IMG/VR virus record: IMGVR_UViG_3300043540_000188
Location: 1-42,623 of that record
Source: a virus
Direction: 5' to 3' (one strand)
DNA length: 42,623 bases
Part shown: positions 1 to 42,623 of the stretch, piece after piece
Layout: each line of letters begins with the position of its first letter
Numbering within the stretch: position 1 is the first letter of the stretch
Translations under genes and position numbers: made by a program
The notes under the pieces: model-generated
Database searches by the model: none
What the model was told of the DNA's origin: nothing
Seen by the model: the letters and a program-made list of their open reading frames with translations, nothing else

Positions 1-28
1 ATCCTTCCCTATACTCTCCCTATACTCT

Positions 29-79
29 GCTAGCCGCTTTTTGCATATACTACTACTAGATATGCAATAAGTGGCTAGC
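29..79. repeat. Imperfect palindrome IR1 (dispersed family)
   Basis: The left arm is 29-47 and the right arm 61-79, with a short TACTA-rich loop. The arms pair over 19 bases except for one G-T wobble and the T-T mismatch shared by the whole family. The left arm carries GCCGCTTTTTGCATA and the right arm TATGCAATAAGTGGC. An extra right-arm-only copy follows at 86-104. Function is unknown; no T-run follows, so it does not look like a terminator. Confidence 0.9.
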
Positions 80-85
80 AGTACT

Positions 86-104
86 ATATGCAATAAGTGG
101 CTAG
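86..104. repeat. Solo right arm of the palindrome family
   Basis: ATATGCAATAAGTGGCTAG recurs directly after IR1 without its own left arm. It has the same orientation as all right arms in the window. It shows that the right arm can exist alone, as it also does near 42472-42489 and 42529-42543. Confidence 0.8.
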
Positions 105-145
105 CAGATATGGAGGTAGGTGCGAGTAACCTTTAGCTGTATGGT

Positions 146-194
146 CTAGCCGCTTTTTGCATATAGTACTACTAGATATGCAATAAGTGGCTAG
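146..194. repeat. Imperfect palindrome IR2
   Basis: The left arm is 146-164 and the right arm 176-194. It has the same arms as IR1, including the G in GCCGCT and the conserved T-T mismatch. IR1 and IR2 are nearly identical, so they are probably a recent local duplication. Confidence 0.9.
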
Positions 195-210
195 CAGGTG
201 GGTGACGAAT

Positions 211-230
211 AGGTAGGGTAGGGTAGGGTA
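211..230. repeat. GGGTA tandem repeats, possible G-quadruplex
   Basis: Three GGG runs and one GG run are spaced by TA on the plus strand, a telomere-like GGGTA repeat. It lies just upstream of IR3. Related purine-rich GAGGTAGGGTAGG tracts precede IR6 (about 14440-14480) and IR8 (about 42240-42338). A quadruplex is possible but unproven. Confidence 0.6.
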
Positions 231-240
231 GAGAAGTGGT

Positions 241-290
241 CTAGCCACTCTTTGCATATACTACTATTACTATATGCAATAAGTGGCTAG
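241..290. repeat. Imperfect palindrome IR3
   Basis: Two 20-base arms (241-260 and 271-290) flank a 10-base loop, with 18 of 20 positions paired. The left arm reads GCCACTCTTTGCATATA and the right arm TATATGCAATAAGTGGC. The T-T mismatch is conserved. Confidence 0.92.
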
Positions 291-306
291 GTTCAGCATA
301 GTGAAC
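291..306. promoter_or_regulatory. Degenerate operator O0
   Basis: GTTCAGCATAGTGAAC differs at two positions from the perfect 16-base palindrome found at 322, 482 and 589. It abuts the right arm of IR3. It is probably a weaker site for the same DNA-binding protein. Confidence 0.6.
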
Positions 307-321
307 AAGATCGCAGAAAAC

Positions 322-337
322 GTTCACTATAGTGAAC
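322..337. promoter_or_regulatory. Operator O1, perfect 16-bp palindrome
   Basis: GTTCACTATAGTGAAC is a perfect dyad and occurs three times in the first 610 bases. Repeated identical dyads in a non-coding control region are typical of repressor operators. The binding protein is not known; the HTH protein encoded at 11625 is one candidate. Confidence 0.75.
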
Positions 338-481
338 AGCTCTACTAGACTAGACTAGATACTAGGATCATCTCAGTAATATCATATAGTTACAAACCAA
401 TTCTTAACAAGGTTGTAATTCTCTGCGTGTAACTATGCGAAATCATTGAGGATTTTGGTACTTTTGTCCCCCTCCCCCCTT

Positions 482-497
482 GTTCACTATAGTGAAC
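482..497. promoter_or_regulatory. Operator O2, perfect 16-bp palindrome
   Basis: Second exact copy of GTTCACTATAGTGAAC. It directly follows a C-rich tract (about 468-480). Confidence 0.75.
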
Positions 498-588
498 TTC
501 ACACTGTTGCTATACGATCTGCACACCAATATATCTTTAACTATCAACATGTTGGACTTAAAGGGGTTTTGCTTCCCTGTTACAGAGC

Positions 589-604
589 GTTCACTATAGT
601 GAAC
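589..604. promoter_or_regulatory. Operator O3, perfect 16-bp palindrome
   Basis: Third exact copy of GTTCACTATAGTGAAC. I see no convincing coding sequence between these operators, so they may act on a transcript or a DNA transaction rather than a neighbouring gene start. Confidence 0.75.
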
Positions 605-680
605 AGGAAGTATAAGTTAACGGGATGACTAGAGAAAAGCTCAAGGGAACAGGGAAAGGATAGAAATAACGGAAATGGGC

Positions 681-705
681 AAAAAAATCCCCCCATTGCG
701 GGGGG
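681..705 (-). terminator. Rho-independent terminator of the zinc-ribbon gene
   Basis: On the minus strand a stem of six C-G pairs (arms 700-705 and 689-694) with a five-base loop is followed by a run of seven T (complement of 681-687). It lies about 25 bases past the stop of the minus-strand gene ending at 732. The G-run continues to about 717. Confidence 0.85.
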
Positions 706-731
706 GGAGGGGGGGGTGGAGAGGAGAAGGG

Positions 732-1082
732 TTACTCCTCCTCCTCGCCGTCCAAAATGTTTCCGTACCCGTCGACGGGGTACTCCCGCCGAGGAGTACG
801 GGGTGCTGGCTGTGCCGGAGCATGACGCCCCGACACAACTAGCTGACCCCCACATTGTCTGTAGGGGTCAGTGAACTCTACCCCTCCGGTTATGCACCGG
901 AACACTCCGGTGCACAACCCCCGGTTTGGAAGCTCCGAGTAGACCGCCCCACAACGGGGGCAGGTCCACTCCCGGGGCTCCCCGAGAGTACGGGCTTCCT
1001 CCTCCCTTCGGAGGAGGGCCTCCAAGACCTTCACCTCCAGTTCGCACTGGAGGTTTCGATTCCTATTTCCAAAATCTCCCAT
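732..1082 (-). CDS. Small zinc-ribbon protein of unknown function
   Basis: A protein of 116 residues. The middle holds CPRCG (residues 41-45) and further cysteines near 57, 63 and 77, so a zinc ribbon is likely. The N-terminal 35 residues look helical and charged. The C-terminus is proline-rich and ends in four glutamates. AGGAGGG sits just before the ATG, a strong promoter lies upstream (1118-1145) and a terminator follows. The gene is thus an autonomous unit, like the morons added to phage genomes. It is more GC-rich than the replication and virion genes, which suggests separate acquisition. I do not recognise the family. A DNA- or RNA-binding role is possible from the zinc ribbon alone. 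Confidence 0.82.
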   Translation of the reverse strand: MGDFGNRNRNLQCELEVKVLEALLRREEEARTLGEPREWTCPRCGAVYSELPNRGLCTGVFRCITGGVEFTDPYRQCGGQLVVSGRHAPAQPAPRTPRREYPVDGYGNILDGEEEE

Positions 1083-1117
1083 ATCAACCCTCCTGTCAAT
1101 GATAGTCTAATGCTATA

Positions 1118-1145
1118 ATTATAGCACAGAATATAGGTTTGTCAA
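1118..1145 (-). promoter_or_regulatory. Sigma-70-type promoter for the zinc-ribbon gene
   Basis: Read on the minus strand, TTGACA (1145-1140), a 16-base spacer and TATAAT (1123-1118). The -10 lies inside a perfect palindrome TGCTATAATTATAGCA (1111-1126), which could also be an operator. The plus-strand promoter at 1310-1337 uses the same spacer length and the same GTGCTATAATTATA core. Confidence 0.85.
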
Positions 1146-1177
1146 GAAAAAATTTTGTACAAAAAGTAAAAAAATGT

Positions 1178-1199
1178 GTGATCCCGAATAGCGGATCAC
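1178..1199 (-). terminator. Hairpin GTGATCC / GGATCAC with minus-strand T-run
   Basis: A 7-bp stem (1178-1184 with 1193-1199) has an 8-base loop and, on the minus strand, is followed by a T-rich run. It lies between two divergent promoters, so it could block antisense transcription into the minus-strand unit. An operator role is also possible. Confidence 0.45.
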
Positions 1200-1203
1200 G
1201 ACG

Positions 1204-1303
1204 ACCCTGACTGCCTGATCCTAATTACCTGACCTGATCCTGACCTACATGATCCTGAGTACCTGATCCCATGTGTCTTAATTCTCTTGTCTTAATTCTC
1301 TTG
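1204..1303. repeat. Short direct repeats in the divergent promoter region
   Basis: Several copies of CCTGATCC-type words (about 1204-1270) are followed by two copies of TTAATTCTCTTG at 1278-1289 and 1292-1303. A third copy of the latter lies at 3137-3148, on the far side of the GC-rich gene cassette. The CCTGATCC words may bind a regulator of the promoter at 1310. Confidence 0.6.
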
Positions 1304-1309
1304 CGCCTC

Positions 1310-1337
1310 TTGACAAAAAGAAAAAATGTGCTATAAT
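1310..1337 (+). promoter_or_regulatory. Strong sigma-70-type promoter for the GC-rich cassette
   Basis: TTGACA (1310-1315), a 16-base spacer and TATAAT (1332-1337). It precedes the ATG at 1373, which has AGGAGGG just upstream. Confidence 0.88.
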
Positions 1338-1372
1338 TATAACAACAAAAAAATCAAACAAAGGAGGGTGTC

Positions 1373-1810
1373 ATGTACGTAAAGAAAGGAAGGAAACTAA
1401 CGGCAGAAGAAGTAGAGGATTTTCTAAGGAGGCTGATAGCGGAAAGGCACCTGAAGGTCGACGCCTATGACCTCCAGGCGTATGCCAGGCAATTTGCGGA
1501 GGTCAACGACGTCCTGCTGGGAGATGCCGAAGGAAAAATCTACGGCCTCGTGGAGAAATACCCACGAGCCCTAGACAGAGGGGACCACTATTTCTCTATC
1601 ATCTACGTGTCGGAAGGGACGATCCGGCGTGTATGGATGCCGGAGATCGCCGAGCTCGTGGGTGCGCACACAAAACAGAGGGATGACGTTCCCTTCTTCC
1701 ACTTCAAAAGTGGGGTGATAGGGGCGGACAGACTGATCGAGAGCACCGACAGATTCTTCGAGCTCCTAAAGAGGATGGGTGGATGCTACGCTCAGATCAG
1801 TTGGTTATGA
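1373..1810 (+). CDS. Hypothetical protein, first gene of GC-rich cassette
   Basis: A protein of 145 residues that I do not recognise. The N-terminal part (about 1-45) is charged and looks helical, starting with a lysine-rich segment. The rest has mixed alternating strands and helices and few cysteines. The ATG at 1373 has a strong AGGAGGG and directly follows the 1310 promoter. A rho-independent terminator sits right after its stop (1816-1843), so this gene is probably made in excess over the two behind it. It is much richer in GC than the phage core genes, consistent with later acquisition. No catalytic motif is apparent. Confidence 0.85.
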   Translation: MYVKKGRKLTAEEVEDFLRRLIAERHLKVDAYDLQAYARQFAEVNDVLLGDAEGKIYGLVEKYPRALDRGDHYFSIIYVSEGTIRRVWMPEIAELVGAHTKQRDDVPFFHFKSGVIGADRLIESTDRFFELLKRMGGCYAQISWL

Positions 1811-1815
1811 AAGGA

Positions 1816-1843
1816 GGGAGGGGACTAACACCCCTCCCTTTTT
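1816..1843 (+). terminator. Rho-independent terminator inside the cassette
   Basis: GGGAGGGG (1816-1823), a 7-base loop and CCCCTCCC (1831-1838) are followed by TTTTT. It lies between the first and second cassette genes and should lower expression of the downstream genes. Confidence 0.85.
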
Positions 1844-1863
1844 GCGTCAAAAGGAGGCAAAAA

Positions 1864-2118
1864 ATGAAATGGAAGATAATCGCAAGACACAAATGGGTCG
1901 CAGGTGCAACGATAACCGAGAGCTATAACGACGATGAAGAGAGAAGATTCACGGCAACAATCGATGGTTACAGGAACTGGAGAATCTATGAAGGACACCT
2001 CCGGGAGGATCTCGCTATGGAGGTGATCCGGATTGTGAAATATATACAGAACGAGATCCGGAAAGGGAATGAAGAGATATTCAGTAGAAAGGAATATTCT
2101 AAGGAGGGACAAAGATGA
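1864..2118 (+). CDS. Hypothetical 84-residue protein
   Basis: The reading frame is open from 1783, but the start at 1864 is chosen because AAAGGAGG lies just upstream of that ATG. The product begins MKWKIIARHKW and is basic and aromatic-rich at the N-terminus, with an acidic patch (SYNDDEERR) at about 21-29 and a helical C-terminal half. Its TGA overlaps the ATG of the next gene (ATGA at 2115-2118), which implies translational coupling. No recognised family. It may act with the next protein. Confidence 0.75.
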   Translation: MKWKIIARHKWVAGATITESYNDDEERRFTATIDGYRNWRIYEGHLREDLAMEVIRIVKYIQNEIRKGNEEIFSRKEYSKEGQR

Positions 2119-3029
2119 GAAAAGAAGAAAGAATCAGACACTTCAAAGAACTCACGGGGTCAAAAGCAAGGAAACTGTCTACACTCCATCAGGCGGTCAT
2201 CCAATATCTCGCCGAGCATCCGGCACAACCAATATACAAGAGAGGAAACAGAGACGTAACACTCCATCCGAGGTGGAAAGAATGCACCCTCGAAAGGAAG
2301 GCGGACAGGGCGGCGGCTCATTTCGGTGTGTGGAGGAGAGACGTCGCAGACCAGTATGCGCAGGAACTCACGCTCCAATATGTCGACATAGAAAGAGCGG
2401 GAAGATGTTACCGCCAGTCACGCTCACGGTGGGCGGGCGGTGGACGCTTTGTCCAGATGTACGTGAGAGAAATCCCTGACTGCTGCGGGAGGAGTAGGAG
2501 GGCATGGAGCTACAACGGGAAGTGGTCAGGGACGGATTCGTTTTTAGACTTTTGCGTCACTGCTCGTGCCGTACAGATATTCCCCAGCCTCATCGTCGGT
2601 GGGCTGGTAACCTTAGATGCCACCCCGGTCGAGGGGCATCCAAGAGCATACGGGGCAGTATGGGCAGAGCAGGGTAAGGGCTTCAACATTAAGCCTGTTC
2701 AGGGTTTCATCATCAAAGGCTATCACGCAAAAACAAATAACTTCAAGGCGGCTCTCAAGAAAGTCGCAGAGGCTAGAAGGGCTGCTCTACAAACAATAAT
2801 GCGTCGTCGAGCGGACAGGGCAAATCACTCATCCATATGGGTATCATACGAGGATAGTATTCGGGGGGGCAATTGCCCCAGCGGTACAAAAGCCTTTGCT
2901 CATACTGTCGCCCGTGCTATCGGGGCAGCCGGCGACTTCGCAGTCCGTGCGGATGTGCTACTCCGCATTCGTAATGATGGATACACACGGCGAGCTGTCC
3001 GGGCGGCAGAAATGAGATACCGAACTTGA
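2115..3029 (+). CDS. Hypothetical arginine-rich protein of 304 residues
   Basis: I do not recognise a family. The protein is rich in arginine, alanine and glycine, very basic, and has an N-terminal helical segment (about 1-35) and a basic C-terminus, so nucleic-acid binding is plausible. The start overlaps the stop of the previous gene and AAGGAGG lies upstream. An internal palindrome GGGGCAATTGCCCC lies near 2866-2879. Its GC content resembles the two preceding genes and differs from the rest of the phage. The whole cassette lies between copies of TTAATTCTCTTG at 1292 and 3137. I see no nuclease, methylase or toxin motif by eye. Confidence 0.8.
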   Translation: MRKEERIRHFKELTGSKARKLSTLHQAVIQYLAEHPAQPIYKRGNRDVTLHPRWKECTLERKADRAAAHFGVWRRDVADQYAQELTLQYVDIERAGRCYRQSRSRWAGGGRFVQMYVREIPDCCGRSRRAWSYNGKWSGTDSFLDFCVTARAVQIFPSLIVGGLVTLDATPVEGHPRAYGAVWAEQGKGFNIKPVQGFIIKGYHAKTNNFKAALKKVAEARRAALQTIMRRRADRANHSSIWVSYEDSIRGGNCPSGTKAFAHTVARAIGAAGDFAVRADVLLRIRNDGYTRRAVRAAEMRYRT

Positions 3030-3136
3030 AAAATTGGTAGACCTCGTGAGCGAATGTGATATTGTTCTACACTCAGTAAACTATTATAGCTACCATATCC
3101 TGTGATAGAAATATATGATGTGCTTGTTCTTCTGTG

Positions 3137-3148
3137 TTAATTCTCTTG
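3137..3148. repeat. Direct repeat flanking the GC-rich cassette
   Basis: TTAATTCTCTTG matches exactly the copies at 1278-1289 and 1292-1303. Similarity to the second copy continues for a few bases (GCGC versus GTGC). The rest of 3030-3325 has no gene that I can support; it holds a small CCCCAC/GTTGGGG hairpin near 3164-3179 and the promoter candidates of the next gene. Confidence 0.6.
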
Positions 3149-3242
3149 TGCAATTACAAAGAAGCCCCCACCGTTGGGGTAAGGGTGAGGGCAAAGAGGG
3201 AAAAGGAGGGTCTACTATAAATATATCTCTGACATGATGAAC

Positions 3243-3281
3243 TTGTCAAGTGTTTTCTCGTAGTGTAAATAATACTTGACA
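3243..3281 (+). promoter_or_regulatory. Candidate promoter(s) for the AbrB-like gene
   Basis: TTGTCA (3243-3248) with TAAATA (3266-3271) at a 17-base spacing is one candidate. TTGACA at 3276-3281 with a weak TAGTAT at 19 bases is another. Both point to the ATG at 3326, which has a GGAGG. Confidence 0.5.
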
Positions 3282-3325
3282 TTTTCATGTGTAGAAACCA
3301 TAGTATTATTAAGTGGAGGTGAAAA

Positions 3326-3520
3326 ATGGAATATCTACCTAAGAGAGTAAAACTGCGTGAAACAAGAATATCATACACCAAGAAAGAGAAAACTTATCGA
3401 GTATTTTCTATTGCAGTCCCTGTCGAGTACGTAAGAATGAAAGAATGGAAAGCAGGACAGAAATTCAGCCCGCATCTCACAGAAGAAGGAATAGTATATG
3501 TTGCAGTTCCTTCTTTATAA
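3326..3520 (+). CDS. Small AbrB/SpoVT-like protein (tentative)
   Basis: A protein of 64 residues. The pattern in residues 27-62 (short strand, IAVPVEYV, WKAGQKF, then a terminal strand) resembles the swapped-hairpin AbrB fold found in small phage and plasmid regulators and antitoxins. That assignment is by pattern only. GGAGG lies upstream of the ATG and a promoter candidate precedes it. The next gene starts 9 bases after its stop. It probably binds DNA as a dimer, and could regulate this short plus-strand pair. Confidence 0.7.
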   Translation: MEYLPKRVKLRETRISYTKKEKTYRVFSIAVPVEYVRMKEWKAGQKFSPHLTEEGIVYVAVPSL

Positions 3521-3528
3521 GGTCTGGT

Positions 3529-3819
3529 ATGAATAATCGCCTTCGTGGTAAGAAAACCGAACGTGCTGTCGCCGAACGTATAGGTGGTGTATGTGTTGGT
3601 ATTCTGGGTAAGGAGGACATACAAGTGTCGGACTGGAGTGTAGAGGTGAAACATAGGAAGGTGTTTGCTGGAGAAAAATTCCTCTTACAAAGTGAACGTA
3701 ATTGCCCAAAAGGGAAAACACCTATTGTCATAGTCCATCTACATGGTAAGGAACACAGTAAGGATATTGTAATGATGAGGCTTAGGGATTGGGAAGCATG
3801 GAACGGATCGATAGACTAG
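3529..3819 (+). CDS. PD-(D/E)XK nuclease, Holliday-junction-resolvase-like
   Basis: The frame is open from 3445, but the start at 3529 is chosen because the product then begins MNNRLRGKKTERAVAERIGG, the usual N-terminus of small phage PD-(D/E)XK resolvases (basic start, then a glutamate in the first helix). Next come aspartates before SDWSVEVKHRK, where EVK supplies the metal-binding glutamate and lysine. The length of 96 residues fits this family. A likely role is processing of branched DNA during recombination or before packaging. The ribosome site is weak (TAAGG), so translation may be coupled to the gene in front. Its stop overlaps the stop of the convergent zinc-finger gene by three bases. 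Confidence 0.72.
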   Translation: MNNRLRGKKTERAVAERIGGVCVGILGKEDIQVSDWSVEVKHRKVFAGEKFLLQSERNCPKGKTPIVIVHLHGKEHSKDIVMMRLRDWEAWNGSID

Positions 3820-3992
3820 AAAGGTTTTTTTCTGACATTCTCAAGCGGTAGTTCACTGTTTCTCCGTTTTTTCCGCTGTCGTTGCTTTTTCACTGGTTCG
3901 CAATATTCTAAATGTTCCTGATATACCTTTTCGGCTCTTCCTTCTTCACCTATATCAAGAAACATAGCGCCGCAAACATTACAGATTATCAT
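3816..3992 (-). CDS. Small C2HC zinc-finger protein, 58 residues
   Basis: A short gene found by reading the minus strand downstream of the sigma factor. It begins MIICNVCGAMF and has C4, C7, H27 and C31, a good C2HC zinc-binding set, followed by a very basic tail (about 34-44). Its ATG overlaps the TGA of the sigma gene (ATGA), so the two are translationally coupled. This makes it the last gene of the long minus-strand early operon. The stop converges with the resolvase-like gene on the other strand. It may bind DNA or partner the sigma factor; that is inference from the coupling. Confidence 0.75.
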   Translation of the reverse strand: MIICNVCGAMFLDIGEEGRAEKVYQEHLEYCEPVKKQRQRKKRRNSELPLENVRKKPF

Positions 3993-4546
3993 ACCCTTAC
4001 TCTCTTCCGTATCTTCTTAAGGATACAGTCTATCTTCTGTCTAATTCTCTCCTTGGATAGACCGAGGTCATTCCCTATCTGATCTAGAGTTCTGTCATAG
4101 AAAAACCTGTCTACGATTATTTCCCTCTCGCTTTCCGTGAGCAGAGAAAGTATCTGTTGGACCATGAGCCTGTTGTCTGCATCACTAGTACGCATAGCAG
4201 TGCTATGTAATGCTACTTCTTCCTGAACATCATCAAGACTATACTGCATAACACTCCTACTATTCAACCCGATAGCAAACCTAACCATGTTGTGATAGAC
4301 ATTGATGAGGAAGGGTCTGAACTCTCCCCGTGTATAGTCGTATACTCGCAAATGCTTGAATAGGCTATACATTCCAAAAGATACAAGCTCTTCATACGAA
4401 GTATAGTATTTAGAAGCTATATTGTGGGCGTAGCGTTTGACCGTCTTGACATACTCGGTAAGGTCTTGCCGTTCTATCAGTGTTGGTTGTCTCAAGGCTA
4501 ATGGCACTTTCGGCCTACATCTTAAATCTACCATACTTTCCATCAT
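3989..4546 (-). CDS. RNA polymerase sigma-70-family factor
   Basis: A protein of 185 residues. Region 2 is seen at about 40-95 (SYEELVSFGMYSLFKHLRVYD, then an aromatic segment that would contact the -10). Region 4 is seen at about 135-180 (LTESEREIIVDRFF, then the helix-turn-helix LDQIGNDLGLSKERIRQK). Region 1.1 and a long region 3 are absent, as in small alternative sigma factors. It should bind host core polymerase and redirect it to phage promoters. The four GCAAGTATATA-type promoters in the window are candidate targets. Two ATGs are possible; the second (4543) has better spacing from AAGGAGGG. The gene overlaps the 3' end of the EndoQ gene. Confidence 0.9.
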   Translation of the reverse strand: MMESMVDLRCRPKVPLALRQPTLIERQDLTEYVKTVKRYAHNIASKYYTSYEELVSFGMYSLFKHLRVYDYTRGEFRPFLINVYHNMVRFAIGLNSRSVMQYSLDDVQEEVALHSTAMRTSDADNRLMVQQILSLLTESEREIIVDRFFYDRTLDQIGNDLGLSKERIRQKIDCILKKIRKRVRV

Positions 4547-5525
4547 AACCCTCCTTGAATGATATATTTTTCCTTCTTATCCTATCGAGAAGCTGGTTAA
4601 GATAGTCGTTATCGGTAATTTCCATACCTGATAAGATGTCTAACTCTTTGGTGGTTTGTATATCTACTTTAACTTTACGCAGAATGTCGGATAAAGGAAT
4701 GATGTAAGTGTCCTTGAGAGGTGAAGCAGTATCTCTATATTTCGATACTGTATACTTTGTACCGATTGTATACTGCTTACCACATACAGGGCATACTGTA
4801 TCTGTATCGGAAGATGTGTTGCAATCCCTATGTCCGTTGAGATAATACTTTCCGAGTTCCGGCGGATGCTCCAAAGTCCAGTAGCTCTCTCGTACAATTG
4901 CTTGATGGAATGTAAGAGTATTCGGGATCATAGTGACTTCTCTCCCAATCTTGCTAGTGCTATGTGCATCGGAAAATGATACAAGAGGAATAGATTGTAG
5001 GCATGAAATACTCCATATCATCTCTCGTGAAGCTGATAGACCTGTTTCTAATGCGTCTGGTTTGAGTTCTACAACCTGTTCTGGTGTCCATGAATATCTA
5101 TACCCCATGATACCATACCATGGGGTGAAACAGTGGGCAGGGATGAATAGAACAGTATCAGATACAGACTTAACAGCATCTTTTAGGTCGTGTAAATTAA
5201 GATAGATGTTAGGTTTCCCTTGACTATCACTCCAGTCTTCCAACTGTACCCTTACCTTTTCCACGTCATCCCATGTCATAACAAGCAATACATGACATTG
5301 CTTATTCCTGTCTACACTGCATATTTCTGTAGTAGGTAACACCTCTATATCTGGGCTGTCTATGTAGAGTTCCCATTTTTGCTTCCATTCTCTTACAAAT
5401 ATATCACCTGTTCCAACGATGTCAACGCCCTTCTGTCTGCATTCAGACAGAATAGCCTCAGGAGTAATATGAGCAGAAGTACCTCTAGAGTATGGAGAAT
5501 GGATATGAAGGTCAACGTATTTCAT
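4515..5525 (-). CDS. Endonuclease Q (EndoQ)-like PHP-domain DNA repair nuclease
   Basis: A protein of 336 residues. EndoQ nicks DNA 5' of deaminated bases such as uracil and hypoxanthine and of abasic sites. PHP metal-site motifs are visible: HIH (7-9), VGTGD (D41), E67, H78, PAHCFTPW (H131), ALETGLSA (E160) and FSDAH (D186, H188). A zinc module follows: GHRDC (232-235) and CPVCG (245-249). This order and wording is the EndoQ signature and not that of a polymerase PHP domain. A longer frame is open to 5768, but the start at 5525 is chosen because the protein then begins MKYVDLHIHS and sits one base after the stop of the preceding gene. No strong ribosome site is seen, so coupling is likely. 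Phage EndoQ is unusual. Confidence 0.88.
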   Translation of the reverse strand: MKYVDLHIHSPYSRGTSAHITPEAILSECRQKGVDIVGTGDIFVREWKQKWELYIDSPDIEVLPTTEICSVDRNKQCHVLLVMTWDDVEKVRVQLEDWSDSQGKPNIYLNLHDLKDAVKSVSDTVLFIPAHCFTPWYGIMGYRYSWTPEQVVELKPDALETGLSASREMIWSISCLQSIPLVSFSDAHSTSKIGREVTMIPNTLTFHQAIVRESYWTLEHPPELGKYYLNGHRDCNTSSDTDTVCPVCGKQYTIGTKYTVSKYRDTASPLKDTYIIPLSDILRKVKVDIQTTKELDILSGMEITDNDYLNQLLDRIRRKNISFKEGYDGKYGRFKM

Positions 5526-5526
5526 G

Positions 5527-5784
5527 CTATTTCTGTATTTCCCATTTGCCAGTGAAAGGGTTATACTCAAGTGGAGTTTCTGGTCTACCATAATCCCATT
5601 TGTTCTCAAAGGGGTTATATTGTAGTTGTGCATCAGGTCTTTCATAGGACCATGTATTTTCCATGGGATTGTATCTGAGTTCGTTCTGCATAGTTCCGTT
5701 ATTCTGTTGCATGATTCTGTTATGTTGTGCAAAGCATACTGTTGTAAAAGAGATAAACAATGTGGCAATTAGTAATGTTTTCAT
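5527..5784 (-). CDS. Secreted protein with three 18-residue YNP repeats
   Basis: An 85-residue product that starts with a clear signal peptide: MKTLLIATLFISFTTVCFA, cleavage probably after A19. There is no lipobox. The mature part holds three repeats at exactly 18-residue spacing, each with L-x-YNP at about 36, 54 and 72, then an aromatic W and, in the first two, a YxRP turn. AAGGAGGA lies upstream of the ATG at 5784, which is preferred over an upstream ATG at 5814. The EndoQ ATG is one base beyond its stop. A secreted or periplasmic protein in an early DNA-metabolism operon is odd. Alteration of the host envelope or superinfection exclusion are possible roles, but are guesses. Confidence 0.8.
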   Translation of the reverse strand: MKTLLIATLFISFTTVCFAQHNRIMQQNNGTMQNELRYNPMENTWSYERPDAQLQYNPFENKWDYGRPETPLEYNPFTGKWEIQK

Positions 5785-5799
5785 TTTGTATTCCTCCTT

Positions 5800-5901
5800 A
5801 TATTTGCCCCACAATCAATTTTCTTGAAGGGAGGGGTATACTACCCTATCTGTGCCTTTTAAAAAATCGATTGTAGATGAAATATGACGATTTGAAGGGC
5901 A
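5800..5901. repeat. Long near-palindrome LP-C (third copy of 12.6-kb elements)
   Basis: An intergenic near-palindrome of about 90 bp. It starts ATATTTGCCC and ends near AAATATGACGATTT, with inner arms carrying CAAT, AATTTT and a GTATAC-type centre. It shares order and many bases with the two elements at 12607 and 12712, including a flanking CGATTT...GGGCA. It covers the leader of the YNP-repeat gene up to its ribosome site, so it may form a regulatory hairpin there. Confidence 0.8.
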
Positions 5902-5912
5902 ATTTATAGCCA

Positions 5913-7487
5913 TCATAACCATGTCATAGTATCCCTTAACTCAAACTCTATTGCTTCCCTAAACCATAGCGGAAATAGTGAAGGATGTCTGATCAATATC
6001 CCTTTTGCCTTCTCGTCGTATACATATACCCTCGCCCAATCCTTCTCATGTCTCACTGCCCTACCTGAACCTTGGACAATATCCTGTGCACATTGAGATA
6101 GATACCATAGTCTACCCCATTTGCCAGAGTAACATCTTGCATTTGTAAGAGGATCGTTCAAATCAGGAAATGGACACTTGAGGAACAATACCCACCTTGC
6201 CTTGTCGTCGGGGAGGTCTATGCCTCGTATAGAAGATGGACTGACGAATACTCCATCTTCTGATTTCAGGAACTTCTGGAACACTTCCTGCTTGTTAGAC
6301 GGATTGTGGATGAATAATCTTGGTGATAAGTTTTCAAGAACGGATGATAGCTGGTAGTTTACTGTATGGATTATGCCTTTCCTAACTTCTACCTGTAAGA
6401 GTTTCAGCACTTCATCTTTTATCCTGTTTTTTGTCCAGTCGTCTAATCCTGTTTTGTGAGATAAGCCCCACATGGGAATAAAGAAAATAGGCCTGTTGTC
6501 GCTATTAAACATAGAAGGAAATTCAGCATAGTCCATCTCATCAAGGTGTATGCCAAATAAACCGCATAATACCTCTTTCGCTGGTAGAGTAGCAGACATG
6601 AATATAAACCGTTTTCCATAGTCGAATAAAAACATGTCTGCCAAATCTCTTGTTATCCACTTTGGCTTGAGATAGATGGTGTTTCCTGTGTAGTAGTATA
6701 CCCATTTATCACCTGTTAATTGTTGCTCGTCTACTACACTAGACAGGAATAACAGTTTTTTGTACATTCTTGTTATGGTGTTATACTGCTGCAATATGCG
6801 TCTATGGTGCTGTTGTATATGTCTGTAGTGAGATATCCTCACTACCTGCTCGTGATATTCGTTCAGTCTCGTGGATACTACTGGTAATGCTTGCTGGACA
6901 AATTTAGCGAAACTCTCCAACACTGTCTTTCTATCTGGTAATACTGTTATTCCAAGATCGGTTAAGGCATCTGTGTTAAATACAAATGAAATAAACTCTA
7001 CAAGGGCATTCTCTATTGCATCAGCTTCGTCTATGATTATCGTTCTCGACTTATACTTGTCCTTGCTCAAGAATCCTGCATAGTTACATGCAGTCAAAAA
7101 ATAGGCAAAGTTAAGAATAGAACAGGGATTTTTCAAAGCATTAGTTTTAGCTTCTTCATACTTACAGTCAAAACACTTAACAGTTATATTGCAATCACCA
7201 GCGTTATCAAACTCACTACCAAGTTTTATACACTTATAGTTACTTCTGCCCCAGAGGATGGAACAGAAGTCAAAGTCCTGTTGGAGTTGTGTCTGCAGGT
7301 GGCGTGATGAACAGAGGTAGAAGAATGGAGGCTCTACTGCCTCCATAGCAACAAGAGACTTACCGCTTCCTGTTGGGGCATTGATAGCGATAAATCTCTT
7401 ATTGCTATTCTTGATAAAGTCTATGGCTTCTACCTGAACATCACGGAGCCTTTTGCCTGCTAATCTTCCTTTTGTGGCTTTGTCCAT
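5913..7487 (-). CDS. XPD/DinG-like Fe-S superfamily 2 helicase
   Basis: A protein of 524 residues. It has a Walker A APTGSGKS (37-44), four cysteines (86, 99, 105, 108) placed as in the iron-sulphur domain of XPD/DinG, and the DEAD box IIDEADA (153-156). Motif VI QGSGRAVR lies near residue 470. These helicases move 5' to 3' on single-stranded DNA using ATP. It probably unwinds DNA or clears R-loops in phage replication or recombination. The start overlaps the 3' end of the ERCC4 nuclease gene, and helicase and nuclease may work together as in XPF/Hef systems. No strong ribosome site is seen, so coupling is likely. It is shorter than E. coli DinG (about 700 residues) but complete for the motor core. 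Confidence 0.9.
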   Translation of the reverse strand: MDKATKGRLAGKRLRDVQVEAIDFIKNSNKRFIAINAPTGSGKSLVAMEAVEPPFFYLCSSRHLQTQLQQDFDFCSILWGRSNYKCIKLGSEFDNAGDCNITVKCFDCKYEEAKTNALKNPCSILNFAYFLTACNYAGFLSKDKYKSRTIIIDEADAIENALVEFISFVFNTDALTDLGITVLPDRKTVLESFAKFVQQALPVVSTRLNEYHEQVVRISHYRHIQQHHRRILQQYNTITRMYKKLLFLSSVVDEQQLTGDKWVYYYTGNTIYLKPKWITRDLADMFLFDYGKRFIFMSATLPAKEVLCGLFGIHLDEMDYAEFPSMFNSDNRPIFFIPMWGLSHKTGLDDWTKNRIKDEVLKLLQVEVRKGIIHTVNYQLSSVLENLSPRLFIHNPSNKQEVFQKFLKSEDGVFVSPSSIRGIDLPDDKARWVLFLKCPFPDLNDPLTNARCYSGKWGRLWYLSQCAQDIVQGSGRAVRHEKDWARVYVYDEKAKGILIRHPSLFPLWFREAIEFELRDTMTWL

Positions 7488-7990
7488 TGTTCATTATTGA
7501 GAGGGGATACTCCCTCTATATCTTTGCTTTCCCGTAAGTGATTGTATAGTTTTACCAATCGTGATAGCATCCACCATCTCGCTTTTCGCCTATCTTCAGC
7601 ATAGTAGATATGCAATCCTCTGATCTCGAAAGAAGCGAGACTATGATACCGTGCATTAGGATGGACGGAAGAAAACCTATGAATATCATATATATCTTTC
7701 TCCGTTCCTTCTATCAGTAACCCCTTCCACCAGTAATCCTTCAGCCTTGCTATTTCTCTTTCAAACCTCTCTCTGTTCTTTCCTATCACAGATAACAAGT
7801 CTGATATGCTTTTACGTTCTATTGCTATTCTGTCTTCAAAGCCTAAAACAGAATAGTCACCTTGATCGAGTTTCTTATAGATTATCCAAGGCTTACTGGT
7901 AAGAAATAGAGGAGTCTGTTCTCTCGTGTCTACAACAAGCGTGAAACCATCAGGGATTTCTATGCTTGGACTAAACTTGTGGATTTTCAT
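7460..7990 (-). CDS. ERCC4/XPF-type nuclease
   Basis: A protein of 176 residues with the ERCC4 active site: VVDTREQTP (D21, E24), GDYSV (44-48) and IAIERKSISDLL (E58, R59, K60, D64). These residues bind metal for cleavage of branched or flapped DNA. It lacks the helicase and tandem HhH regions of cellular XPF, as is usual for phage versions. Its 5' end overlaps the previous gene by 20 bases and its 3' end overlaps the helicase gene by 28 bases, so these three are one translational unit. The probable role is trimming of recombination or replication intermediates. Confidence 0.9.
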   Translation of the reverse strand: MKIHKFSPSIEIPDGFTLVVDTREQTPLFLTSKPWIIYKKLDQGDYSVLGFEDRIAIERKSISDLLSVIGKNRERFEREIARLKDYWWKGLLIEGTEKDIYDIHRFSSVHPNARYHSLASFEIRGLHIYYAEDRRKARWWMLSRLVKLYNHLRESKDIEGVSPLNNEQWTKPQKED

Positions 7991-8207
7991 ATAGTTTTCT
8001 TTTGCCTATGAACTCGTCCTCTAGGTTTGCTATTCCGGTTACCCAGTTCAAGAAGTTAGTAATCCTATATACGGCTTGTCTATCCATCCCGTCTATGACT
8101 TGTGGAAAGTATAAGGATATGGTAGTCTCACCTCTGCTAAAGCGTATCTCGGCCATAAGCCTTGTATCGTCATCTATTTTGTCTTCTATTTCAACCCTAA
8201 ACTCCAT
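7971..8207 (-). CDS. Hypothetical 78-residue protein
   Basis: A small acidic protein. Its first half looks like beta strands (MEFRVEIEDKI, then TTISLYFPQV) and the second half a helix with NFLNWVTGI. AAGGAGGG lies just before the ATG. It is followed directly, with overlap, by the ERCC4 nuclease gene, so it may be a partner or regulator of that nuclease. I do not recognise the family. Confidence 0.75.
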   Translation of the reverse strand: MEFRVEIEDKIDDDTRLMAEIRFSRGETTISLYFPQVIDGMDRQAVYRITNFLNWVTGIANLEDEFIGKRKLYENPQV

Positions 8208-8325
8208 GGTAACCCTCCTTAATAAACAAATCTAATCTTAACCCCATGACAATACCCCTTAATAAACAGAATCAATCTTAAATCTTAATAAGCAAAAGGG
8301 CATCCCCCAGAAAGTAGAGTAAGGA
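8208..8325. repeat. Short direct repeats in intergenic DNA
   Basis: CTTAATAAACA is followed by AATCTTAA-type words about two and a half times between 8217 and 8292. No gene is apparent. This may be a slippage-prone spacer between the SSB-like gene and the nuclease operon. Confidence 0.5.
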
Positions 8326-8349
8326 GGAGAGGGCATTGCCACCCTCTCC
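8326..8349 (-). terminator. Hairpin after the SSB-like gene
   Basis: GGAGAGGG (8326-8333) and CCCTCTCC (8342-8349) form an 8-bp GC-rich stem with an 8-base loop, about 10 bases past the stop of the SSB-like gene on the minus strand. The following sequence is C/T-rich but has no clear T-run, so it may be a partial terminator or a stabiliser of the upstream mRNA. Confidence 0.55.
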
Positions 8350-8358
8350 CCCTTGATA

Positions 8359-8904
8359 TTACCAGCTATCCTCATCTTCTTCTTTTTCAGTTTCTTTCGT
8401 AAACACTTCTTCCTGTACTGGTGGTTTAGCAGATTTAAGTGGAGCAAACTCATATACATCAGCAACAGTTCTATCTGCACCGTTCTTGTCCTTGTATGTC
8501 CTGTGTCTGACAAGTCCTGCAACGGTTCTACTTGCAAGCTGGGCTATAGCCATATTAATTACTTGCATGCACTTACTGCTAGATATATCAAGATACTTGT
8601 TTGCCCACTCCTGCACTGATAAATCAGGGTTAAGGTTAAACTTCTTTTCCAGTTTGTCTACTATACCAGCACCCTCAAGCATCATAGCCAAGGCTTTGCG
8701 TCCTGACGCTCTGGACAAGTCAAATGATACAAAAGCATTACTACCTGTCTCCTCACCCTCAGAGCAAGTAAGAGTAAAGTTAAGTCTGCTTGTAGAGCTT
8801 CCATCTTCAGCCGTTCCAAACTTACCCTCACCTATCGTGAAGATGTGCTTTCCTTCTGATAACAGGGAAAAACCTATCCTCCAATCTGCATCTGTGTATC
8901 TCAT
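8359..8904 (-). CDS. Phage single-stranded DNA-binding protein, DUF669-like
   Basis: A protein of 181 residues. The N-terminal half (about 10-65) has the strand-rich pattern of DUF669-like proteins often found beside phage Sak4 recombinases (for example EGKHIFTIGEGK, then a strand with FTLTCSEGEE). The C-terminus is strongly acidic and ends in EDEDSW. An acidic tail with a terminal aromatic residue is the partner-recruiting tip seen in SSB and T7 gp2.5. AAGGAGG lies upstream. It follows a 50-residue acidic gene and the Sak4-like ATPase, making a recombination set. It would coat single-stranded DNA and load partners. Confidence 0.75.
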   Translation of the reverse strand: MRYTDADWRIGFSLLSEGKHIFTIGEGKFGTAEDGSSTSRLNFTLTCSEGEETGSNAFVSFDLSRASGRKALAMMLEGAGIVDKLEKKFNLNPDLSVQEWANKYLDISSSKCMQVINMAIAQLASRTVAGLVRHRTYKDKNGADRTVADVYEFAPLKSAKPPVQEEVFTKETEKEEDEDSW

Positions 8905-8905
8905 G

Positions 8906-9058
8906 TTAAACCTCCTTGTTAAATTTTATCTCCTCGTCGGAGAGTGTTTGGTCGTCATCATATCTGTGCCTGTGTAGTGTTTTCTTCTGCTGATAATAAT
9001 AATCATCATCAAGTTCATCGAGTTCATCTTCATCTATATCTCCATACCACATGTCCAT
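8906..9058 (-). CDS. Small acidic protein, 50 residues
   Basis: A short gene found by reading the minus strand between the Sak4-like and SSB-like genes. The product starts MDMWYGDIDEDELDELDDD, is very acidic, and has a YYY stretch and a short basic patch (KKTLHRHR). AAGGAGGG lies upstream of the ATG at 9058. Its stop is one base before the SSB-like ATG, whose ribosome site lies within this gene. It could be a DNA mimic or an adaptor for the neighbouring recombination proteins. No family is recognised. Confidence 0.65.
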   Translation of the reverse strand: MDMWYGDIDEDELDELDDDYYYQQKKTLHRHRYDDDQTLSDEEIKFNKEV

Positions 9059-9069
9059 ATCATCCCTCC

Positions 9070-9843
9070 TTACTCACCTCCCCCTTTTTCTTTTGTTTCC
9101 TTTTCATGTGCAAGTATCTTTGTCCAGTTCAACAGCCCCTTGATTTCCCTACCTGAACGTTTACCTGACCACTTTGCGATGAATGAACCATCAGAAGTAA
9201 ATGTAACCATAGGTGGATATAAGACATTTCCTTCAGCATCCAGTCTCTGCTGAACAAGACCTATCAAGTCGAAGAATGCAGGATAGTCCTTATTAAAGTC
9301 TTTACCTGCAAATGCAGGAGCAGCGGACAATTCCCTGTTCCACTTCGGCATATCGTCAAGAAGAGATGTACATACTACTATGACACCATAGGTAGTCATA
9401 AGTCCAAGTGTCTTGCATAGCCTCTTAGCGAGGGATGATAAAGTTCCGTATCCTGTCATATCCGTTCTACCTAATGCTACGAGGGGTCTTGTATTCCCGA
9501 AGACTTCAGCTTTTGCTGTTTCATCCTCGATGTCTCCCAGCAGTATAACATTTACCAGAAACGAAATTGGGTCAACTACAAGTGATTTATACTTCTTCGT
9601 AATGTCTTCCATATGCTGGTTGAGATAGCTGAACAGGCCGAGAAAGTCTTCCGGGTGGAGTATGTCTATGTCTGTGAAGTCTACTACATGTCCTGCTGTA
9701 CGTTCTACTGGTTTAGGGTCACACTCAATGTAGAGTATGGGTTTGGGTAGAGTAGACAGGGTTGAAACAGTCTTACCTACTCCTGTTTCACCGTAAATCA
9801 AAGCCATTGTTCCTGATACTTTTTGTGGTTTTCTTATTAGCAT
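9070..9843 (-). CDS. Sak4-like RecA-fold ATPase (phage recombinase)
   Basis: A protein of 257 residues. Walker A is GETGVGKT (18-25), following a strand ALIY. Walker B is SLVVDP (D91). The layout, a single RecA core with no N-terminal domain, matches the Sak4 single-strand annealing/strand-exchange proteins of phages. Sak4 acts with a cognate SSB-like protein, and such a gene lies just downstream. The C-terminus ends in a lysine- and glutamate-rich tail. AAGGAGGG precedes the ATG. It would drive phage recombination or recombination-dependent replication. Confidence 0.85.
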   Translation of the reverse strand: MLIRKPQKVSGTMALIYGETGVGKTVSTLSTLPKPILYIECDPKPVERTAGHVVDFTDIDILHPEDFLGLFSYLNQHMEDITKKYKSLVVDPISFLVNVILLGDIEDETAKAEVFGNTRPLVALGRTDMTGYGTLSSLAKRLCKTLGLMTTYGVIVVCTSLLDDMPKWNRELSAAPAFAGKDFNKDYPAFFDLIGLVQQRLDAEGNVLYPPMVTFTSDGSFIAKWSGKRSGREIKGLLNWTKILAHEKETKEKGGGE

Positions 9844-9894
9844 AATACCCTCCTTAATTTAGATTTCCAGTTAAGTATAGACCTTATGTCGAGT

Positions 9895-10134
9895 TTAGCA
9901 TAGCTTCCAAGAGGGATAAATTGTTACCTCACCAGTTACTGGAGATGAATATCTAAGTATTCTAGCTTTACCGTATAGAGCACAAGCAATAGCGAGATAC
10001 ATCCAGATAGGCGCACTACCGGTAAGAGTAACAACGTCTCCATTACCAACGAGGTCAAGAGCTTGCTGGATGTATTTGTCGAGTTTGTCTAGTCTAGCCT
10101 GCCCGTCATGAATGGTCGATAAGTCGATTGTCAT
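9895..10134 (-). CDS. Csx3-like protein, copy 1
   Basis: A protein of 79 residues starting MTIDLSTIHDG; AAGGAGGG lies before the ATG at 10134, preferred over one at 10185. Residues 38-50 read LTGSAPIWMYLAI and 65-72 PVTGEVTI. This resembles the core of CRISPR-associated Csx3/Crn3, whose family pattern is GRGPIW(L)(H/Y), then AH, then YDPRLGG and a strand. Csx3 binds and cleaves cyclic tetra-adenylate, the second messenger of type III CRISPR. Here the aspartate and arginine of the DPR motif are replaced (SSPVTG) and the later histidine is missing, so this copy may bind rather than cut. It is a tandem paralogue of the next gene. The fold call is from motif pattern alone. Confidence 0.6.
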   Translation of the reverse strand: MTIDLSTIHDGQARLDKLDKYIQQALDLVGNGDVVTLTGSAPIWMYLAIACALYGKARILRYSSPVTGEVTIYPSWKLC

Positions 10135-10147
10135 AATACCCTCCTTT

Positions 10148-10423
10148 TTATAAGTTTGCGTTACCGTGTCTGAGAAAGTATACAATATAGTGGTTGAATA
10201 CTGTTATTTCACCGGTCTCTGGAGAGACGTATTTGAGCACTGCGGCCTTATCATTTAGAGCATGGGCAATAATAAGATACATCCAGATAGGCGCATCGCC
10301 GGTAAGAATAACAGTATTTCCGCTACCGGCAAGTTTGAGAATTTGCCTAATATAGCTATTGAGTTTGTCTAATCTAGGTTGTCCGCCATGAATGGTCGAT
10401 AAATCTATTATCACTGTTTTCAC
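10148..10423 (-). CDS. Csx3-like protein, copy 2 (GTG start)
   Basis: A protein of 91 residues. It starts at GTG, with AAGGAGGGG just upstream. The N-terminus (IDLSTIHGGQPRLDKL) and core (TGDAPIWMYLIIAHAL at 41-56, then SPETGEITV) match copy 1 along its length, and DNA identity is also visible, so the pair arose by tandem duplication. Compared with copy 1 it keeps two histidines at Csx3-like positions: AHAL (H54) and FNH (H78). The DPR aspartate and arginine are again absent (VSPETG). It has an extra C-terminal tail of about 12 residues. Possible roles are a ring nuclease with altered chemistry, a cyclic-oligonucleotide sponge, or a non-CRISPR regulator. The pair may form a hetero-oligomer. 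Confidence 0.6.
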   Translation of the reverse strand: MKTVIIDLSTIHGGQPRLDKLNSYIRQILKLAGSGNTVILTGDAPIWMYLIIAHALNDKAAVLKYVSPETGEITVFNHYIVYFLRHGNANL

Positions 10424-10465
10424 GATCCCCTCCTTCCTATTCTATATCACCCCTCACCTTATAGT

Positions 10466-11260
10466 TCACTCTATGTCTCTATCTATTGTATATAGCACAT
10501 CTGAGACATTACCTGTTTCACATATACTCATATATTCACATTCTGAAGGAGATAGGCAATTAGCCTTATGCTGTGGAAAACGTTCTAATTTGTTCAGGTA
10601 GTTGATTATCTTCAAGCAGAGATTGATACGCCATTCAAGTTGTGTTAAGTCAAACTCACTACGGTAGAATTTTAATCCCCACTTGCATTCTTCTCTGTCT
10701 GCCCTGTACTTTGGGAAGTAGAATGTTGGGCGTTTCAGGATGTCTGTGTACAGCCTGTCTACAAACTTTTCAGGTGCTTCTTTGATCTCTTGCATACGCA
10801 ATGCAGGAACACGGATAGGTAAGATATAGCAGTATTCGAATACAGGACTCAAGTAGAAATACCATTCCAGTTGGCTTTGTGCTACAAATGAATTCATATA
10901 GAAGTCTGGCTTGGAAGTATATTTCATCTCACCAAACCATTTTCTGTTCTTGGACACCATGTCAAGTGTTCCTGTTGCTCCATGATTCTTGAACTGAACC
11001 TCATGGTCAACATCAGGCGGTAATAGCTCTAACTCTTTCATAGTTTTAGCCATCACCTCTACCACCTGCCTATCCTTCTGCTCCTCAGGCGAAAAGTATA
11101 CAGGTTCTTCTATTCCTGAAATTAGTGAGTGTAGATATGTTCCTTGTCGAAGCGGTAAGGATAATAGATGAGGTCTTATCTTGATACCCTGCTGGATATA
11201 ATAAAACCTTCTTGGGCATCTCTCGAAATCATTTAAGTAGCTTCTTCTTATCTCCTCCAT
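10466..11260 (-). CDS. Cas4/RecB-like PD-(D/E)XK nuclease with Fe-S cysteines
   Basis: A protein of 264 residues. It opens with SYLNDFERCPRRFYY (C15), the usual Cas4/AddB-type start. Then come H44 (TYLH), TGTLDMV (D100) and FGEMKY (E111, K113), the metal and catalytic residues. The C-terminus has cysteines near 235, 241 and 247. With C15 these make the four-cysteine iron-sulphur site of Cas4-like nucleases. Such proteins resect DNA ends to give single strands for recombinases, here Sak4. It is the first gene of the long minus-strand early operon, right behind the promoter at 11289-11317, and has AAGGAGGG. Phage Cas4 homologues may also affect host CRISPR adaptation. Confidence 0.88.
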   Translation of the reverse strand: MEEIRRSYLNDFERCPRRFYYIQQGIKIRPHLLSLPLRQGTYLHSLISGIEEPVYFSPEEQKDRQVVEVMAKTMKELELLPPDVDHEVQFKNHGATGTLDMVSKNRKWFGEMKYTSKPDFYMNSFVAQSQLEWYFYLSPVFEYCYILPIRVPALRMQEIKEAPEKFVDRLYTDILKRPTFYFPKYRADREECKWGLKFYRSEFDLTQLEWRINLCLKIINYLNKLERFPQHKANCLSPSECEYMSICETGNVSDVLYTIDRDIE

Positions 11261-11288
11261 CTTTCCCTCCTTATTTCAGTCTATACTA

Positions 11289-11317
11289 TATATATCTTGC
11301 TAATAATTATTTGTCAA
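11289..11317 (-). promoter_or_regulatory. Promoter of the early DNA-metabolism operon
   Basis: Minus strand: TTGACA (11317-11312), a 17-base spacer ending GCAAG, and TATATA (11294-11289). It is about 29 bases from the ATG at 11260. The GCAAG-TATATA form recurs at 22106 and 30940 and, with one change, at 42194. Confidence 0.85.
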
Positions 11318-11358
11318 GAGAAAAATAGAGAAAAAAATAAGAATTCGTCAAACTATAG

Positions 11359-11388
11359 TTGACAATTTTTGTGTTATGCCGATATATA
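11359..11388 (+). promoter_or_regulatory. Promoter for the plus-strand regulator cluster
   Basis: TTGACA (11359-11364), an 18-base spacer and TATATA (11383-11388). The -35 overlaps a small dyad AACTATAGTT (11351-11360). Transcripts would run through palindromes IR4 and IR5 before reaching the regulator gene at 11625. The two promoters are divergent with their -35 boxes about 42 bases apart. Confidence 0.7.
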
Positions 11389-11406
11389 TAGTATATGAAG
11401 ACAATG

Positions 11407-11460
11407 GTTTGCCACTTTTTGCATATTAGTAATAGGTACTATATGCAATAAGTGGCAAAC
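11407..11460. repeat. Imperfect palindrome IR4
   Basis: Arms of 20 bases (11407-11426 and 11441-11460) pair at 19 positions. The only defect is the family T-T mismatch. It lies in the leader of the regulator cluster. Confidence 0.93.
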
Positions 11461-11497
11461 GGAATAAATATGATATGATGCGATGAAGTTACTTTTA

Positions 11498-11542
11498 GCC
11501 ACTCTTTGCATATAAGTAATAGGTATATATGCAATAAGTGGC
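11498..11542. repeat. Imperfect palindrome IR5
   Basis: Arms 11498-11514 and 11526-11542. The left arm has the GCCACTCTTTGC variant and the right arm the usual GCAATAAGTGGC. A right-arm-like fragment, CACAATAAGTGGCAAG, recurs at 11601-11616, directly before the ribosome site of the regulator gene. Confidence 0.9.
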
Positions 11543-11624
11543 AAGACTATACTTCATCATACCGTTACGATACCGTTACGATACTGATACTATTACGGTC
11601 ACAATAAGTGGCAAGGAGGTATAA

Positions 11625-12125
11625 ATGGAAATCAAAATCAGAAAAAGAGGTAGACCAAAAAAGTATAAATCTAAACTGACAAGGCTATCCATAACTGAAA
11701 TGGCAAAACGGCTTGGATTATCCCGTCAGGCACTCTATCTCAAAAACAAAACCGGTCTTACTGTATATGATATGCACAAAATACTACAGAAAGACTTCCC
11801 GGAGATTAAGATAAGGGATGTGTATACCTGCCCCTTTCTGACACCAGGAAAGAAACTGATGAGGCTGAATAATGCTACTCTTGGTGTGAGAACTGATGGA
11901 AAGGTAGTCCTACTCAAAGAAGAGAAGATAGAGAGTACACGTAAAAAGAGGTGTGTTCTGTGTGGTATCAGGGAAGGTGAAGAAAGTATGAGTCCTAGAA
12001 CAAATGCAGGGTTTCATCTTGCAGGTCATAGCTGTGTTATGGTTGAGCCGAATAGCTGGATATGCTACGAGTGCTGTAAGGGATGTCCTGAATTCGATTA
12101 CTGTCAGGATGAACATGGATTCTAA
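11625..12125 (+). CDS. Phage transcription regulator: AT-hook, HTH and zinc domain
   Basis: A protein of 166 residues. Residues 7-14 (KRGRPKKY) form an AT-hook-like minor-groove motif. Residues 22-55 (SITEMAKRLGLSRQALYLK) are a helix-turn-helix of the Cro/merR kind. The C-terminal half has CVLCG near 109, then histidines, and a dense cysteine cluster CYECCKGC with a final C near 160, so one or two zinc sites. It heads the plus-strand cluster and its leader holds IR4, IR5 and a half site abutting its AAGGAGG. It is therefore the best candidate for the protein that binds the palindrome family, with autoregulation. This is an inference from position and AT-rich targets. Confidence 0.82.
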   Translation: MEIKIRKRGRPKKYKSKLTRLSITEMAKRLGLSRQALYLKNKTGLTVYDMHKILQKDFPEIKIRDVYTCPFLTPGKKLMRLNNATLGVRTDGKVVLLKEEKIESTRKKRCVLCGIREGEESMSPRTNAGFHLAGHSCVMVEPNSWICYECCKGCPEFDYCQDEHGF

Positions 12126-12139
12126 ACAAGGAGGGTATT

Positions 12140-12367
12140 ATGAAAGAGTTCAAGGTAATGATAATATGGATACTGATCTGTCTTGCTACTGTCTTCATAT
12201 TCCAGCTAGGTATTACTTATGATAGGTGGGACATAAGAAGGACTATTAAGCAACAAGAGGAAACAAGGGCAACAAGGACGATTAGGATTCCGCAGTTGAG
12301 GATGAACCTTGTTCCGTTTGAAAGAGGGTTTATAGATTGGATAGAAAGAGAAAATCATGGTGACTAA
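12140..12367 (+). CDS. Small single-pass membrane protein
   Basis: A 75-residue protein. A membrane segment covers about residues 6-25 (VMIIWILICLATVFIFQLGI), preceded by a short basic-acidic N-terminus and followed by a charged, arginine-rich cytoplasmic or periplasmic tail. AAGGAGGG lies before the ATG. It is the second gene of the plus-strand cluster. Superinfection exclusion or membrane tethering are possible, but nothing specific is visible. Confidence 0.75.
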   Translation: MKEFKVMIIWILICLATVFIFQLGITYDRWDIRRTIKQQEETRATRTIRIPQLRMNLVPFERGFIDWIERENHGD

Positions 12368-12392
12368 TATCGTCCACGGAGAGGAGGTAACC

Positions 12393-12596
12393 ATGCCAAG
12401 TTTTGATCTTGAAGTAGAATTTGAAGTCTATTGCACCTGCGGTAAGGGTCTATGTAATCAATCTGAAACAGATGTTAAAAAGAATAGAAGGATTCTAACT
12501 ATAGAACCCTGTGATAATTGCTTGAATAAATCCTATGACCAAGGATATGATAAAGGATACTCGGAAGGATACTCGGACGGTGAGAACAATAGATAA
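12393..12596 (+). CDS. Small zinc-binding protein with GY-repeat tail
   Basis: A 67-residue protein. The start at 12393 is chosen because GGAGGTAACC precedes it; an upstream ATG at 12357 would overlap the previous gene without a site. Cysteines lie at 14, 16, 21, 40 and 43, enough for one zinc. The tail repeats GYxxGY three times (SYDQGYDKGYSEGYSDG), a common amphipathic ending of small phage proteins. Function unknown. Confidence 0.7.
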   Translation: MPSFDLEVEFEVYCTCGKGLCNQSETDVKKNRRILTIEPCDNCLNKSYDQGYDKGYSEGYSDGENNR

Positions 12597-12606
12597 ACAA
12601 CAGCAT

Positions 12607-12708
12607 CGTTATATTTAGCCCACAATAAATTTTTTCAAGGGGGGGTATATTACCTACGTACCCCTTCTGGAAAATTGATCACAGACGAAATATGGCGATT
12701 TAGGGCAT
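12607..12708. repeat. Long near-palindrome LP-A
   Basis: Outer arms are the ATATTTAGCCCACAAT region and the complementary segment ending AAATATGGCG. Inner arms carry AATTTTTTC with GAAAATT, and a GGGGTA/TACCCC core. Its flank CGATTTAGGGCA matches the flank of LP-C at 5.8 kb. LP-A has the same orientation as LP-C and is inverted relative to LP-B. No open frame explains it. Confidence 0.82.
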
Positions 12709-12711
12709 CAC

Positions 12712-12798
12712 CATATTTAGCCCACAATGAATTTTTCAGAGGGGGGTATGTAGGGTGGTATACCCCCTCTCTGGAAAATCAATTGTAGGGCAAATATG
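12712..12798. repeat. Long near-palindrome LP-B
   Basis: An 87-bp element that begins CATATTTAGCCC and ends GGGCAAATATG. Arms pair over most of their length: GCCC with GGGC, CAAT with ATTG, ATTTT with AAAAT, and GGGGGTAT with ATACCCCC. The stem is long enough to form a cruciform or a very stable RNA hairpin. It ends about 20 bases before the ATG of the HNH-like gene at 12820, just upstream of its ribosome site. Confidence 0.85.
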
Positions 12799-12819
12799 AG
12801 GGCGAGTAAGGAGGATAAC

Positions 12820-13164
12820 ATGGCAAACAAAACAAAAAAGTATCAGAAAGAGTATGAGATGTTTATCAAAGAACAGCATATCTGCCAGTGCGGTTGCGGA
12901 ACAGTATTAAAACCTTCTTATGAAGTGTTTTATACGAGTATGAAAAAATATAACATGCCTCCAAGATATATACACAGTCATCATCCGAGAAAGATAGACA
13001 TAAAGCATAAAGAGATACCTGATATAATAGAGTATAATGGGTGTAAGATATTGTTGCTTAAGAGTAGTAATAGAAGATGTGAGAAGAGTTACAAGTGTGA
13101 GAAATATCTGGACTGTTTAAATCATATTGCTATGTTAGATGCTGAAGGGTGGAATGCTATATGA
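12820..13164 (+). CDS. HNH-like zinc protein, possible endonuclease
   Basis: A 114-residue protein. The start at 12820 is set by AAGGAGGATAAC. C22, C24 and C26 (ICQCGCG) and the segment RYIHSHHPRK (about 55-64) resemble the small phage HNH pattern with a CxCGCG knuckle followed by an R-Y-I-x-x-H-H core. Later cysteines (CEKSYKCEKYLDC) may bind a second zinc. The HNH catalytic asparagine is not obvious, so activity is uncertain. It could be a free-standing homing-type endonuclease or a structural zinc protein. Its stop overlaps that of the convergent ATP-grasp gene by 8 bases. Confidence 0.7.
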   Translation: MANKTKKYQKEYEMFIKEQHICQCGCGTVLKPSYEVFYTSMKKYNMPPRYIHSHHPRKIDIKHKEIPDIIEYNGCKILLLKSSNRRCEKSYKCEKYLDCLNHIAMLDAEGWNAI

Positions 13165-14392
13165 AGTCTATTCCCATGCTTTTTAACTTCTCTATCTCTC
13201 CTTTAATCTCGTCTAACAGGTGGTATTCCTTCTCTGCTCTTACTACCTTTACCTCTTCCCCTATCTTCCTGATCCCCTCTATTACCCCATCTATCGTATC
13301 AGCACCATAGATAATAGTGCATACAATAGTACCGCCCTTGGAAGCATAATACTTTTTATCCTTCTTGTATGCTGTGCTAAACTTGATATAAGGTCTATAC
13401 TTATCTGGAAATCTAACCTCAAGGCTTACATCTTTAAGCTCTTCTGAACGAACAGGTAAGCAGCCCCAATACTTCTCTCTTACATCAAGGGTTACCTTCT
13501 CATTCTTTGCTATCTTGTAGATTACTTCAGGATAGTTACGGATAGCTGTGGTGAAGATATGACCAAGAGGATGAGGAATACGGCAGGTCATATCAATGAG
13601 GTAATCTTTGGCAGGACTAACTATTCTCTGTTCAGTACTTACAAATCCTCTGTAATCAAAGGTAGTAAGCATTTTATTCAGATGTGGTTCTGTTCTAGTA
13701 AACCACTTAGGTATCCTGTTCCCCCATACCCCTATGTATGCTGAATGGTGTTCTACACCCCACATCAAAGGGAAACAGAAACCATTAGCAGGAGAGAAGA
13801 TACCATCTACTCCTACTTCTACTGCATCTTTAACTTCTTGTTCTACTATGAACTCATACTGCTGTGCAAACTTACCCCATCTTACCTGAAGTATGTCCAA
13901 CAATGGTTCTACCTCATCATAAGAAGGAGAATAAAGGGTCTCACAATCTCCTCTGAATATACTTATCTTAACTACAACATTGTTATTCTGTTTCAGTATG
14001 TCTCTTAACTTGTCTATACCTACTACTCTCCATGTCTTCATGACTGGTAATCCTACATGCTTTAACCAGCTCTTCAGATACCATCTGTCTAACTCTAACT
14101 TCTCTCCTCTACCTGCCCCAAAACAAACCTTGCCCTGTTTTCTGAAGTAGTCTATAATGTCTCCGTATCCTATATCGAATGTCGCTATCATATCTACATC
14201 GTTTATGCGGTAGAAAGGGAACATTACCTTCTTGATACCTTCAAAGCCTAATCCGTATGAGAAGTTGTTGAATACAGGGAAGGCTGTCATGAAGTGTGTC
14301 CAGTAATAGACATCATAAGTAGAAGATAATCTTAAAGCATGTTCTACCTCTAATCCTGTTCCTAATACAAGGACTGATTTCTTGTTAGCCAT
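13157..14392 (-). CDS. ATP-grasp family protein
   Basis: A protein of 411 residues. The N-terminus (KKSVLVLGTG) is a Rossmann-like pre-ATP-grasp domain. The central part has the ATP-grasp elements VVVKISIFRGDCET (about 154-167) and EVGVDGIFS (about 212-220), followed by RIPHPLG near 292. The layout recalls PurD-like carboxylate-amine ligases, but the substrate is unknown; phages carry several uncharacterised members. It is the last gene of the late minus-strand series, separated from the ejection-protein gene by IR6. No strong ribosome site is obvious just before the ATG. It could modify a virion protein or a small molecule. Confidence 0.8.
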   Translation of the reverse strand: MANKKSVLVLGTGLEVEHALRLSSTYDVYYWTHFMTAFPVFNNFSYGLGFEGIKKVMFPFYRINDVDMIATFDIGYGDIIDYFRKQGKVCFGAGRGEKLELDRWYLKSWLKHVGLPVMKTWRVVGIDKLRDILKQNNNVVVKISIFRGDCETLYSPSYDEVEPLLDILQVRWGKFAQQYEFIVEQEVKDAVEVGVDGIFSPANGFCFPLMWGVEHHSAYIGVWGNRIPKWFTRTEPHLNKMLTTFDYRGFVSTEQRIVSPAKDYLIDMTCRIPHPLGHIFTTAIRNYPEVIYKIAKNEKVTLDVREKYWGCLPVRSEELKDVSLEVRFPDKYRPYIKFSTAYKKDKKYYASKGGTIVCTIIYGADTIDGVIEGIRKIGEEVKVVRAEKEYHLLDEIKGEIEKLKSMGIDFI

Positions 14393-14412
14393 CTATGGTT
14401 CTCCTGCTATTT

Positions 14413-14424
14413 ATGGTTAGCCAC
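14413..14424 (-). repeat. Inverted half site before the ATP-grasp gene
   Basis: Read on the minus strand, CAATAAGTGGC lies about 20 bases before the ATP-grasp start. Related half sites precede the starts at 21989 (22018, degenerate) and 11625. In all three the half site points toward the gene, unlike the full palindromes, whose orientation ignores gene direction. Confidence 0.5.
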
Positions 14425-14485
14425 TTATTGTGAACGATATGCTGACGTGAGGTTGAGGTAGGGTAGGATAAGAGTAAGAGTATAG

Positions 14486-14535
14486 TTTGCCACTTTTTGC
14501 ATATAGTATAGTATATATATGCAATAAGTGGCAAA
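14486..14535. repeat. Imperfect palindrome IR6
   Basis: Arms of 20 bases (14486-14505 and 14516-14535), 19 paired, with the T-T mismatch. It sits between two minus-strand genes, 13 bases past the stop of the 1719-residue protein. A purine-rich GAGGTAGGGTAGG tract precedes it, as for IR3 and IR8. Confidence 0.93.
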
Positions 14536-14547
14536 AGTAGGTATAGA

Positions 14548-17500
14548 CTATTCCTCTTCATTTCCACCGTACACTTCTTCTATCTCTCTTACCTCAGGTT
14601 GCAATGTTTTAGAAACTCGTCTATAAGCCTCCGGATTCAATATCTCCAGCATATGCTGTCTGATTGCATTCTGGTCTATGTTGATTATTGGTTTACCTTG
14701 TTCTATGCTATTGATGTTCTGTGTTATTACAGCATTGAGGGTATCTGTAAATGTCTTCATATCACCCCTCGCCAGCGCTAATCCTAATCTCTCGTTAATA
14801 TTGGTTGTCTTAATTTTATGCTCTTCGAGGAGGTCTCTGATTGCTTCACGTTTAGATAGCATGTTGATATACTCAGTAGAGTTGAGACCTAATCCCTTTA
14901 GAGTTATCTGAAATAGATTAGGGGTGAAGATCAGCTCACCATTGGGCATGGTAGCACCCTTTTCGTCATACCATCTATAAGCGACGAGGATGTTTCTGAC
15001 GAACTCTGGCATCATAGCTTCTACCGCTCTGTAAGCGTTAGAATGTCTCTTCCATATGCTGTATGCCCTTTCTGCTCTTACAGCTACATCAGGTGCTACA
15101 CCTGTAATCGTCTTGATAAGTCCATACACAGGATGCTGGGTATCAAGAGTACCCATATCGACAGGGTTGATAGGACCTGATATGGTAACACCCGCAAAAG
15201 CAGGAAGACCATACTGTATATAGTCTGCTAAATTACTTCCATATTCTTCCGATATTTGCTTTCCTAACGCTCTCATATCTACCTCAAATGCTTCATCTCT
15301 ATCAGCAAGTCTATTGTATGCCCAGTGTATAGCTTTCAGAAACTCCATTGCCATAGGAACTCCACCTATACCTCCAAGTAAGAAATGAGTACCAAGAAGT
15401 GTAGCAAAACTTTTGTATTCACGCTCACGGAGTAGTTGTCTTGCACGTGATAACCAGTTGAGTGCAAACACACGGAAGATAAACATAGGTCTCAATGCAC
15501 CTCGTGCTATCTGTGGGAGTCCTACGGTAGAGTAGTCAAATTGTGTCATATTGATACCTTCACGTTCTACAAACTTCGTCAACTCTTCACCAGATAACCC
15601 TTTTTTCTTTCCTATCTGGTAGAACATGGATGCCGCATGGTATCGGTTCATTATCTCTGCTTCCTTAAAAGGTAAGGATAAGTACTCAAATCCCGTCTGC
15701 GGTATAGTTTTTAACCCTTGTATGTTCTCTATATGTCCCATCATTTCTTTCACACCCTGCGCTATAAGCACTTCTCTTTCTACCAGCTCATCTATAAGTG
15801 ATTTCAGTTCAGGGTTGAGTTTATCGTATTTCCTTAGTCTGTAGTTGATAGCATCCGCATATGCTTTAGCAAACATCGCAGTTGCTTCTTTAGTGGATAC
15901 ATATTTTATAGCCCACGGAAAAGTAATAGCTACTGGCTGCGTGAAGTTGACTAATGCTGATTTAAAGTTACCTGATAGGTAATAGAAGAACATGAATTTA
16001 CCCAGTGGAGCAAACTTATACCGTGCTGAAGTAACATCATCAAGGGTTTTTTTAAGTATCTCTATTAGCGGAGCATCAGCATGGACATCTAATTTGGCTA
16101 ATGCTTTTCTAAACTCAGGAATGTATTCAGAGTATACATAGTTCTTAACCATCTTGTGAGTATAGTCTGCTACGGATTTCTTTAAGTTCTTTTCCCATCC
16201 TTCTATTAAGTCTGCTTTCATTAGATGAACAGCAAAGCTACCTTTCCATTTAGCTGACATGCGTTCGAGTTCTACTAACAAATCCTTACCTGTAACAGTT
16301 AATGCACCCGATTTATCAAGGTCTTCTATAGCTGATTTGATAACCGATAGTATATGCGGCGGTAGTTCGTATGCTAATTCTGTTTTAGGTTTGTAGTTCT
16401 CTCCTGCTGATATTTCCCATTCAGGATGTTCCTGTTTGAGCTTCTTAACTATTTCAGGTATGTCTTTCTTGTTGTCTACATGAGCAAGATATGCTGTATT
16501 ACCATCTTTTGTCTTAGCAAGAATGTAAAATTTACCATAACGGGATGCTGGAAAATAGTATTCATTGGCACGAGCATCTACTTGTTCATGTATCCTCGCT
16601 ATCGCTTCCGCTTGCTTGATAATATGTGGGTCTTCTCCGTTCTCTTTTAGGTAGTCAACAAGCTCTTTTGCTTCTGTATAGTTCACAGGTTTTGTATATC
16701 CACCGTCAAGTCTTACATGATTAAGTAATGTTCTTCTGATATAGTAGTCCATAGCCCTATGAGTGAAATTAACAAAGGACTTGATAGCATTCTTTTCCGC
16801 TTCAGTAAATCCCTTAGAGTCGAGCAGTTCATCTGTAATAGGATATTCACTTCTTTTCTTACCTTCTTTTCTTAACTGTTCTATAAACTGGTAGACTTTT
16901 TCAGGGTTCTTTAGTGTGAAGAATGGTTGTAGTGACCTGTATTCTTCAAACTTGTATTTATTAGGTAACCGTTCTATCTGGTCAAGTATATCCATGTGTT
17001 CCCTAACATGAGGGAAGATACGGGTTATGGTATCGTTAAGCATTATCTTCTTTCTAATGTCTCCCTTGATACCCTTGAAGAACTCTAATGGCTCTGGCAG
17101 TTTCTTGAATGTTACTCCTAAATCCTGCAAGACATTTTCTACTGAACGGTAGCCTAATATAAGCTCACCTCTTTCGTTGTTGATGATGTCTGTGAAATCA
17201 CGGGGTTTTGATTTCTTACCTGTTTGCTTTACCTCGGCTTTCTGGACGTCTTCTATGGTGGGGGAAGAGGTTTTGGAGAGAGAGTCTACATACTCACTAC
17301 GGGTTTCTGGTTCTTTGAGAACACGAAGTTGTTCAAGTTCTTGTGGAGAGTAAGCAAGTTCAGGTTTGGTTTCAGGTTTAGGCTGTTCGGTTTCTTTCGT
17401 CTGTTCTGTAGCTGAAACTGGTTCTTCTGCTGGCTTTGGTGTTGCTTCAGGTTGGGCTTGTTTAGGTTCAGGTGCGGGTTTACCTTCTGGCTTAACCTCT

Positions 17501-19707
17501 GGTTCAACCTCTGCTGGTTCTCCCTTTTCTGTTACACGTTCTTCAGGGGTTGGTGCGGTTTCTGGCTTGACTTCTGGTTTAACCTCTGCTGTTCCTTTAA
17601 CAACTCGGTTGTAGAGGTCGATAAGAAATTGTGCAGTATTTTTATAACCCATCTTTTCAGATATTTCGGTAATCTTGTGCATAGCATCTGCTCGTTTTAG
17701 CCCTAACTCTTTTATAACCCTTTGATTATCTATTTCTGTTTTATGTTTATTATAAAAAGTTTTTAATAATTCTAATCCTTTTACTGTAGTTTCACTAGTT
17801 GCATTTTTATATTTTTCTATAATTTCTGGTATTTTTTCAGATGAACTTTCAAAATAATCCAAAATTGGGCTTGGGAGAAAGGTAGAGTATTCCTTTAATA
17901 ATCCACCGCTAAATTTTATTTTACTCAAGGGGAATACCTTTTTTACCTCTTTGGCAAATTTTTGTTTGTATAAGTCTTGTGCAACATATATTAAATCTCC
18001 TAATGTTAAGTTATTTAAACTTCTAATCTTTTCTACAAACTCTTCCGCACTCTTATACTTCCTTGCCTCCTCTGCTAATGGTTTAAGTTCTAGAGGTATA
18101 TTTTCAGGTTTAACCTCTGCAGGTACTGGTTTCTCTACTTCAGGTTGCTTAACTTCTACGGGTGGTTGTTCTACTAGTGGTGGTTCTATTACCGGTTGTT
18201 CTACTTCCGGCTCAGGTTCACCCACTTCTTCCCTTGCCCTGTATCCCCTTACCACTTCTATCTTCGGTGCTTCAGGATATACAGTGTTAACTATCTGTTC
18301 AGCTCTTGCTTTAGTAAATCCTGCACTAACCAGAGTATCATAAAACTCACCTGCTCTGGTATCAGGAGAAAAGCGATACTCTACGCTCTTTCCAGCAGCA
18401 GTAACATCAGACGGTTCAGTTTTCCCATATTTCTGCTGTATGAGTCTATCTATCTCCTCAATCTGTTTCATCCGTTCCTGTTTTATCTGTTTGTCTCTTG
18501 CTTCATCTGCCTGACGGGTTAGTTCTTCTCTGATTGCCTGAAGCCTTTCTTGCTCTGGAGTTATCATTGGTTCCCTATTGGGGATTAAAGGGGGTTTACC
18601 CCCTTCTTCAGGCTTATAGTTTAGCTGTTCTATGAGTTCCTGTCTTATAGCCTCTGCTTCTTCTTTTGCTATATCTCCTCTTTTAATTGCCTCCTCAAAT
18701 ATATTGTATGTGTATTCTCTCTTCTTGAACTCCTGTAGGTCTCTCCAGTCTTGAAAGGTCATTCTGTTGTTTCTGACTGCTTCTGCTACCTGTTTCAGTT
18801 CAGGGTCTGTCATTGCTTTTTTGGTCTGTCTAGCTGCCTCTTTAACTGCTGCCCTCTGGACTGTTAAGACATCATTGTATGCTTTTACTGCAAATGCTCT
18901 CGTTTCAGGGGTGGAGATATTGAGGTCGTTTTTGGTGATGAAGTCTCTGAAGTCAATATACTTCTGTTGGTACATTTCATTGGGTAGGTCGAGAACAGGT
19001 TTCTTATTGGGAAAATACTTGTTTACTATTGAGCCTCTTAGGGTAGGTGAAAGTCTTGCTGTTCCGAGTATACCATACAGGGCATAAGAAGTTAATTCTG
19101 ATACTGCTGTACGAAGAGGTTCAGCACTCTTTTCTCTGTATCCTCCTGTCGCTTTCTGACCTACTTCTATTCCTTTTTCTACCACTTCAGGAACAAATGA
19201 AAATGCTTTCTGGACTGTCTCACCTACTGGAGATATAGGTGTACCTATAATAGGGACCTTAGATACAAGTCCTCTTGAGCCCTCTATTACCTTTGTAGCT
19301 GTTTCGAGTCCTGCTGTGAGTCTGTCTCTACCACCTTTTTCTTTAGGTGGTTCTATGATAGCTGATGCTATACCTGTTGGGATTGCAGCTATTCCTGATG
19401 CTGCTTGAGCTGCAAAAGGTAAACCAAATGTAACTGCCATACCTTGTGGTGTTCCGTATCCTAATGCCTCTACTGCACCTCCAAGTGCCTTTTTGACTGT
19501 TTCTTTAGCGCTCCATTCAGGAGACACTGCTGTTTCATACCCTCCAGCAAGTTTCTCACCTATCCATGTGCCTATATCAGGTCGTTTATCTGGTAGTTTA
19601 TCCCAGTCTCTCTTGACTATCTGTCTGATTGCGTCATCAGGGGTATTTTCGGGAAACTCAAGGGTGATGTTTTTTTCAGGAAGGTAAACCTGCTTGGGGT
19701 TGGCCAT
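14548..19707 (-). CDS. Very large internal virion / DNA-ejection protein
   Basis: A protein of 1719 residues, the largest in the window. The N-terminus (MANPKQVYLPEKNITLEFP, then DDAIRQIVKRDW) is the short lead-in found on many large podovirus internal proteins. A glycine/alanine-rich hydrophobic segment follows (about 70-160). Long coiled regions come next, then a proline-glutamate-lysine linker (about 490-560 and 700-790) with PEVKPE-type repeats. The C-terminal third has a helical domain ending in FRVFALNWLSRARQLL and GTHFLLGGIGG, like large polyvalent phage proteins. It is probably packed in the capsid and ejected to form a conduit through the cell envelope. A protease or lytic domain was not evident. 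AGGGGG precedes the ATG. Confidence 0.82.
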   Translation of the reverse strand: MANPKQVYLPEKNITLEFPENTPDDAIRQIVKRDWDKLPDKRPDIGTWIGEKLAGGYETAVSPEWSAKETVKKALGGAVEALGYGTPQGMAVTFGLPFAAQAASGIAAIPTGIASAIIEPPKEKGGRDRLTAGLETATKVIEGSRGLVSKVPIIGTPISPVGETVQKAFSFVPEVVEKGIEVGQKATGGYREKSAEPLRTAVSELTSYALYGILGTARLSPTLRGSIVNKYFPNKKPVLDLPNEMYQQKYIDFRDFITKNDLNISTPETRAFAVKAYNDVLTVQRAAVKEAARQTKKAMTDPELKQVAEAVRNNRMTFQDWRDLQEFKKREYTYNIFEEAIKRGDIAKEEAEAIRQELIEQLNYKPEEGGKPPLIPNREPMITPEQERLQAIREELTRQADEARDKQIKQERMKQIEEIDRLIQQKYGKTEPSDVTAAGKSVEYRFSPDTRAGEFYDTLVSAGFTKARAEQIVNTVYPEAPKIEVVRGYRAREEVGEPEPEVEQPVIEPPLVEQPPVEVKQPEVEKPVPAEVKPENIPLELKPLAEEARKYKSAEEFVEKIRSLNNLTLGDLIYVAQDLYKQKFAKEVKKVFPLSKIKFSGGLLKEYSTFLPSPILDYFESSSEKIPEIIEKYKNATSETTVKGLELLKTFYNKHKTEIDNQRVIKELGLKRADAMHKITEISEKMGYKNTAQFLIDLYNRVVKGTAEVKPEVKPETAPTPEERVTEKGEPAEVEPEVKPEGKPAPEPKQAQPEATPKPAEEPVSATEQTKETEQPKPETKPELAYSPQELEQLRVLKEPETRSEYVDSLSKTSSPTIEDVQKAEVKQTGKKSKPRDFTDIINNERGELILGYRSVENVLQDLGVTFKKLPEPLEFFKGIKGDIRKKIMLNDTITRIFPHVREHMDILDQIERLPNKYKFEEYRSLQPFFTLKNPEKVYQFIEQLRKEGKKRSEYPITDELLDSKGFTEAEKNAIKSFVNFTHRAMDYYIRRTLLNHVRLDGGYTKPVNYTEAKELVDYLKENGEDPHIIKQAEAIARIHEQVDARANEYYFPASRYGKFYILAKTKDGNTAYLAHVDNKKDIPEIVKKLKQEHPEWEISAGENYKPKTELAYELPPHILSVIKSAIEDLDKSGALTVTGKDLLVELERMSAKWKGSFAVHLMKADLIEGWEKNLKKSVADYTHKMVKNYVYSEYIPEFRKALAKLDVHADAPLIEILKKTLDDVTSARYKFAPLGKFMFFYYLSGNFKSALVNFTQPVAITFPWAIKYVSTKEATAMFAKAYADAINYRLRKYDKLNPELKSLIDELVEREVLIAQGVKEMMGHIENIQGLKTIPQTGFEYLSLPFKEAEIMNRYHAASMFYQIGKKKGLSGEELTKFVEREGINMTQFDYSTVGLPQIARGALRPMFIFRVFALNWLSRARQLLREREYKSFATLLGTHFLLGGIGGVPMAMEFLKAIHWAYNRLADRDEAFEVDMRALGKQISEEYGSNLADYIQYGLPAFAGVTISGPINPVDMGTLDTQHPVYGLIKTITGVAPDVAVRAERAYSIWKRHSNAYRAVEAMMPEFVRNILVAYRWYDEKGATMPNGELIFTPNLFQITLKGLGLNSTEYINMLSKREAIRDLLEEHKIKTTNINERLGLALARGDMKTFTDTLNAVITQNINSIEQGKPIINIDQNAIRQHMLEILNPEAYRRVSKTLQPEVREIEEVYGGNEEE

Positions 19708-19721
19708 GAAGAACCCCCTAA

Positions 19722-20945
19722 TTATTTGATGGTATATTCTGGAGAGTTAAGTAGGTTAGTACTAGGTTGAGAAGTAGGTCCCTTATTAAGGAATATCATC
19801 TTTGGCTCTTTTGTTTGCCTACCTGCCTTACCTAACGCCTTGTTTAACTCATTCTTAGCATATCCTAGGTCCACCATATTTTCAAACGCACCATAGATAA
19901 CATCAGGGTTTATTTGTCTACCTACATTATCATAGTATACCTTTCTGCCATCCTGTAAGAACGCTTCTGTTCCATTGATAGTCGTTCCATCCTTGAGCAA
20001 GATCATTTTGGACTTTGGAGTACCGAGAAATGGTTTGTGTTGCTGTTGTTCCACTTTTTGTTTTGCAAACCAGAGTTTCATCTGTTCTATCTCATTCTGA
20101 AGCCCAAGTTTCGTCAGGTTAAATTCAAGTTGTTGCGCTTGTTTCCACTGATTAGCATCAAGTTTATCTTGATTGGCTATATAATGTTCCAGCAATTTCA
20201 AATCAGAAGATAAAGCATACTGAACGGCACCATCTATTCTTTTATTTGCTATTGCTATCTGATTCTGTATCTGTTGTATCTTATCTTTATTCTTCTCTGG
20301 ATTTTTACTAAGTTTTTCCAGTTCATCGTATAGTTTATCTTTTTCTAATGTTAGTCCTTGTATGGTGGACTGCGTAACCTTTCTAGTTAGACCTGATTCT
20401 ATAGCCGATATGGTAGATAGTGTTTTGTCGAGATACTGTATGTTGTTGAGGGTTGTGTATGGTCTACCTGTAGCGTCATACTGGACTGCTATCTGACTTA
20501 ACACAGGGTCTGATAGAATGGTCTGTATGGTCTGTTTAGGAACCATGCCCGATACTTCGATCTGTTTGATGTCTATGGGTTTGGTAAGCTGTTGCTGGGT
20601 GGCTTGAGAGATTGCTTGCTGGGTTGCAGCTTCGGCTACTACTTTAGACGACGAGGGTTGAGTTTGAAGTGTAGGTGAAGGTGAGGTAGGTGATTGAAGA
20701 TTAATAGGCATGTTGAGCATTCTCTGTTCTCGTCCTGCTTGTTCTGCCTGTATCTTTGCTATTTCTGCTGATGCTTTAGCAGTTTCTAATTGAGGTTGAA
20801 ATAGTTCTCTTTCCCTTCTTAACCGTTCTGCATTCGCTAGCATGGACTGGATATTGGACGCTGTCCCTACTGCCTGTCCTGCTGTTCCTATAGCTCTGGT
20901 CAAACCTTCTGCTGTTCCTGCTAAAAATTCACCAAGTGTTGGCAT
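19722..20945 (-). CDS. Coiled-coil internal virion protein
   Basis: A protein of 407 residues. The first 30 residues are alanine/glycine-rich (LAGTAEGLTRAIGTAGQA). Long heptad-like helices follow (about 40-75 and 190-240), with a glutamine-rich stretch (about 85-125). The composition and position between two other candidate ejection proteins suggest an internal core protein. AAAGGAGG precedes the ATG. No enzyme motif is seen. Confidence 0.75.
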   Translation of the reverse strand: MPTLGEFLAGTAEGLTRAIGTAGQAVGTASNIQSMLANAERLRRERELFQPQLETAKASAEIAKIQAEQAGREQRMLNMPINLQSPTSPSPTLQTQPSSSKVVAEAATQQAISQATQQQLTKPIDIKQIEVSGMVPKQTIQTILSDPVLSQIAVQYDATGRPYTTLNNIQYLDKTLSTISAIESGLTRKVTQSTIQGLTLEKDKLYDELEKLSKNPEKNKDKIQQIQNQIAIANKRIDGAVQYALSSDLKLLEHYIANQDKLDANQWKQAQQLEFNLTKLGLQNEIEQMKLWFAKQKVEQQQHKPFLGTPKSKMILLKDGTTINGTEAFLQDGRKVYYDNVGRQINPDVIYGAFENMVDLGYAKNELNKALGKAGRQTKEPKMIFLNKGPTSQPSTNLLNSPEYTIK

Positions 20946-20957
20946 TATATACCTCCT

Positions 20958-21989
20958 TTAATGTGAACGGAATGCTGTTGCTAGCGTACCAGTACATCTA
21001 GATATAAGAAGTACTGTTCTGATAGAACCTATGACGTTACACAGTTTCTCACCTGCATCGTAGAGTATTCTACCTATTCTACCCGGTTTGTAATCACGAG
21101 ATACTCTACTTGCTATATCATGCATGATAGGAAGTGTTATTGTGTAGACTATTCTGGTAAACAGCTTACTTTTCTTCATAAGTCTTACTACATGATTAGC
21201 CCATGTGTAGTATCCTATTTTGGTTATGAAAGGCAGAGTGTCTGTGAACTGGTGAACGGTATCGTAGAGGTGTCTGGAGACGAGGTGCTGATGGTATAGT
21301 TCTGTACAGATGACAGTAGAACCTCCAAGAATATCACCTATGAGACCACCGACAACTGTTCCGACACCAGGGAATAATGCAGAACCTATATATGCCCCTG
21401 CTGCTGTTCCAATTCCCGTTGTTGCTGCCTTTTCCCAATCTCCTGTTGTAATACCTGTTAGTGCTCCAGAAACTAATCCTGCCCAACCCCATGCTGGAAC
21501 GGCACCCGTGAAAGAAAGACCGGTTCCCGTTGTTGCTTCCGTTGCCCCTGCTTGTGCTACACCGCTTGCCGTTCCTTCAACTGCACCGGTAGGAACAGTA
21601 GCTGTGGCTAACTCTTGGGCACCTGTTGTTCCCAATGCTGTTTGTGCGGTTGTACTAACGGCAGGTCGAAGCGCCTTATATCCCATGTATCCCAAAGCTC
21701 CAAGACCTGCTAATTGTGCAGCACCCGATACGGCCTGCATGGTAGCCTGTCGTTCTGCCGCTTTTTCTTGTGTATCAAACTCATACCGTCTTTCTGCCAT
21801 TTCCTGACCAAATCTTCTTTCGCTCGATTGTGCCTGTATCCATGGGGAATACATAGCATTGATAGCTCCTTGAGCGTAGTTCTGAAGCTGGGTCTCAGTA
21901 AGCTCTGGCTGACCTAATGCTCTTCTTGCTTCCTGTGCATTGAGTAGCTGTTCTATACCTGTGTATGATAATGCTGGATTATAAGGCAT
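20958..21989 (-). CDS. Internal virion / ejection protein with glycine-rich hydrophobic middle
   Basis: A protein of 343 residues. Residues 1-90 are helical and charged. Residues about 85-235 form a long alanine-glycine-threonine-rich region with membrane-like segments (for example GVGTVVGGLIGDILGG). The C-terminal part (CTELYHQHLVSRHLYD onwards) is like the end domain of other phage ejection proteins. Such proteins can insert in the host membrane during DNA entry. AGGAGG lies before the ATG. It is the first gene behind the promoter at 22106-22135, starting a group with the next two structural genes. Confidence 0.75.
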   Translation of the reverse strand: MPYNPALSYTGIEQLLNAQEARRALGQPELTETQLQNYAQGAINAMYSPWIQAQSSERRFGQEMAERRYEFDTQEKAAERQATMQAVSGAAQLAGLGALGYMGYKALRPAVSTTAQTALGTTGAQELATATVPTGAVEGTASGVAQAGATEATTGTGLSFTGAVPAWGWAGLVSGALTGITTGDWEKAATTGIGTAAGAYIGSALFPGVGTVVGGLIGDILGGSTVICTELYHQHLVSRHLYDTVHQFTDTLPFITKIGYYTWANHVVRLMKKSKLFTRIVYTITLPIMHDIASRVSRDYKPGRIGRILYDAGEKLCNVIGSIRTVLLISRCTGTLATAFRSH

Positions 21990-22017
21990 AGTTACCTCCT
22001 TATGTTTCTATTAAGTT

Positions 22018-22085
22018 TGCCACTTAATGTGATAGCAATAGTATGCTGAACAATAGTATGCTGAGGTTGAGGTTGTAGTTTGCTG
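22018..22085. repeat. Degenerate intergenic module (half site and ATGCTGA repeats)
   Basis: GCCACTTAATGTGA at 22018 resembles an inverted right arm. ATAGTATGCTGA occurs twice, followed by GGTTGAGGTTG and TAGTTTGC. The same order of words, more diverged, occurs at 14410-14490, just before IR6, so the two intergenic regions share ancestry. Confidence 0.5.
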
Positions 22086-22105
22086 TATCTTTTCATCCTA
22101 CATAA

Positions 22106-22135
22106 TATATACTTGCTATCATAGTGTAATGTCAA
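22106..22135 (-). promoter_or_regulatory. Promoter for the ejection-protein genes
   Basis: Minus strand: TTGACA (22135-22130), an 18-base spacer ending AGCAAG, and TATATA (22111-22106). The predicted leader to the ATG at 21989 is about 105 bases and contains the repeated ATGCTGA words. Confidence 0.8.
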
Positions 22136-22162
22136 TGTCTTTACCTCACTAAAATGGGGTCA

Positions 22163-22178
22163 AAGGGGCTTGCCCCTT
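22163..22178 (-). terminator. Hairpin at the end of the tail-protein gene
   Basis: AAGGGGC (22163-22169) and GCCCCTT (22172-22178) form a tight stem that overlaps the stop codon of the 1027-residue gene. On the minus strand it is followed by TTTGACCCCATTTT, a weak T-rich tail. It probably separates the tail gene from the promoter at 22106. Confidence 0.6.
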
Positions 22179-25100
22179 ACGCAAAGTCTATCCTCACTGG
22201 CTTATACAGTATGGAGATGTTGAGAGGCTGGATAGTGTAGGTATCGCTGGAATTAAGAAGAATGGACAAGGCATAGCAAAAGAAGTTACCTGTAATGTTG
22301 GTCTGACACACTGGAGAGGCTATGGGTGAGTTGTTAGTCGGGGAGATGGAGAGGGTGTAAGAGGTAGAAGAATAAGAACTGTCCTCATCTATACAGTGGA
22401 TAGAAAGGTTTGCTGATGTGCTGGTGTAGGTGGTAGATGTAAGTTTAATCCTTCTTATGTTAGAGATGGTATATAAGGTAGTTCCTAGTGGTTTGACACC
22501 CGTTGTCAAAGTAGCAGAATACGAAGAATCTATCATTTTGTTACCTGTATTAAGTTTAGCAATATAGTTTTTGGTAAAACCTGCTACATATGGATTATTG
22601 TAAGAGTCGTATAAAGTTCCGCCATAGACTAGGGGATAGTTTCCCCTGTTAGCTAAAGTCCACTTCTTGTAGATTAAGTCAAAGATGTATTCATAGTATA
22701 CGAAATTAGGTGACGAACCTGTCCAGTACAAGAAGTGGTATCGTGAGTTTACTATATCATAGAAACCTGATGCGTATTTACATGTTTGTTCAAATGATGA
22801 TGACTGGAATTTGTCTGATATGTCGTCTGATATAGCTATGATAGATGAATTGTCAAATAGATAGACACCTGACTTGTTAGCAAATAGAACAACGGCACGG
22901 TTAATACCTTCCGTTATACGGATACCTAAATCACATACCGCTACTGTATAGGGTGAAGATGTACCTATAGAATTGGATACTGTGTAAGCTCTAATGTCAT
23001 CCTTTGTAAAACCTGATATGTAGTAGATAGATTTCTCTTTAAATGCTATCAACGCTTCTGTAATGTCCGTCCCGTAGCGGGAGAATAGAGTCGCCATACG
23101 GGTTACATCTTGTGTATCACCTATGTTGAGTGTAATACTTTGTTCACCTGACCAGATATAGGGTGAAGATGGAGCAGAGATAATAAGTTCGTTAGATTTG
23201 TTTGATGTAGTAGTATTGTTAGCGAGGACAAGGCGGTTGTTCCAAATAACACAGGACTTGTAAGAGTTGAGGTTTTGTGTAGTAGGAATGGTCTCTACGT
23301 AGTCAAGATACGGATAACCCGTAAGATTACTGCTAAATACTATCTTGTAATAATACATCGGAACATCTGTTGCTATTGTAGTTTTCTTTTCAAGTTCTTC
23401 TGGTGGAGGAGAAAAATACACAACACCATCCTGACCAAAACTACATCCTGCGTTGGACGTTCCGTCTACGAGATTGGATACCGATACCCAATTATTTCCA
23501 TTCCAGTAATAGATAGACATGGTGTTGGAGGCAATGTTGACCCACTTATATCCTCCATACTCGATAGCAAAGGCAAATCTGAACTCTGTACATCTAACTA
23601 CAGAACCTATGAAGAACGTGGACATACCATTCAAACTCACGGTTGTTTCTGGAGACGGAAGATAAGCGGTACTAGAGAACCAGACCAAAGTAGAGTCTCT
23701 TTTGGATACAGGTAATGTATGATCCGTATAAGTTGTTCCATCATATTTCCAGAATACTGCTGGAGTGTATACTGTTCCATCCCAGAGGTTAGGTATAGTC
23801 TGGATTGCTGTTGCACAAGAGATATAGTAAAGAGATATATTGGTCGGTAGAGTGCCCGAATTAGGTGATAGTCTTATACGATACCAGTATAGATGACGGT
23901 TGTAGAGGTATGTTGGGGCATCTGATAGTTCCGATGTCTCTTCTGCATCTCCTGAAAAAACAAATGATATAGTTCCTGATTGTGAAAAACCACTTGTTCC
24001 GTCTGTTACATTTGAAGCTGATGTCCACCCTGAACCAGTATACCAATAGATAGAAACAGTAGAAGATACTGTATTAGGGTTTTTAATGTAGACATTTAAC
24101 TTACGGAGTTTAAGAGGACTACCTATATCAAGGCATACCTTTCCATCTGTTCCTACTACAAGTGTAGCACAATACTGGTCATCATAGCTTTCATTGGTTA
24201 GCTGGTCTGTTATGTCTATCTCTTTTGAGCCTGGTACACGCTTAACCGATACATTGTCTATAGAGCAGCTTGTTGAATCAAGAAGGGGAACAAATCTAAG
24301 ATTAGCTGTAGATGATGCCGTTATGGTTTGCACATAGTTTCCATTTGCCGATACTTGTGTTCCTGCTACACCACCTATATACGGTGTTACTGCACCTGAT
24401 AGATAGTTTTTCACCGTGAACTTGAGGGTATATTGTTCACCTGCTACTGCTGAAATATTCTGTTCAAGGCTACCAGAACCCGCTACTGGTCCCTTATCTG
24501 CTTCATGGTTAACATTATCATAAGACCACCCTGCTCCAAATATCCATCCATCAGAAGAGGTAAAGTCTCCATTTACCACTTTCTCTATATCAGGAGCATT
24601 TATCACTGCTCCCGCTCTATGCTGTTCTCCACCGTAGATAAGGTTAGTACGTCCATTAGTAAAAACTATGGTGTTGTCTGGTGCTACCGTAAGCTGACCC
24701 TCAAGGCTACCCTTCTTCTTAATCCACACTACTGTTCCATCTGTAATCTTAGTATTGTAGTCATACGAGTCAAAGCTAGGTGGAGATGAAGCGGTCGTTC
24801 CCGATGTAATACATTCGAGATAGAATGATGATGGACACTGAATGGTAGACTGGTATAGTACTACCTGCCCCGATGTATATGCGGTCGATGATTTATAGTT
24901 GTAAGCTAATATTCTTTTTCGTATGTACGATGATGGACTAGCATAGTTTGATGGTAAAGAAGAGACTATATACAGACAGGAGGCTATAGTACTAGTAGGT
25001 GTGGTGGTGCTGGGATATATTTGATAAGCTATAACCGTTCCACCTAGTAGATTAGCACTAACCATTGTTCTTATAGCATGTTCGGTAGAGGAGGACAAAG

Positions 25101-25260
25101 ATGTCATGCCATTCATAGTTTCTATTCCATTTGCAGTATAGACAAAATTGGTCAGGTCAGAAAAGTCATTCTCTCCTATAAGTGCAGAAGAAACAGAGGT
25201 AATAAGTCTTCCGTTCAGGGGAATGTCTTTAGGTCTGTATGCTATATCCTGTTGTTGCAT
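22177..25260 (-). CDS. Large tail protein (tail hub / stabilisation type) with inserted carbohydrate-binding-like domain
   Basis: A protein of 1027 residues, rich in serine, threonine and tyrosine. The N-terminal segment (NGRLITSVSSALIGENDFSDLTNFVYTAN) matches the general start of podovirus tail tube/stabilisation proteins, in which a list of declared tail coordinates is followed by beta-propeller-like repeats. Residues about 230-345 (VVNGDFTSSDGW to SIDNVSVKRV) look like a carbohydrate-binding jelly-roll module inserted in the protein. Such a domain could bind the cell surface. The gene directly follows the adaptor gene on the minus strand, which fits a tail component attached below the connector. 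There is no strong ribosome site before the ATG. Confidence 0.78.
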   Translation of the reverse strand: MQQQDIAYRPKDIPLNGRLITSVSSALIGENDFSDLTNFVYTANGIETMNGMTSLSSSTEHAIRTMVSANLLGGTVIAYQIYPSTTTPTSTIASCLYIVSSLPSNYASPSSYIRKRILAYNYKSSTAYTSGQVVLYQSTIQCPSSFYLECITSGTTASSPPSFDSYDYNTKITDGTVVWIKKKGSLEGQLTVAPDNTIVFTNGRTNLIYGGEQHRAGAVINAPDIEKVVNGDFTSSDGWIFGAGWSYDNVNHEADKGPVAGSGSLEQNISAVAGEQYTLKFTVKNYLSGAVTPYIGGVAGTQVSANGNYVQTITASSTANLRFVPLLDSTSCSIDNVSVKRVPGSKEIDITDQLTNESYDDQYCATLVVGTDGKVCLDIGSPLKLRKLNVYIKNPNTVSSTVSIYWYTGSGWTSASNVTDGTSGFSQSGTISFVFSGDAEETSELSDAPTYLYNRHLYWYRIRLSPNSGTLPTNISLYYISCATAIQTIPNLWDGTVYTPAVFWKYDGTTYTDHTLPVSKRDSTLVWFSSTAYLPSPETTVSLNGMSTFFIGSVVRCTEFRFAFAIEYGGYKWVNIASNTMSIYYWNGNNWVSVSNLVDGTSNAGCSFGQDGVVYFSPPPEELEKKTTIATDVPMYYYKIVFSSNLTGYPYLDYVETIPTTQNLNSYKSCVIWNNRLVLANNTTTSNKSNELIISAPSSPYIWSGEQSITLNIGDTQDVTRMATLFSRYGTDITEALIAFKEKSIYYISGFTKDDIRAYTVSNSIGTSSPYTVAVCDLGIRITEGINRAVVLFANKSGVYLFDNSSIIAISDDISDKFQSSSFEQTCKYASGFYDIVNSRYHFLYWTGSSPNFVYYEYIFDLIYKKWTLANRGNYPLVYGGTLYDSYNNPYVAGFTKNYIAKLNTGNKMIDSSYSATLTTGVKPLGTTLYTISNIRRIKLTSTTYTSTSANLSIHCIDEDSSYSSTSYTLSISPTNNSPIASPVCQTNITGNFFCYALSILLNSSDTYTIQPLNISILYKPVRIDFA

Positions 25261-25294
25261 AGATAACTCCTAATCTATGGGAGTTAAAGAGAGT

Positions 25295-26185
25295 TCATCC
25301 CCTCCTCCACTGCCACTTTATTGTGGGCTGATACTCACCATGTCTTATCGGACTATACTTTCTCACTGCTGCTTCATATATAGCAAAGTATTTATCTCCA
25401 TATACGGGCTCTCTGTCCCTGTATTTGTATAACCAGCATATAAAACATGCCATAGGTATCAGCATATCATTGGGTAGAGGTATTGGTCTATACGGAGAAT
25501 AGACTGGTGAAAATGATGGGACGTAATAGATAGGTAGAGTAAGGGATGATGAAGGTGTAGGGTAGAAGGTGATGGTATTGGTAGGTGGAGGAGAGATTAA
25601 GTAAGTATCGCCTGATGTTATACTGGTAGAAGGTATGGTGGCTATGATTAGAGAGGTGGAGGAGTTGTAAGCTATGACATAGCCGTTGTAGGTTGTTCCG
25701 CTGTGGGCAACGTGGACAGTTCCCCCTACAAGAGATTGGGTAAAGGTCCTACCTGTGTCGGTAAGAGTTACTTCCCCATTGGATACTGTTGCAGATGACG
25801 TTGCTGTTCCTGATACGATACCGTCTGGATAAGTAAAGTTAAGGGTATAGTTAGTAGGTATATCTGCTGTTTCTGAAGTATCGTAAGAAATATAAGTAGG
25901 ATAGTCTATGTATGTTATTTTGTTGTTATCGTAGTAGATAGAAGGTAAGACATAATCGTCTTCTGATTTAGCAAAGAATTTAAGAAAGTCGTCTGGTAGA
26001 GTATATGATGATGTTCCTGATACTATGCTGATTGAAGACTGTTTGATGAATAATTGTGTTCTTCTTGCAAACTCTCTTAGGGCAGTGTTAAGCAGTTCAT
26101 AAGTAGTTGATTCATCTATAAAGGTGGAAGTAGAAGATTCGTTGATGAGGGTGTAGACTTTACTGATGATAGAATAAGCATCCAT
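25295..26185 (-). CDS. Head-tail adaptor-like protein
   Basis: A protein of 296 residues. The N-terminal 50 residues are helical (YSIISKVYTLINE, then ELLNTALREFARRTQ). This is followed by a strand-rich section containing SYTLPDDFLKF, and a C-terminal helical part with FAIYEAAVRKY. This helix-strand-helix arrangement is common in podovirus connector proteins that sit between portal and tail. A strand-rich insertion at about 115-200 is extra. The gene lies between the capsid group and the tail protein, which supports the call. Confidence 0.65.
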   Translation of the reverse strand: MDAYSIISKVYTLINESSTSTFIDESTTYELLNTALREFARRTQLFIKQSSISIVSGTSSYTLPDDFLKFFAKSEDDYVLPSIYYDNNKITYIDYPTYISYDTSETADIPTNYTLNFTYPDGIVSGTATSSATVSNGEVTLTDTGRTFTQSLVGGTVHVAHSGTTYNGYVIAYNSSTSLIIATIPSTSITSGDTYLISPPPTNTITFYPTPSSSLTLPIYYVPSFSPVYSPYRPIPLPNDMLIPMACFICWLYKYRDREPVYGDKYFAIYEAAVRKYSPIRHGEYQPTIKWQWRRG

Positions 26186-26210
26186 TACGTTGCTCCTTTA
26201 TTGACAAGCA

Positions 26211-26600
26211 TTACTGTATTATCTCCTTCTCACCCTGATTCTTCTCTAAGTCCCTCAAAGACCTTTCTATATAGTAGTTCAACACCTTCTCATTATTCGG
26301 AACACCTGTTATAGCTGGCATGAAGGGGTTATACAGTATCTCACATAATCCTTGCTTTTCGGCATCTAATGCAAATTCAAGAGAAGTCATGTCCACCTCT
26401 CTTGCTGAGAACGTTTCTATTCTTCCATCTTTATACGTTTTCTCACACTCCTGTTTTGCAAGTACTATACAAAAACCTTTTTCATCTGCTTGATTAACCA
26501 TGCACTTAGTAAGAAACTTTGCCGCATTTATCCTTCTCTTGATAATAGTCTCCGGTTTGTACTGATACCTTCTCTTCTTTCCATAAGGAGTATAAGTCAT
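26211..26600 (-). CDS. Hypothetical protein in the virion gene series
   Basis: A protein of 129 residues with a basic N-terminus (about 1-30, KKRRYQYKPETIIKRR) and a mixed remainder. It has two cysteines and no clear motif. It lies between the Rep-like zinc protein gene and the adaptor gene. It may be a minor virion protein. I do not recognise it. Confidence 0.7.
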   Translation of the reverse strand: MTYTPYGKKRRYQYKPETIIKRRINAAKFLTKCMVNQADEKGFCIVLAKQECEKTYKDGRIETFSAREVDMTSLEFALDAEKQGLCEILYNPFMPAITGVPNNEKVLNYYIERSLRDLEKNQGEKEIIQ

Positions 26601-26634
26601 ATACTTTCCTTCCCCATTTTTTTAGCCTTCTTTT

Positions 26635-27399
26635 TCACTTTCTTGAGGGTATGATATACCCAATATAGCCTCTCGTCTCAAAGATAGTAATAGCTCTCTT
26701 ATCTAGAACAAACCCAGGATACTTAAACTTTATGCAAAACTCGTCTCCGTCACCATACATTTCAACAATTTTCTTCCCTACATCTGTTAGTCTCAACACC
26801 CCGTTGTTGTGTAACCCCTTAAGAATGCTTGCTTTTTCCTTAATGCTCGAAGTATGCCATGAAGAAATTATACCTCTTGGATCATCGTCATCGAGAGGCC
26901 TTACTGCCCTTCCTAAAAATTCGCCTCTTGCCACTTTTTGCATATTATCATCTTTACGTATATGCAATAAGTGGCTAGATGCTTCTCTATAGAAGGCACG
27001 GTTAGCTGTAATAAAGTTCTTAACATGGGTATGCTGACTATCTATAATATCCAGTACTTCAGTAGCAGTAACAGGAACAGACCTAGGTACTTCTGTATTG
27101 ATGATTATGGTATAGTGGTTAGTAAAACGTATTTTAACATATGGTATTTTGTTATGTTTGTGCCTGAATGAAGAAAACTGTGAATGCTTAATATTGACCA
27201 TATAGATAGTCTCATCGAAGGTCAGCGCTATTCTGTCCTTCCATCGTGCTATATAGTAGTCTCTACATCTTGGGCAGTCTAATCTATTACATCTATGCTT
27301 ATACCATACTGCATAGTTTTCGTAGAACACCATTCCGTATGTTCCGCATAGGTCTTTTGAGTTCCGTTTTATCTTGAAATCTATATCACTGTATTGCAT
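26635..27399 (-). CDS. Zinc-binding protein with a faint rolling-circle-Rep-like N-terminus
   Basis: A protein of 254 residues. Residues 37-53 read CNRLDCPRCRDYYIARW, like the zinc motif that precedes the catalytic core of some rolling-circle Rep proteins. Next come IYMVNIKHS (66-72), then FTNHYTIIIN (92-101), which could be decayed motif 1 and HUH motif 2 (only one histidine remains). The C-terminal 70 residues look like a winged helix. The similarity is weak, so the Rep idea is tentative. Residues 141-156 are encoded by palindrome IR7, which keeps the frame open. The gene sits within the virion series, an odd place for a replication gene. AGGGGG precedes the ATG. Confidence 0.6.
   Translation of the reverse strand: MQYSDIDFKIKRNSKDLCGTYGMVFYENYAVWYKHRCNRLDCPRCRDYYIARWKDRIALTFDETIYMVNIKHSQFSSFRHKHNKIPYVKIRFTNHYTIIINTEVPRSVPVTATEVLDIIDSQHTHVKNFITANRAFYREASSHLLHIRKDDNMQKVARGEFLGRAVRPLDDDDPRGIISSWHTSSIKEKASILKGLHNNGVLRLTDVGKKIVEMYGDGDEFCIKFKYPGFVLDKRAITIFETRGYIGYIIPSRK
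26930..26975. repeat. Imperfect palindrome IR7, inside a coding sequence
   Basis: Arms 26930-26945 and 26960-26975, with the T-T mismatch. It is the only copy inside a gene. In the minus-strand frame it encodes SSHLLHIRKDDNMQKVAR without a stop. It has the same plus-strand orientation as the intergenic copies, although the gene runs on the minus strand. Confidence 0.92.
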
Positions 27400-27413
27400 A
27401 ATAATCCCCCTCG

Positions 27414-27992
27414 TTATCTATCCTTTCGCAAAACTTCCACGTTAGTAGACTCACCAAGTATCCTTCTCCCTATCTTCCACATGAGCTCGCAAGCAGTTCT
27501 CGATACCTTTCCGTCATAAACCTTAATGTTACATGCTTTTGCCCATCTGATTTCATGTTCAGCAAGAAGAACACAGGGTTGTGTCATTCTCCTTGCTTCT
27601 TCATTAGGGTCTGCTAATCCTCTTGCCATCTCATCTCTGGTAAACATAGCATTCCGTATTTTCTCTGATAGAGACGATACTGCTTTAGATACATAGTCCA
27701 TCGCTCTCTTGTCAAATTTAGGGATAGCATCATCTATACCCTGAAGTCTTTCTTTTAGCATCTTAAGGTTAGCTTGATATTCCGCTTTTCTCCCTTCAGG
27801 AACCTGTCCTTCACGAAGAGTATGAGACATGATAGCTATTGTGTTTCCTAATTCCTCTTTGTATATGGGATTATACCATAAGGGGATGGTCGAAGCTATT
27901 TTCTTCCCATCTGGTGATAGGTCTGATTGGGTGAAAACGTTGAACTCTGGTTGTTCTATGTCGTCTATATCCACTCTCACTTGTTTGTCCAT
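27414..27992 (-). CDS. Hypothetical protein downstream of the capsid gene
   Basis: A protein of 192 residues. The N-terminus is acidic. Residues about 65-125 look helical and charged (REGQVPEGRKAEYQANLKML, then KAVSSLSEKIRNAM). AAAGGAGG precedes the ATG. It follows the capsid gene's terminator, so it needs readthrough or its own promoter, which I cannot place. A head completion or minor virion role is possible from position. Confidence 0.72.
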   Translation of the reverse strand: MDKQVRVDIDDIEQPEFNVFTQSDLSPDGKKIASTIPLWYNPIYKEELGNTIAIMSHTLREGQVPEGRKAEYQANLKMLKERLQGIDDAIPKFDKRAMDYVSKAVSSLSEKIRNAMFTRDEMARGLADPNEEARRMTQPCVLLAEHEIRWAKACNIKVYDGKVSRTACELMWKIGRRILGESTNVEVLRKDR

Positions 27993-28017
27993 AATGTTTC
28001 CTCCTTTATCATAGGGT

Positions 28018-28070
28018 CGAAAAGGGAATACCCCCCCCTGTAGGAGTCAGAGGGGGGTTTACCCCCTTTT
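28018..28070 (-). terminator. Nested hairpin terminator after the capsid gene
   Basis: An inner stem of six or more C-G pairs (28032-28037 with 28052-28057) lies inside an outer stem (AAAGGG at 28021-28026 with CCCTTT at 28064-28069). On the minus strand the outer arm ends CCCTTTTCG. The outer arm overlaps the capsid stop codon. It should strongly reduce readthrough and so raise capsid yield relative to downstream genes. Confidence 0.8.
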
Positions 28071-29010
28071 ATGATACTATACTACCGTGTATGGCACGCC
28101 AGTTAATCGAGCCACAACCGAATGAAGAGTAAATACTATGTTTGATAGCAAAAACCTCAAAGTCTGTTATGGTGTTGTGCTCTTCTTTAATGCGGTCCAA
28201 CCAGATCACGAACTGTTTCAGATAACGAGAGTCACCTAAAAACCAATTAGATGTAGATACTGTATCAAGGTAAATCCATGGGACTACCTTAAACTGTTTG
28301 TAGAGAACGTTGATGTTATTGTTAGCTGATGTAGGGTCTTTTTCCGATGCAGCTCCTGAACGAGGGTCATATCCAGTTATTTCAAGTGCTGTGTCATACA
28401 GTGCTACCGGAACGATAAGAGTGTCAGGCATAACATCAAAGAACTCACCTATATCGTCTTTGAACTTCATCATAGCTACTCGTGCTGCTGCCAATGATGT
28501 TTTGCTCAATGCTGATGTTCCGTAGTTGGTAAAACCTGTTGTTGTGGGAACACCGCTTTTGGTAGAGTGTGCAGCACAGAGGGCTACTCCTTCTTCATTG
28601 GACATAAACTCCCATGCGGCAGAGAAAGCATAGTTAAGAATGTTAGCTGCTTTCTTTTCTTTTACCCTTGCAAGGGAACGAGCAAGCCCATCCTGAAGGT
28701 TATCCATCACCCTAAACTGTTTGGTGTCTATAAGTCTGCGTTCTATCATAATACCTGCGGCAAATTCCTGCGTCTCTATCTTAGTATAGAAACCAGGAGA
28801 TACAGATACGTACTGTAGTCTTCCGTCAAACTTTGGAATATCAGGAACAGAACCTACTTCCCAGTATTCCTCTGCTAGTCTTGTAGTTTTGTCTGTTCCG
28901 AATAGCTGTGGCGCTACAAGTTTAGTGGGTGAAAGATAATTTTCAAGGACTTTCGTTAAGTTCCTGTCTAGTAAGCGTGCAAAATTCTGAAGTGTTATTA
29001 TATCAGCCAT
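28069..29010 (-). CDS. Major capsid protein, HK97-fold-like
   Basis: A protein of 313 residues. The N-terminal helix (LQNFARLLDRNLTKVLENYL) is followed by an extended loop-like region and a spine-helix region (about 80-150 with FAAGIMIERRLID, then QDGLARSLARVKEKKAANILNYAF). Residues about 160-250 have the alternating strand and helix order of the P- and A-domains of phage coat proteins. Gene order (scaffold, decoration-like, capsid) and the strong terminator after it support the call. The ribosome site is AGGAGG. The T-number and presence of cleavage cannot be seen. Confidence 0.88.
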   Translation of the reverse strand: MADIITLQNFARLLDRNLTKVLENYLSPTKLVAPQLFGTDKTTRLAEEYWEVGSVPDIPKFDGRLQYVSVSPGFYTKIETQEFAAGIMIERRLIDTKQFRVMDNLQDGLARSLARVKEKKAANILNYAFSAAWEFMSNEEGVALCAAHSTKSGVPTTTGFTNYGTSALSKTSLAAARVAMMKFKDDIGEFFDVMPDTLIVPVALYDTALEITGYDPRSGAASEKDPTSANNNINVLYKQFKVVPWIYLDTVSTSNWFLGDSRYLKQFVIWLDRIKEEHNTITDFEVFAIKHSIYSSFGCGSINWRAIHGSIVS

Positions 29011-29021
29011 GATTTACCTCC

Positions 29022-29771
29022 TTATGCAAATCTAAATGTTACTGTTTCAAGACCGGATGTAGATAAGTTAACTTCTTCAACTATAATGTTGTAGTAGGCA
29101 GAAAGAGCATTTGTAGGGTCTACATACATGCTGAGGGAGTCAAACTGTACCTTTGATAGCCCAAGGGTTACATTAGCCCTGACATAGTAGTCTGTTACTG
29201 CTACACCGTAAGGCCAGTATACAGGGAAGTTAGATGTTGTTTTAGAACCATTGTTGCTGTCATCACCATTTACCCTGTATATACCCTTGTTAGCACCTGA
29301 ACGGCAGTAGAATATAGTGTTGTAGTCTACCGTTCCCTGCGATGTTTCGGATTTGGTTATTGCAGCACCTGTTGAACTTGCATCTGCAGGATTAAATGCT
29401 GTCAATGCTCCACCAAACGTTCCCTGAATAACCGTATCCTTACCTATAAGCTCTACCTGAACCATAGGTATGGGATCTCCTACACTCCACATACCTTGTG
29501 CACCCTGCCAGCTACGGGCTAACTGTGCCGCCTGTGTCTGAACTCCTGTGATATAGTGTGCATTATATGTTGAAGAGTATGTTGGAGTTTTATTATTTGT
29601 TGCTACCACTATTCCTAATGGTCTACTTGTGGTAGGCGTTCCAGTTGCAGCACCAAATGCTGCAAGAAATCCCTGTGATGTAGTGACCATCTGGTTTACA
29701 TACAGGGTTGTCCCATTTGTAACTGGAAGCCATATTGTGCCTAATCCTGATTCTTTGACTATCTTAAACAT
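29022..29771 (-). CDS. Putative head decoration or minor capsid protein
   Basis: A protein of 249 residues rich in threonine, alanine and glycine, mainly strand-like, without cysteine clusters or enzyme motifs. It lies between scaffold and capsid genes, a place where decoration proteins are often encoded. The start has AGGAGGTAACG. The assignment is by context. Confidence 0.65.
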   Translation of the reverse strand: MFKIVKESGLGTIWLPVTNGTTLYVNQMVTTSQGFLAAFGAATGTPTTSRPLGIVVATNNKTPTYSSTYNAHYITGVQTQAAQLARSWQGAQGMWSVGDPIPMVQVELIGKDTVIQGTFGGALTAFNPADASSTGAAITKSETSQGTVDYNTIFYCRSGANKGIYRVNGDDSNNGSKTTSNFPVYWPYGVAVTDYYVRANVTLGLSKVQFDSLSMYVDPTNALSAYYNIIVEEVNLSTSGLETVTFRFA

Positions 29772-29795
29772 ATCGTTACCTCCTCGTTTCTAGGG

Positions 29796-30533
29796 TTAAA
29801 GAGATTTACCCCTTCTGTTTACTGTTGATTTAGCGGATGTGATCAAGTCAGAATCTAATGCTAATTTTACGTCATCATCCGACAAACCGAAATACTGTGC
29901 AAGTTCTACTGCCTCTGAGTTGATAGAATATTTCTTGCTATAGTCTGATGGAGATGACTTTGTAGGGTGAAGAGGAGTATCTTCTTTTCCTTTGTAAGCA
30001 TGACGAGATAGGACATCTACCTTTGCTTTGAGGTATCCTATTTCTGCATCTCTTACAGGGTCTCCTGTGAACACCACATTATACTTGTCATTCCACGTCT
30101 TGTAAATGTCAGAACGAATACCATCGTCCTCCTGTACAAGAAGAGACTGGAAGGTCTTGACATAGTTGTTCTCATAGCGAGTCTTTTCTTCCGCCTTTTT
30201 CTTCTCCGCTTCCGTGAGAACACGAAGAACATCTTCTTTGGTTGTAATTACTTCTTCTTCATCACCATCTTCTTTTACAGGTTCTTTGGAAGACATTCGT
30301 TCTACAAGGCTCTGAAGTAGTTTCGTCTGAGTATCTAACTGTGATGTCAGGCTAGTCATCGTTTCCTCAAGATACTTAACCTTACGTCCAAGACGAGAAC
30401 GTTCTGCGTTGTCATCCTGCGATTTAAGGGAAGCGTCCTGAGTGTCCTGAGATTGATACTCCTGTGCATCAGGGTCTTTTGATTGAGGTAAAGTTTCGTT
30501 GTTCATTTCATTTTCTAACGTTTCGTAATCCAT
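29796..30533 (-). CDS. Scaffold-like protein
   Basis: A protein of 245 residues, very acidic at the N-terminus (about 1-45) and with a heptad-rich coiled coil at about 50-85 (LGRKVKYLEETMTSLTSQL). The middle is highly charged. The C-terminus is basic (TVNRRGKSL), as in scaffolds that bind the capsid inner surface. It is placed before the decoration and capsid genes, as usual. It would drive procapsid assembly and then leave. Confidence 0.8.
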   Translation of the reverse strand: MDYETLENEMNNETLPQSKDPDAQEYQSQDTQDASLKSQDDNAERSRLGRKVKYLEETMTSLTSQLDTQTKLLQSLVERMSSKEPVKEDGDEEEVITTKEDVLRVLTEAEKKKAEEKTRYENNYVKTFQSLLVQEDDGIRSDIYKTWNDKYNVVFTGDPVRDAEIGYLKAKVDVLSRHAYKGKEDTPLHPTKSSPSDYSKKYSINSEAVELAQYFGLSDDDVKLALDSDLITSAKSTVNRRGKSL

Positions 30534-30602
30534 AAATCCTCCTTGTTCATGTTATCCTCGTGTATAAAAGACGTGGTTTTATACTGAAGATAAGAGAACG
30601 GT

Positions 30603-30923
30603 TTAGTGTATATCGTTGAATAACTCATTCTTTGCATTCTCATAAGCACCAATATACGAACTCCACCTTTTAATGAGTTCTGTAAGCACCTTGTATTCTA
30701 TCTTGTCATTATCTGCTGTCTCAAGAGAGGTTATTTTCTGAAGGGCTTTAGCGTGCATATCTGTTAGGTCTGCAAGTAGTCTCTGTCCTATCTCTGTCGA
30801 TATTGCGTCCATGAAGGGTTGATACTGTTTGAGCAGGGTAAGGGATTGTTGTTTGATAGTATTGTTGAACTTCAGGTAGTTGGTCAAGGATGTTGTTACT
30901 GCCTGTGGAATATCCTGTTTCAT
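30603..30923 (-). CDS. Hypothetical small helical protein
   Basis: A protein of 106 residues, almost all helical (QSLTLLKQYQPFMDAI, then DMHAKALQKITSLE). It begins 17 bases after the -10 of the promoter at 30940-30968, so its leader is very short. It is the first gene of the scaffold-capsid group. It may be a scaffold partner or minor head protein; no family is recognised. Confidence 0.7.
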   Translation of the reverse strand: MKQDIPQAVTTSLTNYLKFNNTIKQQSLTLLKQYQPFMDAISTEIGQRLLADLTDMHAKALQKITSLETADNDKIEYKVLTELIKRWSSYIGAYENAKNELFNDIH

Positions 30924-30939
30924 AGCATCTCCCTATTAA

Positions 30940-30968
30940 TATATACTTGCAGGACAGGAATTTGTAAA
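30940..30968 (-). promoter_or_regulatory. Promoter for the scaffold-capsid group
   Basis: Minus strand: TTTACA (30968-30963), a 17-base spacer ending TGCAAG, and TATATA (30945-30940), then TTAATAG. The GCAAGTATATATTA core is shared with the promoter at 22106. It lies between the portal stop and the start at 30923. Confidence 0.8.
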
Positions 30969-30987
30969 GTGGCATTACAAATATTTT

Positions 30988-32913
30988 TCATATCTGTCCC
31001 ATTTCTCTTGCTCCGGCTTCCACATTTGTCATTTCCATACCATACTGGTTGGTAGTTGTTGGCGTTTCAGGTGCTTTTGTCTGCCCTGTGGTTAGTGACT
31101 CTGATGTTTGGCTTGCCCCTTGCTGTGGTTGTTGGCCAAATAGAGACTGTATTACACTATACTCCCCACCCATAAGTTTAAGTATCTCTAACAGGATATA
31201 GTTTGCTATGTTGACTGCTTGAGGATGTTTTAGAGAGGATACTATCTGGAGTAGGTTAGTGTAGTTTTGTATCTTTGTTTTCTTGGAGTACTCAAGTTCT
31301 ACTGCTGATGTAACAGGCTTGTAAGTATAATCTGCATCAGGGTCAAAGTAGGTTATCAGATTACCAAGTATCTCTCGTGCTGTTTCCTCTCTCATAAACT
31401 GATATGCCATCTGAAGTATCATCCAGTACAGTTCACAGTTAAATGTGTATTCAAGAGATAAGGCCTTGTAGGCCATACGCATGTCCGTTCTCTGTTCTGC
31501 CCCTGCTACTGCTGTTGCTGTTGTAGACGCTTTGATAGAACCTACATTACCCATTGTGGTAGGGAATATCGCTCGTAACTGCTGGAGTTCATTTATAAGC
31601 ATTGCTGATTGATTAAGTGCTCCTACTACATTATCTGATATTTTAAGTTCCTGTAAGTCATTTACAGGATCTTCAAGAAGTATGGGTTTGTTAGGTGATA
31701 TAACAAGCTCTGCTGGGTCTATCTCTCCATACTTTCTCATCTTGAACGCTGGAAATGTAGCAAGCATAACACGGTCATTAGAGATATTGATGGTGTCGTT
31801 GATTGCTTCCTGTAAGTTAATGGAAAAGTCTGTATCTGTTGTTCCTTCTGAACGGGTAGGGTGGATATAGTATAAACCACGAACAATAGGACGGTATGGT
31901 ATACTTTTAGATGTTACATACCGCTCAGGGTCAAAGCGGATGAGAATGTAATTAGAACCAGATTTGACAAAGGTTATAATAGTTTCTATAAGTTCTGCAT
32001 TATCAAGCGGATTACCTTGAGGGTCTATGGCAGGCGATATTCTGACAGGTATTCCATATCTGTCTCTCTCATGGACTATTGACCAGAATTTACCGTATCT
32101 TTCATAGACATCGTATAGAGGGTATGTTACTTCAGGAAAGACATAACGTGTGTCTTTATTGTATGATTCACGAGCCGTTTCTGTTTCCGATGATGGTTTA
32201 AGTGCTTCTACCTTATCTAGGTTGAAGTAGTTACACCGTTCTTTGTCTTTTACAAGTTCATCGTGAGATTTTTCATGGCGGATGATGATATAGCGTTTTT
32301 CCTGAATAGAGTATGCGTATTCAGGTGATACGAAAACATTACGAGGGTCTATAACATCACAGTTGAAGCAATCTTTAGTTATACGTTCTTTTGTCACTGT
32401 TTTAGGTACGGACACTATACGAGGTGGTTCTGTGTCTGTTCCAGCTATTATCTGGTCTTCCTGTTCTATGTCCTGCGTTGTAACTATTTCCTGTTCCCAC
32501 CAACATAGAAGATATACTACTCCTGCTAGCTGACGAATACTTGTAGCCCTCATTAACTTCTGAAAGTAATACAGGTCTTTACGGTTAAGCATCTTGTTTA
32601 TGAGTGTCTTTGTAGCATCACACCTTTTTTTGTCTTCTGGTCTATCACCTTCGAGGTAAACTTCCACAAAGTCTCTTGTCTGGAAATATTGAGTTGCTGT
32701 TGCAGATGCTTCTGTAATGTAGGATGAGAAAAATTCCGGTATATTGACATCAGACTGCCATGAGTATTTTTCTGATGTTCTGTACCCATCTACAGAGGAT
32801 AGACCTTTTTCGTAGATGTCGGATATGTAATCGTTGTTGGTACGGGATGCCGATATTTCAGAAGAGATGATGTTTATGAGTGCTGTTTCAGCGTTCTTGA
32901 TACTTTTCCGCAT
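30988..32913 (-). CDS. Portal protein
   Basis: A protein of 641 residues. The frame is open to 32931, but the start at 32913 (MRKSIKNAE) is chosen because GAGG lies at the end of TerL just before it. A typical podovirus portal order is seen: an N-terminal helical region, the strand-rich wing region (about 160-300), a long central part with YIHPTRSEG and FSINLQEAINDTINISNDR (about 365-400), and the helical barrel with glutamine-rich C-terminus (QQPQQGASQ). It forms the ring through which TerL pumps DNA and to which the tail attaches. It lies directly behind terL. Confidence 0.88.
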   Translation of the reverse strand: MRKSIKNAETALINIISSEISASRTNNDYISDIYEKGLSSVDGYRTSEKYSWQSDVNIPEFFSSYITEASATATQYFQTRDFVEVYLEGDRPEDKKRCDATKTLINKMLNRKDLYYFQKLMRATSIRQLAGVVYLLCWWEQEIVTTQDIEQEDQIIAGTDTEPPRIVSVPKTVTKERITKDCFNCDVIDPRNVFVSPEYAYSIQEKRYIIIRHEKSHDELVKDKERCNYFNLDKVEALKPSSETETARESYNKDTRYVFPEVTYPLYDVYERYGKFWSIVHERDRYGIPVRISPAIDPQGNPLDNAELIETIITFVKSGSNYILIRFDPERYVTSKSIPYRPIVRGLYYIHPTRSEGTTDTDFSINLQEAINDTINISNDRVMLATFPAFKMRKYGEIDPAELVISPNKPILLEDPVNDLQELKISDNVVGALNQSAMLINELQQLRAIFPTTMGNVGSIKASTTATAVAGAEQRTDMRMAYKALSLEYTFNCELYWMILQMAYQFMREETAREILGNLITYFDPDADYTYKPVTSAVELEYSKKTKIQNYTNLLQIVSSLKHPQAVNIANYILLEILKLMGGEYSVIQSLFGQQPQQGASQTSESLTTGQTKAPETPTTTNQYGMEMTNVEAGAREMGQI

Positions 32914-32915
32914 AT

Positions 32916-34547
32916 TTACCTCACTATACACATCCTGTTATTAAAATATGTCGGTGCTATATCTATTGCATTAACCATCCGCAACCTTGATACAAGTGCT
33001 TTCTCTTTCAATGCTCCTTCAAGTGCTGTACAAAAGTGAGAATACTTCTGCTGTGGTTTTTCCTTCATATCTTTTTCCAGTAACTTATCTCTATTTTTCC
33101 ATGTTTCATATGACCAGTTCCTCATGGATTCTATAGTATATCTGCATGGTGAGAGTATCCAGATGGTAGGTATTGCTCCGGCATTGTTATTAAAAGGTCT
33201 ACCACACTGTAAAGAACCTTTTAAGCGTTTCCTTATCTCTTCCCTACCTGTATCAGATACAGTATCAAAACTTCTCCAGTATGCACCAGAACATACACTA
33301 TCTCTTCTTAACTTGTAGAAGATATTGTTAAGCTCCTGAACAGGTGAAGTAGAGGTGTTGATAGACTTAATCTGTGCTCTTGGGTCTATTAAATCTGCTG
33401 CATATCTGTATTGTTTAGATTTACGTGCTATCAAAAACGCTATTTGTTCGAGGGTGTGAGAGTGTGGAGATATTTTAAGTTCGTCATAGATAAAACATTC
33501 GTTTTCAGGTGATAGCGCTCCCCATAGACATGCCCAATCGTTGGACTCATGGTAGTCTATTGTTCTAAAGTGCTTCCAGCTCTGCGGAACAGATGTAGAG
33601 GCAAAGTGGTCTATGGGATTTATAACATGGACAAGGGGATTAAAGTCTTTGTATACCCTGCCTGATACATTAGAGAATAAACCATATCGTCTTACATTTA
33701 CATCTGATTCTTCTGTAAGCATAAAGAATCTCGATGATATAAACTCTTCAAAGGTAGAATATGGTGAAACTTCTTTAAGCTGTCTGTATTTCTCAAGCTC
33801 TTTTTCATATATTCCACGTAAGTATGGATTATCATCCGTTGCTGTGTAGATGACTGTTATGTCCGGATTGTTTGGAAGATGTTGTTCCTCAAATGCTTCC
33901 GATGACTTGTTGACTTGTTTAAGTCGTTCTGCTACTACTTTAGAACGGTAGATGTGTCTTGCTCTTTCGTAAAGCATGGAGTATATCCATTCCGCTTCAC
34001 TTTCTGCTGGTGTAAGGGTAATAATCATGTCTCCGCCTGTCGAGATTAAACGCATGTTGTTCTCTTCGTATACTGAGTATGGCGGACATTCATCTATCCA
34101 GACATATGCCCTTTCTACGCCTGCCATAGAACCTACTGATTGTAAGAAGGAAGTAAACTCAACAAAAATGTATTGTGATGAGAATGGGTCCCTAATGGTT
34201 AAAACTGGATTCCTTGCGGTGATGTCTTTAACTATAAGTTCTTTTGGTAGACGTTTCATCAGTTCTGGATACTGGGTGTTTCTGACTGTATCCTGATTTT
34301 CTATTTTAGAAGGTAAGACCTTAGAAATAAAACGAACTATTTTGGATGACATGTCGTCGGAAAAGTTTTTGTGAGAAATAGGGTGAATGCGAAATAGACG
34401 AAGCATAAAGTCCATGATAGCTGTTGCCGTCTTACCTGTCCTGTTACCACCGATGAGGACAGTAATGGGAGAGGTGGAGTGTGTTAGTTTATCTAACTGA
34501 AAAGAGGGGATAAATGAAGTGAAATCAACAGTATATCTAGCATTCAT
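32916..34547 (-). CDS. terL: Terminase large subunit
   Basis: A protein of 543 residues. The ATPase Walker A is GGNRTGKT (33-40), the Walker B is VWIDE (D152, E153), and the coupling motif region is ITLTP (about 176-180). The RNase-H-fold nuclease starts at FRTIDYHES (D331) and continues with acidic residues near 353 (IYDEL) and 387 (LIDPRA). It cuts and packs concatemeric DNA. The start overlaps the stop of the small upstream gene by 4 bases (ATGA). Portal follows. A headful or cos mechanism cannot be told from the sequence. Confidence 0.93.
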   Translation of the reverse strand: MNARYTVDFTSFIPSFQLDKLTHSTSPITVLIGGNRTGKTATAIMDFMLRLFRIHPISHKNFSDDMSSKIVRFISKVLPSKIENQDTVRNTQYPELMKRLPKELIVKDITARNPVLTIRDPFSSQYIFVEFTSFLQSVGSMAGVERAYVWIDECPPYSVYEENNMRLISTGGDMIITLTPAESEAEWIYSMLYERARHIYRSKVVAERLKQVNKSSEAFEEQHLPNNPDITVIYTATDDNPYLRGIYEKELEKYRQLKEVSPYSTFEEFISSRFFMLTEESDVNVRRYGLFSNVSGRVYKDFNPLVHVINPIDHFASTSVPQSWKHFRTIDYHESNDWACLWGALSPENECFIYDELKISPHSHTLEQIAFLIARKSKQYRYAADLIDPRAQIKSINTSTSPVQELNNIFYKLRRDSVCSGAYWRSFDTVSDTGREEIRKRLKGSLQCGRPFNNNAGAIPTIWILSPCRYTIESMRNWSYETWKNRDKLLEKDMKEKPQQKYSHFCTALEGALKEKALVSRLRMVNAIDIAPTYFNNRMCIVR

Positions 34548-34849
34548 CTTAGCAATATTACTATTTTTCCTGAACTTACTCCGCCACTGGCTACCTCGAT
34601 ACCTATTACTGGTTGACTGTAGAAGTATTTGATTGCTGATTGCTTGGCTACTGTACAGGTTGCACTGAAGATTGGATTATTGTTTGCGTCTGTAATAGTA
34701 GCTGCATCACTAACAGATGTAGGGTTTTGCCATTCAATAGAGTTGAGAAAGAATACGGTTTTGGAATCACCGTAGAGAGCATTACCTATATCTATTGCAG
34801 AGGTAAAGGTATCGAGAACTATTGGATTTGTGGTTAAACTGTTTGCCAT
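34544..34849 (-). CDS. Small virion-like protein upstream of TerL
   Basis: A 101-residue protein rich in small polar residues, strand-rich, beginning MANSLTTNPIVLDTF. It overlaps the TerL start by 4 bases, so translation is coupled. AGGAGG precedes the ATG. Proteins of this composition are often minor structural components. No family is recognised. Confidence 0.7.
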   Translation of the reverse strand: MANSLTTNPIVLDTFTSAIDIGNALYGDSKTVFFLNSIEWQNPTSVSDAATITDANNNPIFSATCTVAKQSAIKYFYSQPVIGIEVASGGVSSGKIVILLR

Positions 34850-34870
34850 GTTAAACCTCCTGTAAATGCA

Positions 34871-35308
34871 CTATGTTCTATTTCCTTCTGCGTTTTTTAC
34901 TTTCTCGTATGATCTCATCCCACCTAATCCAAGTAAAGCGAATAAAATCGTAATAAGGCTTCCTGTATCTAGCGTTGGAGCTACTACATTTACCTTGAGT
35001 AGTTTGACAACCCACTCAAATATAGAACTGAAAATGAATTGCCAAGCAAGGGCAAAAGCACATACCCAGCCTACGGCGGGACGCCAACCAGATACAAAAA
35101 GATTGGGATTTTTAGCTTCCTCAAGGTCGATGTCAGTCTGCGCTTTGGTGAGCAGATATTCTATTTCCATAGCTCTTTGCTCAAGCTCTGCCTTCTTTTC
35201 AGGCGATAGCTCACCGGTAATAGCTTGTCGAATATCTTTGGCAAATTGTCCAACTGATGTCAAAAGACCCGATGCACCGCCAGAGAAAATATCTGATATT
35301 ATACTCAT
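34871..35308 (-). CDS. Holin of the 3TM type
   Basis: A protein of 145 residues. The N-terminal half is a charged helix. Then comes NLFVSGWRPAVGWVCAFALAW (starting near 69) and a second hydrophobic segment (about 112-130) ending GLGGMRSYEKVK. The GWRP and GLGGMRxYEK words are characteristic of the three-transmembrane holins found with gene-transfer-agent and phage lysis cassettes. It would make holes in the inner membrane and time lysis. The lysis genes (endolysin, small membrane protein, holin) are consecutive. Confidence 0.82.
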   Translation of the reverse strand: MSIISDIFSGGASGLLTSVGQFAKDIRQAITGELSPEKKAELEQRAMEIEYLLTKAQTDIDLEEAKNPNLFVSGWRPAVGWVCAFALAWQFIFSSIFEWVVKLLKVNVVAPTLDTGSLITILFALLGLGGMRSYEKVKNAEGNRT

Positions 35309-35323
35309 ACGTCTCTTCCTTTT

Positions 35324-35476
35324 CTATTTAACTAAATCTTTCAAATCCATCACTGTTTTACCTGCTTTTACTAGCGCATTCTCAATCTCTCTAAACTTCC
35401 GTGCATTGTTTCTCCATACTAGCATACCAATACAGAAACCTATGATAGCCCCAACAATAAAAGTTACTACAATCAT
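35324..35476 (-). CDS. Small membrane protein of the lysis cassette
   Basis: A 50-residue protein. The start at 35476 is chosen because AAGGAGGTGTAGCT precedes it. A membrane segment covers about residues 2-20 (IVVTFIVGAIIGFCIGML), followed by a charged helix with heptads. It lies between the endolysin and holin genes, so it may be a spanin-like or holin-regulating protein, but no partner outer-membrane lipoprotein is visible. Confidence 0.72.
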   Translation of the reverse strand: MIVVTFIVGAIIGFCIGMLVWRNNARKFREIENALVKAGKTVMDLKDLVK

Positions 35477-35478
35477 AG

Positions 35479-35919
35479 CTACACCTCCTTGTAGAATATA
35501 CTCCAAAGTTTTAAGGTGCGGTTAATCCAGCCCCTGAAAAACTTTGCCATATCTTTCTTTGCTTCAACTAGCGAGTTGTAGTAAAGCTGACATTTGAAGA
35601 GAAAGTCCCGCCAGTTATCGGTTTCATTTCTTGCCTTTTTAGCTGCATTTTCCATATTTACCACCATACAGAAGAAGATGATGTTGTATGGATAAGACAT
35701 ACTATCGCATTGAAACCGATTCCAGTATTTATTTAGGTAAAATCCTTTAGCGTATTCTTTTGCTTCTTCAGGACTCATATTTATCATCTTCTTTACATCA
35801 TCAGGATAGTATGTTTCGGTTATACCCCAGACGGTAAGTTTGCCGGGGTCTCCTGTTACACTAGAGGAATATCCCTCAAGACTACATAGTATTAAAAATG
35901 CTTTCTCAAAATCCATCAT
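35479..35919 (-). CDS. Endolysin, glycoside hydrolase 108-like
   Basis: A protein of 146 residues. The N-terminal part has the GH108 pattern: LEGYSS (catalytic glutamate E15), then VTGDPGKLTVWGITETYY and a helix followed by YLNKYWNR. These N-acetylmuramidases cut the glycan of peptidoglycan. The second residue of the usual E-G-G motif is changed to E-G-Y. There is no signal peptide, so it needs the holin nearby. Its start overlaps the stop of the preceding gene by 4 bases. The C-terminal 60 residues are the putative GH108 wall-binding part. Confidence 0.85.
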   Translation of the reverse strand: MMDFEKAFLILCSLEGYSSSVTGDPGKLTVWGITETYYPDDVKKMINMSPEEAKEYAKGFYLNKYWNRFQCDSMSYPYNIIFFCMVVNMENAAKKARNETDNWRDFLFKCQLYYNSLVEAKKDMAKFFRGWINRTLKLWSIFYKEV

Positions 35920-36395
35920 ATAATTCCTACACGAGTAAATACCCTTGCTCTAGCAGCAACAACTCTATCACTGGTATTATTCCAGGTCGATTTTGCATAC
36001 GTTAAAGTAACATCTCCGCTCCTATAAACACATGCTCCACTATCCCCACTACCATCAGTTCTACCGCGAATGTATAAATTATTATAGTAAACCCCAATAT
36101 AGTCCCCATACTCAACAGGTATAAATGCTCTGATTAAGTTATAACCATTTACAACTGCTGTGAGTGGAGTTTGTCCAATAAAAACCCAGTTAGTTCCATC
36201 ATCTCTAAAAACTTTCATTTTAACACTTGGAGCATCACCCGAAACATAAACCCAAACGTCAAATTCTTTCACAACTCCACGAGCATATATCCTTGCATCT
36301 ACTCCTCCTATACCTCTTATTGCAATAACAGTAGCGTTAACACAAGATGTGGTATATGTGCTACCATCACTACCTTGAGTTTGAATATAAGCCAT
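35916..36395 (-). CDS. Tail fibre accessory or receptor-binding-like protein
   Basis: A protein of 159 residues, strand-rich with many glycines, tyrosines and valines and no helices of note, compatible with a jelly-roll tip domain. It follows the tail fibre and a small coiled-coil gene on the minus strand and overlaps both neighbours by a few bases, so it is translated with them. It may bind a surface sugar or be a fibre tip. No enzyme motif. Confidence 0.65.
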   Translation of the reverse strand: MAYIQTQGSDGSTYTTSCVNATVIAIRGIGGVDARIYARGVVKEFDVWVYVSGDAPSVKMKVFRDDGTNWVFIGQTPLTAVVNGYNLIRAFIPVEYGDYIGVYYNNLYIRGRTDGSGDSGACVYRSGDVTLTYAKSTWNNTSDRVVAARARVFTRVGII

Positions 36396-36658
36396 TAGTA
36401 TTTCACCTGTTGTACATCACTTAAATCTTTTATCAATTCGTTAATCTGATTTATCTGATTCTCCAATTTTGTTTTCTCTACCTGAAGATTAGCCAAAGTT
36501 TCTTGCAAATATTTAATATCCATTTCAAAAACTTCTGCCACTTCCAATTCTCCGGTATTCCCGTTATAAAGGCTTAAAGTAATCTCCGGCTTGGTCGTAG
36601 TTTTATCAACCTTAATCATATTTTTCATCTTATAATCAGAATACTTGGAAAAATCCAT
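36395..36658 (-). CDS. Small coiled-coil protein behind the tail fibre
   Basis: An 87-residue protein. Residues about 45-80 form a coiled coil (YLQETLANLQVEKTKLENQ, then INELIKDL). The N-terminal half is strand-like. It directly follows the fibre gene and overlaps the next start by one base. Small proteins in this place often act as fibre assembly chaperones or attachment adaptors. AGGAGG precedes the ATG. Confidence 0.72.
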   Translation of the reverse strand: MDFSKYSDYKMKNMIKVDKTTTKPEITLSLYNGNTGELEVAEVFEMDIKYLQETLANLQVEKTKLENQINQINELIKDLSDVQQVKY

Positions 36659-36668
36659 ACATTACCTC

Positions 36669-39600
36669 CTAATATTCAAAAGTTACATATAATAGTTTAG
36701 CATCTACTGCTAATGTATCTCCTGCGTTAGCAGCGTCTCTTGTAATTTTCATAATGACTGCATCATTATTTGCCAATTCCGATGGAGTCTCTGTCCACAC
36801 TGCTTCTTTTAAATACTCAGCAGTTGAGGGAACAGTTACTGCACTGAAAGCATGGTCTGTAAAAGCAGCATCCCATACTTCCGGTGTTGTTGTATCCCTA
36901 CCAACAAATGATACAATCCACATCACATCCCCACTGGTAGCATTAGCCTTAAATCCGATTCTTACAGTTATACCTCCACCACCCCATCCTGTAAGCCTAA
37001 ATGAAGGGGATATTGCTATTTCACTTATTGAGGCATCAAATCTCAATTCGCCCCAATCAAAGTTTGCACCTTGAACCTGAACAAACTCAGCCCATCCCGT
37101 AGCAACCCTTGTTTCAAAACAGGAGGCAGGGAATCGTAAAATAGTTCCACCACCACCACCACCACCACCTGATACTTCAGCCCATTCTAATTGTCCAGAG
37201 GAATCGTTCCATTTGAGATATCTATCTGCATTCGGGTCAGCAGGGAATACCGAATCACTACCACCTACGGCATGTCGGGAAGCATGGGTTAATGCAGCAT
37301 ACAGTGTATCAAAATATGTCTTGAAAAAAGACTTAATCTGTGTCCATGTAGAAGTTACTAAAGCATCTGAAGCCGTGCTATCTCTATACAATACTTTATC
37401 GTTATCGATAGGAGGGTTTTTAGTCCCTACTGTTCCCAATGCTGTGTCTGTACCCTGTGTATGTAACTGTGCGTGAGTATGATTTATCGACGAATATAGA
37501 CTGTCGAAATAAGTTTTAAGGGTAGCCTTGATATTCGCCCAAGTAAGTTTCTTTTTTGTATAAGATGCTGCACTATCTTCTATCAAAGTTATATCAGCAT
37601 CGACTGGCGTGGCTTTATCAGTAAAGGTATTTATATCTCCAGCGGCACGCTTTAACTGAGCGTCATTGGTAACATTACCTAATCCAACTTGGTCTGCTGT
37701 CGTACTGTGCGGGTTGGAAGTGCTTGCAATATGTGAGTCAATCTGCGCATGAGTGTTTGTACCTTTATTTAGTAATTGTGTATGGTCTATGTTTGCCTGA
37801 TTGACAGTAAACAGAGCGTTATCACCGTGCGTGGCGTCATTATTAGTAATTACAATGGACAAAATACTATTTGCTGTCCTCAGCTTAAAGGTATCTGTCT
37901 TACTGGCAGCAGAAGCCGTGTTAGTACCATCGGTTACATAGCTGTAAGCATTTTGATCTACTTCAGCACCAGAGGCAATTCCATCTAATTTTGACTTATC
38001 TGATGCGGACAAAAACCCATTTACAGATGTTGTTGCTACTGAATGCAAACCTCCCCCACCACGTGAGCCGTGAGAAGTATCATCAAATCGTGCCGATGGG
38101 AGTGTTCCCGCACCTAAATTACTAGCATTAAGATAATAACTCCCATGCTGACTATCTAATGTATCCGCATCCTTACCGGTCAGTGTTGATGGTATCCATC
38201 CTAAACCTAACACACCGCTTGCGTCGGCAATTGGTATCTTGGATGCGGTCGGCGTTGCCGTTGCATTGGCTGGATTTTGTACTACTAGACTATTAGCATC
38301 TAATGATGCCAGCCCACTCGCCGTGCCCTTACTTGCAATAAATGTGTCAATCTGCGCATGGGTATTCGTCCCCTTATTCGCCAGGTTCACATGATCAATC
38401 TGCGCCCCATCCCCCCCATTGTGATCATGGCTGTCGCCGTTCGTTACGCCCTTAGCAGTCGGCGCATAGAGCGTATCGAAGTATGTTTTTAGCGTTGCTT
38501 TGATGTTCGTCCAGGACAGCTTCTTCTTTGCATAGCTCGCCGCACTATCTTCAATCAGCGTAATATCAGCATCAACAGGAGTCGTCTTTTCTGTAAATGT
38601 TGAAAAATCATTTGAGGCTCGTTTCAGCTGAGAATCATTGGTTACGTTGCCAAGTCCCACCTGGCTTGCTGTGGTACTATGAGGATTGGACGTATTCGCA
38701 ATATGACTGTCAATCTGTGCGTGAGTGTTTGTACCTTTATTTAGTAATTGAGTGTGGTCAATATTGGTTTGATCAACCGTAAATAAAGCATTATCTCCAT
38801 GTGTTGCATCATCATTAGTAACAACAATAGATAAAATATTATTTGCAGTTCTTAGCTTGAATGTATCTGTTTCGCTACTTGCTGAAGCGGTGTTTGTACC
38901 ATCGGTTACATTACTGTAAGCATTCTGATTTCCAGATTGACCTATACTATCCAGCTTTGCTTTATCAGCAGAAGACATAAATCCTGCAGAAGAAGTAGTA
39001 GCAACAGAATGTAAACTACCGCCACCTCGTGAGCCATGAGAAGTGTCATCAAATCTTAGTGCTGGAAGCGTACCTGTATTTAAATTACTAGCATTAAGAT
39101 AATAATTGCCATGTTGACTATCTAATGTATCCGCATCCTTACCTGTCAAGACGCTTGGAAGCCAGCCCAAGTCCAGCGTGCCACCAGAGCCGGCTTTGGG
39201 GATGAGATTAGCTCCTGCTGTGGCACTTGCAACTTCATCACTACCACCGTGCTCGTGTGTGCTTGCGTGTGCAGTCGGAGTTCTGGCATTCGATAGTCTC
39301 GTATCATTTGCTTGCACCGCCTTTGAAGCAACACTCTCTCCATCTGTTGCTAGTTGCACCTTACCCTTAGCAGATGTACTTGCATCCGTTATCCAGCTAT
39401 CCAGCTTTCCACTTGCATCAGCAATGGGTATTTTTGATGCTGTTGGGGTAGATGTGGCGTTGGCAGGGTTTTGTACAACTAGGCTGCTTGCATTTAGCGA
39501 TGCCAGTCCGCTTGCTGCGCCCTTGCTAGCTATAAAAGTATCGATTTGAGAGTGGGTATTTGTACCTTTATTTGCTAAAGTTGTGTGGTCTATTTGTGCA

Positions 39601-40793
39601 CCATCACCGCCATTATGGTCGTGACTATCTCCATTTGTAACTCCATTTGATATTGGTGCATAAATGGAGTCTAAATAAGATTTCATAGTTGCTTTTATGT
39701 TAGACCAGGTTAGTTTCTTTTTGGCATAGCTGGATGCACTATCCTCAATAAGCGTAATATCAGCATCAACAGGAGTAGTTTTCTCGGTAAATGTTGTAAA
39801 ATCGTTTGCTGCACGCTTTAATTGGGCATCATTGGTAACATCACCTAGTCCGACTTGGCTTGCTGTTGTGCTGTGGGGGTTGGAAGTGCTTGATATATGA
39901 CCCGAAACCGCCGACTCCGTTAAAGTTGAATTACCGATTGAACTTACATCAGTAAATTTTGGGATGGTGTTGGCAGTGCCTGAACCTGTTATCATATTAG
40001 TATGTGTATGGCTCAGTGTTGCATACAAACCATCAAAATAGGATTTTAGAGTTGCTTTTGTGTTAGACCAGGTCAACTTCTTCTTCGCATAACTTGCCGC
40101 ACTATCTTCGATTAGAGCAATATCGGCATCCACTGGTGCTGTCTTTTCTGTGAATGTTGAAAAATCACCCGCTGCTCGTTTCAATTGTGCATCATTGGTA
40201 ACATTGTCTAGTCCGACCTGTGATTTTGTTATGTCGGCAACCTTAGCAATCGTTCCTGCACCCACCCCATGAACACCTGTAGTAAGGGCTGCATGGGTGG
40301 CAATATCTGTTGCCCAATCAAATAGAGTTTTTACTTCAGCAAGGGTCTTCTTTACAAAGGTACCGGCACCCGATGCTACCAAAAAATCACTGACTGCTGT
40401 AGCAAGGGAATGCTTGATGTATTGAGGGTGATCATCGTCTAAAAGTCCACTTAAAGACCCATGATCATCATGTGGGACAACTGTTCCAAGAGTATGCCTA
40501 GTTGTAGTATCATGGCGTGCAGTATTAAGATATTGGCTATGGTCATCATCACTTAACCCACCCAAGCCTCCATGGTCTATTTGTGCACCATCTCCTCCAA
40601 AGTGGTCGTGAGAATCTCCATTGGTTACGCCTTTGGAAGCAATCGCATAAAGGGTATCGAAATACGTCTTGAAAACGGTCTTCAACGAGTTAATAGAAAT
40701 CTTTTTAGTTGCAGTGTGTGTAGTATCTACAATAGGAAGAACATCATCATTTTGTGCTGATGTATATTCAGATAATTCAGATATTTTAGGCAT
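36669..40793 (-). CDS. Long repetitive tail fibre protein
   Basis: A protein of 1374 residues. The N-terminus (LSEYTSAQNDDVLPIVDTT) is the short virion-attachment segment. The shaft has four major repeats containing QVGLxNVTNDAQLKRA, then a DADITLIEDSA and KKKLTWSNIKATLKTYFD unit, near DNA positions 40210, 39840, 38640 and 37670. Between them are longer blocks with NGDSHDHNGGDGAQIDH and KDADTLDSQHG. HASTHEHGGSDEV and ASRHAVGGSD are typical fibre turns. A run of eight glycines leads to a C-terminal domain of about 155 residues that is likely the receptor-binding tip. DNA of the repeats differs in GC content though the protein is alike (see findings). Confidence 0.88.
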   Translation of the reverse strand: MPKISELSEYTSAQNDDVLPIVDTTHTATKKISINSLKTVFKTYFDTLYAIASKGVTNGDSHDHFGGDGAQIDHGGLGGLSDDDHSQYLNTARHDTTTRHTLGTVVPHDDHGSLSGLLDDDHPQYIKHSLATAVSDFLVASGAGTFVKKTLAEVKTLFDWATDIATHAALTTGVHGVGAGTIAKVADITKSQVGLDNVTNDAQLKRAAGDFSTFTEKTAPVDADIALIEDSAASYAKKKLTWSNTKATLKSYFDGLYATLSHTHTNMITGSGTANTIPKFTDVSSIGNSTLTESAVSGHISSTSNPHSTTASQVGLGDVTNDAQLKRAANDFTTFTEKTTPVDADITLIEDSASSYAKKKLTWSNIKATMKSYLDSIYAPISNGVTNGDSHDHNGGDGAQIDHTTLANKGTNTHSQIDTFIASKGAASGLASLNASSLVVQNPANATSTPTASKIPIADASGKLDSWITDASTSAKGKVQLATDGESVASKAVQANDTRLSNARTPTAHASTHEHGGSDEVASATAGANLIPKAGSGGTLDLGWLPSVLTGKDADTLDSQHGNYYLNASNLNTGTLPALRFDDTSHGSRGGGSLHSVATTSSAGFMSSADKAKLDSIGQSGNQNAYSNVTDGTNTASASSETDTFKLRTANNILSIVVTNDDATHGDNALFTVDQTNIDHTQLLNKGTNTHAQIDSHIANTSNPHSTTASQVGLGNVTNDSQLKRASNDFSTFTEKTTPVDADITLIEDSAASYAKKKLSWTNIKATLKTYFDTLYAPTAKGVTNGDSHDHNGGDGAQIDHVNLANKGTNTHAQIDTFIASKGTASGLASLDANSLVVQNPANATATPTASKIPIADASGVLGLGWIPSTLTGKDADTLDSQHGSYYLNASNLGAGTLPSARFDDTSHGSRGGGGLHSVATTSVNGFLSASDKSKLDGIASGAEVDQNAYSYVTDGTNTASAASKTDTFKLRTANSILSIVITNNDATHGDNALFTVNQANIDHTQLLNKGTNTHAQIDSHIASTSNPHSTTADQVGLGNVTNDAQLKRAAGDINTFTDKATPVDADITLIEDSAASYTKKKLTWANIKATLKTYFDSLYSSINHTHAQLHTQGTDTALGTVGTKNPPIDNDKVLYRDSTASDALVTSTWTQIKSFFKTYFDTLYAALTHASRHAVGGSDSVFPADPNADRYLKWNDSSGQLEWAEVSGGGGGGGGTILRFPASCFETRVATGWAEFVQVQGANFDWGELRFDASISEIAISPSFRLTGWGGGGITVRIGFKANATSGDVMWIVSFVGRDTTTPEVWDAAFTDHAFSAVTVPSTAEYLKEAVWTETPSELANNDAVIMKITRDAANAGDTLAVDAKLLYVTFEY

Positions 40794-40795
40794 AC

Positions 40796-40972
40796 TTAAC
40801 TCCCCTTATTCTTCCTCTTCTTTCTCTTCTTTGCAAAGTCTCTCAACTGCTGTTCTGACATGGATTTAGCAAGTTTGGCAAGTTTCGGAGAGTATGATTT
40901 GGGTGTCTCACCTCGCTTGATACTTAATGCTATTGCCATTGCTTTGCGTTGTCTTTCCGATACTGCTGGCAT
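40796..40972 (-). CDS. DUF3008-like small basic phage protein
   Basis: A 58-residue gene found by reading the minus strand. It begins MPAVSERQRKAMAIAL and has KSMSEQQLRDFAKK near the end, the pattern of the small DUF3008-like proteins widely seen in phages. The tail is lysine-rich (KKRKKRKNKG). AGGAG precedes the ATG at 40972. It lies directly before the fibre gene, with two bases between stop and start. Likely a virion-associated or DNA-associated protein; its exact role is unknown. Confidence 0.75.
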   Translation of the reverse strand: MPAVSERQRKAMAIALSIKRGETPKSYSPKLAKLAKSMSEQQLRDFAKKRKKRKNKGS

Positions 40973-40984
40973 AAATTTCTCCTA

Positions 40985-41206
40985 TTAGAGTTTGATCTTT
41001 GAGCCAAGAATGGCGGCCGTTCCTCCGAGAATGCCACCGAGGAATGAGGCTATCTTGTCAAAGTATTTACGGCTCTCAAGACGCTGAACACGGCTGTTGA
41101 GATTCTGGATAGCACAGTAAACCAACCATAGCTGTTGAGTCTGTGGTAACTTTTCCCAGTCTTCCTTCGGTACATCTACCATAAAGCCGTTCATGGTAGT
41201 CTCCAT
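40985..41206 (-). CDS. Small XhlA-like membrane protein
   Basis: A 73-residue protein. Residues about 16-46 are an amphipathic helix with WEKLPQTQQLWLVYCAIQNL and a coiled part (RVQRLESRKY). A C-terminal membrane segment (ASFLGGILGGTAAILG) follows. This resembles XhlA/hemolysin-type small phage proteins sometimes linked to lysis. Its ATG overlaps the TAA of the preceding gene (TAATG), so translation is coupled. It is far from the main lysis cassette. Confidence 0.7.
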   Translation of the reverse strand: METTMNGFMVDVPKEDWEKLPQTQQLWLVYCAIQNLNSRVQRLESRKYFDKIASFLGGILGGTAAILGSKIKL

Positions 41207-41538
41207 TATGCAAGGATACCAATGGACCGAAGTTTTGTTTCAAGGTCTGAGAATCTTATCTGCAGGTTTTTTATGACCTTTAAGACTGTATTGCCCTCAT
41301 CTTTAGAAGCGAAACCGTAGGGTGATGTAGCAGTCAAATCCTGAATTGCGTAATCAGGAGTTGTTGGTTCTGTATGGGTAATGGTTGTTAGCTGAGCTGT
41401 AAGGGCTGATTGCTGGGTAAGGTCTATAGTGCCTACAAGAGTACCTGAAGAGTTGTAGACGTACAGCTTATTATCTGATTCACCTGCTATTGATGCTCCT
41501 CCTAACGCTATTCCATTTGAAAATCTTGTTACTGACAT
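41206..41538 (-). CDS. Phage structural protein, minor virion component
   Basis: A 110-residue protein. The N-terminus (MSVTRFSNGI, then LYVYNSSGTLVGTIDL) and the C-terminus (PYGFASKDEGNT, then NLQIRFSDLETKL) follow the pattern of small structural proteins found beside fibre and terminase genes in many phages. GGAGG precedes the ATG. It lies between the zinc-ribbon gene and the membrane protein gene. Confidence 0.7.
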   Translation of the reverse strand: MSVTRFSNGIALGGASIAGESDNKLYVYNSSGTLVGTIDLTQQSALTAQLTTITHTEPTTPDYAIQDLTATSPYGFASKDEGNTVLKVIKNLQIRFSDLETKLRSIGILA

Positions 41539-41550
41539 AGCATACCTCCG

Positions 41551-41877
41551 TCATAGAGTATACTGTCCTCCACAAAAAGGACAGTTGTGTGTTATTGTAT
41601 ATGATCCTGTTTCACGCTGCTCAATGAACAGTTCAAGACTTGTAGCTTCGTCCATTAGTATTGTACCATTTTCACATCCTATTAGCATAACTGATGTGGA
41701 TATAGATACTCCAGAAGTAGGTTGTAAGATGTCCCGTTGGGTATCGCAGATAAAACCACAATACTGACAGTAAACATAACGGTTTTTAGCATCACCATCT
41801 CCGTAAACATAGCGAGCTTTCCTGAGTGTTCTGGATTTTCTAGTTGGTGAAGTATCGTGTATTCTACTGTATAGCAT
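41551..41877 (-). CDS. Zinc-ribbon virion-region protein
   Basis: A protein of 108 residues. The frame is open to 41955, but the start at 41877 (MLYSRIHDTSPTRK) is chosen because it overlaps the end of the TerS-like gene with AAGG upstream. CQYCGFIC (near 37-44) and CPFCG (near 101-105) form a four-cysteine zinc ribbon. The same kind of protein occurs next to terminase genes in other phages. Its role could be in packaging or head assembly, but this is inferred from position. Confidence 0.72.
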   Translation of the reverse strand: MLYSRIHDTSPTRKSRTLRKARYVYGDGDAKNRYVYCQYCGFICDTQRDILQPTSGVSISTSVMLIGCENGTILMDEATSLELFIEQRETGSYTITHNCPFCGGQYTL

Positions 41878-42184
41878 CCTTATCTTCCTGTTGCTTGCTG
41901 TCCTGTTTGCTGTTTTGTACATTCTTGTTAAACTTATCGATGAGGGTATCGACAAGTTTCTTGGTCGAGTGTTCGGTCATTCTGGTTGCGAGTTTGTCAA
42001 ATATACCTACTGAGGTGAGGATTTTAAGAGCTATTTCTGTGCGTTGCTTCTTGATGGTATCATCATCTGATTTCAGAACCTCAAGGATAACATCTACTGC
42101 ATCAGGAACCGCCTGTTCTAATGCTAATAGCTGATGGTTAAGCATTTCGTCTGGAGTAGAGTATTTAGATAGTTTTCTTCCCAT
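41864..42184 (-). CDS. Possible terminase small subunit
   Basis: A 106-residue, all-helical protein: two helices about 10-40 (EMLNHQLLALEQAVPDAVDVI), a segment DDTIKKQRTEIALKILTSVG, and a charged C-terminal tail. Small size, helices and first position in the late operon fit a small terminase subunit, which recognises phage DNA and feeds TerL. I see no clear helix-turn-helix, so the call is tentative. The ATG has no ribosome site and lies very close to the predicted transcription start, so a leaderless mRNA is likely. Confidence 0.6.
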   Translation of the reverse strand: MGRKLSKYSTPDEMLNHQLLALEQAVPDAVDVILEVLKSDDDTIKKQRTEIALKILTSVGIFDKLATRMTEHSTKKLVDTLIDKFNKNVQNSKQDSKQQEDKDAIQ

Positions 42185-42193
42185 TCTATATAA

Positions 42194-42222
42194 GATATAC
42201 TTCCGATATTAGAAAATGTCAA
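42194..42222 (-). promoter_or_regulatory. Late operon promoter before the TerS-like gene
   Basis: Minus strand: TTGACA (42222-42217), a 17-base spacer ending GGAAG, and TATATC (42199-42194). The predicted start lies only a few bases before the ATG at 42184. Confidence 0.75.
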
Positions 42223-42235
42223 ATTTTTATGCTTT

Positions 42236-42338
42236 TGAGGTGGTAGAGTTTAGCAGAGGTTGAAGTAGGGGTGTGGTGGGGTTGAGGTAAAGTAGAAGAA
42301 GTGGAAGCGGAAGCGGAGGCGAAAGCAGGGGAAGGGTA
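42236..42338 (+). other. Purine-rich tract in the terminal control region
   Basis: The plus strand is almost only A and G with a few T, ending in AAGCGGAAGCGGAGGCGAAAGC-like repeats of six or so bases. It resembles the tracts before IR3 and IR6. No gene is apparent in 42185-42623, which otherwise holds IR8 and two solo right arms. Confidence 0.6.
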
Positions 42339-42342
42339 TCTA

Positions 42343-42389
42343 GCCACTCTCTGCATATACTAGTACTAGTACTATGTGCAATAAGTGGC
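42343..42389. repeat. Imperfect palindrome IR8
   Basis: Arms 42343-42359 and 42373-42389. The left arm (GCCACTCTCTGCATATA) is the most diverged, but the T-T mismatch and right arm GCAATAAGTGGC are kept. Confidence 0.85.
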
Positions 42390-42471
42390 AAAGTAGAGAT
42401 ATGTATATAAAAATGTATATAAGGTAATGCTTAATATATTCCTGCTATTTATCCTAGCCATTATGTAATAA

Positions 42472-42543
42472 TATATGCAATAAGTGGTAAGAGGGGAAGC
42501 GTTATACACCTATCTAGTATGATACTAGTATGCAATAAGTGGC
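42472..42543. repeat. Two solo right arms of the palindrome family
   Basis: TATATGCAATAAGTGGTA at 42472-42489 and TATGCAATAAGTGGC at 42529-42543. A decayed left arm (TAGCCATTATG, about 42455-42465) precedes the first. Both have the common orientation. Confidence 0.75.
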
Positions 42544-42623
42544 AAGGTAGGGGTTCTTGTGTGTGGAGTTCTTGTGTGTAGGGAGGACATTGGACCTCTC
42601 CCCCTCTCCCCTCCCCCCTTCCG

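Follow-up and report, generated by a model that had tools for sequence, protein, structure and literature searches.

The window analysed here, a virus record of 42,623 bases from IMG/VR (IMGVR_UViG_3300043540_000188), carries two small genes in tandem on its minus strand. Copy 1 (csx3A; positions 10148 to 10423) starts with GTG and encodes 91 amino acids, copy 2 (csx3B; positions 9895 to 10134) starts with ATG and encodes 79 amino acids, and each is preceded by a strong ribosome-binding site of the AAGGAGG type. From the open reading frame calls, Pfam and PADLOC profiles, and AlphaFold models, we assign both products to a variant of Csx3, whose usual enzymatic task is to turn off a CRISPR alarm signal of bacteria. 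An initial interpretation made without database searches (the sequence-only reading) had described a duplicated pair within an early phage operon; both open reading frames were found at the positions it gave, and the pair indeed lies within a co-directional replication and recombination operon that also includes a PD-(D/E)XK nuclease and a sigma factor. The nuclease, which is Cas4/RecB-like, is the upstream neighbor (10466 to 11260, minus strand), and a Sak4-like AAA/ssDNA-annealing protein lies downstream (9070 to 9843, minus strand). The remainder of the early-type module (3989 to 9058, minus strand) includes a 50-amino-acid acidic open reading frame, a 181-amino-acid protein, a 78-amino-acid open reading frame, an ERCC4 nuclease, a DinG/XPD-like helicase, a PHP-like protein, and the sigma factor. 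Because a promoter scan of the window returned matches at chance level only, it is solely this gene content that suggests early expression. Within the module, the 50-amino-acid product (8906 to 9058, minus strand) has a very high content of D, E, and Y, and its gene has its own ribosome-binding site, and the PHP-like protein (4515 to 5768, minus strand; motif DLHIHSPYS), which has no Pfam match, may be a phosphoesterase.

The nearest phage relative of the window (IMGVR_UViG_3300005573_000186, here L025/L026) has a terminase that is 76% identical and a capsid that is 82% identical to those of the window, but its early module is unrelated and contains no Csx3, pointing to module exchange. A 411-amino-acid protein of the window (13157 to 14392, minus strand), ATP-grasp-like by eye and without a Pfam match, is 71% identical in the same relative (L026). 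Host assignment through relatives of the terminase and helicase gave distant and varied matches, and no type III system was tied to the host.

Kinship with Csx3, the central claim of the sequence-only reading, was borne out by profile searches and by the structural comparison that it had proposed. The Pfam family Cas_csx3 (PF09620) matched copy 1 at 23.2 bits (E value, 6e-5), above the cut-off of 21 bits, and copy 2 at 17 bits (E value, 0.005), narrowly under it; scores against TIGR02579 (20 bits for copy 1 and 12.8 bits for copy 2) were both far under the cut-off of 55.4. The best profile match of both was PADLOC PDLC01844 (E values of 1.7e-25 for copy 1 and 1.1e-27 for copy 2), of which the matched part is the C-terminal Csx3 end of the CARF2--CARF_HEPN_CSX3 fusion family. 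AlphaFold models were obtained with pLDDT values of 88.7 (copy 1) and 85.8 (copy 2), and the top PDB match in Foldseek was AfCsx3 in each case, though with weak E values (probability of 0.91 and E value of 0.09 for copy 1; probability of 0.99 and E value of 0.05 for copy 2). For the copy 2 model, PDB matches 1 to 6 were all AfCsx3, with a TM score of 0.61 to the cA4 complex (6yud). The resemblance of both copies to Csx3 exceeds chance; the models predict that both keep the Csx3 fold, and by profile they are closest to a divergent Csx3 variant. Identity with AcrIII-1 or with another PHROG family was rejected, since neither copy matched the DUF1874 (AcrIII-1) domain in Pfam or any PHROG family.

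The two proteins are 58 to 59% identical and form a sister pair in a tree of nine relatives (support, 96/93), so that the duplication recognized in the sequence-only reading is most simply lineage-specific. Over 74 shared codons, dN is 0.29 and dS is 1.01 (dN/dS, ∼0.29), which indicates purifying selection and argues against decay. This ratio, together with intact reading frames and ribosome-binding sites, rules out pseudogene decay of the copies.

In AfCsx3, cA4 lies between two dimers (PMC7371418). The face around D69 (I22, S44, G45, R46, I49, and R71) makes most of the contacts to cA4, and the face around H60 (H57, H60, and H80) is the proposed source of metal and catalysis (PMC7371418). 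The H60A mutant still binds cA4 between dimers and leaves it uncut, and activity is regained when H60A and D69A proteins are mixed (PMC7371418); the two faces can thus come from different chains. Using AfCsx3 numbering, taken from chain alignments and from PMC7371418, we compared the pair with eight other members of the variant (L003, L005, L030 to L034, and L044). G45, P48, I49, and W50 are kept in both copies, as is the SPxTG loop, and copy 2 retains its TGSAPIW and SPVTGE loops. At the positions of D69 and R71, copy 1 has S and E and copy 2 has S and V, which confirms the loss of the DPR residues from both. However, these residues are also missing in all eight other members, where S-P replaces D-P, and R46 is missing from these eight and both copies; two classical Csx3 proteins (L049 and L050) contain DPR as well as all three histidines. 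DPR loss is therefore a property of the whole variant and not of the phage pair, and, because it extends to all other members, those in cellular cas10 loci included, it does not in itself indicate a disarmed phage protein, contrary to the phage-specific inactivation that had been suggested.

What sets the pair apart is the opposite face. H57, H60, and H80 are invariant in the eight other members, viral and cellular, and loss of this histidine face (AHxxH and the C-terminal H) is confined to the window pair among the variant members compared. Copy 2 reads C, Y, and S at the three positions, so that it lacks not only the two histidines that had been reported as missing (H57 and H60) but H80 as well; copy 1 keeps H57 and H80 and has N in place of H60, a change that the sequence-only reading had missed. 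Of 21 positions invariant in the others, 5 are changed in copy 2, among them all three histidines (P = 0.0075 in a post hoc test). Copy 1 is acidic at the positions of R46 (D) and R71 (E), as is no other member, and copy 2 has residues typical of the variant at the phosphate-contact positions. The two copies are thus damaged in complementary ways. A further feature common to them is a histidine at position 12 (STIH), where relatives have LY, IY, or LF.

Among the cellular members, L003 is a lone homologue that a genome scan revealed in a Bacteroidetes metagenome-assembled genome; its type III-D locus includes RT-Cas1, and it adjoins a TM-CARF gene. L005 and L030 are CARF-HEPN-Csx3 fusions, identified with the fusion profile and domain searches, that carry the variant as the C-terminal domain; L005 sits in a complete type III-B locus. 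Such fusions are rare, occurring in 1 of 297 sampled genomes of the phylum and 2 of 245 in the class. A cas10 gene lies on the same contig within ∼10 kb in all three cellular members, and a GGDD cyclase motif is present both in the Cas10 that accompanies L003 and in the one encoded at the G051 locus (L027).

The variant was also found on five further IMG/VR contigs classed as viral (L031 to L034 and L044), all of which were detected only by means of a broad DNA pattern and alignments that included the cellular members; when either copy was used as a single query against viral contigs, no match was obtained. One of these contigs carries portal, terminase, and endolysin genes (L032) and another a phage-type RNA polymerase (L033). 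Four of the records were searched whole and have one copy each (L031 to L034), and one copy was seen in the stretch of L044 that was examined; duplication and histidine-face loss distinguish the window pair from these five contigs. The viral homologues on other contigs occupy gene neighborhoods unlike that of the window. No match was found among isolated phages by tblastn of 50,697 phage records, and plasmid searches returned only two distant annotated crn3 genes. Cas10 was absent from the virus records tested (the window, L031 to L034, and the relative G299), so that in the variant-bearing records among them the gene does not belong to a type III locus; a misbinned CRISPR locus was ruled out. 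The variant clade as a whole has been maintained both within type III loci and by mobile elements. Two of the viral contigs carry type IV-B-like genes (L034, positions 1193 to 4467; L044, positions 596 to 1697), namely csf1 and cas11, with csf2, csf3, and a cysH-like gene in addition on L034; a literature search found no paper on an association of such genes with a Csx3 variant.

We propose, as a possibility that falls somewhat short of probable, that this tandem-duplicated Csx3 variant of a mobile element acts early in infection against the cyclic oligoadenylate of a host type III CRISPR system, binding the messenger without cutting it and most likely doing so as a mixed oligomer. The proposal draws on homology, predicted fold, duplication, purifying selection, the residue pattern, and the context of the relatives. 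The duplication would have arisen in one lineage, and the pair would be made early and directed at the host signal. The TGxAPIW and SPxTG loops, kept in both copies, would lie on the face that matches the Csx3 ligand face, and the opposite, metal-binding histidine face would have been dismantled, in part in copy 1 and wholly in copy 2, leaving proteins that hold the messenger with no cleavage. In a mixed oligomer, the ligand-type face would come from copy 2, and copy 1 would contribute the histidine-type face that remains; such complementary faces would leave the assembly unable to extend into a filament. In favor of a messenger-linked role, every cellular member lies near cas10, and two of the three are fused to a CARF-HEPN ribonuclease. 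Against it, binding of cA4 is not assured, given that the R46 and R71 contacts are absent throughout the variant and replaced by acidic residues in copy 1. With these contacts missing, cA4 is not to be assumed as the ligand, and the substrate of a variant that has the histidines but not D69, R71, or R46 may differ from cA4. The weak Foldseek E values, the lack of Csx3 in the nearest phage relative, and a host search that tied no type III system to the virus also count against the proposal. It has also been argued that the large messenger output of type III systems may defeat sponging (PMC13148439). Set against this objection is Csx15, which binds cA4 between stacked dimers and of which some members are non-enzymatic, though it has not been seen in phages (PMC13148439). 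The stronger claim, that division of the faces between the copies makes an obligate mixed oligomer that captures the type III messenger with no open-ended Csx3 filament, as the first phage sponge for cyclic oligoadenylate, or split ring nuclease, with a Csx3 fold, seems to us unlikely.

The complementary damage also lends itself to the main rival explanation, which we regard as unlikely: that the copies are active only jointly, cutting cyclic oligoadenylate where a copy 1 dimer (the face of H57, N60, and H80) meets a copy 2 dimer (the ligand face), possibly helped by the shared H12. A split ring nuclease would suit a copy 1 that has H57 and H80 but acidic residues at the phosphate contacts and a copy 2 in which the reverse holds, and it has a precedent in the published trans-complementation of AfCsx3 faces (PMC7371418); the STIH motif of both copies, as opposed to LY, IY, or LF in relatives, adds to this. 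Yet H60, which is essential in AfCsx3, is gone from both copies, D69 and R71 are absent, and it is a guess from the alignment that H12 lies close to the position of I22, a contact residue in AfCsx3.

Other explanations look to different partners. The copies might join host Csx3-variant or CARF-HEPN-Csx3 proteins as poisoned subunits and so block the effector, as could be imagined from the nearest cellular homologues, which are domains or neighbors of CARF effectors; we consider this very unlikely, since disabling a ring nuclease would strengthen defense if the ribonuclease to which it is fused were not blocked as well, and the fusion is as rare as given above. An improbable alternative outside counter-defense is that the Csx3 fold was reused in the replication and recombination operon for an accessory protein that binds nucleotides or nucleic acids. 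The position of the pair between the PD-(D/E)XK nuclease and the Sak4-like gene agrees with such a role, and AfCsx3 has been crystallized with RNA too (3wzi); however, the other viral homologues have different neighborhoods, and every cellular homologue lies in a type III locus.

A 2025 survey of 28,114 phage genomes reported AcrIII-1, Csx20, and Csx16 but no Crn3/Csx3 (PMC12409355), and our literature search, which covered only a minority of subscription papers, turned up no description of a Csx3 sponge in phages. A divergent Csx3 variant is now known from six virus-classed contigs, on one of which it occurs as a duplicated pair with an eroded active site. If the proposed binding role is correct, the pair would represent a counter to type III CRISPR that binds the messenger, which the viral counters known so far mostly cut. 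The variant itself, in which the histidines are kept and D69, R71, and R46 are gone, raises the question of which messenger is handled.

Among known systems, the Csx3 variant domain of PDLC01844 shares the TGxAPIW and SPxTG loops and ∼46 to 53% identity with the copies, which differ from it in being free-standing, tandem, viral, eroded on the histidine face, and outside a type III locus. Crn3/Csx3 (A. fulgidus AF_1864; PF09620, TIGR02579) is alike in predicted fold and in the kept G45, P48, I49, and W50, but the copies lack its D69, R71, R46, and H60, and copy 2 also lacks H57 and H80. Csx15, Tad1, Tad2, Acb2, and Acb4 belong to families different from that of the copies, and the top 50 fold matches of the copies included none of the phage sponges Tad1, Tad2, Acb2, and Acb4; the likeness is in the proposed working only, a messenger bound without (fast) cutting, by stacking dimers in the case of Csx15. 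The viral ring nuclease AcrIII-1 (DUF1874) resembles the pair in the role proposed for the latter, virus-borne removal of the type III messenger, but has an unrelated fold, and it cuts.
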